Made by a program: the position numbers and the translations under genes. This document shows, piece by piece, positions 1-38,148 of a DNA stretch of 38,148 nucleotides. The notes under the pieces are model-generated. The model was not told the DNA's origin and ran no database searches. It worked only from the letters and a program-made list of their open reading frames with translations. Each line of letters opens with the position of its first letter. Position 1 is the first letter of the stretch. Origin of the DNA: Gemmatimonadota bacterium (GTDB taxonomy: Bacteria; Gemmatimonadota; Gemmatimonadetes; Gemmatimonadales; Gemmatimonadaceae); contig JAJPIS010000013.1 in NCBI GenBank assembly GCA_021324635.1, forward strand, positions 1 through 38,148. The letters run 5' to 3'.

Positions 1-28
1 CCACCCCCACCACCCCCACCACCACCCA
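1..28. repeat. C-rich tandem repeat at left edge
   Basis: Two exact copies of the 9-mer ccaccccca (1-9 and 10-18) are followed by a degenerate third unit. The complementary strand, which is the sense strand of folD, is a run of G-tracts starting about 10 bases after the folD stop. It could form a G-quadruplex in DNA or in the 3' end of the folD transcript. The repeat is cut by the window edge, so its full length is unknown. Confidence 0.7.
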
Positions 29-37
29 GGCGCGCCA

Positions 38-928
38 TCAGGCCGCCTCCGCGCGCCGCCGCGCCGCCCGGACCGTGTTCACGAGGAGCATGGCGATCGT
101 CATCGGGCCGACCCCTCCCGGCACGGGCGTGATGAGGCGCGCGACCTCTCGCGCGCTCGCCAGATCGACATCGCCCACGATGATATGCCCCTGTCTGGCG
201 CGGGGCTCCTCGACCCGGCTGATCCCGACATCGATCACGACCGCCCCGGGCTTGATCATGGCGCCGGTCACGAACCGGGGGCGCCCGGCCGCCACGATCA
301 GGATGTCGGCCCGCCGCGTGTGCGCGGCGAGGTCGGCGGTGCGGCTGTGGCAGACGGTCACCGTGGCGTTCGCCCCGAGGGCATCCTGCATGAGGAGCGC
401 CGCCATCGGCTTGCCGACCAGCATGCTGCGGCCCACGATCACGCAGTCGGCTCCCCGCGTCTCGACGCCGGACCGGACGAGCAGCTCCCGGACGCCCGCC
501 GGCGTGCATGGGGCGAAGCCGTCGTCCTCGCCGAGGAGCAGCTTGCCGACGTTCACGGGATGCAGGCCGTCGACGTCCTTGCGCGGGTCGAGCCGTCGGA
601 TGACGGCGTCCGGCCGGATGTGACGCGGGAGCGGCATCTGGACGAGGATCCCGTCGATCGCGGGGTCGGCATTGAGCCGGTCGATCTGCGCCAGCAGGTC
701 GGCCTCGGTCGTCGCCGCCGGCAGCCGGACGCTGACGCTGTACATCCCCGCCTCCTCGGTCGCCCGGCCCTTGGACCGAACGTACACGGCGCTCGCGGGA
801 TCGTCGCCGACGAGAACGACGGCCAGGCCGGGGCGGATCCCACGCGCCTGGAGCGCGGCGACCTCCCGGGCGACGTCCGCGCGGACCCCGCGGGCGATCG
901 CCGCGCCGTCGATCAGGTCAGCGGGCAA
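38..928 (-). CDS. folD: Bifunctional methylenetetrahydrofolate dehydrogenase / methenyltetrahydrofolate cyclohydrolase FolD
   Basis: FolD interconverts 5,10-methylene-THF, 5,10-methenyl-THF and 10-formyl-THF in the cytoplasm, supplying one-carbon units for purines and formyl-Met-tRNA. The 296-residue length is normal. Visible family marks are the catalytic Tyr49 and Lys53 in [14 protein letters not shown] at 119-124 with the substrate-binding Asp, GFAPCTP at 138-144, the NADP-site loop GRSMLVGKP at 166-174, and [10 protein letters not shown] near the C-terminus. The start is a TTG lying 11 bases inside the 3' end of rny, so translation is probably coupled. No good Shine-Dalgarno is visible and the exact start is less certain than the identity. 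It is the last gene of its minus-strand run in the window. Confidence 0.96.
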
Positions 929-2501
929 AGTCGACCGCTCGTGTCTCGCGAATCACGACCACCTTGATCTGGCCCGGGTACTGCAGCTCGGCCTCGATGC
1001 GCCGCGCGATCTCTTCCGACAGGGACGTCATCCGCGCGTCATCGACGGTGTCCGGGGTGACCACGACGCGCACCTCCCGGCCGGCCTGGATGGCGAAGAC
1101 CTTCTCGACCCCACGGTAGCTCGACGCGATCCGCTCGAGGCCCTCGAGCCGTTTCACGTACGTCTCGAACGCCTCGCGCCGCGCGCCGGGACGCGAGCCC
1201 GAGATCGCATCGGCAGCCTGGACGAGCACCGAGACCTCGCTCTCGTGCGGCACGTCGTCGTGGTGGGCGGCGATGCAGTTCACGACCAGCGGGCTCTCCC
1301 CGTACTTGGTGGCGACTTCGACCCCGAGCTGGACGTGCGTGCCCTCGTGCTCGTGCGTGAGCACCTTGCCGACGTCGTGCAGCAGGGCGCCCCGCTTGGC
1401 GAGCCCCACGTCGAGCCCGAGCTCGGCGGCCATGATGCCGGCCAGCCAGGCGACTTCCTTGGAGTGCTGGAGGATGTTCTGGCCGTAGCTGGTCCGCCAC
1501 CGCATGCGGCCCACGAGCTTCACCAGCTCCGGGTGCAGCCCGTGGACGCCGGTCTCGTAGGCGGCCTCCTCGCCGGTCTCGACGATCGCCGCCTCGACCT
1601 CCCGCCTCGCCTTGTTGACGACTTCCTCGATGCGGCCCGGGTGGATCCGTCCGTCGGCGACGAGCTTCTCGAGCGCGAGCCGCGCCGCTTCACGGCGGAT
1701 CGGGTCGAAGCAGGAGACGACGACCGTGTCGGGCGTGTCGTCGATGATGACGTCGACGCCAGTCGCGAGCTCGAAGGCCCTGATGTTCCGGCCCTCGCGC
1801 CCGATGATGCGACCCTTCATCTCGTCGTTGGGCAGCGCCACCGCCGAGGCGGTCGACTCGGCCGTGTGCTCGGCGGCGATCCGCTGCACGGCCAGGGCGA
1901 CGATCTTCTTCGCCTCGCGCTCGGCCGACCGCCGAGCCGATTCCCGGATCTCCCGCACGCGGTTGGCAGCGTCGGCCTGGGCCGCTTCCTCCATCCGATG
2001 CATGAGCTCCGTGCGGGCGTCCTCGGCCGACATCCCCGCCAGTTGCTCCAGCCGGCGCTGCGCCTCGGTCGCGAGCCGCTCGACGTCCTGCTCGCGCTCG
2101 GCGACCCGCTTCTCCTGTCGAGCGAGCTCGGTCAGGCGGGCGTTCGCCTCCCGCTCCCGCTGATCGAGCACATCCAGCTTGCGGTCGAGGATCGACTCGC
2201 GCTCCTTGTGACGCTTCTCGCCGCGCTCGATCTCGACCCGACGGTCCCGGACCTCCATCTCCCAGGCCTCGCGGAGCCGGAGGAGCTCCTCCTTGCCGGC
2301 CAGCACGGCGCTCTTGCGCATCGTGTCGGCCTCCCGCTCCCCCTCGGCGACGATGCGACGGCTCATCTCGGCCGCCGATTCCCCCGCCGCCACCTGCCGC
2401 CCCCGCTCGGCGGCACGGCCGGTTCGCGCTCCCACCACAAACGACACGGCCACCAGGAAGCACGCGATCAGGACGACCGCGGCGATGCCGACAGCTGACA
2501 T
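918..2501 (-). CDS. rny: Ribonuclease Y
   Basis: RNase Y is a membrane-anchored endoribonuclease that starts mRNA decay. The 527-residue protein has the full architecture: an N-terminal membrane helix at about 4-24, a long charged coiled coil at about 30-220, a KH RNA-binding domain with [15 protein letters not shown] at 230-244, and an HD hydrolase domain with His346, His375-Asp376 (LLHDVGK) and the AHHDD motif near 407. The conserved C-terminal YPGQIKV region is present. The start is ATG; upstream lie both GGAG, 11 bases away, and a TATAGA box ending 5 bases before the ATG, so initiation may be leaderless. The gene follows zapA by 61 bases and overlaps folD. Confidence 0.97.
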
Positions 2502-2506
2502 TGCGA

Positions 2507-2512
2507 TCTATA
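2507..2512 (-). promoter_or_regulatory. Candidate -10 box of rny, leaderless geometry
   Basis: Read on the minus strand, TATAGA is followed by 5 bases and then the rny ATG. A start point 6-7 bases after a -10 box would fall on the start codon. No convincing -35 box is seen 16-18 bases upstream. The position in the only real gap (61 bases) before rny supports a promoter, but this is inference. Confidence 0.4.
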
Positions 2513-2562
2513 CTCCAGCGCGGCGCGATGCCGCGACGATAGTCTGGTTGCTCGTGCGAACG

Positions 2563-2877
2563 CTACACTCCCGGCCCATCCCCCCGCTTGGCCGGAGGCA
2601 GCCAACGGCGGATCTCGGTGCTCAGCGAGCGCACGCTCCCCGCCAGCGCCTGGGCCGACTGCTCGGCCTGGAAGAGCTGATCGGTGATCTGGAGGGCCGC
2701 GAGGATCGCCGCCTTCCGCGTCTCGACCGCCCCACCGCCGTTGAGCACCCGGCGGATCGCGTCGTCGACGTAGGCCGCCACGGCGCGGGTGTGCTCGGGC
2801 GTGGCCTCACTTCGGATCGCGTACTCCTCACCGACGATCGTGACGCGCACGACTTGCTTCGATCCCTTGCCGGTCAC
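2563..2877 (-). CDS. zapA: Cell division protein ZapA
   Basis: The 104-residue protein matches the ZapA family, a small factor that binds FtsZ and bundles protofilaments at the division ring. Typical features are an N-terminal beta hairpin (VRVTIVGEEYAIRSEATPEH) followed by a long amphipathic helix (VAAYVDDAIRRV, then RKAAILAALQITDQLF). The start is GTG, sharing a GTGA overlap with the stop of the upstream coiled-coil gene, so the two are translationally coupled. The tail is Pro/Gly-rich and unconserved. Family assignment is by overall pattern, since ZapA has no catalytic motif. Confidence 0.85.
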   Translation of the reverse strand: MTGKGSKQVVRVTIVGEEYAIRSEATPEHTRAVAAYVDDAIRRVLNGGGAVETRKAAILAALQITDQLFQAEQSAQALAGSVRSLSTEIRRWLPPAKRGDGPGV

Positions 2878-3182
2878 CGCTCACCTCCCGCGCCACCCGC
2901 CGACCGCTCGTCCTGCTGTCGGAGGAAGCGGACGCGCTCCAACATCGCCTGGGCACGCCCGGCCGCGGTCGCCATGCGCGAGCGCAGCACCGCGTTCTCC
3001 TGCTCCAGCCCCTCGAGCCGCTGCAAGTCACCGATCGACGTGCCGCGGGCCTCGACGGCGCGGAGCTGCGTCTCGGCTTGCAGAGCCCGCCGACGAAAGT
3101 TAGCCAGTTCGTCGCCCAGGTGCCGGACGAGTTGCTCGAGCTCGCGGAAGGCCGCGACGTCAGGTCGTTCGGTGTCGGACAC
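2874..3182 (-). CDS. Small coiled-coil protein upstream of zapA, possibly ZapB-like
   Basis: This 102-residue protein is almost entirely charged helix. Heptad-like leucines run from FRELEQLVRHLGDELANF to about residue 92, with a short Gly/Glu tail. No enzyme motif or membrane segment is visible. Its place, between pheT (23-base overlap) and zapA (4-base overlap), and its size suggest a partner of ZapA at the divisome, in the manner of ZapB. That function is inferred from context and coiled-coil character alone. The start is GTG. Confidence 0.7.
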   Translation of the reverse strand: MSDTERPDVAAFRELEQLVRHLGDELANFRRRALQAETQLRAVEARGTSIGDLQRLEGLEQENAVLRSRMATAAGRAQAMLERVRFLRQQDERSAGGAGGER

Positions 3183-5634
3183 CTAGTTCGCTCTCCAAGG
3201 CGCGCAACAGCTTATCCCGCCGGGCTTCAACCTCTTTCTCGCGAAGACTGCGTTCCCCGTGACGGAACGTCAACCGCCAGGTGAGGCTCCGGTGGCCCGC
3301 GGGGATCGACACCCCCCGATATTCGCTCACCAGCTCGACCCGCTCGAGCACCGTGTCGCCGGACGCCCGCAGTCGGCGCTCGATCGCTCCCGCGCTCACG
3401 TCGTCGGGGACGAGCAGGGTGACGTCGACGCGCACCGGCGGCTGACTCGGCTGAGCCCGGTAGCGCGGCCCCGCCCCGCGCGCCGGCGGAGCGATCGGCG
3501 CCGCGAACGCCTGCTCCCCCGGCGGCGCGACCGGAGCCGACGGCGTGGCCGCGACCGTGATCTCGACGCCAAAGGCCGGCGCGGCCCAGGGGGGCGCGTC
3601 CAGCGAGACCCGGACGACGCGGCCGATCTCCTCTCGCGCCCCCGCCCCATCGGCCTCCCCCTCACCCGCCAGGACGCGCCAGAGCGTCCCGTTCCCACCG
3701 TCCGGCGCGAGCTCGACGCGCACGCCCGGCCGCGCCACGCCCGCGACATCGTGCGCCAGGGCCTTGGCGTCCCACTCGTCCCACGACGGCGGCTCGGGCT
3801 CGGTGAAGTGCGGTGGGCGGCGCGCGCCCATGCAGAGCGCGGCAACCCGGGTCTCCTCGTGCGGGCGCTCGCTCCCCGTGACGGCACGGAACGCCGTCCC
3901 GATCTCGAACAGGCGCAGGTTCCCCTCGAGGCGCGCCAGGTTGAACTCGGCGCGACGCGCGAGCGACACCAGCAGGTCCGGCCGAAGGTACGACTCGGTG
4001 TCCGCGAGCGGATTCGTCACCCGGACGGTCGCACCGGCCCCCGGCCCGACGAACGGCATCGGGCGGATCTCGAGGAACCCGCGGCCCACCAACAACTCAC
4101 GCAGCGCCGCCGACCGGGCGACGAGCGGGTCGTCCGGCACGGTGCCCAGCCGGTACGGGCGGAGCTCGTCCGGGACGGAGTCGTAGCCCCGGAGCCGCGC
4201 CACCTCCTCCACGAGGTCGATCTCCGTTCGGGCGTCGGTGCGCCACCACGGGAAGACGACGGCGATGGTGTCCTGGGCGGGTGTGGCCTCGAAGCCGATC
4301 GTCCGGAGCAGCGTCGCGCTCTCGCCGGCCGGGATCGGCACGCCGAGCACCTGCGCCACCCGGCGGGACCGGAGCGTGATCGGCGCGGGCCGCTCCGGCC
4401 GGCGGCCGACGAGCGCCACGGGCGGGGCGACCTCGCCGCCGGCCAGGGCGACCAGGAGTCGGAGCGCGACCTGGCACGTCTCCGCCGGCGAGACGGCCGG
4501 CACGAGACGCTCGAAGCGATACGACGCATCGGTCGAGATCCCGAGCGCGCGCCGCGCGGCCCGCACGCGCCCCGGCGCGAACGATGCCGCCTCGAGGAAG
4601 AGATCCGTCGTGTCGGCCGAGATCTCGCTCTCGCGGCCACCGATCACGCCGGCGATCCCCTGCGCCCGCTCGGCGTCCGCGATGACGATCATCGACGGGT
4701 CGAGCCGCCGATCGCTCCCGTCCAACGTGCGGATCGACTCCCCGGCCCGTGCGCGTCTGACGCGCACCTCGCCGCCGGCGAGGCGCCGGAGATCGTACGC
4801 GTGCATCGGCTGCCCGTACCCGTGCAGCATGTAGTTGGTGACATCGACCACATTGTTCACGGAGCGCACACCGACCGTCGCGAGCCGCCCGACGAGCCAC
4901 TCGGGGCTCGGGCCGATCCGGACACCGCGCACGACCGCGCCCAGGAACGCCGGGCAGTCGCCGGGATCCTCGACCGTCACACGGACGCCGGCCGCCGGGG
5001 CGCTTCCGGCGGCCCAGGTGACCGACGGCACGACGGCCGACGGTGCCGGCGCGCCCGGGATCGACGGATCCCTGAGCGGCCGGCCGGTCGCCGCCGCGAG
5101 CTCGCGTGCGAGCCCGAGGTGCGAGAGCAAGTCCGGCCGGTTGGGCAGCACATCGACCACCAGTCGCGTGTCGCCGATCGGCATCGCGTCGAGCAACGGT
5201 GTGCCCGGCGGCGCATCGACGCTGAGCGGCATGATGCCCTCGTGATCCGTCCCGAGCCCCAGCTCCCGGGCCGAGCAGAGCATGCCGTTGGAGAGTCGCC
5301 CGCGGATCTTGCGCCGCTCGATCGCGAGGCCGTTCGGCATCGTGGTCCCGACGGGGGCAAACGGGTAGCGCGCGCCGGCCGTGACATTCGGCGCGCCACA
5401 GACGACATCGAGCAGCTCCGGCCCGCCCGCATCGACGCGGGTCACCCAGAGATGATCGCTGTCCGGATGGCGTGCGGCCTCGACCACCCGAGCCACAACG
5501 ATGCCCGCCAGGTCGATCCGGACCCGCTCGACCGCGTCCACCGTCGCCACTCGGGCCGTGAGCAGCTCCCGCAGCGCGCGGGGCGAGAGCCCGGTGTCGA
5601 CGAACGCCGACAGCCAGTGGACGGAGGCGTTCAT
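3160..5634 (-). CDS. pheT: Phenylalanine--tRNA ligase beta subunit
   Basis: PheT is the non-catalytic subunit of the alpha2-beta2 enzyme that charges tRNA-Phe; it binds tRNA and edits mischarged Tyr. The 824-residue product has, in order, the EMAP-type tRNA-binding domain (about 40-150; VCGAPNV, GMLCSARELGL), the B3/B4 editing domain (VDVLPNRPDLLSHLG, then NNVVDVTNYMLHGYGQP), the B5 domain, the catalytic-like core, and the C-terminal ferredoxin-fold anticodon-binding domain. An Ala/Pro-rich linker of about 30 residues precedes the last domain. The ATG overlaps the pheS stop as ATGA, which sets the start; upstream sequence in this frame lies inside pheS and is not protein. It ends 23 bases inside the following coiled-coil gene. 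Confidence 0.97.
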   Translation of the reverse strand: MNASVHWLSAFVDTGLSPRALRELLTARVATVDAVERVRIDLAGIVVARVVEAARHPDSDHLWVTRVDAGGPELLDVVCGAPNVTAGARYPFAPVGTTMPNGLAIERRKIRGRLSNGMLCSARELGLGTDHEGIMPLSVDAPPGTPLLDAMPIGDTRLVVDVLPNRPDLLSHLGLARELAAATGRPLRDPSIPGAPAPSAVVPSVTWAAGSAPAAGVRVTVEDPGDCPAFLGAVVRGVRIGPSPEWLVGRLATVGVRSVNNVVDVTNYMLHGYGQPMHAYDLRRLAGGEVRVRRARAGESIRTLDGSDRRLDPSMIVIADAERAQGIAGVIGGRESEISADTTDLFLEAASFAPGRVRAARRALGISTDASYRFERLVPAVSPAETCQVALRLLVALAGGEVAPPVALVGRRPERPAPITLRSRRVAQVLGVPIPAGESATLLRTIGFEATPAQDTIAVVFPWWRTDARTEIDLVEEVARLRGYDSVPDELRPYRLGTVPDDPLVARSAALRELLVGRGFLEIRPMPFVGPGAGATVRVTNPLADTESYLRPDLLVSLARRAEFNLARLEGNLRLFEIGTAFRAVTGSERPHEETRVAALCMGARRPPHFTEPEPPSWDEWDAKALAHDVAGVARPGVRVELAPDGGNGTLWRVLAGEGEADGAGAREEIGRVVRVSLDAPPWAAPAFGVEITVAATPSAPVAPPGEQAFAAPIAPPARGAGPRYRAQPSQPPVRVDVTLLVPDDVSAGAIERRLRASGDTVLERVELVSEYRGVSIPAGHRSLTWRLTFRHGERSLREKEVEARRDKLLRALESELGVRHRTT

Positions 5635-6683
5635 CGGGCGAGCGCCGCGAGGACGCGCACGTCGGAGTCGTACAGCTCGCGGATGTCCGGGATGTCGTAC
5701 CGCTGCTGCGCGACGCGCGCGGGGCCCATCCCGAACGCCCATCCCGTGTACCGCTCCGCGTCGACCCCGGCCGACCGGAGGACGGCCGGATGCACCATGC
5801 CGCACCCGAGGATCTCGGTCCACCCGGTGAGCTTGCACGTCCGGCACCCGGCGCCGCCACAGATCCGACACTCCACGTCCATCTCGGCCGACGGTTCCGT
5901 GAACGGGAAGAAGCTCGGCCGGAAGCGTGTCCGTGCCGCGCCGAAGAAGCGCCGGGCGAAGTGCGTGAGCGTGGCCTTGAGGTCGACGAAGCTCACGCCC
6001 TCATCGATCGCGAGTCCCTCGATCTGGACGAACATCGGCGCGTGCGACGCGTCGAAGAAGTCCCGGCGGTACGCGTTGCCCGGGACCAGCACGCGCACGG
6101 GCGGCGGATAGGCCTGGAGCGTCCGGACCTGCACCGGCGAGGTGTGCGTGCGCAGAAGGGCGCCGCTCTCGAGGTAGAGTGTGTCGTGCAGGTCGAGCGC
6201 CGGGTGGTCCGGCGGGAAGTTGAGGGCCGTGAAGTTGTACCATTCCGACTCGGCCTCCGGCCCGAGCGCGATCGTGAAGCCCAGCTCGCGGAAGATCGCC
6301 GCCACCTCGTCGATCACGACCGTCACCGGATGGCGTCCGCCCTGCCACACCGCGCGGCCCGGCATCGTGAGATCGAGCGGGGGGGCGGCCGCCCGGCGCG
6401 TGGCGGCGACGGCCGCGGCCCGCTCGTCCAGCCGCGCGCGGATCGCCGCCGTGGCCCGCGCGAAGGCCGCGCCGGCCGCCGGCCGGTCGCCGGCCGGCAG
6501 CAGGCCGAGCGACCCACTGACCCCCGAGAGGAGCCCGGCGGTCCGACCGAGGTACCGGATGCGCAGCCGTTCCAACTCCTCGGGATCGGCGGCGGCGGCG
6601 ATCGCGGGCAGCGCCTCGCGCTCGAGCCCCGCCATGCGGTCGAGCAGCTCAGCGAGCGAGGGACGGTTCACGGTGTCGGTCAT
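5631..6683 (-). CDS. pheS: Phenylalanine--tRNA ligase alpha subunit
   Basis: PheS is the catalytic class II subunit of phenylalanyl-tRNA synthetase. Visible family features are an N-terminal coiled coil (LAELLDRMAGLERE), GFTIALGPEAESEWYNFTAL, the motif 2 region RTHTSPVQVRTLQ, the FxQIEG-type segment FVQIEGLAIDEG, and motif 3 in GWAFGMGPARVAQQRY near the end. From this ATG it is 350 residues, normal for the family. A second in-frame ATG at 6707 would add 8 residues (MPLSPPPS) but sits 7 bases from a strong hairpin. Neither start has a clear Shine-Dalgarno. It is coupled to pheT by an ATGA overlap and lies in the infC-rpmI-rplT-pheST cluster. Confidence 0.96.
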   Translation of the reverse strand: MTDTVNRPSLAELLDRMAGLEREALPAIAAAADPEELERLRIRYLGRTAGLLSGVSGSLGLLPAGDRPAAGAAFARATAAIRARLDERAAAVAATRRAAAPPLDLTMPGRAVWQGGRHPVTVVIDEVAAIFRELGFTIALGPEAESEWYNFTALNFPPDHPALDLHDTLYLESGALLRTHTSPVQVRTLQAYPPPVRVLVPGNAYRRDFFDASHAPMFVQIEGLAIDEGVSFVDLKATLTHFARRFFGAARTRFRPSFFPFTEPSAEMDVECRICGGAGCRTCKLTGWTEILGCGMVHPAVLRSAGVDAERYTGWAFGMGPARVAQQRYDIPDIRELYDSDVRVLAALAR

Positions 6684-6713
6684 GGACGGCGGCGGGGACA
6701 GCGGCATGCGAGA

Positions 6714-6745
6714 CGGCGGCAGCGGGAGGGAGTCCGCTGCCGCCG
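6714..6745 (-). other. Perfect 12-bp stem-loop between rplT and pheS
   Basis: cggcggcagcgg (6714-6725) and its exact reverse complement (6734-6745) enclose an 8-base loop. There is no T-tract on either side, so it is not a canonical intrinsic terminator. It fills most of the gap between the rplT stop and the pheS start. It could act as a processing or stabilising element, or set pheS expression relative to the ribosomal genes. The hairpin is seen directly; the role is inferred. Confidence 0.75.
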
Positions 6746-6770
6746 CTCAGTGGCACACAACGGGGAGGTG

Positions 6771-7133
6771 TTACGCGGCGGTCAGCGCGTCGCGCGCACG
6801 GTCGGCCAGGGCCGCAAACGCCTGCGGATCGCGTACGGCGAGATCCGCGAGCATCTTCCGGTCGACCTCGACCCCGGCCTTCTTGAGGCCGTTCATGAGT
6901 ACACTGTACGTCATCGCGTTCTCATGGGCGGCGGCATTGATGCGCGTGATCCAGAGCCGGCGAAAATCCCGCTTCTTGTTCTTGCGGTCGCGGTAGGCGT
7001 AGCGCCAGCCGCGCTCGACGGTCTCCTTCGCCGCCTTCCACAGCTTGGAGCGCCCGCCAAAGGCGCCGCGGGCGGCGTGCATGACCTGCTTCTTGCGCTT
7101 GAGGCGCGCGACGTTCGACTTGACGCGTGGCAT
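6771..7133 (-). CDS. rplT: 50S ribosomal protein L20
   Basis: L20 binds 23S rRNA and is needed early in 50S assembly; in several bacteria it also represses its own operon. The 120-residue sequence has the canonical Lys/Arg-rich N-terminus (MPRVKSNVARLKRKKQV), RGAFGGRSKLWKAAKE, WRYAYRDRKNKKRDFRRLWI and the conserved TRINAAAHENAMTYS. A Shine-Dalgarno AGGAG is formed partly by the TAG stop of rpmI, 6 bases before the ATG, so translation of the pair is linked. Confidence 0.98.
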   Translation of the reverse strand: MPRVKSNVARLKRKKQVMHAARGAFGGRSKLWKAAKETVERGWRYAYRDRKNKKRDFRRLWITRINAAAHENAMTYSVLMNGLKKAGVEVDRKMLADLAVRDPQAFAALADRARDALTAA

Positions 7134-7142
7134 CGGTCGCTC

Positions 7143-7340
7143 CTACGCCTGGATGAGACGCTTGATGTTCCGCGCCTCGCCCGGTGTCTGCACCGTCGTG
7201 GGGCGGCGCAGGCGCCGCTTCCGCTTCGCGGACTTCTTGGTGAGAATGTGGCTCTTGAACGCCTTGAGGCGCCGAACCTTGCCAGATGCGGTGACCGTGA
7301 ACCGCTTCTTGGCACCCTTGTGGGTCTTCATCTTCGGCAT
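7143..7340 (-). CDS. rpmI: 50S ribosomal protein L35
   Basis: The 65-residue product starts [14 protein letters not shown] and has the basic pattern of L35 ([24 protein letters not shown]). The frame stays open 11 codons further upstream, but the conserved family N-terminus fixes this ATG, and GGGA lies 6 bases before it. It is the middle gene of infC-rpmI-rplT, with 9 bases to rplT and 75 to infC. Confidence 0.97.
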
Positions 7341-7415
7341 GCTGTATCCCGATGCGGGGTCGCGTGCGAGCACCCCTGATGTGTGTCCGATCCGTCTGCG
7401 ACCCGCCCGGCGCGC

Positions 7416-7931
7416 TCAGCGCGGCGTCAGGATCATGATCATCGACTTCCCTTCCAGCTTCGCCTCGCTCTCGACCTTCGCCACGTCGGCGAGCGTCGAT
7501 GCGACCCGGTCCACCACTTCCTTGCCGAGCTCCGGGTGCGCGATCTGTCGGCCGCGAAACATCATCGTGACCTTCACCTTGTTCCCTTCCTGCAGGAATT
7601 CGCGCGCGTGACGCGTCTTCGTCTCGAAGTCGTGGTCCTCGATGCCCGGACGGTACTTCACTTCCTTGAGGTGAATCACGTGCTGTTTCTTCTTGGCCTG
7701 CCGGGCCATCTTGGCCTGCTCGAACTTGAACTTCCCGTAGTCCATGATGCGGACCACCGGAGGTCGGGCCGCCGGCGCGACCTCGACGAGGTCGAGCCCC
7801 TGCTCCTGCGCGGCGGCCAGTGCCGAGTCCACGTCCATGATGCCCAACTGACTTCCATCGGCTCCAATCACCCGAAGCGGGCTGATTCGAATTTGCCGGT
7901 TTACGCGAACACGCTTGGTATTGTCCTGGAT
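7416..7931 (-). CDS. infC: Translation initiation factor IF-3, probable AUC start
   Basis: IF-3 binds the 30S subunit and proofreads the start codon and initiator tRNA. The C-domain (KKKQHVIHLKEVKYRPG, DHDFETKTRHAREFL, KVKVTMMFRGRQIAHPELG) and linker are clear. The conserved N-terminal helix RVRVNRQIRISPLRVIGADG is encoded upstream of the first in-frame GTG (7871), yet no ATG, GTG or TTG lies in frame above it. The best start is ATC at 7929-7931, preceded by GAGG 8 bases away, giving 171 residues, close to the E. coli length of 180. infC of E. coli starts at AUU, a discriminated codon used for autoregulation, so a rare start here is expected biology. An ATT at 7890-7892 is a weaker alternative. 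A terminator-like attenuator lies 60 bases upstream. Confidence 0.93.
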   Translation of the reverse strand: MQDNTKRVRVNRQIRISPLRVIGADGSQLGIMDVDSALAAAQEQGLDLVEVAPAARPPVVRIMDYGKFKFEQAKMARQAKKKQHVIHLKEVKYRPGIEDHDFETKTRHAREFLQEGNKVKVTMMFRGRQIAHPELGKEVVDRVASTLADVAKVESEAKLEGKSMIMILTPR

Positions 7932-7991
7932 AGCGCCCGCCTCACACTTGGTAAGAAGTCCGTCGTCTCCCGTGCCCGCGTTCTTCGGATG

Positions 7992-8021
7992 AAAAAACGC
8001 GGACCCCCGATGGAGTCCGCG
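7992..8021 (-). terminator. Intrinsic terminator in the infC leader, likely attenuator
   Basis: On the minus strand a 10-bp GC-rich stem (one G-U pair, 4-base loop) is followed at once by six T residues: 8012-8021 pairs with 7998-8007 and the T-tract is 7997-7992. It lies 60 bases before the proposed infC start and 140 bases after the stop of the upstream hydrolase gene. The sequence 8066-8072 can form 7 pairs with 8012-8018, part of the terminator's 5' arm, giving a competing antiterminator. It may equally just end the upstream transcript. Confidence 0.8.
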
Positions 8022-8120
8022 CGCGTCGCCGGGCAGCCGATGTCGGCGGCACCGTCACCGTTCGGGAACTCCTACAGCACACATCGCGACGAGCATATCG
8101 GCGCGGCCGGCCGGAGGGTG

Positions 8121-8156
8121 AGCCCCACCTGGGGCTGCTTAGCCTGTTGTCAGGCT
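8121..8156 (-). other. Two tandem 6-bp tetraloop hairpins after the hydrolase stop codon
   Basis: agcccc/ggggct (8121-8136) and agcctg/caggct (8141-8156) are each perfect 6-bp stems with 4-base loops, separated by 4 bases. The second begins 5 bases after the hydrolase stop on the minus strand. Neither is followed by a T-tract. They may protect the 3' end of that transcript or belong to the infC leader. Confidence 0.55.
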
Positions 8157-8161
8157 GGAAC

Positions 8162-9082
8162 TTAGACGCGCTCGACGACTCGGTCAAGGGCGGGCGCGAG
8201 GGCGTACGCCTTCCCGTCGTGGACCACCCGCCCCCAGGGGACGAGCGGATCGTGCACGAAGGTGACCAGCCACTCCTCCTCGCGTGCGCGGGCCAGGATG
8301 CGGCGCTTGGACTCGAGCGTGACCAGCGGCTCGACGTCGTATCCCATGATCCACGGGAGCGGGAGATGGGCGGTGGTGGGGACGAGGTCACCCAGGACGA
8401 GCGCCCGCTCCCCGCCCGACTCGAGGAGCACACTCTGGTGGTGGGGCGTGTGTCCGGGGGTGGGCAGCACCCGCACACCGGAAACGATTTCCCGCTCGCC
8501 CTCGACGAGGTCGAAACGGCCGGCTTCGTACACCGGCGTGAAGTTGTGTGGGAAGTAGCTCGCCGCCGTGCGCTCGTTGGTGTGCGTCGCGTAGTGGTAT
8601 TCGCCGGCCTGCACGACGTAGCGGGCCCGCGGGAAGCTCAGCCGCACGGTCCCGTCCGCCTCGCGATACGTGTTCCCTCCGGCGTGGTCGAAGTGCAGGT
8701 GCGTGTCGATGACGATCGCGATGTCCTCCGGCGCGAACCCGGCGGCGCGCAGGCCGTCCTCGAGCGCGGTCCGGCCGCCGGCGCCCGCGTTCTCGACGCC
8801 GTAGATGTCGGCGAAGCGGGCGTCCTCCTTGTTGCCGATCCCGGTCTCGATCAGGATCGGGCCCACGTCGTGCTCGACGACGAGACAGCGCATGCCGAGC
8901 TGGATCCGGTTGCGCTCGTCAGCGGGCGTTCGGCGCACCCAGAGCGGCTTGGGCACCACCCCGAACATCGCGCCGCCGTCCAGGCGCTGGCCGCCGGCCT
9001 GAATGGCGTGGACCGTCCAGCGGCCGATGCGCCGCTGCTCGTGCAGCGGGCCGAGTGCAGGGAGCGGAGGGAGTGCCGTCAC
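8162..9082 (-). CDS. Metallo-beta-lactamase-fold hydrolase (lactonase-like)
   Basis: The 306-residue protein has the dinuclear metal signature of the superfamily: THLHFDHAGGN (His128, His130, Asp132, His133), PTPGHTPHHQS, the bridging Asp in LVLGDLVPTT and a late His in FVHDP. Overall layout resembles the quorum-quenching lactonase branch, but substrate cannot be read from sequence. No signal peptide is visible, so it should be cytoplasmic. The start chosen is the GTG sharing GTGA with the stop of the exonuclease gene, with GGGAG 8 bases upstream; another GTG at 9097 would add 5 residues. It sits between that exonuclease and infC. Confidence 0.85.
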   Translation of the reverse strand: MTALPPLPALGPLHEQRRIGRWTVHAIQAGGQRLDGGAMFGVVPKPLWVRRTPADERNRIQLGMRCLVVEHDVGPILIETGIGNKEDARFADIYGVENAGAGGRTALEDGLRAAGFAPEDIAIVIDTHLHFDHAGGNTYREADGTVRLSFPRARYVVQAGEYHYATHTNERTAASYFPHNFTPVYEAGRFDLVEGEREIVSGVRVLPTPGHTPHHQSVLLESGGERALVLGDLVPTTAHLPLPWIMGYDVEPLVTLESKRRILARAREEEWLVTFVHDPLVPWGRVVHDGKAYALAPALDRVVERV

Positions 9083-9879
9083 GCGCCCAACTCCCACTCG
9101 CCGGATGCCGGCAGCGCCGAGCGGCGCCGCCGCCGTCGCGCGGCGGCGGTCCGGGCGCTCAGGACGCGGCTGAGATCATCCCACGTGTCCAGCCCGCGGG
9201 CACCGGCGTCCTCCAGCAGGCGCACGAGGCAGTGCGCGGTCGCGAGCGCGTCGCCCATCGCCCGGTGGCGCTGCGCGATGGGCACGCCGTAGTGGTGCGC
9301 GACGTAGTCCAGCGACCGCCGCCGGAGGTGCGGCAGCAGGCGCCGCGCCAGGCGCACGGTGCACATCTGCCGAGCGACCTCGAGCATGCCACCCGCTCGA
9401 CCCACCTCGGCGGTGACGAAGCGCCAGTCGAAGGAGGCATTGTGCGCGACGAAGACATGTCCCCGGAGGACTCGGGTCACCTCGGGACAGACGTCGCGGA
9501 AGGTCGGCTTGTCTCGGACCATGTCCTGTGTGATATGCGTCAGCCGAGTGATATATGGCGGAATCGACCGCTCGGGGTTCACGAGCGTCTCGAAGCATTC
9601 GGCGATTCGCCCGCGCCGCACGACCACGGCGGCGATCTCCGTCACCCGATGCCCGTACCAGGGTGACCCTCCGGTCGTCTCCACATCCACCACGGCGTAG
9701 GTGAGCGTCGCGAGCCGGCCCGGGTCGGCCGGTGCGGCCGGCGCGGTGCCGGCGGCGGAGAGGTTCACGAGTGTGGTGGGCGGGTGAGGGTCGATCGGCG
9801 TGGGTGCGCGTCGCAAGCCGGGCAGGCGTGGACGACTGCGGTGCAAGTTAATTGATTCTACGCTGTCCCCCGCGCTCAT
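9079..9879 (-). CDS. DnaQ-like 3'-5' exonuclease (DEDDh family)
   Basis: The protein has the three exonuclease motifs: Exo I VVDVETTG (Asp65, Glu67), Exo II FVAHNASFDWRF with Asp, and Exo III HRAMGDALAT with His and Asp. This is the DEDDh fold of the DNA polymerase III epsilon subunit. Single-domain relatives also occur as stand-alone exonucleases, and no clear clamp-binding motif is visible, so a proofreading role is not assured. The first 55 residues are Pro/Ala-rich and unconserved. The ATG at 9879 has GAGG 8 bases upstream; a later start would remove only the low-complexity leader. The gene is divergent from rex and coupled to the downstream hydrolase by GTGA. Confidence 0.87.
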   Translation of the reverse strand: MSAGDSVESINLHRSRPRLPGLRRAPTPIDPHPPTTLVNLSAAGTAPAAPADPGRLATLTYAVVDVETTGGSPWYGHRVTEIAAVVVRRGRIAECFETLVNPERSIPPYITRLTHITQDMVRDKPTFRDVCPEVTRVLRGHVFVAHNASFDWRFVTAEVGRAGGMLEVARQMCTVRLARRLLPHLRRRSLDYVAHHYGVPIAQRHRAMGDALATAHCLVRLLEDAGARGLDTWDDLSRVLSARTAAARRRRRRSALPASGEWELGA

Positions 9880-10033
9880 TCCCGTGCCCTCGCATCGCCA
9901 CCGGCCGTCGGCTTCCCCAGCCCCCGCTCGTCCACCAACCGTCCGACCTCCGGTCGACCCGCTCCCCGCCCCTCCGTCGCCGCTCGCGCCTTCCCCGACT
10001 CCCCCGACTCCCCTCCCTCCGTCGGCTCACTCC

Positions 10034-10687
10034 GTGGCCCCGGCAACGACCCCCGCGAAGCGTATCGCGCAGCCCACCGTCCGGCGGCTCTCGGTGTACC
10101 TCCGCATTCTCGAGGAGCACGACGAGCGCGGCCTCGCCACCATCTCGAGCGAGGTGCTCGCGACCCTCGGAGGCACGACGTCGGCGCAGGTCCGGAAGGA
10201 TCTGTCCGTCTTCGGCTCCTTCGGGAAGCGCGGGCTCGGGTACGCGGTGCCGGAGCTCCTCGGAACCCTGCGCGAGATCCTCGGGCTCAGCCGCGGCTGG
10301 CGCGTGGTCATCGTGGGCGCCGGGAAGATCGGGACCGCGCTCGCCCAGTACGCGGGATTTCGGGAGCGCGGATTCAGCGTCGTCGCGGTCTACGACAACG
10401 ATCCCCGCAAGATCGGCACGATCTGGGCGGGGCTGGTCGTGCGCGACGTGGCGCAGCTCGAGCGCGACGCCGCGCGTGAGCGGCCCGACATCGCGGTGCT
10501 CGCGGTACCCGGCGACCGCGCGCAGGAGACGGCCGATCGGATCACCCGTGCCGGCATCGCCGGCATCCTGAACTTCGCTCCGTCGCGAGTGCAGGTGCCG
10601 CCCGGCGTCACCCTTCAGACCGTGAACATGGCGGCCGAGCTGGAAGTGCTCTCCTACGCGCTCGCCAATCGCGAGGGCGCGCACTAG
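10034..10687 (+). CDS. rex: Redox-sensing transcriptional repressor Rex
   Basis: Rex is a dimeric repressor that senses the NADH/NAD+ ratio and controls fermentative and respiratory genes. The 217-residue product has an N-terminal winged helix (RRLSVYLRILEE, SSEVLATLGGTTSAQVRKDLS, FGKRGLGY), a Rossmann fold with VGAGKIG at 94-100 and VYDNDPRKIG, and the conserved NFAPSRVQVP near the end. The frame is open far upstream, but that part is Pro-rich and overlaps the exonuclease; GTG 10034 gives the family length. No Shine-Dalgarno is visible. The 154-base gap 9880-10033 is pyrimidine-rich and I see no clear promoter or Rex palindrome in it. Its stop shares bases with the convergent rsmA stop. Confidence 0.93.
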   Translation: MAPATTPAKRIAQPTVRRLSVYLRILEEHDERGLATISSEVLATLGGTTSAQVRKDLSVFGSFGKRGLGYAVPELLGTLREILGLSRGWRVVIVGAGKIGTALAQYAGFRERGFSVVAVYDNDPRKIGTIWAGLVVRDVAQLERDAARERPDIAVLAVPGDRAQETADRITRAGIAGILNFAPSRVQVPPGVTLQTVNMAAELEVLSYALANREGAH

Positions 10688-11526
10688 CCGCGGTCGGCCG
10701 CGGTCCGCTCGAGCGCCCGCCAGAGCCGGGCGAACGCGTCGGGCGTCACCACCTCCGGCCGGGCGTCGGGTGTGATGCCGGCCACCGTGAGGGCGGCGTC
10801 GGCGTCGGCGATCCGGACGGCGCGCAGGGTGCGCAGCACGCGGCGCATCTGCTTCCGCCGGAGCCCGAAGGCCGCAATGACGAAGGCTGAGAACGCGGGC
10901 TGCTCGGCGTCGGAGACGACCGGATCCGGCCGCGGCTCCAGGCGGATGAGCGCCGAGTCGACTCGTGGCCGCGGCGAGAACGCACCCGGTCCGATGGTGA
11001 ACGCGACCACCGGCGTCGCGAGCGCCTGCACGTTCACCGACAGCGCGCCGTACTCGGCGGTCCCGGCCGGAGCGACGACGCGGTCGGCCACCTCGCGCTG
11101 CACGAGGTACACCGCGCGTCGGGGGCGAGGAGCCGTGAGGCCGTGGAAGAGGATCGGTGTCGTGACGTAGTACGGCACATTGCCGGCGACGAGATAGTCG
11201 TCCGTGCCGGCCGCAGCGGCGAGCGGGACCTCGAGGACGTCGCGGGCGACCACGGTGAGCCGCGGGTCGTCCGCGTGCGCGCCGCGCAGCCGCTCGGCGA
11301 GCGTGGCGTCCAGCTCCACGGCCACGACGTGTCCCGCCCGCGCGAGCAGATGCTGCGTCAGCGCGCCCCGGCCGGGGCCGATCTCGACCACCGTGTCGCG
11401 CGACGTCGGTGCAAGCGCATCGACGATGCGCGCGAGCACCCGCGGGTCGGTGAGGAAATGTTGCCCGAGCCGCTTGCGGGCGCGCGGCCACGCCTCGCGC
11501 CCCGCATTCCGCCCGCCCCGCGGCAC
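10684..11526 (-). CDS. rsmA: 16S rRNA (adenine1518-N6/adenine1519-N6)-dimethyltransferase RsmA
   Basis: RsmA (KsgA) dimethylates two adjacent adenines in helix 45 of 16S rRNA late in 30S assembly. The 280-residue sequence shows RKRLGQHFLTDP, the SAM-binding motif VVEIGPGRGALT at 47-54, VAVELD, and the target-base motif NVPYYVTTPILF (usually NLPY). The C-terminal helical domain has AAFGLRRKQMRRVLR. The start is GTG, 14 bases after the rsbU-like stop. The last codons converge with rex: the two TAG stops overlap in a single ctag. Confidence 0.96.
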   Translation of the reverse strand: MPRGGRNAGREAWPRARKRLGQHFLTDPRVLARIVDALAPTSRDTVVEIGPGRGALTQHLLARAGHVVAVELDATLAERLRGAHADDPRLTVVARDVLEVPLAAAAGTDDYLVAGNVPYYVTTPILFHGLTAPRPRRAVYLVQREVADRVVAPAGTAEYGALSVNVQALATPVVAFTIGPGAFSPRPRVDSALIRLEPRPDPVVSDAEQPAFSAFVIAAFGLRRKQMRRVLRTLRAVRIADADAALTVAGITPDARPEVVTPDAFARLWRALERTAADRG

Positions 11527-11540
11527 CTCGGGATCCGGGC

Positions 11541-13148
11541 TCAGCTTCGGAGCACGACCAGGGTCAGATCGTCACGGGCGGGCACGCCCCCCATGTGCGA
11601 GGCCAGGCGCTCGAACACCCGCTCGACGATCTCCGCCGCCGGCAGCGTCCGATGGTGGCAGACGGTCTCCAGCACGGCCTCCTCGCCGAGTCGGGCGTCG
11701 GCGCGGTTCCGGGCGTCACTGATCCCGTCGGTGAACAGCAGGAGCAGGTCGCGCCCGCGGGCCCACGACCGGGTGGCGCCGCGTGGGGGGCGGTCGACCA
11801 TGCCGAGCGGCGGATCGAGCGCGGGCAGCCGCTGCACGGTGCCGTCGCCGCCGACCACGAATGCGTGCGGGTGTCCCGTATTGGCGTAGCGCAACTCGCC
11901 GCGCGCGCGGTCGACGACGCCATAGAACACCGAGATGAACATCTCGGTCGTGGCCAGCTCTTCCCGGAGCGACGCCTGAAGCGCGGCGAGGGCCTCGCCG
12001 GGATCCATCGTCGTCTGCGCGTGGATGGCCGACGCGCTCATGGCGAGCGCCATGATGAGCGCCGCGCGGTAGCCGTGGCTCGAGACGTCGCCGATCATCG
12101 CCCCGGTCGCCGACGGGCCGAGCCGGAACAGGTTGTAGAAGTCGCCGCCGACGCTCTCGGCAGGGGCGACCCGGGCGGCGACCTCCGCCTCGGGGGCGAT
12201 CGCGGCGCCGGACGGGAGGAGCCGCATCTGGAGATCGTGCGCGAGCTGCATCTCCTGGATGAGTCCCTGCTGGGCCAGCGACGCCCGCACGAGCCGCGCG
12301 TTCTGAATCGCGGTCCCGATCTGGGTCGCGATCGCGGCGACGAGCTTCTGGTCCCCGGCGCTGAACGGCTGTGCCGAGCGTCGGTCGGAGAGGTTCACGA
12401 CCCCGAGCGGCTCGCCGCCGTCGGGGGACGTCCACATGATCGGCACCGACAGCATCGCCCCGCGTCGGTACGACGCCTCGGCCTCGCACGCCATCTCGTC
12501 GCCGTCGACGATCAGCGCGTGCTGCGTGCGGAAGACCCGGGCCGAGACACTGCAATGGTCGTCGACGGCGATCGGCGGGGCGTCCTCCGGGCGGACGCCG
12601 AGGGCCGCGACCACCTGGAGCGTGTCGGTCACCCGGTCGTGGACGAGAATCGACGCCCGCCGAGCGCCCACCGTCTCGGAGATCTCGTGGAGGATCGTGG
12701 CCGCCGCCTCCTCGAGCCGGACCGTGCGGCCGAGGATCTCGCTGATCGTGTAGAGGAGATTGATCTCCTCGTACCGCTCGGCCAGCTCCGTCGCTGCATG
12801 CTCGACCTCGAGCGCGGTCTGGAGGATCTGCGAGACCACCGGCGCGAGGAACCGGAAGAGCCGCTCGATGGGGAGCGATCCGGTCGGGCATGGGCCGACG
12901 ACGAGCCAGACGCGTCTGGCCGGCGGGATCGCCGCCGCGAGCTGCCGTCCGGCCGGTCCATCGAGCGCCACCGGCTCGGGGCCGTGCGGGAGGGCGTCCG
13001 CCCGCGGGGGCGGCGCGATCCGCTCGACCGGCGCGGCCGCGAGCAGCATGAGCGGACGCGACGCGTCGGCCTGCTGCCAGACGGCCGCCGGGCATCGGGT
13101 CGCGTCGTGGAACGCCGTGAGCACGACCCCGAGGTCCTGCTCTCTCAT
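11541..13148 (-). CDS. PP2C-type (SpoIIE/RsbU) serine phosphatase with GAF domain
   Basis: The protein (535 residues) has an unassigned N-terminal 120 residues, a GAF sensor domain at about 130-290 (ILVHDRVTDTLQVVAALG, then LGVVNLSDR), a linker helix, and a C-terminal PP2C phosphatase domain. Metal-site marks are ESVGGDFYN, IGDVSSHGYRAALIMA and ARDDLTLVVL. Such phosphatases dephosphorylate a phospho-STAS antagonist. The antagonist and a matching kinase lie immediately upstream, so the three form a complete partner switch. The GAF domain probably receives the signal, but its ligand is unknown. The core GDVxGHG is GDVSSHG here. Confidence 0.92.
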   Translation of the reverse strand: MREQDLGVVLTAFHDATRCPAAVWQQADASRPLMLLAAAPVERIAPPPRADALPHGPEPVALDGPAGRQLAAAIPPARRVWLVVGPCPTGSLPIERLFRFLAPVVSQILQTALEVEHAATELAERYEEINLLYTISEILGRTVRLEEAAATILHEISETVGARRASILVHDRVTDTLQVVAALGVRPEDAPPIAVDDHCSVSARVFRTQHALIVDGDEMACEAEASYRRGAMLSVPIMWTSPDGGEPLGVVNLSDRRSAQPFSAGDQKLVAAIATQIGTAIQNARLVRASLAQQGLIQEMQLAHDLQMRLLPSGAAIAPEAEVAARVAPAESVGGDFYNLFRLGPSATGAMIGDVSSHGYRAALIMALAMSASAIHAQTTMDPGEALAALQASLREELATTEMFISVFYGVVDRARGELRYANTGHPHAFVVGGDGTVQRLPALDPPLGMVDRPPRGATRSWARGRDLLLLFTDGISDARNRADARLGEEAVLETVCHHRTLPAAEIVERVFERLASHMGGVPARDDLTLVVLRS

Positions 13149-13194
13149 CCGGCGCCCCGCACCGCGCGCGCCGGCGTGCCGGGGACGCGACGCA

Positions 13195-13725
13195 TCATGG
13201 CGCCTCCGGGCGTGGCCGGTAGAGCGTCAGCCGCACGACGTTGTGTCCCGCGGGCGCGGTGTCGGTGAAGCGCTCGACGCGGTCCATGAGGCGCCGCATG
13301 AGGTAGAGCCCACGCCCATCCTCGCGCAGCACGTTGTCGGCGGTGGTCGGGTCCTGCGTGCAGCGCTCCAGGTCGAACCCGCTGCCTTCGTCCGTGACCT
13401 CGAGGATCAGCTCCTGGTCGTCGACGGCCATCCGGATGCGGACCGACTTGGCGGGGTCGTCGCCGTTGCCCCGGAGCATGGCGTTGGAGAGCGCCTCGCT
13501 CAGCGCCACCGGCACGTTGAGGGAGCAGACGTGCGCCGGGAAGTCGAAATCCCGCACCTGCCGGCTCACGAGCTGCACGATCCGGCTGATCAGCCGGACA
13601 TCGGTCGGGACCTCCAACTCGAGCGCGAGTCGGACCGATCCGAGCGAGGCGCCATCGCTCGCCACCTCGCCCGCGGGCACCTGCGGATGTCGGCCGCTGC
13701 GCAGCGACATCACGGACCGGTCCAT
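13195..13725 (-). CDS. Anti-sigma-factor-type serine kinase (RsbW-like)
   Basis: The 176-residue protein is a GHKL ATPase of the RsbW/SpoIIAB type. It has the N box ALSEALSNAMLRGN, the G1 box VTDEGSGFD and the G2 box DGRGLYLMRRLMD. Such proteins bind either a sigma factor or an unphosphorylated STAS antagonist and phosphorylate the antagonist. The first 35 residues are unconserved. ATG 13725 lacks a Shine-Dalgarno and sits 5 bases beyond a large inverted repeat; an ATG at 13710 is an alternative. No sigma factor gene is adjacent, so the target lies elsewhere or is not a sigma factor. Confidence 0.88.
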   Translation of the reverse strand: MDRSVMSLRSGRHPQVPAGEVASDGASLGSVRLALELEVPTDVRLISRIVQLVSRQVRDFDFPAHVCSLNVPVALSEALSNAMLRGNGDDPAKSVRIRMAVDDQELILEVTDEGSGFDLERCTQDPTTADNVLREDGRGLYLMRRLMDRVERFTDTAPAGHNVVRLTLYRPRPEAP

Positions 13726-13730
13726 CGAGC

Positions 13731-13784
13731 CCGGCGCGACGTGCGGTCCGCGCGCGTCACGCGCCCGCCGGGGCGTCGCGCCGG
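13731..13784 (-). other. 11-bp perfect inverted repeat between rsbV-like and rsbW-like genes
   Basis: ccggcgcgacg (13731-13741) and its exact reverse complement (13774-13784) enclose 32 bases. These include a second perfect stem, gcgcg-tca-cgcgc, and a short gcg/cgc pair, so a branched RNA fold is possible. It occupies most of the 75-base gap between the genes, ending 5 bases before the rsbW-like ATG. There is no T-tract. A role in setting antagonist-to-kinase ratio is inferred. Confidence 0.65.
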
Positions 13785-13800
13785 ATGCCGGTCAGCCGCG

Positions 13801-14133
13801 TCAGAAGCTCTCGAGCCCGCGCTCCCGGCTGTCGGCGATCTGGAAGAGCGTGTCGAGCTTCGTGAGCTCGAACAGCGTCTTGAGATCGTCGTTCAGGTTG
13901 GCCAGGCGCAGCTCGCCTCCCTGCTCCCGAATCTTCTTCGACAACGACACGAGCACTCCGAGCCCGGAGCTGTCGATATAGCCGGTGCGCGCGAAATCGA
14001 CCAGGAACTTCCGCTCCCCTTTCTCGAGCTCGTCCAGCACCTTCTGCTTGAGCTCCTGCCGATTCCCCACGATCAACTGTCCCTCGACGTCGACCACTAC
14101 GATCGCTCCATTCCTCGTCATCGTGAAGCTCAT
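13801..14133 (-). CDS. STAS-domain anti-sigma factor antagonist (RsbV-like)
   Basis: The 110-residue protein is a single STAS domain. The phospho-acceptor motif is clear: FARTGYIDSSGLGVLVSL with Asp54, Ser55 and Ser56; by analogy with SpoIIAA the second serine is phosphorylated. Unphosphorylated it would bind the kinase encoded next door and release that kinase's partner. Other STAS marks are VVDVEGQLIVGN and GGELRLANLNDDLKTLFELTKL. GGGAG lies 8 bases before the ATG. It follows pta by 18 bases and comes first in the three-gene switch. Confidence 0.94.
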   Translation of the reverse strand: MSFTMTRNGAIVVVDVEGQLIVGNRQELKQKVLDELEKGERKFLVDFARTGYIDSSGLGVLVSLSKKIREQGGELRLANLNDDLKTLFELTKLDTLFQIADSRERGLESF

Positions 14134-14151
14134 CGACCGCTCTCCCGGGCG

Positions 14152-15183
14152 TTATGCGGGTGTCGCCGCCTGAACGGCGATCACGGCCGCGACGTTGATT
14201 ATGTCATCCGGACCGGCACCGCGCGAGAGATCCGAGCACGGACGCGCGAGCCCCTGGATGATCGGACCGATGGCGGTCGCGCCGGCAAGCCGCTCGACGA
14301 GCTTGTACGCGATGTTCCCCGCATCGAGTGACGGAAACACGAGCACGTTGGCGCGGCCTCCCAGCACGCGGTCAGCCCCCTTGCGAGATGCGACCTCCGG
14401 CACCAGCGCCGCGTCGCCTTGCAATTCGCCGTCCATGAGCACCTCGGGCGCCCGATCGCGCAGCAACGCCACGGCGCGCCGTACCCGGCCGAGCGACGGC
14501 GACGCGTCGCCACCGCTTCCGAGCGTGCTGAAGGAGAGGAAGGCAACCCGCGGCTCGTCCCCGATGACCCGGACCCGGTCCCTGGCCGCCGCGAGCGCGA
14601 TGTCCGCCAGTTGCTCGGCGGTCGGCTCGGGCACGACGGCGCAGTCGGTGAACGTCAGGACGCGTTCCGCCCCACCCGGACCGGCGCGGAGCACCATGTA
14701 GAACGCGCTCGAGACGGTCTGCACGCCGCTCGCGCGCCCCACGAGCCGCAACGCCGCGCGCAGGACGGCCGCCGTCGTGTGCACCGCACCGGCGACGCAC
14801 CCGTCGACCGCGCCGTCGCGGAGGAGCACGAGCGCGCGCTCCAGCGGGTCGGCCGGCCCGGCGTCGATCAGTTGGATCCCCGACCCCGCGGCCAGCCCCC
14901 GTACGGCCCCCTGCGCGTCGGGGCTCCCGGCGGCGATGAGCACCGGCTCCACGATCCGATCGGCGGCCAGGCGGCGCACGGCTTCGACCGTACGGGGATC
15001 CCCGGCCTCGGGGAACGCGATCCGTGGCCGCCGACGCGCCGCCCGAGCCCGGAGCTCGGCGATCACCTCCGAGCCGCGCTCGGCAACCCCGCCGCGGGCC
15101 TCCTCGCGACCCCCCTCGCGACCTCCCGGGCCCCCGCTCCCTGGCGCGCCCTCGAGCGCCGCCGCCCCGCCGGACCCGGTCAT
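14152..15183 (-). CDS. pta: Phosphate acetyltransferase
   Basis: The enzyme interconverts acetyl-CoA and acetyl phosphate. Family segments are [76 protein letters not shown] and [20 protein letters not shown]. This is the short catalytic form without the N-terminal regulatory domains of E. coli Pta. The first 35 residues are a Gly/Glu-rich leader unlike the family, so the true start could be further in. However, ATG 15183 shares ATGA with the coaD stop. Phosphate butyryltransferase is a related alternative. No ackA is in the window. Confidence 0.9.
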
Positions 15184-15734
15184 GCCGCCGATCCGCCGGC
15201 GAACTTGGCCCGTAGCGCCTCCGCCACGCGGGGATGGACGAGCCCACTCACGTCGCCGCCGTACCGGGCGACTTCGCGCACGATGCTCGAGCTGATGTAC
15301 GTGGTGTCGAGCGACGGGACCATGAACACGGTCTCCAGCCGGCCCGCCGTCAGGTGGCGGTTCATGAGCGCCATCTGGAACTCGTACTCGAAGTCACTGA
15401 CCGCCCGCAGGCCGCGGATGATGAGCCGGGCCCCGACGCTCCGGGCGAAGTCGACGAGGAGCCCGGTAAAGGAGCACACCTCGACGCGAGACTCGCTGCC
15501 GGCCGCGGTCCGGATGAGCGCCAATCGCTCGTCGACATCGAACAGGGGCTGCTTCGCCGAGTTGATCGCCACCGCGACGACCAGGCGATCGACGAACTCG
15601 AGGCTGCGTCGCATCAGGTCCTCGTGGCCGCGCGTGATCGGATCGAAGCTCCCGGCGTACACCGCCGTCCGTTGCGGCGAGGCCGGAGGCCGCGCCGTCG
15701 AGCCCCCCGCCGATCCGGTGGATCCCGCCGTCAT
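15180..15734 (-). CDS. coaD: Phosphopantetheine adenylyltransferase
   Basis: CoaD transfers AMP from ATP to 4'-phosphopantetheine, the penultimate step of CoA synthesis. The 184-residue protein has [13 protein letters not shown] at 28-40 with the TxGH nucleotidyltransferase signature, [38 protein letters not shown] and the SSSIVREVA motif. Residues 1-20 are an unconserved Ser/Gly/Pro leader. The ATG shares ATGA with the rsmD stop, and its stop shares ATGA with pta, so rsmD-coaD-pta are coupled. CoaD upstream of a CoA-dependent acyltransferase is a sensible pairing. Confidence 0.96.
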
Positions 15735-16315
15735 GGGGTCGCCTCTCGCGGTGCCCCGGCGTCCGCGTCGCCGAGAGTGGTGGCTCGCTCCTCCGCGGCA
15801 TCGCGCCGATAGATCGTGATCGCGGTCGATCCGTAGCGGCGGGTCGAGCCGCCGGCCGGCATCGCCTCCCGGACGCCATGCTCGACGCCCAGGAGGGTCG
15901 CGAACGGTGTCGCCCGCCACCGCTCCGCGATGGCGGCGCCCAGTCCCTGGCCGTACGGCGGGTCGGCGAACGCGACGTCGTAGCTGCCGGCGGCGAGGTC
16001 CTGCACGAAGCGCATCGCATCGGCCCGATGCACGCCCGCGAGCGCACCGGCGCCCAATCGGGCAATGTTGTCGCGCAGGGCGCGCAGGCTCGTCGCCGCC
16101 TGCTCGACGAAGTCCGCGCGCTCGGCTCCGCGCGAGAGCGCCTCGAGCCCCAGTGCCCCGGAGCCGGCGAAGAGATCGAGTACCCGCGCGCCCGGCAACG
16201 CCGGCTGCACGATGCTCATCCACGCCTCCCGCACCCGGTCGGCCGTCGGGCGCAGGAGCCGCCCGGCCGGCGCTGCGATCGTCCGGCCCCGCCACCGTCC
16301 GGCGACGATCCGCAC
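15731..16315 (-). CDS. rsmD: 16S rRNA (guanine966-N2)-methyltransferase RsmD
   Basis: RsmD methylates G966 of 16S rRNA. The 194-residue sequence starts VRIVAGRWRGR, typical of the family, followed by RPTADRVREAWMSI, the SAM motif VLDLFAGSGALGLEALSRGA, and the catalytic DPPYGQG. The frame is open about 40 codons further upstream but that part overlaps recJ. GTG 16315 has GAGG 7 bases before it and fits the conserved N-terminus. It is 28 bases after recJ and coupled to coaD. Confidence 0.94.
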   Translation of the reverse strand: MRIVAGRWRGRTIAAPAGRLLRPTADRVREAWMSIVQPALPGARVLDLFAGSGALGLEALSRGAERADFVEQAATSLRALRDNIARLGAGALAGVHRADAMRFVQDLAAGSYDVAFADPPYGQGLGAAIAERWRATPFATLLGVEHGVREAMPAGGSTRRYGSTAITIYRRDAAEERATTLGDADAGAPREATP

Positions 16316-16343
16316 CCGATTGCCTCGACCGCGCGACCCGCGC

Positions 16344-18086
16344 TCACACGCGGAAGTCGGTGACTTTGGCCTGCACCCGCTGCTCGCCCTGCCACTCGTC
16401 GCGCTCGACCCGGAACACGACGTCCACCGGCCCACCCGACGCCAGCTCGCCGAGCCGGTGTCCGGCGCCCCAGGCCACCGCGTCGAGGTCCCCGCCGGCG
16501 GCGTGGCGAACGAGTCGGAGCTTCACGCCGTCCTGGGCGATCGCCCGCGGCGCGGTCGCCAGCCGCGCGCCCCGGACGAGGAGCGTCGGGGCGGGGTTAC
16601 CGACGCCGAACGGCTCGAAGTGGCGGAGCAGCCCCTCCAGCTCCGCCGTGACCTCGTCGATCGATACCTCGAGGTCGACGCGGACTTCGGGCACGAGATC
16701 CTCGGGGCGGAGCCGCTCCCGCGCCACGGCGTTGAACTGCGCCGCGAAGTCGGGCACGCGCTCGCGCGCGATCGTCACGCCGGCGGCCGCACGATGCCCG
16801 CCGTACCGCACCAGGGTCTCGGCGCAGCCGGCCAGTCCTGCATGGAGATCGAACGCGGGGATCGAGCGTCCGGATCCGCGGCCCTCGGCACCCGCGAGGG
16901 CGATCAGGACGGTCGGCCGACCGATCTCCTCCACGAGCCGCGACGCCACGATCCCGATCACACCCGGGTGCCAGCCCTCGTCGGCGAGCACGACGCCGTA
17001 CGTCTCGTCGAGGTCCACGTCGGCGAGCCGGCGCCGTACCTCCACGAGCGTGCCCCGGTCCAACTCCTGGCGGCGGCGGTTGAGCTCCTCCAGCTCCTGC
17101 GCGATTCGCCCGGCCTCGGCCTCATCGGTGGTCGTGAGCAGCTGCACGCCGCGCATCGCCCAGCCGATCCGTCCCACGGCATTGAGGCGCGGCGCGAGAA
17201 TGAATCCGGCCCGTCCCGCCGTGATCGGTCGGCCGTCCAGCCCCGCCGTCCGGACGAGCGCCCGAAGCCCGACGTTGGGCGACTGGGCGAGGAGCCGGAG
17301 TCCGTGCCGCACGAAGACGCGGTTCTCGCCGCGCAGCGGGGCGACGTCCGCGACGGTCGCGAGCGCGACCAGGTCGAGCTGGGCGAATACCGGCCCCTCG
17401 CTCGCGCCGAGCCGCCGTGCGATCGCGAGCGCCAACTTGAAGACGACGCCGGCGGCCGCGAGATCCTTGTCCGGATACCCGCACCCCGCCTGCCGCGGAT
17501 TGAGCACCGCCAGGCAGTCGGGCACGGGGCCACCCGGCAGGTGGTGATCGCTCAGGATCACGTCCACGCCGGCCGCGGTGAGCGCCGCGACCGCCGCATG
17601 GGCATTGGTGCCGCAGTCGGCGGTGACGACGACGCGCGCGCCGGCGGCGAGCGCCGCCCGAACACCGGCCTCCGACAGGTCGTACCCGTCCTCGATCCGA
17701 CGTGGCACGAAGGGCACCACCCGCCCCCCGAAGGTCCGCAGCGTCCGCGTCAGCAGTGCGGTCGACGCCATGCCATCGACGTCGTAGTCCCCGTGCACGA
17801 AGATCGTCTCGCCCCGCTCGACCGCGCACGCCAGACGCTCGGCGGCATCGGTCAGCCCGCGCAGCAGCGTGGGATCGTGCAACTGGTCGAATCGCGGCCG
17901 GAGGAACCGCTTCGCGGCATCGATGTCGCGATACCCCCGCGCGTGCAGCAGGTGGCAGACGGAGGCCGGCAGGTGGAGCGCCTCGGCGAGCGCGGCGATC
18001 CCCGCCCCGTCCGGCGAGCCCGGCAGGATCCAGCGGCAGGGCGCCCGGGGGCGGGCGCGGGGCGGCGTCTCCGTCTGGTTCACCAC
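16344..18086 (-). CDS. recJ: Single-stranded-DNA-specific 5'-3' exonuclease RecJ
   Basis: RecJ degrades single-stranded DNA 5'-3' in recombination and mismatch repair. The 580-residue product has the DHH phosphoesterase motifs HGDYDVDGM (98-106), VVVTADCGT and ILSDHHLPGG, the DHHA1 motif GSGRSIPAFDLHAGL with YGGHRAAAG, and the C-terminal OB-like domain ending in KVTDFRV. The frame opens at 18128, but GTG 18086 lies 2 bases after the upstream stop and avoids a long overlap; an adjacent GTG at 18083 is equally possible. Confidence 0.95.
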   Translation of the reverse strand: MVNQTETPPRARPRAPCRWILPGSPDGAGIAALAEALHLPASVCHLLHARGYRDIDAAKRFLRPRFDQLHDPTLLRGLTDAAERLACAVERGETIFVHGDYDVDGMASTALLTRTLRTFGGRVVPFVPRRIEDGYDLSEAGVRAALAAGARVVVTADCGTNAHAAVAALTAAGVDVILSDHHLPGGPVPDCLAVLNPRQAGCGYPDKDLAAAGVVFKLALAIARRLGASEGPVFAQLDLVALATVADVAPLRGENRVFVRHGLRLLAQSPNVGLRALVRTAGLDGRPITAGRAGFILAPRLNAVGRIGWAMRGVQLLTTTDEAEAGRIAQELEELNRRRQELDRGTLVEVRRRLADVDLDETYGVVLADEGWHPGVIGIVASRLVEEIGRPTVLIALAGAEGRGSGRSIPAFDLHAGLAGCAETLVRYGGHRAAAGVTIARERVPDFAAQFNAVARERLRPEDLVPEVRVDLEVSIDEVTAELEGLLRHFEPFGVGNPAPTLLVRGARLATAPRAIAQDGVKLRLVRHAAGGDLDAVAWGAGHRLGELASGGPVDVVFRVERDEWQGEQRVQAKVTDFRV

Positions 18087-18088
18087 GC

Positions 18089-18793
18089 TCAACTTACGGC
18101 GTACATGAGCACCCCGCACGTCTCGCACACTTCGATGCTCCCGCGCGCCGCCATCACGTTCCGGCGCTGGAGCGGCACGCTGGTGTCACAGTGACCGCAC
18201 GACGGGCCGCGGAGCGGGAAGACCGCGCCGCCCGTCCGGGCACTCCGGATCCGGTCGTACTTCTGGAGCAACGACCGCTCGATGCGCCGCGCCGAGCCCG
18301 CGCGCGCCTCCCGCCGGGTCGCCAGCTCGGCGTCGACCTCGCGCTGCGCCTCGGCGACCGCCTCGCGCTCGACCCGCTGCTGCTCCTCCAACTCCAAGAG
18401 CGCGCGCTCCTGCGCCTCGACCGCCCCGCGCAGCTCGGTCAGCCGGCGGGTGATGGCCTGGAGCGCGCTCTCCTCCTCGGCCAGCATCCGCCGCGCCTGC
18501 TCGACCTGCGCGACGGCGGCCGTCGCCTCCTTCATCCGCCGGACCGTGTCGAGCTGGGCGACGTTCCGCTCGTGGAGCTGCTTGTGCTGGGCGATGCGCG
18601 CCTGGAGCTCGCGCTGCGCCTTCTCCTCGGCCGCCACGAGCTCGTGCGCGCGCGCGAGCGCCTCCCCGGCCGCGCGGCGCGCCCGCTCCATCTCCCGGAG
18701 TCGGGGCTCGAGGCCCGCGCGCCGGGCCTCGATCTCACGGATTGCCAGATCCTCGCTCTGGAGCGCGAGTAACGCTTGCACATCAGGGTGCAC
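18089..18793 (-). CDS. Coiled-coil protein with C4 zinc ribbon (CT398-type)
   Basis: The 234-residue protein has a long charged coiled coil at about 5-170, then a C-terminal zinc ribbon with CGHC and CETC pairs separated by about 21 residues. The segment LLQKYDRIRSARTGGAVFPL is typical of this C4-type zinc ribbon family. Relatives are widespread next to DNA or RNA metabolism genes, and their function is poorly defined. An ideal AGGAGG lies 7 bases before the GTG start, the strongest ribosome site in the window, so it is probably well translated. It lies 58 bases after dnaG and 2 bases before recJ. Confidence 0.88.
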   Translation of the reverse strand: MHPDVQALLALQSEDLAIREIEARRAGLEPRLREMERARRAAGEALARAHELVAAEEKAQRELQARIAQHKQLHERNVAQLDTVRRMKEATAAVAQVEQARRMLAEEESALQAITRRLTELRGAVEAQERALLELEEQQRVEREAVAEAQREVDAELATRREARAGSARRIERSLLQKYDRIRSARTGGAVFPLRGPSCGHCDTSVPLQRRNVMAARGSIEVCETCGVLMYAVS

Positions 18794-18851
18794 CGTCGTT
18801 CCTCCTGACTGTCGCGACGTACTGTCGGTTCGATGCCCAAGCCCGCCGAGC

Positions 18852-20687
18852 CTACCGGCCGTTCTGCCGGTCCCGTCGAGCGTCCTTCATGATGTCGTAC
18901 TTCTTCGCCATGAGCGCGCGCTTCTCGTCCTCCGACGCGAGCGAGACGTGGCGGTCGATCTCCCGGCGCTGTTCCGCCAGGTCGTACTCCCGCAGTCGGG
19001 CGAGGCTGTCGTCGATCGCCCTCGCCGGGTCGGCCCCGGTCGGCCCCTCGGCCAGCATCGCCCCGAGCACCGCACCGGCGTCCGGCCCGAGGGCGGCCCG
19101 CAATTCGTCCGCCGTCGCGTCCGGCCGCCGGAGCACCGCGGCGAAGATCGCGTGCAACGTCGGCTCGTGAATGTCGTCCGGTCCGATGTGCTCGGCGACC
19201 CGCTCCAGCTCGGGCCGCGCCAGCACGACCCACCGAACGATCTCGCGCTCGGCCGCCGTCCGCCCCGAGCCCCGCCGCCCTGGCCGCGCGCGGGCGCCCG
19301 CACGGCGCGCCGGCGGCGGTCCACTCCCCCCGCCGACCACGCCCGACGTCACGGGCGGACGGACCGGCCCCGGTCGCGCCACCAGATCGTCATCGACCGC
19401 CTCGCCGCCCACCTCGCGCCAGAGCAGCGCCTTGGGGACTCCCGAGGCCTCACTCGCGCGGCTGACGTACAGGTCGCGGAGAATGGGGTCGGCCGCGGCG
19501 CGGATCGTCGGCAGCAGGTGATCGACCGCCCGCCGCTTGTGGTGCAGGTCCCGGAACCAGCGGGCCTGCTCCAGGATCTGGATCTTCCGCTCGAACACGT
19601 CCACCGCCGCGCGCAGCTGTGCCTCCAACTGCTCGCGGCCGTGCGTGCGCACGTAGGTGTCCGGATCCTCCCCGTCGGGCAACGTCACGACACGGACGGC
19701 CACGGTCCGCCTGAGCAGCTCGTCCGCCGAGCGGAAGGTCGCCCGCAGCCCGGCACGATCGCTGTCATAGATCAGGACGGCCTGGGTCGTGTATCGCGCG
19801 ATGAGCTCCGCCTGCTCCGCGGTGAGGGCGGTGCCGAGTGGGGCGACGACGGACTCGATCCCGGCGGCCATCAGCCGGACGACGTCGAAGTAGCCCTCGA
19901 CGACGATGAGACGCTCGTCGCGACGGATGGCGAACTTCGCCCAGTTCAGCCCGTAGAGGAGTCGCCGCTTGGCGAAGATGCTGGACTCGGGAGAATTGAC
20001 GTACTTGACGTCGCCCGGGCCGAGCAGGCGGCCGCCGAAGCCGACCGTGTGACCGGTACCGTCGAAGATCGGGAAGATCAGCCGCCCGCGGAAGCGTGGC
20101 CGCGGCTCGCGACCTTCCTCGGGCTGTGAGAGCAGGCCGGCCTCGATCTGCCGTTGATCGTCGAAGCCGAGTGTCTGGAGATGGCTGCGGGTGAGGCCGA
20201 TCGCCGACGGCGCATACCCGATGCCGAACCGGTCGGCCGTCGCACGGTCGACGCCGCGCGACGCCAGATACTCGCGCGCGACCTGCCCTCCCTCGTCGTC
20301 CCACAGCATGTGCCGGAAATAGTCGGCCGCGGTCGCCGTCACCTCCCACAGCCGCTCACGCGGATCCGGCCCCGCGCGGTGCGACTCGACCGATGGAACG
20401 TCGATGCCCGACCGCTCGGCGACGAGACGCACCGCCGACGGCCAGTCCATCCCCAGCCGCTTCGAGAGGAAGGTGAAGACATCGCCCCCCGCATGGCACA
20501 CGAAGCAGTAGTACATGCGCTTCTTCGGGGAGACCGAGAAGTTCTGGTGGGTGCCCTGATGGAACGGGCACGGGCCCCGGTAGTCGGAGCCGACGCGTTT
20601 GAGCGGCACGTGCTCCCCGATGATCTGGACGATGTCGGCCTCGTCGCGGACGCGCTCCACCACCTCGTCCGGGATCACGTCCGCCAC
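18852..20687 (-). CDS. dnaG: DNA primase
   Basis: DnaG makes RNA primers at the fork. The 611-residue protein has the CHC2 zinc finger (Cys40, His43, Cys61, Cys64), the RNA polymerase core with TOPRIM residues Glu265 in VVEGYFDVV and Asp309/Asp311 in YDSDRAG, and a C-terminal helicase-binding domain. A Gly/Pro/Arg-rich hinge of roughly 40 residues (about 420-460) separates core and C-terminus. GTG 20687 begins at once after GAGG, which is too close; GTG 20678 has it 9 bases away and may be the true start, 3 residues shorter. It follows mutS2 by 22 bases. rpoD does not follow, unlike the classical macromolecular synthesis operon. Confidence 0.96.
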   Translation of the reverse strand: MADVIPDEVVERVRDEADIVQIIGEHVPLKRVGSDYRGPCPFHQGTHQNFSVSPKKRMYYCFVCHAGGDVFTFLSKRLGMDWPSAVRLVAERSGIDVPSVESHRAGPDPRERLWEVTATAADYFRHMLWDDEGGQVAREYLASRGVDRATADRFGIGYAPSAIGLTRSHLQTLGFDDQRQIEAGLLSQPEEGREPRPRFRGRLIFPIFDGTGHTVGFGGRLLGPGDVKYVNSPESSIFAKRRLLYGLNWAKFAIRRDERLIVVEGYFDVVRLMAAGIESVVAPLGTALTAEQAELIARYTTQAVLIYDSDRAGLRATFRSADELLRRTVAVRVVTLPDGEDPDTYVRTHGREQLEAQLRAAVDVFERKIQILEQARWFRDLHHKRRAVDHLLPTIRAAADPILRDLYVSRASEASGVPKALLWREVGGEAVDDDLVARPGPVRPPVTSGVVGGGSGPPPARRAGARARPGRRGSGRTAAEREIVRWVVLARPELERVAEHIGPDDIHEPTLHAIFAAVLRRPDATADELRAALGPDAGAVLGAMLAEGPTGADPARAIDDSLARLREYDLAEQRREIDRHVSLASEDEKRALMAKKYDIMKDARRDRQNGR

Positions 20688-20709
20688 CCTCGCGCCGATG
20701 CCAGCGACA

Positions 20710-23160
20710 TCAGGCCAGCTCCGCGATCGTCACGCCGGCACCGCCCTCGTTCCAGGCCCCGAGCCGCATCCCGCGGACCCGGGCGTCCTTCCGCAGCATC
20801 TCGCCCACGCGCTCCCGCAGGGCTCCCGTGCCCTTGCCGTGAATGATCCGCAGCTCCGGCAGGTCCGCTCGCACGGCGGCGTCGATCGCCTGGAGCACGA
20901 TCTCGTCCACCTCGGCGGCGCGATGACCCCTGAGGTCGATCTCCCGCGGCACCGGCACGTCCGGCAGGTCGGGCACGATGGGGATGACCTCGGCCGGCGC
21001 CGCCTGGGCCGAGCGACGGAGCGTTCCCGCGGGTACACGCATCTTCACGGCGCCGACGGCCACGACCGCGTCGTCGTCCCGGACATCGAGGAGCCGCCCC
21101 ACCCGTCCGCCGAGGGTCGGCACCTCCACCAGCTCCCCGACCGCGATCGCCCCCGTCGCCCCCGTCCCCCCGGTCGCCTCGGTCCTCGCCGGAGCGGCGG
21201 CGTCCGGCGCCTCGGCCGACGCGCCGGCCGGCGCGTCGGCCGGCGGCGCATCGAGCGCATTGAGCGCCGCACCCTGCTCGGCCGCGAGCTGCTCGACACG
21301 TTGGCGCGCCCGGCGCGCCCCCTCCGCGCGCTCGGCGCCGGACGCCGCCGCAGACGCCGCCGCACGCAGCTCCCGCACCGTCTGCTCGACCTGGGCCCGG
21401 GCGTTCAACAGGTACCGGCGGGCCTCCTGGCGCGACCGTCGCTCCACCTCGCGCTCGCGCTCCCGCACCGCGTGCTCGCGCGCCTCGACGCGCGCCGCCC
21501 GCTCGGCCGCACCCGACGCCGCGTCGGCGGCCGCGGTCTCACGGGCCGCGAGCGCCGCGTCGCGCCGCTCGAGGTCGGCGAGCAGCGCCTCGACCTTCCG
21601 CTCCGAGCGCGGTACGCGGGCCTCCGCCCGCTCGAGCACCTGTGCGGGGAAGGCCAGGCGTCGCGCGATGCTCAGCCCGTAGGAGCGCCCGGGGACGCCC
21701 TTGACGAGCCGGTAGGTGGGCGCGAGCTGGTCGGCATCGAACTGGAGCGAGGCGTTCACGACGCCCGGAAGCTCCGTCGCCAGCTCCTTGAGCGCGCCCA
21801 GGTGGGTCGTCGCGAGCGTCAGGGCCCCCCGGCCGGTGAGGGCCTCGAGCACCGCCCCGCCGAGTGCCGCTCCCTCGACCGGATCGGTCCCGGAACCGAG
21901 CTCGTCGATCAACACGAGGGATGAAGATGTCGCCCGCGTCAGGATGTCGCCCAGATGTCGCACGTGGGCGCTGAAGGTCGACAGGCTGGCCTGGATCGAC
22001 TGCTCATCCCCGATGTCGGCGAAGACCTCGTCGAACACCGCGACCCGGCTGCCGGGCCCGACCGGCGCCGGGATCCCGCACTGGACGAGCACGGAGAGCA
22101 GGGCGACCGATTTCAGCAGGACCGTCTTGCCGCCCGTGTTGGGGCCGGTGACCAGCAGCGTGCGTTCCTCCGCCGACATCGCCAGGTCGAATGGCACGAC
22201 CGGGATGCCCTGCGCCAGGAGCAGCGGATGCCGCCCGTCCCGAATCGCGAACCCCTCGGCCGGTGCGCCGAGGTCGGGCGTCGTGCAGCCGAAGTCGTCG
22301 GCGAACCGCGCGCGGGCATGGAGCGTGTCGAGCTCCACGAGCGCGCCGAGCGCCTCGACGAGCGCGGGTTGGAGGGGGCGCAGCGCCTCCGTCAGCTCGC
22401 CGAGGATGCGGTCGACCTCCCGCCGTTCCTCGGCCTCGAGTTCCCGGATCCGATTTCCGGCCTCGACGGCCGCCGGCGGCTCGACGAAGAGGGTGGCGCC
22501 GGTCGCCGACGTGTCGTGCACGATGCCTCCGACCGTCCCTCGGGCCTCGCGCCGGACGGGGATCACGTATCGGCCGTTCCGCACCGTTACGGATGCATCG
22601 GGGACCTGCTGATGGGACTCGAGCGTTCCGATGATGCGCTCGAGCAGCGCGACCAGCTCGCCCTCGGCCCCGCGGAGCTCCCGGCGCAGGCGGCGCAGGA
22701 GTGGTGAGGCGTCGTCGCGCACGGCCCCGTCGTCGGCGACCGCGCGCTCGATCGCGGCTTCGCGATCACGCGCCTCGACGAGCCGGTCGACGACATCGAC
22801 CAGGAGAGCTCGGGCCATCGGCAGCCGCCGCGCGTCGCGCAGCGCGTCGCGCGTGCGACGGCTCGATGCCAGGAGGGCCGCCGCCCCCCGGAGCTCATCG
22901 CCGCTCAGGCGCGTGCCCGCGAGCCGAAGCCGCGCGAGCGGCGCACGCAGGTCGGGGAGCGGCTCCGGACGCCAGGCGCGCTCCGGGCCACCGAGCGATC
23001 GCACCGCCTCGACCCGCGCCAGGGCGCGCGCGATCGCCTCGGTCGAGGTGGTCGGCGTCAGCGCGTGGATCTCGTCGGCGCCAAGCGAGGACGTGGCGCG
23101 ATCCGCGACGAGCGCGAGCGCCCGGGGAAGCTCCAGGACGCCGAGCGCGTGCGGGTTCAT
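20710..23160 (-). CDS. mutS2: MutS2 family protein (endonuclease / ribosome-rescue ATPase)
   Basis: The 816-residue protein has the MutS2 layout: no mismatch-recognition domain, a clamp/lever core, an ATPase with Walker A GPNTGGKT and Walker B LVLIDELGSGTDP, THLGALKELA, an Arg/Glu/Ala coiled coil, and a C-terminal Smr nuclease domain with EIDLRGHRA and IIHGKGTGALRE. MutS2 has been tied to suppression of recombination and, in Bacillus, to splitting collided ribosomes. A low-complexity Ala/Pro/Thr linker of about 35 residues precedes the KOW-like part and Smr. GGAG lies 5 bases before the ATG. Its place beside yqeY and rpsU is compatible with either role. Confidence 0.96.
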   Translation of the reverse strand: MNPHALGVLELPRALALVADRATSSLGADEIHALTPTTSTEAIARALARVEAVRSLGGPERAWRPEPLPDLRAPLARLRLAGTRLSGDELRGAAALLASSRRTRDALRDARRLPMARALLVDVVDRLVEARDREAAIERAVADDGAVRDDASPLLRRLRRELRGAEGELVALLERIIGTLESHQQVPDASVTVRNGRYVIPVRREARGTVGGIVHDTSATGATLFVEPPAAVEAGNRIRELEAEERREVDRILGELTEALRPLQPALVEALGALVELDTLHARARFADDFGCTTPDLGAPAEGFAIRDGRHPLLLAQGIPVVPFDLAMSAEERTLLVTGPNTGGKTVLLKSVALLSVLVQCGIPAPVGPGSRVAVFDEVFADIGDEQSIQASLSTFSAHVRHLGDILTRATSSSLVLIDELGSGTDPVEGAALGGAVLEALTGRGALTLATTHLGALKELATELPGVVNASLQFDADQLAPTYRLVKGVPGRSYGLSIARRLAFPAQVLERAEARVPRSERKVEALLADLERRDAALAARETAAADAASGAAERAARVEAREHAVREREREVERRSRQEARRYLLNARAQVEQTVRELRAAASAAASGAERAEGARRARQRVEQLAAEQGAALNALDAPPADAPAGASAEAPDAAAPARTEATGGTGATGAIAVGELVEVPTLGGRVGRLLDVRDDDAVVAVGAVKMRVPAGTLRRSAQAAPAEVIPIVPDLPDVPVPREIDLRGHRAAEVDEIVLQAIDAAVRADLPELRIIHGKGTGALRERVGEMLRKDARVRGMRLGAWNEGGAGVTIAELA

Positions 23161-23179
23161 GTCCGCTCCGCGCGCACCG

Positions 23180-23623
23180 TCACCCTCGGGCGCTGAGCTC
23201 CTCGCGCACGATCGCGCTCACAGTGGCGCCGTCCGCCTGCCCCTTGAACGCCGGGAGGACCTTGCCCATGACCGCGCCGAGCGTCGTGGCGCCGTCCGCG
23301 ATCGCGGATCGGACGGCAGCCCGGATGGTGTCCGGCGAGGCGCCGGCCGGGAGGTACTGCTCCAGTCGCTGGACCTCGGCACGTTCCTTGTCGGCGAGAT
23401 CGGCGCGCTTCCCGCGCTCGTATGCCTCGACCGATTCCCGCCGGCGCTTGATACCGCGGCGGAGCACCTCGATCACGTCGGCGTCGGTGGGATCACGCAT
23501 CAACTCGATGCGTCGGTTCTTGATGTCGGCGAGGATAGTGCCGAGGAGGAGCGTTGCCGGCTTGTCCTGCGCCTTGCGCGCGATCACGAGGTCCTCCTGC
23601 AACCGCGCGAGCAGAGCCGTCAT
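23180..23623 (-). CDS. GatB/YqeY domain protein
   Basis: The 147-residue protein matches YqeY: an N-terminal helical part (LQEDLVIARKAQDKPATLLLGTILADIKN) and a tail domain related to the tRNA-binding end of GatB (LEQYLPAGASPDTIRAAV, LGAVMGKVLPAFKGQADG). A link to amidated tRNA or tRNA quality control is assumed from the GatB resemblance; the biochemical role is not settled. The ATG follows the rpsU TAG with no base between, and GGAG lies inside rpsU about 13 bases upstream. Confidence 0.92.
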   Translation of the reverse strand: MTALLARLQEDLVIARKAQDKPATLLLGTILADIKNRRIELMRDPTDADVIEVLRRGIKRRRESVEAYERGKRADLADKERAEVQRLEQYLPAGASPDTIRAAVRSAIADGATTLGAVMGKVLPAFKGQADGATVSAIVREELSARG

Positions 23624-23812
23624 CTATGCGTGCCGGCTCCGGCGATTCTTGCGCATCGCGGCGTTCATCTTCCGCTTGCGGCGCTCGCTCGGCTTCTCGT
23701 AGTGCCGATGCTTGCGCAAGTCGGAGAGGATGCCCGCCTTCTCGCACTTCTTCTTGAAGCGCTTCAACGCGCGCTCGAAATTCTCGTCGTCGTGGATGAT
23801 GACTTCAGACAA
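23624..23812 (-). CDS. rpsU: 30S ribosomal protein S21
   Basis: S21 lies near the 30S platform and aids initiation. The 62-residue product reads [46 protein letters not shown] and a basic tail, a textbook S21. The conserved N-terminus begins exactly at TTG 23812; no ATG is available, so a ribosomal protein with a UUG start is likely. A GGGGGCGG stretch precedes it by 5 bases. A good promoter lies about 70 bases upstream. It begins the rpsU-yqeY-mutS2-dnaG run. Confidence 0.95.
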
Positions 23813-23879
23813 ACGTGCCGCCCCCGGAGATGATTGGAGCGCCCGCCCGCGCGAGCGCCGTGAGCCGTGTAAGCCCAAG

Positions 23880-23909
23880 AAATTAGGACGTTTACGCGTG
23901 CGCTGTCAA
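23880..23909 (-). promoter_or_regulatory. Sigma-70-type promoter of rpsU
   Basis: On the minus strand a perfect TTGACA (23909-23904) is followed by 18 bases and TAATTT (23885-23880). Transcription would begin near 23873, giving a 5' leader of about 60 bases before the rpsU TTG. It is the best -35 box I found in the window and lies in a local AT-rich patch between divergent genes. Confidence 0.65.
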
Positions 23910-23923
23910 GCGCGCGGCGGGTA

Positions 23924-23929
23924 TATATT
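23924..23929 (+). promoter_or_regulatory. Candidate -10 box of the phosphoesterase gene, leaderless geometry
   Basis: TATATT, within the AT run gtatatattg, ends 5 bases before the ATG at 23935. Transcription would begin on the start codon, so the mRNA would lack a leader. No good -35 is seen; the upstream bases overlap the rpsU -35 on the other strand, so the two promoters could compete. Confidence 0.55.
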
Positions 23930-23934
23930 GCGAC

Positions 23935-24759
23935 ATGCGGCTCGACGCTTCCCGGACGTTCACGCGGCGCGAGTTCGTCGCCGCGGCGGCCGGCGTCGCC
24001 GGGCTGTCCGTGTACGGGACCTCCTCCAACCTGCTGGACGTCTCCTCCCCGGTGCTCGCCCGGCCCGGCAACCGGCGCGTGCGAGTGGCCCTGTTGACCG
24101 ATATGCACGGGCCGCACAACTACGTCGACCAGGATGAGCTCGTGCGAGCCGTCAGCGCCTTCCGGCCCCACCTGGTCTGCATCTGCGGCGATGCGGTCGA
24201 CACACGAGGGGACGAGCCCCTGGTCGCGCGCTATGCGGCGCTGCCGGCCCTGCTCGGGAAGTTCGCGACGCTGGGGAACTGGGAGTATCAGGGGGAATGC
24301 GACCTGGGCCGCCTGCGCCGGGAGTACGAGCGCGCGGGGGTACGCCTCCTGATCAACGAGCGGCTCCGCCTCGAGGCCCCGGATGGCCCCATCGACCTGG
24401 TGGGACTCGACGACTGGCGGGCGGGGACGCCGGACTACAGCCAGGTCGCCGGGATCCCGGCCGCGGCGCCGGATGCACCGCGACCGATCGTGATGTCCCA
24501 CTGCCCCGTGGGCTTCGACATCGTCTCGACGATCGCGAAGCGGCCCACGGCCGTGCTCTCGGGGCACACCCACGGCGGTCAGATCGCCCCGTTCGGGGTG
24601 GCCCTCGTCCTCCCGGAAGGGAGCGGCCGCTACGTCAGGGGCAGCTACGCCAGCGCCGACCGGCGGCACGCCCTGTATGTGAGCCGCGGGATGGGGAACT
24701 CCGGCCCGCCGTTTCGCATCGGATCGCGCCCGGAGCTGGCGCTGCTGACGATCGCGTAG
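23935..24759 (+). CDS. Tat-exported metallophosphoesterase (YkuE/YaeI-like)
   Basis: The 274-residue protein begins with a twin-arginine signal: TFTRREFV (Arg11-Arg12) followed by a hydrophobic stretch to about residue 27. The calcineurin-like fold is shown by LTDMHG (Asp56, His58), CGDAVD (Asp86), LGNWEY (Asn115), MSHCP (His189) and SGHTHGGQ (His211, His213). The usual GNHE/GNHD motif is GNWE here, so the His that normally assists the leaving group is replaced by Trp116. YkuE-like enzymes act on cell-surface or lipid phosphates after export; the substrate here is unknown. It is convergent with the HIT gene, 4 bases between stops, and divergent from rpsU. Confidence 0.9.
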   Translation: MRLDASRTFTRREFVAAAAGVAGLSVYGTSSNLLDVSSPVLARPGNRRVRVALLTDMHGPHNYVDQDELVRAVSAFRPHLVCICGDAVDTRGDEPLVARYAALPALLGKFATLGNWEYQGECDLGRLRREYERAGVRLLINERLRLEAPDGPIDLVGLDDWRAGTPDYSQVAGIPAAAPDAPRPIVMSHCPVGFDIVSTIAKRPTAVLSGHTHGGQIAPFGVALVLPEGSGRYVRGSYASADRRHALYVSRGMGNSGPPFRIGSRPELALLTIA

Positions 24760-24763
24760 CCGC

Positions 24764-25111
24764 TCACCCCGGCGGCCAGTGGAAGCGTCGGCCCGCCAGC
24801 AGGTGCAGGTGAATGTGAAACACCGTTTGCCCGCCGTCGGCGTTCGTGTTGATCACGGTCCGATAGCCGCGTCCGTCGTAGCCCTCGCGAGCGGCGACCG
24901 CCGCTGCCGCCGTGGCGAGCCGTCCGACGAGGATCGGGTCGCGCACGTCGTTGAGGGTGGGGACGTGGTCGCGCGGCACGAAGACGACGTGATAGGGGGC
25001 CTGGGGATCGATGTCGCGGAACGCGACGACATCGTCGTCCTCATAGACGACCGTGGCCGCGACCTCCCCGCGCACGATCCGGCAGAACAGACATGCCTCA
25101 TCGGTTGCCAC
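24764..25111 (-). CDS. HIT family nucleotide hydrolase
   Basis: The 115-residue protein has the histidine-triad active site FHIHLHLLAG (His-x-His-x-His) near the C-terminus, and the N-terminal CLFCRIVRGEV of the HinT branch. HinT-type enzymes hydrolyse AMP-lysine and related phosphoramidates. PYHVVFVPRDHVPTLNDV is also family-typical. The frame continues upstream inside rsmE, but GTG 25111 gives the family N-terminus and has GGAGG 5 bases before it. It overlaps the rsmE 3' end by 14 bases. Confidence 0.94.
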   Translation of the reverse strand: MATDEACLFCRIVRGEVAATVVYEDDDVVAFRDIDPQAPYHVVFVPRDHVPTLNDVRDPILVGRLATAAAAVAAREGYDGRGYRTVINTNADGGQTVFHIHLHLLAGRRFHWPPG

Positions 25112-25898
25112 CTTCCCCTCCCGTCCGTGGGGGCTCGCCCGCTGCGCCGGCCCCTCGCGCGTCGGCCCCCGCGAGCACCACGCGAGCGGTCGCCAGGGCC
25201 GCGATCGAGGCCGTCTCGAACCGGAGTATAGTCTCGCCGAGCGTCGCCGGTATGAACCCCGCGTGCACGAGCATCGCCCGCTCGTCGGCATCGACGCCGC
25301 CCTCCGGCCCGGTGGCGATCGTGATCGCCGCGGCGCCGCAGCCGCGCAGGACCGTCAACAGGGGTTGGCCGGAGCGGTCGAGCAGGATCCGCGTACCCTC
25401 AGGCGCGTGCGCGGCGGCATCGGCCGCGGCCGTGGCGGGCTCCATCGCGGGAAGCCACGCGCCGCCGGACTGCGCGAGGGCCGCGATGAGGCGGGCGCGC
25501 ACCTTTGCGTCGAACGCGGCTCCCGAGCCGCGCGGCGACACGCTGCTCGAGCGCCGCCAGACGACCGGGCGCCAGCTCGCGGCGGCCAGCTCCGCACACT
25601 TTTCCGCCAGCCAGAGCATCCGGTCGCGGTCCGCGACGGGCACGAGCATGTGCACGGCCGGCGGCCGAGGCACCGCCACGCGCCGCTCCACGTCGACGGC
25701 CGCGTCGCGGCGTCCGAGCCGGACGAGAATCCCCGTCCCGACCGATCCAGCGCCGTCGAGCAGCACCACCCGTTCGCCCACCGCGAGGCGCCGCACTCGC
25801 ATGTGATGGGCGGCGTCGGCGTCGAGAGTCACGACCTCTCCGGCCCGGAACGGCTGCCCGAGGTAGAAGCGCGGCAGGCCCGCCGCGTCCCGCCGCAC
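25098..25898 (-). CDS. rsmE: 16S rRNA (uracil1498-N3)-methyltransferase RsmE
   Basis: RsmE methylates U1498 of 16S rRNA and belongs to the knotted SPOUT class. The 266-residue product has an N-terminal PUA-like part (RFYLGQPFRAGEVV, AAHHMRVRRLAVGE) and the C-terminal knot with the motifs ITIATGPEGGVDADE and ATLGETILRFETASIAAL. GTG 25898 starts 5 bases after the prmA stop. A GTG at 25931 would add 11 residues within prmA; neither has a clear Shine-Dalgarno. The family core is unaffected by the choice. Confidence 0.93.
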   Translation of the reverse strand: MRRDAAGLPRFYLGQPFRAGEVVTLDADAAHHMRVRRLAVGERVVLLDGAGSVGTGILVRLGRRDAAVDVERRVAVPRPPAVHMLVPVADRDRMLWLAEKCAELAAASWRPVVWRRSSSVSPRGSGAAFDAKVRARLIAALAQSGGAWLPAMEPATAAADAAAHAPEGTRILLDRSGQPLLTVLRGCGAAAITIATGPEGGVDADERAMLVHAGFIPATLGETILRFETASIAALATARVVLAGADARGAGAAGEPPRTGGEGGNR

Positions 25899-25903
25899 GT
25901 CCG

Positions 25904-26809
25904 TCAGTGGCGGGCGATCGTCACGCTCCACCAGGCGTCCTCGAGGTCCTCGTCCGCCACCCGCCAGCCGCCCCCGGTGAGGCGCGCCACCATCCCCGCT
26001 CGCTCCTCGACGAGGATGCCACTGAGGATCGCGCGCCCGTCGGAGGTGAGCGCCGCCCCGATGGCGGGCAGGAGGTCGACGATCGTGGATGAGATGATGT
26101 TGGCCAGCACCACTCGAACTGGCGCCAGCAGCGGCAGCAGCAGCGCGGCATCACCGTCGATGACGTGAACGCGATCGGCGACGCCGTTCCGCGCGATGTT
26201 CGCCTCGGCGTTGCCGATGGCGTCGGCGTCGAGCTCGATCGCCGCCACGCGCGCGGCGCCGAGCTTGGCCGCCGCGATCGCCAGCACGCCGCTCCCCGCG
26301 CCCAGGTCCGCAACGCTGTCGCCGCCGCGCACGACCCGGCTCGCCAGCCGGATCGCGCCGCGGGTCGTCGGGTGCTCGCCCGTCCCGAACGCCATGCCCG
26401 GATCGATGACCACCGTCCGCGCCGGGTCGCTGGCGGCGGCCAGCCAGGGCGGGGCGACGGTGAGCGGTCCGACGACATGCGCCCGCACGGCGTCGCGCCA
26501 CCGCTCGCTCCAGTCGATCGGGGCGGCCCGGGCGATCGCGGTGTCGGCGTCGGGGTCCGCCTCGCGCAGCGCCGCTCGAAGTGCCGACTCATCGGTCTCG
26601 ATCGGGACAAAGCCGCGGAGGGTCGACCCCTCCTCCTCGATCACGCCGCCCGAGCCGTGGGCGACGAGGGCGGCGGCGATGCGGGCCCGCTCCGGCGACT
26701 CGCCGGCCCGTCGGGGTGTGACGCGCACGTCGAGCCACACCGGTGCGTGGCGCGCCGAGTCGGCGTCGGCGCGCGGGGCCGGCACGGGGCGCCCGCCCCT
26801 CGCGCTCAC
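25904..26809 (-). CDS. prmA: Ribosomal protein L11 methyltransferase
   Basis: PrmA trimethylates several amines on ribosomal protein L11. The 301-residue protein has an N-terminal L11-recognition part, the linker [12 protein letters not shown], the diagnostic [15 protein letters not shown] at 135-149, the SAM motif [19 protein letters not shown] and LANIIS. The GTG start shares GTGA with the dnaJ stop. The dnaJ-prmA-rsmE order is a common bacterial arrangement that supports both neighbours. Confidence 0.95.
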
Positions 26810-27921
26810 GCGCCGAGCGCTTCCTTCATCTTCCGCCAGAATCCCTTGGCGCGGGTCTGTGGCGGCTTGGACTCGACGTTGGCGAGCTGCTGGAGCAGTG
26901 CCTCTTCGGTCGGCGTCATCTCATCGGGCGTCCACAGCTGCACACGGACGTGCAGGTCGCCGACCCCCGAGGCGTTGACGCGTGGGAGGCCGCGCCCGCG
27001 CAGGTCGAAGACGTGGCCACTCTGCGTGCCCGGGGGCACCCGGAGGGTGACGGCGCCGGTGACCGTCGAGACCTGGAGGTCGGCGCCGAAGACCAGCTGC
27101 GTATACGAGACAAGCGCTTCGGTGTAGAGGTCCTCGCCGTCACGCTCGAACCGCGGATCGTCGGCGACCTGAAAGACGACCGCGATATCCCCGCGCCCCC
27201 CGCCGCGCGCGCCGACGTTTCCCTGGCCACGGAGGGTCATGTACTGCCCGGTCGCGACGCCGGGCGGGATCTTGACGACGATCGTCCGCTCGGCCCGGAC
27301 GCGGCCATCGCCCCGACACTTGCGGCACGGGGTCGACACGACCGAGCCTTCCCCGCCACAGGTCGGACACGGGGCAACGCTCACGAACTGGCCAAAGAAG
27401 GACCGTTGGGCCCGGCGGACCTCGCCGGTGCCACTGCACGTCGGGCAGCGCTGCGGGCGGGTACCGGGTTCGGCACCCGACCCGCCGCAGGCGTCGCACC
27501 CTTCGAGCAGCTTGACCGTGAACGATTTCTCCGCGCCCTCGGCGACTTCGGCGAGCGTCAGCTCCGCAACGAGCTTGATGTCGGCGCCCGACCGGGTCGT
27601 CTGCCCGCGCCCGCCGAACAGATCGCCCAGGCCGGCGAAGCCGCCGAAATCGCGCATGAAGATGTTCAGGGCATCGGCGAGGTCGACATGCTGCGCGCCC
27701 CCGCGCAGCCCCGCCTCGCCGTACCGGTCGTAGAGGGCCCGCTTGTCACCGTCCCGGAGGACGTCGTAGGCCTCCGTGATCGCCTTGAACTGCTCCTCCG
27801 CATCCTTCGACCCGTTGTTGCGGTCGGGATGGTACTGCATGGCGAGCTTGCGGTACGCCTTCTTGATGTCGTCGTCGGACGCGTCACGGGACACGCCCAG
27901 GACGCCGTAGTAGTCTGCCAT
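26806..27921 (-). CDS. dnaJ: Chaperone protein DnaJ
   Basis: DnaJ delivers clients to DnaK and stimulates its ATPase. The 371-residue type I protein has the J domain with HPD at 31-33, a short Gly/Phe region ([13 protein letters not shown]), four CxxCxGxG zinc repeats (Cys141/144, 158/161, 184/187, 198/201) and the C-terminal substrate-binding domains with GDLHVRVQL. The ATG has AGCAGG close upstream. It follows hrcA by 120 bases, in which I see no CIRCE element; dnaK and grpE are not in the window. Confidence 0.97.
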
Positions 27922-28041
27922 GGCCTGCTGGTGGTCAGTCCGTCACAGTGTGTGGCGTGCGTGCAATGTACATCTGCCGGGGCCTCGCGGGCCGGCCGAC
28001 GGTCGCGCGCGCGGGGGCGCGGCCCGTCCCGGTCGAGCCTG

Positions 28042-29088
28042 TCAGCCGAGCAACTCGGTGACGAGGCGCGACGTGTGGTTCACGAGCGAGATCACCTTGT
28101 CGTACGGCATCCGCGTCGGGCCGATGACGCCGATCACGCCGGTGAGCGGACCCGCGTGGTACTCTGCCGTGACGATCGTCAGGTGCCCGAGCCGCGGGTC
28201 GGCGTGCTCGTTGCCGATCGTGATCGAGATCCCGGGTTTGGCGCTGCGCTGCCGCAGGAGCTCGGCGAGGCGCTCGCGCGTCTCCGTCAGCTCGAGCAAC
28301 CGCCGCAGGCTGTCGCCCGACGCGAACTCGGGCTGCTCGGCGAGCACCGACGCCTGTCCGAGCACGACGTTCGCCTCGTCGCGGGCGATGGGCACGTCGA
28401 AAACGCTGTCGCCTTCCTGCACGAAGATGTTGAGCAGCTCGCGGGCGGCGCTTCCCTGCGCGGCGCCGTCGCGGAGCCGATCGGCGAGCGATGCCCGGAT
28501 GTCGCGCAAGCTCGAGCCGGCGAGGCGCTCGTTGAGCACCACCGTCACCTCGGCGATCGCCTCATCGGCGAGCGTGCCCGGCGCCTCGACGAAGATCGTC
28601 CGAATTGCACCGCCATCGAGCGTCATCACGAGCAGCAGCCGCTCGCTGTTCACGCGCACCAGCTCCAGCCGGCGGAGGACGGTCTGCTCGAGGCGCGGAC
28701 CGAGCGCGACGCCCAGCTCCTGCGTGAGGATACCGAGGCTCTGGGCCGCGCACCGCAGCACGGTCTCGATCGCCGACCCGCCGGCGAGGATCCGCTCGAC
28801 GAGCTGATCCCGCTCCTGCGCCGCGAGCGGTGCGAGTTGGACGAGCGAGTCCACGTACATCCGGTACGCACGATCCGTCGGCACGCGCCCCGCGGACGTG
28901 TGCGGGTGGTACAGGTAGCCCTTTTCCTCGAGATCGCTCAGCGTGTTGCGGATCGTCGCGGGCGAGACGCCGAGCCCGAACCGGCGCGCCAGCGTCCGCG
29001 AGCCCGCCGGCTCGGCGGTCTCGACGTAGCTCTGGATCACGGCCTCGAGAATACGGCGCTCGCGTTCGTTGAGATCCCGTAGGGACAT
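28042..29088 (-). CDS. hrcA: Heat-inducible transcription repressor HrcA
   Basis: HrcA represses groE and dnaK operons at the CIRCE operator. The 348-residue protein has the N-terminal winged helix (LNERERRILEAVIQSYVETAEP, SPATIRNTLSDLEEKGYL, HTSAGRVPTDRAYRMYVD), and the C-terminal conserved GVIGPTRMPYDKVISLV. The frame continues 10 codons upstream but MSLRDLNERE is the family N-terminus. No Shine-Dalgarno precedes the ATG; a TACATT box 7 bases before it suggests a leaderless transcript. I found no CIRCE-like inverted repeat nearby, so autoregulation is not supported here. Confidence 0.95.
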   Translation of the reverse strand: MSLRDLNERERRILEAVIQSYVETAEPAGSRTLARRFGLGVSPATIRNTLSDLEEKGYLYHPHTSAGRVPTDRAYRMYVDSLVQLAPLAAQERDQLVERILAGGSAIETVLRCAAQSLGILTQELGVALGPRLEQTVLRRLELVRVNSERLLLVMTLDGGAIRTIFVEAPGTLADEAIAEVTVVLNERLAGSSLRDIRASLADRLRDGAAQGSAARELLNIFVQEGDSVFDVPIARDEANVVLGQASVLAEQPEFASGDSLRRLLELTETRERLAELLRQRSAKPGISITIGNEHADPRLGHLTIVTAEYHAGPLTGVIGVIGPTRMPYDKVISLVNHTSRLVTELLG

Positions 29089-29095
29089 AAGTCTA

Positions 29096-29101
29096 AATGT
29101 A
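29096..29101 (-). promoter_or_regulatory. Candidate -10 box of hrcA
   Basis: On the minus strand TACATT is followed by 7 bases and the hrcA ATG. It lies between the hemW stop and hrcA in a short AT-rich patch. No -35 is convincing. It may serve as an internal promoter giving a leaderless hrcA mRNA. Confidence 0.35.
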
Positions 29102-30316
29102 CTATCGACTTCGCACATTCGCTAATGCCACCGCGAGGGCGTCCAGCCGGAGCCATCCGCTCGCCGTCAACCCCAGCCGGTCCCCGTCCAGCCGAGCCCA
29201 GCCCGCGTCGACCCAGGGGGCGACCATGGCTCGCTCCTCCTCCCGAAGGACCGTCCCCGACAGGGTTCGCAACTCCAGGTACACCCGCTCGGCCACCCGG
29301 TTGTCCGGGGTCAGGCGCTCGGCGCCGGCCACCGGGTCCTGCCCGGCCAGTACCCGTCGCCGCCACTCCACATAGCTTGCCGCGTTCCAGCGGCGCTCGA
29401 CGCCATCGAAGGCGTGCGCCCCGGGGCCGAGGGCCGCGTACGGCGCCCCGGACCAGTAGGCCGAATTGTGGCGCGCCCGCATCGTCCCCGGCCGGGCGAA
29501 ATTGGACACCTCGTAGTGCTCGTAGCCGGCCCCGGCGAGCGCCGCGTGGGCGGCGAGATACTCCACCTCATACACCTCCTCGGGCGCCTCCGTGACGGCG
29601 CCGCGGGCGACCCACCGGCCGAGCGCCGTCGTCGGCTCGACCGTGAGACCGTAGAGCGAGATGTGGTCCACGCCGAGCCCGAGCGCGGCCTCGAGATCGC
29701 GCGCCCAGGACCGCCCGAGGCTGGCGGGCAGGGCAAAGATGAGGTCGACCGAGAGCCGGGTGAACCCGGCGTCCCGGGCGGCCTCGACCGCCGCGCGGAT
29801 GCGGGCCGGGGAATGGGTCCGATGCATCCAGGCGAGCGCCGCCGCGTCGAACGACTGGGCGCCGATCGACAGGCGGGTGATCCCGGCCCCCCGCCACGCC
29901 GCCGCCGACTCCTGCGTCACGTCGTCCGGGTTGGCCTCGAGCGTGACCTCGCCCCCCGGATCGAGTGTGGCGCCCGCCCGCAGCGTCTCCATGAGTCGCT
30001 CCACCCCTGCGCCCCCGAGTGCCGAGGGCGTCCCGCCGCCCAGGTAGAGCGTCTCCACGCGCCAGGGCGCCGCTCCCGCGGGGTAACGCAGCGCCATCTC
30101 CCGTCGGATCGCCTCGACGTAGTCGGCGACGGGCGTCACCCGGCGCACGGCGATCGCGAAATCGCAGTAGGAGCAGCGCCGGGCGCAGAACGGCACATGG
30201 ACGTACAGGTGGCGCGGCGCGGCGGCGCGGTCCGGAGCCCCTGGCCCGACCGACTCGGCCGGAGCGGCCGGCGGCGTCGCGCCCGGCCCGGCAGCCGTGG
30301 TCGCGGGCCCGGTCAC
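29102..30316 (-). CDS. hemW: Radical SAM heme chaperone HemW
   Basis: The 404-residue protein has the radical SAM cluster motif HVPFCARRCSYCDF with Cys44, Cys48 and Cys51 spaced C-x3-C-x2-C, YLGGGTPSAL, EANPDD, RLSIGAQSFD and the C-terminal HemW domain. Such proteins bind heme and were long named as oxygen-independent coproporphyrinogen III oxidase; the CxxxCxxC-F pattern without an extra Cys favours HemW. Residues 1-35 are an Ala/Pro-rich leader. The GTG start shares GTGA with the dprA stop. hemW next to hrcA-dnaJ is a frequent arrangement. Confidence 0.93.
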   Translation of the reverse strand: MTGPATTAAGPGATPPAAPAESVGPGAPDRAAAPRHLYVHVPFCARRCSYCDFAIAVRRVTPVADYVEAIRREMALRYPAGAAPWRVETLYLGGGTPSALGGAGVERLMETLRAGATLDPGGEVTLEANPDDVTQESAAAWRGAGITRLSIGAQSFDAAALAWMHRTHSPARIRAAVEAARDAGFTRLSVDLIFALPASLGRSWARDLEAALGLGVDHISLYGLTVEPTTALGRWVARGAVTEAPEEVYEVEYLAAHAALAGAGYEHYEVSNFARPGTMRARHNSAYWSGAPYAALGPGAHAFDGVERRWNAASYVEWRRRVLAGQDPVAGAERLTPDNRVAERVYLELRTLSGTVLREEERAMVAPWVDAGWARLDGDRLGLTASGWLRLDALAVALANVRSR

Positions 30317-31167
30317 AGCCGCCGCACCTCGCCGGCCATCGTGCACTCGACGAGGCCGCGCAGCTCGAGCGTGGTCACGGCCGCAAGGCACCGTATGGTG
30401 GGTACGCGGGACCGGGCCGCGATGGCATCGACATCGGCTGCGCCATCGGCCAGCGCATCCCACACTCCGGCCTCGTCGGCCGTGAGCTCGGCGGGTGGCG
30501 GCGTGAGCTCGACCCGGGGACTCAGCAGCGCGACCGCGTCGGCGGGCTCCAACACCACGAGGACGCCCGGCTCCTGTAGGAGCCGATTGGACCCCAGGCA
30601 CGCCGCGGTCTCGACCGGGCCCGGGACGGCGGCGACGACGCGGTCGAGCCGCTGCGCCTCCCGCACCGTGTGCCTGGTCCCGCTCTCCGGCCCCGCCTCG
30701 ACGACGACGGTGGCATGCGCGAGGGCGGCGATGAGCCGGTTACGGCGAGGGAACATCCACTTGTCGGGATGCACACCCGGCGCCGACTCCGAGAGCAGGA
30801 GTCCGCGGCCGGCGACCCGATCGCGCAGGGTCCGGTTCCGGGGTGGGGCCCCGACGTCGAGCCCACCCGCGAGGACGGCGCAGGTGCGGCCATCCGGCAC
30901 ATCGAGCGCCCCTTCGTGGGCCGCCGCGTCGACCCCGCGAGCGAGCCCGCTCACGACGCACCCTCCGGCCCCGGCCACGGCCCGCCCGAGCCGCCGGGCG
31001 AAGGCCACGCTTCTCGGTCCCGCGTCGCGGGCCCCGACGATCGCGACCGCCTGCCGCTCGAGCACCGCCGGATCGCCCATCACGTACACGCGTGCCGGAG
31101 GCCGCTCGAGCGCGAGGAGCGCTGGCGGATAGGGCGGGACTCCCTGCTCCCAGACCGCCGCCGTCAA
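30313..31167 (-). CDS. dprA: DNA-processing protein DprA, short form
   Basis: DprA loads RecA on incoming single-stranded DNA during transformation. The 284-residue protein has the Rossmann core (VAIVGARDAGPRSVAFARRL, VVSGLARGVDAAAHEGAL, SESAPGVHPDKWMFPRRNRL, GTRHTVREAQ) and a C-terminal winged helix (VWDALADGAADVDAI). The N-terminal SAM-like domain of longer homologues is absent: the protein begins just before PPYPPALLALERPPARVYVMG. A TTG overlapping the obgE stop as TTGA sets this start. The frame is open far upstream inside obgE, but that stretch is Arg/Ala-rich noise. Confidence 0.9.
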   Translation of the reverse strand: MTAAVWEQGVPPYPPALLALERPPARVYVMGDPAVLERQAVAIVGARDAGPRSVAFARRLGRAVAGAGGCVVSGLARGVDAAAHEGALDVPDGRTCAVLAGGLDVGAPPRNRTLRDRVAGRGLLLSESAPGVHPDKWMFPRRNRLIAALAHATVVVEAGPESGTRHTVREAQRLDRVVAAVPGPVETAACLGSNRLLQEPGVLVVLEPADAVALLSPRVELTPPPAELTADEAGVWDALADGAADVDAIAARSRVPTIRCLAAVTTLELRGLVECTMAGEVRRL

Positions 31168-32183
31168 GGGAGCGGGGCGTGCTCGGGCCGGTCGTGGGCG
31201 GCCTTGCGCACCGCCAGCAGCTCGTCCCACCAGGCGGCGAGCAGCCCGTCGAGCCCCTGGCGCGCCGGCGCACTGATCGCGAAGACGCCGAACGCATCCG
31301 GCGCCTCGATCGGCGGCGGTGTCTCCTCGCCGAGCAGATCCATCTTGGTGAACACCACACAGTGCGGTTTGGCGAGCAGGGCCGCCGAGTACGCCCCGAT
31401 CTCCCGGCGGAGTTGGTCGTACTCCCCTTGCCAGTCCAGCGCATCGACCGGAACGAGGAGCGCGAGCACGCGCGTCCGCTCGACGTGTCGCAGGAACTGG
31501 AATCCGAGCCCTCGTCCCTCGTGGGCGCCCTCGATGATCCCCGGGATGTCGGCGACGACGAACGACCGGTGGTCGCTGAGGGCGACGACGCCGAGGTTGG
31601 GCGCGACGGTCGTGAAGGGATAGTCGGCGATCTTGGGCCGCGCCGCCGAGATCACCGAGAGCAGCGTCGATTTCCCAGCGTTGGGCGGACCCACGAGCCC
31701 GACATCGGCGATGAGCTTGAGCTCGAGCGTCAGCCTGCGCCGCTCCCCCTCCTCCCCCGGCTGCCACTCGCGCGGGGACTGGTGGGTCGCGGTCGCGAAG
31801 AACGCGTTGCCCTTGCCGCCGCGGCCGCCGCGCGCCACCAGCAATCGATCCCCGTCCCGGAGCACCTCGCCGAGCCGAACGCCGGAGTCGGCGTCGACCG
31901 CGACCGTGCCCGCCGGGACCGGAAGGACGATGTCCCGCCCCGAGCGGCCCGTCTTGTTGGAGCCCATGCCGTGCTCGCCGCGCTCGGCCGACCAGGAATC
32001 GCGGTACGTGTAATCGAGCAGCGTACGGAGGTTACTGTCCGCACGGACGTACACGTCCCCTCCCCGGCCCCCGTCGCCGCCGTCGGGGCCTCCCATCGGC
32101 ACCCGAAACTCCCGGCGGAACGACGTGGCACCAGAGCCGCCGGTCCCGGCCTCCACATGGACGACGACACGGTCGATGAACAC
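31164..32183 (-). CDS. obgE: GTPase Obg
   Basis: Obg is an essential ribosome-associated GTPase acting in 50S assembly. The 339-residue protein has the Gly-rich OBG fold (GGPDGGDGGRGGDVYV), G1 GPPNAGKST at 165-173, KIADYPFTTVAPNLG, G3 DIPGIIEGAHEG and G4 TKMD. The acidic C-terminal tail of some homologues is missing. A strong AGGAG lies 7 bases before the GTG start. rplU and rpmA, often upstream, are absent; an asparaginase gene lies there instead, 94 bases away. Confidence 0.96.
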   Translation of the reverse strand: MFIDRVVVHVEAGTGGSGATSFRREFRVPMGGPDGGDGGRGGDVYVRADSNLRTLLDYTYRDSWSAERGEHGMGSNKTGRSGRDIVLPVPAGTVAVDADSGVRLGEVLRDGDRLLVARGGRGGKGNAFFATATHQSPREWQPGEEGERRRLTLELKLIADVGLVGPPNAGKSTLLSVISAARPKIADYPFTTVAPNLGVVALSDHRSFVVADIPGIIEGAHEGRGLGFQFLRHVERTRVLALLVPVDALDWQGEYDQLRREIGAYSAALLAKPHCVVFTKMDLLGEETPPPIEAPDAFGVFAISAPARQGLDGLLAAWWDELLAVRKAAHDRPEHAPLP

Positions 32184-32235
32184 CCGTCAGCTCCTGTAGC
32201 CCGCTCGAACGAAGTTTAGCCGCACCCGCCGGGGC

Positions 32236-32250
32236 GGCCGCATCGCGGCC
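32236..32250 (-). other. Hairpin in the gap before obgE
   Basis: ggccgc-atc-gcggcc is a perfect 6-bp stem with a 3-base loop inside the 94-base gap between asparaginase and obgE; flanking bases can extend an imperfect outer stem. No T-tract follows on the minus strand. It could weaken read-through into obgE. Confidence 0.35.
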
Positions 32251-32277
32251 ACGCGGCCGGTGCGAGGCCACGCCGCC

Positions 32278-33267
32278 TCAGCAGGCGGGCGCGATCTCGC
32301 CGACGATCTCGTTGCGGGTGTTCCGGATCGGCTTCCGGAGGTATTCGGCGAGTCGTGGGGAGAGGCTGCTCCCCAGGATGCCGAGTGCTTGCAGGAGGCG
32401 CACGATCGCGGGATGCTGGGCCCGCTGCGCCCCGTCCTCGACCTTGACGGCGATCCCGAGCCCGAGCTCGGGCACGGCGACCGAGTGGACCCCTTCGGCC
32501 CCGACTTTTGCGACGACCCGGCCGCCCGTGTCCTCGAGGATCGCCGAGTCGAAGCGGTCGGTCCCGCCCACCAGGAACGGACGCGCGCGCATGGCGTGCA
32601 CGACGCGGGACGCGACTTCCTCCCCCCGCGACGCCGCCTGAGCGAGTCGCGCGTACGCCCGGGCCATCCCGTCGAGCGAAAGGGCGACGACGGGGACGCC
32701 GCATCCGTCGATCCCGACGACGAGCGCGCCCGCCGGGACGGTCGTCCAGTCGGCGAGCGCCGCCAGCACGCTCTCCTGCACCGGATGTGCGGCCCGCTCG
32801 TAGCCGGCCGTCGGCCACCCGGCGGCGTGGGCCCGGGCGAGCATCGCCGCGTGCTTCCCCGAGCAATTGTTGTGGAGCCGGGAGACCCGCGTCCCGCTCT
32901 CGCGGGCGAGCCGGATCCCGCGCTGCGACAGCGGTTCGTGCACCCCGCAGGCGAGATCGCCCTCCTCGAGGCCGATGTCCCGGAGCATCGCCTCGGCCAG
33001 CGCGACGTGTTCCGGCTCCCCTCCGTGGGAGGCGCAGGCGAGCGCCAGCTCATCGTCTCCCCAGCCGAGGTCGTCGAGTCCGCCGTCCGACACGAACGGC
33101 ATGACCTGGAACGGCTTTGCCCCGGATCGCCAGAAGGAGACGATGGACGGGTCGCCCGCCCGGCCGACGAGCCGGTCCCCTGGCCCGACGACCGCCGCGT
33201 GCACGTGGTGGCGCGACTCGACGACGCCCGCCCGCGTGACCACGACGTCGAGCTGATAGGTGTCCAT
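32278..33267 (-). CDS. L-asparaginase, Rhizobium etli ReAV type (class 3)
   Basis: The 329-residue protein belongs to the asparaginase II family (PF06089), unrelated to the E. coli enzymes. Diagnostic segments are WRSGAKPFQ, LACASHGGEP, LHNNCSGKHAAML and GIDGCGVPV. With this ATG, Ser48, Lys51, Ser80, Cys135, Lys138 and Cys189 fall at the numbers I recall for the catalytic Ser/Lys and zinc ligands of R. etli ReAV, which supports both function and start. No signal peptide is seen, so it is cytoplasmic. It starts 10 bases after mlaD and is probably in the same transcript, though no functional tie is known. Confidence 0.92.
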   Translation of the reverse strand: MDTYQLDVVVTRAGVVESRHHVHAAVVGPGDRLVGRAGDPSIVSFWRSGAKPFQVMPFVSDGGLDDLGWGDDELALACASHGGEPEHVALAEAMLRDIGLEEGDLACGVHEPLSQRGIRLARESGTRVSRLHNNCSGKHAAMLARAHAAGWPTAGYERAAHPVQESVLAALADWTTVPAGALVVGIDGCGVPVVALSLDGMARAYARLAQAASRGEEVASRVVHAMRARPFLVGGTDRFDSAILEDTGGRVVAKVGAEGVHSVAVPELGLGIAVKVEDGAQRAQHPAIVRLLQALGILGSSLSPRLAEYLRKPIRNTRNEIVGEIAPAC

Positions 33268-33277
33268 CGCCCGCAAT

Positions 33278-34255
33278 CTAAAACACCCGGATGAGGCCCC
33301 GCGTGTACCGCCGCGGATTCTGCTTGACGTCGAGGAGCACGGCGTTGAGGGCGGTGATCGCACGTGTGAGCTGATCGTAGAGCTGCTCGTCCCGCAGGAG
33401 TTTCCCGGCCGACCCGCGTCCCGCGTTGAGCGCGCGCACGAGCGAGTCCGCGCCGCTCGCGGCGGCCGCGAGGTGGGTGTATACGGAATCGTCGTACAGC
33501 AGCTTGCCCACCGTGCCCTGGCGCGACCCCAGCCGCTGCACCACGGTGTCGATGCCGGCGACGGCCGACACCAGAGTGGCGTAGAGCTCGGGATCGTCGA
33601 GGAGGCGCCCGACGGTGCCTCGGGGGTTCTCGAGGCGTCCGAGGAGCACATCGATGCGGGCCAGGGTGCTCGTGAGCTGATCGTACAGCGACCGGTTGGT
33701 CACCAGCTGACCCATCGTCCCGTCGCCGCGCACGATGCCGCCGGTGATCGACTTGAGGTCGCCGGTGAGCTGCACGAGGTCCTGCACGACGGTCGAGGCC
33801 TGGGCGATCACCTCGTCGACGTCCACCGTCGGGACGACCGGGATCGTGTCCCCGGGCTGGAGCACGTTGTAGCGGGGCGTGCCGGACTTGATGTCGAGGA
33901 TCTTGTCGCCGAGGAGGCCGAGCGAGCGGAGCTCGGCGCGGCTGTCGGCGCGAACCTGTGGCTGGAGCCGGCGGTCGATCGACAGCACGACCCGCAGGTT
34001 CCGCGTCGTGTCGCTGCCCACCGGGAGGAACTGGATGTCGGTGATCGTCCCGGCGACGACCCCGTCGACCGTGACCGACCCGCCGCGGGTGATGCCGCGC
34101 GCGTTGGCGAGAAAGACGTACAGCGTGTAGCGCCGGGTGAAGAGGTTGGCCGCCTCGCCCAGCTTGTAGACGGCGAGCACGAGGGTCCCGACGGCGACGA
34201 GCACGAGCAGCCCGACGCGCAGCTCGTCCCAGGTGATGCCCGTCGAGCGCTTCAT
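33278..34255 (-). CDS. mlaD: MlaD-type MCE lipid-transport protein
   Basis: MlaD proteins are inner-membrane-anchored periplasmic substrate-binding parts of the Mla phospholipid transporter. The 325-residue protein has an N-terminal membrane helix at about 13-31, an MCE domain at about 42-122 (FLANARGITRGGSVTVDG, LGLLGDKILDI), then a helical C-terminal part. In that part a 16-residue motif of the form GTVGKLLxDxxLYxxL recurs at 179, 213, 247 and 281, each 34 residues apart. The tail KQNPRRYTRGLIRVF is typical of longer MCE proteins. AGGCGG lies upstream of the ATG. It follows mlaF by 61 bases. Confidence 0.92.
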   Translation of the reverse strand: MKRSTGITWDELRVGLLVLVAVGTLVLAVYKLGEAANLFTRRYTLYVFLANARGITRGGSVTVDGVVAGTITDIQFLPVGSDTTRNLRVVLSIDRRLQPQVRADSRAELRSLGLLGDKILDIKSGTPRYNVLQPGDTIPVVPTVDVDEVIAQASTVVQDLVQLTGDLKSITGGIVRGDGTMGQLVTNRSLYDQLTSTLARIDVLLGRLENPRGTVGRLLDDPELYATLVSAVAGIDTVVQRLGSRQGTVGKLLYDDSVYTHLAAAASGADSLVRALNAGRGSAGKLLRDEQLYDQLTRAITALNAVLLDVKQNPRRYTRGLIRVF

Positions 34256-34316
34256 ACGGCCCGCCTCGCGAGCGTGGGTGCCGCGGCCGTCCCGCCGTTC
34301 GCAGGAAATGACACGA

Positions 34317-35159
34317 CTAGAGCCCTCCCAGGAAGTCCTGGATGTAGCGGTCCTCGCTGGCCGCCATCTCCTCGGGCGTCCCGAAGAACGCGATGCGGTG
34401 GTCCGCGAGGAGCGCGATGTAGCTCGCCATCCGGTTGGCGGAGCGGATGTCGTGCGAGACCACGACGCTCGTGACCCGCAGCTCGCGCTGGAGCTTGACG
34501 ATCAACCGCGTGATGGTGGCGGTCGTCAACGGGTCGAGCCCCGACGTCGGCTCGTCGTACAGCATGATCTCGGGATCGTTGGCCAGCCCGCGGGCGATGC
34601 CGACCCGTTTCTTCATCCCGCCGGACAGCTCGGCGGGGAGCAGGTCCATCACGTGGTCGGGATCGAGATCCACGAACCGCAGCTTCTCGCGGACCCGCGC
34701 CTCGATCTCGTCGTCACTGAGGCTCGTGTGCTCGCGCAGCGGGTAGGCGACGTTCTCGAAGACCGACATCGAATCGAACAGCGCCGCGCCCTGGAAGACC
34801 ATCCCCATGTGCTGCCGGGTCGCGAGCGCCTCCTCGAAGCTCAGGCCGGCGACATCCCGGCCGTTGACGACGACGCGGCCCCGGTCGGGGACGAGCAGGC
34901 GGAGAATGAGCTTGAGGGCGGTCGACTTCCCCGTCCCCGACTCGCCGACGATGACGAGCGTCTCCCCCCGATACACTTCCAGTGAGACATCCTCGAGCAC
35001 CGGCCGGTCGAAGGCGAGCGACACGCCCTCGAGGGCGATGACCGGGCTCGCGCCGACGCTCTCCTCCCCGGCCCCGTCGGCGCGCAGCTCGCGGCGGATG
35101 GCCGCCCGCACCCGCTGGGCCCGCGGGCTGTCGCTGGTCGATGCGCTGTCGGCGCTCAC
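34317..35159 (-). CDS. mlaF: Mla ABC transporter ATP-binding protein
   Basis: MlaF powers the Mla transporter. The 280-residue protein has Walker A GESGTGKST at 72-80, the Q-loop region GMVFQGAALFDSMSVFENVAYP, the signature LSGGMKKRVGIARGLA, Walker B IMLYDEPTSGLDP and the H-loop VVSHD. FDSMSVFENV and SGGMKKR are characteristic of MlaF rather than generic ABC proteins. The first 38 residues are an unconserved leader. The frame is open far into mlaE; GTG 35159 begins in the 41-base gap, and no Shine-Dalgarno is clear, so the start is uncertain. Confidence 0.94.
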   Translation of the reverse strand: MSADSASTSDSPRAQRVRAAIRRELRADGAGEESVGASPVIALEGVSLAFDRPVLEDVSLEVYRGETLVIVGESGTGKSTALKLILRLLVPDRGRVVVNGRDVAGLSFEEALATRQHMGMVFQGAALFDSMSVFENVAYPLREHTSLSDDEIEARVREKLRFVDLDPDHVMDLLPAELSGGMKKRVGIARGLANDPEIMLYDEPTSGLDPLTTATITRLIVKLQRELRVTSVVVSHDIRSANRMASYIALLADHRIAFFGTPEEMAASEDRYIQDFLGGL

Positions 35160-35200
35160 GATCGGTCGCACATGGGAGGAGAGGGCGGGGGCGGGGGCGG

Positions 35201-36052
35201 TCAGAAGAAGGCGAGCAGCATCTGGGTCATGAAATAGTCGACGATGAGAATCGAGATGCTGGCCGTCACGACCGTGCGGGTGGTGCTCTGGCCGACGCCC
35301 TCGGTCCCGCCGCTCGTCGTCAGCCCCTGGTAGCAGGCGGTGATCGCGATGATCCCCCCGAAGACGAGGGGCTTGGACAGCCCCTGGACGAAGTCGTTCG
35401 GGATGAACCGGAGCGTGAAACCGTCCGAGGCGATCTGGTCCCACACCGTCCGCCAGTACAGTGAGCTCGGGATGTCGACCGAGAGCGAGGCGATGACGTT
35501 GCCCCCGAAGATGCCGACCAGGTCGTTCACGACCGTCAGCACGGGGACCATGACGAGGGCGGCAATCAGGCGGGGCACGACGAGCTTCTTGATCGGGTCG
35601 GTGCCAAGCGTGTTGAGCGCATCGATCTGTTCGGTGACGCGCATCGAGCCGATCTCGGCGGCGATCCCGGAGCCCACGCGTCCGGCCACCATGAGTCCCG
35701 CGAGCACAGGTCCCAGCTCGCGGATCATCGAGGCCGAGACGAGGTGGCCGAGGTAGATCGTCGCGCCGAACGTCTGGAGACTCACCGACGACTGGAGCGC
35801 CAGCACCATGCCGGTGAAGAAGCCGGTGAGGATGACGATGAACAGGGAGTCGACGCCGATCGCGTTCATCTGCTGGATGACATCGGCGCCGTAGAACGGG
35901 CGCGCGAAGATGAAGCGCACGGCGTTCCACGTCAGGATCGCGCGCTCCTGGACGGCGAACACCGCCAGCTTGGCTTCGGTGTTGAGGCGCGCGAACAGCG
36001 GTGACGTCAAATTGACCGAGGTCGAGGCATCTCGTACCTTAGCATGGCGCAT
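35201..36052 (-). CDS. mlaE: Mla ABC transporter permease
   Basis: MlaE is the membrane permease of the Mla system. The protein (283 residues) has the conserved ELGPVLAGLMVAGRVGSGIAAEIGSMRVTEQIDAL stretch (quoted in part: GRVGSGIAAEIGSMRVTEQI) and about five hydrophobic segments, including SLFIVILTGFFTGMVLAL and the C-terminal ISILIVDYFMTQMLLAFF. ATG 36052 overlaps the rfaE start on the other strand. A TTG at 36010 gives 269 residues and would leave room for the rfaE promoter, while the frame remains open to 36136. The family core is unaffected. It begins the mlaE-mlaF-mlaD run. Confidence 0.93.
   Translation of the reverse strand: MRHAKVRDASTSVNLTSPLFARLNTEAKLAVFAVQERAILTWNAVRFIFARPFYGADVIQQMNAIGVDSLFIVILTGFFTGMVLALQSSVSLQTFGATIYLGHLVSASMIRELGPVLAGLMVAGRVGSGIAAEIGSMRVTEQIDALNTLGTDPIKKLVVPRLIAALVMVPVLTVVNDLVGIFGGNVIASLSVDIPSSLYWRTVWDQIASDGFTLRFIPNDFVQGLSKPLVFGGIIAITACYQGLTTSGGTEGVGQSTTRTVVTASISILIVDYFMTQMLLAFF
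36012..36045 (+). promoter_or_regulatory. Candidate promoter of rfaE
   Basis: TTGACC (36012-36017), 17 bases, then TACCTT (36035-36040) forms a weak sigma-70 promoter. Alternatively TAGCAT (36040-36045) is a TAnnnT box ending 5 bases before the ATG, the same spacing as at rny and the phosphoesterase. Either way the mRNA would be leaderless or nearly so. The site lies inside mlaE coding sequence if mlaE starts at 36052. Confidence 0.45.
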
Positions 36053-37040
36053 GCCCTCGTCAATCTCCCGCGAGCGCCTGGAACGCCTCCTGAGCGCCGC
36101 TCCCGGCGTGCGAGTGGCGGTCATCGGCGACGCCATGCTCGATGTCTACCTGCGGGGCGATGTCGAGCGCATCTCCCCCGAGGCGCCGGTGCCGGTGGTG
36201 CGGATCCGGGAGCGGACGCACGCGCTCGGCGGCGCCGCGAACGTGGCGCAGAATGTCGCCGCTCTGGGCGCGACGTGCGAGCTGGTCGCGGCGCTGGGGG
36301 ACGATGGGCCGGGCCGCACCCTGCGGGCCCTGCTCGCGCACCTCGACTCCGGCGGCCGCTCGCTGGTCACGGTGGCGCGCCCGACGACGACCAAGACCCG
36401 GGTCGTCGCACGCGCCCAGCAACTGGTGCGGGTCGATGAGGAGGAGGACGAGGACGTCACCGGCCCGGAGGTCGACAGGTTACTGACGGCCGTCGAGCGG
36501 GCGGTGGGCGAGGCGAGCGCGGTGATCCTCGAGGACTACAACAAGGGCGTGCTGGTGCCGGCCGTGATCGAGGCGGCCATTCGGGCGGCGGGTCGGCGTG
36601 GCATCCCGGTCGTGGTCGACCCCAAGTTCCGGAACTTCTTCCGCTACCGGGGCGCCACGGTCTTCAAGCCGAACCGGCGGGAGCTCGAGGCGGCGCTCGG
36701 CGCCGCGGTCGACTTCGACGCTCCGACGGCGCTCCACGACGCCCTGGAGCGGCTGGGGGTCGGCCATCTCCTGCTGACGCTGGGCGAGCAGGGCATGGCG
36801 CTCATCGCGCCGGACGGCACGACGCATCGGGTGGCGACCACGGCGCGAGCGGTCTACGATGTGGTCGGCGCCGGGGACACGGTCACGGCCTATCTGGCCG
36901 TGATGCTGGCCGCGGGGGCCACGGCCCTCGAGGCCGCGATCGTCGCCAACTACGCCGCCGGGGTCGAGGTCGGCAAGCTTGGCGCGGCGACGGTCTCTCC
37001 GCGGGAGCTCCTCGCGGCCCACGCCGCGGCGCGGGACTGA
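36051..37040 (+). CDS. rfaE1: D-glycero-beta-D-manno-heptose-7-phosphate kinase (HldE domain I type)
   Basis: The enzyme makes heptose 1,7-bisphosphate for the ADP-heptose branch of lipopolysaccharide core. The 329-residue protein is a PfkB-type sugar kinase with VAVIGDAMLDVYLRGDVERI, EAPVPVV, LGGAANVAQNVAALGA near residue 60, LEDYNKGVL, VDPKFRNFFRYRGATVFKPN and the catalytic VGAGDTV region. It has only the kinase half; the adenylyltransferase domain of E. coli HldE is missing and should be encoded elsewhere. The frame is open upstream but MPSSISRERLERLL is a normal N-terminus. No Shine-Dalgarno is seen. Its presence implies heptose-containing LPS. Confidence 0.93.
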   Translation: MPSSISRERLERLLSAAPGVRVAVIGDAMLDVYLRGDVERISPEAPVPVVRIRERTHALGGAANVAQNVAALGATCELVAALGDDGPGRTLRALLAHLDSGGRSLVTVARPTTTKTRVVARAQQLVRVDEEEDEDVTGPEVDRLLTAVERAVGEASAVILEDYNKGVLVPAVIEAAIRAAGRRGIPVVVDPKFRNFFRYRGATVFKPNRRELEAALGAAVDFDAPTALHDALERLGVGHLLLTLGEQGMALIAPDGTTHRVATTARAVYDVVGAGDTVTAYLAVMLAAGATALEAAIVANYAAGVEVGKLGAATVSPRELLAAHAAARD

Positions 37041-37150
37041 TCGAGTCGGGGCGGGCCACAAGTACCGGAACGGCGCGCGGGAGGCCATCTTCCCGTGGTA
37101 GCCCGCGACGCGACCCGGGCGGTTCCCGACTTCCACTTCGAGGCACACTG

Positions 37151-37777
37151 ATGGTGTTCGCCCGCACGATGGCGCTCGTCGCCGGCAGCCTGACGCTCGC
37201 CGGGGCGACGGTCACCGCGCAGGAGTTCCGGCAGCAGGATGCGTATCACGCGATGCTGAACGGTGTGGCGGTGCGCGTGACGGCCGCGACCGACCCCGGC
37301 CTCCAGATCGACGCTGGCAAGCCGCCGGACCACGTGCACCTGGCCCCGTTGCTCCCAGAGGCGGCGGCCGCCTGGGCGGACTCGGGCGTCCGTCTGCTGG
37401 ACGCTCCCGACACGTCACCGACCGCGCACGCCGCGACGCTGTCGAGCGCGATGCTGGTCGACAGCGCGCACAACGCGGTGTCGATCGATCGGGTCCTGAG
37501 CGACAGCGCGCCACACTGCTCGATCTTCTTCACCGACGCAGCGAACAAGAACCACGTCCGGGCCGACGTCCCGTGCACGATGGCCCGCCAGTTCCTCGCC
37601 GGGCTCGCGCATGCCGCCGCGTTGCAGGCGACGTACGATCGCGCCCAGGCGGCGTCGCCGGCGGCCGTCGCCGACGCCCAGTCGCGGGTCGAGATCCGCC
37701 GCCAGGACTCGCTCGCGACGGCGGCCCAGACGCAGATGCGCCGCTACCACGACTCCGCCGCCGGCGCGATCCCCTGA
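37151..37777 (+). CDS. Secreted protein of unknown function
   Basis: I do not recognise this 208-residue protein. Residues 1-23 look like a Sec signal peptide (Arg5, hydrophobic MALVAGSLTLAGATV, likely cleavage after VTA). The mature part is soluble and Ala/Asp-rich, with only two cysteines (Cys123, Cys142) that could form a disulfide, and an Ala/Gln/Arg helix at about 145-200. No membrane segment follows. GAGG lies 7 bases before the ATG. It lies 110 bases after rfaE and could share its transcript. A periplasmic or exported role is inferred from the signal alone. Confidence 0.72.
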   Translation: MVFARTMALVAGSLTLAGATVTAQEFRQQDAYHAMLNGVAVRVTAATDPGLQIDAGKPPDHVHLAPLLPEAAAAWADSGVRLLDAPDTSPTAHAATLSSAMLVDSAHNAVSIDRVLSDSAPHCSIFFTDAANKNHVRADVPCTMARQFLAGLAHAAALQATYDRAQAASPAAVADAQSRVEIRRQDSLATAAQTQMRRYHDSAAGAIP

Positions 37778-37964
37778 CGGGCGGCGCATCCGCCCGCCCG
37801 CGCACCGGTGGGGGGTGCCGCACGAAGGGCGGCGTCCCGCGGTTACCAAATGAACGTTTTTTTGGATGGTACGACGGCGGCGGCGGGACCGTGGTGGCGC
37901 CGGGCGTGGGGCCGTGGGGGCCCCGCGGGCACGCGACGTCGTCGGCACCCGGAACAACGACGAC

Positions 37965-37983
37965 GGGGGCACCGTGATGCCCC
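37965..37983. repeat. Degenerate palindromic repeat copy
   Basis: ggggca and tgcccc frame a 6-base centre and are followed by ctacgcggggcc, matching the tail of the two better copies to the right (ctacgcgcgggg). It appears to be a decayed member of the same family, 87 bases before the next copy when the shared ccctacgcg is aligned. Confidence 0.5.
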
Positions 37984-38040
37984 TACGCGGGGCCGCGGGA
38001 CGCGGCGCGCGGAATGCCCGGCCAGGCATCCGTGTGGGAT

Positions 38041-38081
38041 GCGAACGGCGGGCGGCATGAATGCCGCCCCTACGCGCGGGG
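38041..38081. repeat. Palindromic repeat, copy 1 of a 41-base direct repeat
   Basis: The unit contains the perfect 9-bp palindrome gggcggcat-ga-atgccgccc (38050-38069) followed by ctacgcgcgggg. It is identical over 41 bases to 38108-38148, with a 67-base period. The compact stem and intergenic position resemble REP-type elements. Confidence 0.8.
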
Positions 38082-38107
38082 GCCCGGGCGGCGGGACATG
38101 GCGACCG

Positions 38108-38148
38108 GCGAACGGCGGGCGGCATGAATGCCGCCCCTACGCGCGGGG
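38108..38148. repeat. Palindromic repeat, copy 2, ending at the window edge
   Basis: Identical over 41 bases to 38041-38081; the palindrome is at 38117-38136. The match runs to the last base of the window, so the array may continue beyond it. Confidence 0.8.

Follow-up and report, generated by a model that had tools for sequence, protein, structure and literature searches.

A probable L20-responsive transcription attenuator in the infC leader of Gemmatimonadota

The 220 nt infC leader of a Gemmatimonadaceae genome is, on the evidence of its own sequence and that of its relatives, very probably a transcription attenuator through which free ribosomal protein L20 is sensed and controls its own operon. 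Sequence analysis reveals the operon infC-rpmI-rplT, a promoter, a hairpin (P1) with covariation, the conserved base of a second stem (P2), an antiterminator pairing and an intrinsic terminator, together with the order in which these follow one another. The role of L20 as ligand, its binding to the leader, the attenuation and the direction in which the operon responds are inferred. L20 autoregulation is the best reading because the core resembles rRNA, the plan is that of the Firmicutes RF00558 leader, L20 regulates this operon in B. subtilis and L20 is itself encoded here. The leader is a divergent form of a known regulator type, in a phylum where it is uncatalogued as far as the literature we examined and Rfam 15 show.

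The operon and the layout of its leader

The stretch of DNA analysed here (the window, 38,148 nucleotides) comes from a Gemmatimonadaceae MAG of 4.09 Mb. All genes concerned lie on the minus strand, namely an MBL-fold hydrolase gene (9097-8162) upstream of the leader, then infC (7931-7416), rpmI (7373-7143, encoding L35), rplT (7133-6771, encoding L20, the proposed ligand), pheS as the next same-strand gene (6707-5631) and pheT. The infC product has the IF3_N and IF3_C domains of IF-3. We place its start codon at ATC 7931-7929, because IF3_N begins at residue 10 when the gene is read from there and no in-frame ATG, GTG or TTG occurs before 7871, that is, none upstream of the conserved IF-3 N-terminus. 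A mechanical ORF caller chooses GTG 7871 and loses this N-terminus. By a mechanical count, most relatives start infC with ATT, ATC, ATA or CTG. Start-codon discrimination control by IF-3 is known in E. coli, and the non-AUG start suggests that control of this type operates in addition.

A consensus promoter with 17 nt spacing, TTGACC-N17-TAAGTT (8187-8159), precedes the leader. Its -35 element (TTGACC, 8187-8182) lies within the last codons of the hydrolase gene and its -10 element (TAAGTT, 8164-8159) overlaps the hydrolase stop codon (8164-8162), so placed that transcription would start near 8152. Of 85 relatives, 66 have a comparable promoter, which in 61 of these lies 10-20 nt ahead of the AAG of the leader core; 85 control windows within the infC coding sequence contained none. 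The initial annotation had offered a TATGCT box as a possible promoter; the hexamer is indeed present at 8097-8092, but it is part of the P2 end loop, which is variable and lies about 60 nt downstream of TTGACC-N17-TAAGTT, and we rejected it in that role.

Of 60 relatives, 58 yielded IF-3, and 80 further loci were taken from genome contigs. The leaders of the relatives share a common order: a promoter TTGAC-N17-TANNTT, ACAA, AAGY, P1, CACC, P2 and then GGNGUYC or GGGUYC, followed by a variable hairpin, the terminator, a Shine-Dalgarno sequence and a non-AUG infC start. The ACAA (8150-8147 in the window) is strongly conserved in many Gemmatimonadota, about 8-10 nt before AAGY and near the predicted start of transcription, where we found no role for it. 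In a sub-clade (L030, L031, L043, L103 and L105) a conserved CAUAAGCAUCC-hairpin-GGUGC element takes the place of the variable hairpin, between the antiterminator strand and the terminator; an exact 13-mer search matches it in 3 of 61 genomes. One locus, L040 of genome G053, seems to have lost the leader and has a long near-perfect inverted repeat adjoining infC instead.

The P1/P2 core and the L20 site of 23S rRNA

The putative sensing half of the leader (8140-8068), which the initial annotation had missed, begins with AAGC (8140-8137). Its AAG, with the AA dimer common to L20 sites, is invariant at all three positions in 54 aligned leaders, as is the CACC (8120-8117) on the other side of P1 (AGCCCC-AGGU-GGGGCU, 8136-8121). 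The CC region of this CACC pairs with GG 8072-8071 at the base of the P2 stem-loop (8119-8068), where ACCCU (8119-8115) faces AGGAGU (8073-8068). P2 is the proposed anti-antiterminator; its ACCCU sequesters GGAGU, the nucleotides that open the antiterminator strand GGAGUUC.

In the 54 aligned cores, 94.9% of P1 cells are paired, all seven pairs change on both sides and the outer four pairs have no unpaired cell. P1 and P2 together give a covariation score of 0.474, compared with 0.194 for shuffles and 0.11-0.18 for slid controls. The CC-GG base of P2 is present in essentially all sequences, and its lower pairs give no covariation because they are nearly invariant; they are conserved rather than covarying. 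When 85 cores were folded alone, the GG paired with the CC of CACC in 75, the A-U closing pair formed in 61 and the AA dimer was left unpaired in 82.

As we found no 23S sequence in the window's own genome, the core was compared with the 23S rRNA of relatives and of E. coli. Helix 41 of E. coli 23S has AAGU immediately in front of it and CACC immediately behind, the CC of which pairs with the GG of helix 40; in Gemmatimonadota 23S this helix is flanked by AAGU and CGCC. We take the helix assignment from complementarity and general knowledge. P1 is the counterpart of helix 41 and the leader CACC that of the CACC or CGCC behind it. As read from sequence, the leader AAGY-P1-CACC, with its CC paired to a downstream instead of an upstream GG, is a circular permutation of the helix 40/41 junction. 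The published signature of L20 mRNA sites is an AA dimer with two G-C pairs (PMC7247131). The leader shows both, with the two G-C pairs next to each other, just as 23S does at helix 40/41. Another candidate, leader GGUAAGUGG as a copy of 23S GGUUAAGUGGG, was dropped; AAGU-helix 41-CACC matches better.

The initial annotation had proposed a leader sensing L20 or IF-3, and of these two the rRNA mimicry points to L20, while nothing that we found supports IF-3 as the signal. A real attenuator that answers to the translation of a hidden leader peptide, or to a protein other than L20 such as IF-3, L35 or a further ribosomal protein, seems improbable to us. We infer L20 as the ligand rather than observe it, which leaves room for such a signal, and infC has a non-AUG start, a feature shared with species in which IF-3 regulates the translation of its own mRNA. 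Against this, the leader is invariant at the nucleotides that make up the L20 site on rRNA, L20 is a product of the operon, and in Firmicutes this core senses L20.

Terminator, antiterminator and proposed mechanism

The intrinsic terminator (8021-7992) consists of a 10-bp stem (8021-8012 with 8007-7998), the loop AUCG (8011-8008) and six T (7997-7992), and lies 60 nt before the infC start. It is the sole terminator-like site within 7400-8400, where shuffles expect 0.4, and 84 of 90 parsed leaders have a terminator-like hairpin. The antiterminator pairs GGAGUUC (8072-8066), shared with the 3' strand of P2, with GGACUCC (8018-8012), the inner part of the terminator 5' arm, in seven pairs of which one is U-G. 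Both the terminator and this pairing had been described by the initial annotation and are found on the minus strand just as it described them. The region in between (8065-8023) is variable, and in most relatives it holds a hairpin of unrelated sequence.

In the window by itself the seven-pair alternative could be chance. Shuffled arms reach all seven pairs in about 2% and at least six in about 24% of cases, and the whole leader, as a single sequence, folds no better than shuffles (z -0.45). The question is settled by the relatives: all seven antiterminator pairs are present in 28 of 38 Gemmatimonadaceae-type leaders and at least six in 37 of 38, which is far beyond chance. Furthermore, across 84 leaders the duplex with the leader's own terminator arm has a mean energy of -10.60 kcal/mol, compared with -6.41 kcal/mol for shuffled arms. 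With arms swapped between species the value is -9.45 ± 0.21 kcal/mol and none of 200 swaps is as low as the own-arm mean, a significance that is somewhat exaggerated as the sequences are related. A compensated case is seen at locus L073, where the arm GAACUCC accompanies the strand GGAGUUC, and in distant families the arm is GGAUCUU, GGGCACCC or GGCCCGG, each with a matching strand. At the level of sequence and energy, the antiterminator excludes the terminator, as in L20-responsive attenuators.

The initial annotation had proposed a terminator/antiterminator leader for infC-rpmI-rplT and had named a lack of conserved pairing among relatives as what would speak against it. The preference for the own arm over swapped arms bears out the proposal, and the P1 covariation, the own-arm duplex and the recurrence of the core in 132 of 200 Gemmatimonadota genomes attest to the conservation.

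The minimum-energy fold of the window leader changes with transcript length, from one that includes P1 and P2 at 90 nt, through the antiterminator at 144-150 nt, to the terminator from 156 nt onwards. We propose that transcription starts near 8152 from the promoter at 8187-8159 and that the nascent RNA would first fold P1 and P2, thereby imitating the L20-binding junction of 23S helices 40 and 41. When free L20 is scarce, GGAGUUC (8072-8066) would leave P2 and pair with GGACUCC (8018-8012) as soon as the latter has emerged. The antiterminator so formed would block the terminator, and infC-rpmI-rplT would be transcribed. When L20 is in excess of rRNA it would bind and hold P1/P2 as an anti-antiterminator, leaving the terminator at 8021-7992 free to form and to stop transcription before infC.

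It is very unlikely that the hairpin is simply the 3' terminator of the MBL-fold hydrolase gene, with the infC promoter located downstream of it. The hydrolase gene does lie on the leader's strand, and 70 of 85 relatives likewise have it ahead of the leader. However, a consensus promoter stands between the two, the distance from hydrolase to infC varies from 217 to 738 nt, and a plain terminator would not preserve P1, P2 and the antiterminator strand. In addition, the leader is kept in 12 genomes that have no hydrolase within about 1.4 kb upstream, which speaks against the possibility, named by the initial annotation itself, that the hairpin only ends the hydrolase transcript. That the leader folds but L20 acts through it on translation or mRNA stability is hardly to be expected. 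L20 does repress translation in E. coli (PMC10931766), but here a conserved antiterminator accompanies a strong terminator, and the start codon follows 60 nt later.

Likeness to known L20 leaders and spread across phyla

In B. subtilis, L20 regulates infC-rpmI-rplT through a terminator that it stabilises (PMC6097659; PMC10931766). The Gemmatimonadota leader agrees with the B. subtilis L20_leader (RF00558) in its operon and its position upstream of infC-rpmI-rplT, in the core of AAGY, hairpin and CACC with a second stem based on CC-GG, and in an intrinsic terminator between this core and infC. It differs in its high G+C, in the sequences of P1, P2 and terminator and in a longer P2 arm. It stays below the RF00558 gathering cut-off. 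Rfam scans of the window and its relatives returned no families, RF00558 being absent from the window even at E up to 10, and among 121 Gemmatimonadota genomes none exceeded the RF00558 gathering cut-off and one gave a weak match. A Firmicutes locus (L130) that does score as RF00558 aligns with the same core as the Gemmatimonadota leader.

Other systems share parts of the design. The E. coli rpmI-rplT operator (pseudoknot and hairpin) likewise has L20 as its ligand and mimics the 23S site (PMC10931766), but it acts on translation, lies inside the operon downstream of the infC start and uses another scaffold. The deltaproteobacterial L20 r-leader candidate of Eckert and Weinberg (2020, PMC7247131) is predicted to retain two consecutive G-C pairs and an AA dimer of the L20 site, but it has another scaffold and is tabulated in another gene context. 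The B. subtilis rplJL leader, which senses L10(L12)4, follows the same logic of anti-antiterminator, antiterminator and terminator with a different ligand, operon and RNA.

Trained on Gemmatimonadota only, a covariance model (R1) of the P1/P2 core matches the window with 56.5 bits, its single match in that genome. Across the phylum it finds the core in 132 of 200 genomes, nearly always once per genome and just upstream of infC wherever the position of infC is known. Two matches were seen only in G107 and G206, possibly reflecting operon duplication, an assembly artefact or contamination. In 100 Actinobacteriota genomes R1 gave two matches, each of them immediately before infC. A joint core model (R2) includes Firmicutes sequences and one actinobacterial sequence. 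Its alignment, which joins the Gemmatimonadota leaders with those of Firmicutes, has an invariant AAG and CACC and a covariation of 0.774, compared with 0.261 for shuffles. All 30 Firmicutes matches fetched and 9 of the best 12 matches in Actinobacteriota lie directly upstream of infC; owing to the composition of R2 there is some circularity in the Firmicutes result, but little in the actinobacterial one. The weaker R2 matches in Actinobacteriota are mostly chance.

Contrary to what the initial annotation had supposed, the core is not specific to one lineage; it follows the design of the Firmicutes L20 leader and is also found before infC in Actinobacteriota. In the literature we examined, reports of the RF00558-type leader are limited to Firmicutes and Thermotogales (PMC3766115, PMC6097659), with an origin in Firmicutes suggested by an earlier survey of the L20 motif (PMC3766115). 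In M. tuberculosis, RNA-seq revealed a long infC 5' UTR that was likened to the L20 system, without a structure (PMC3207917). We see about an even chance that the infC L20 leader is an old element of Gemmatimonadota, Actinobacteriota and Firmicutes with a changing sequence, largely missed by the Rfam model, rather than a Firmicutes invention; alternatively, the same circularly permuted rRNA mimic may have arisen repeatedly.

The usual description of ribosomal-protein leaders is that each is restricted to a single phylum and arose as an independent invention. A core with rRNA-like nucleotides in most of the sampled Gemmatimonadota and before actinobacterial infC makes the choice between common origin and repeated mimicry testable, and it gives a probable control element of ribosome synthesis to a phylum with almost no regulatory data.
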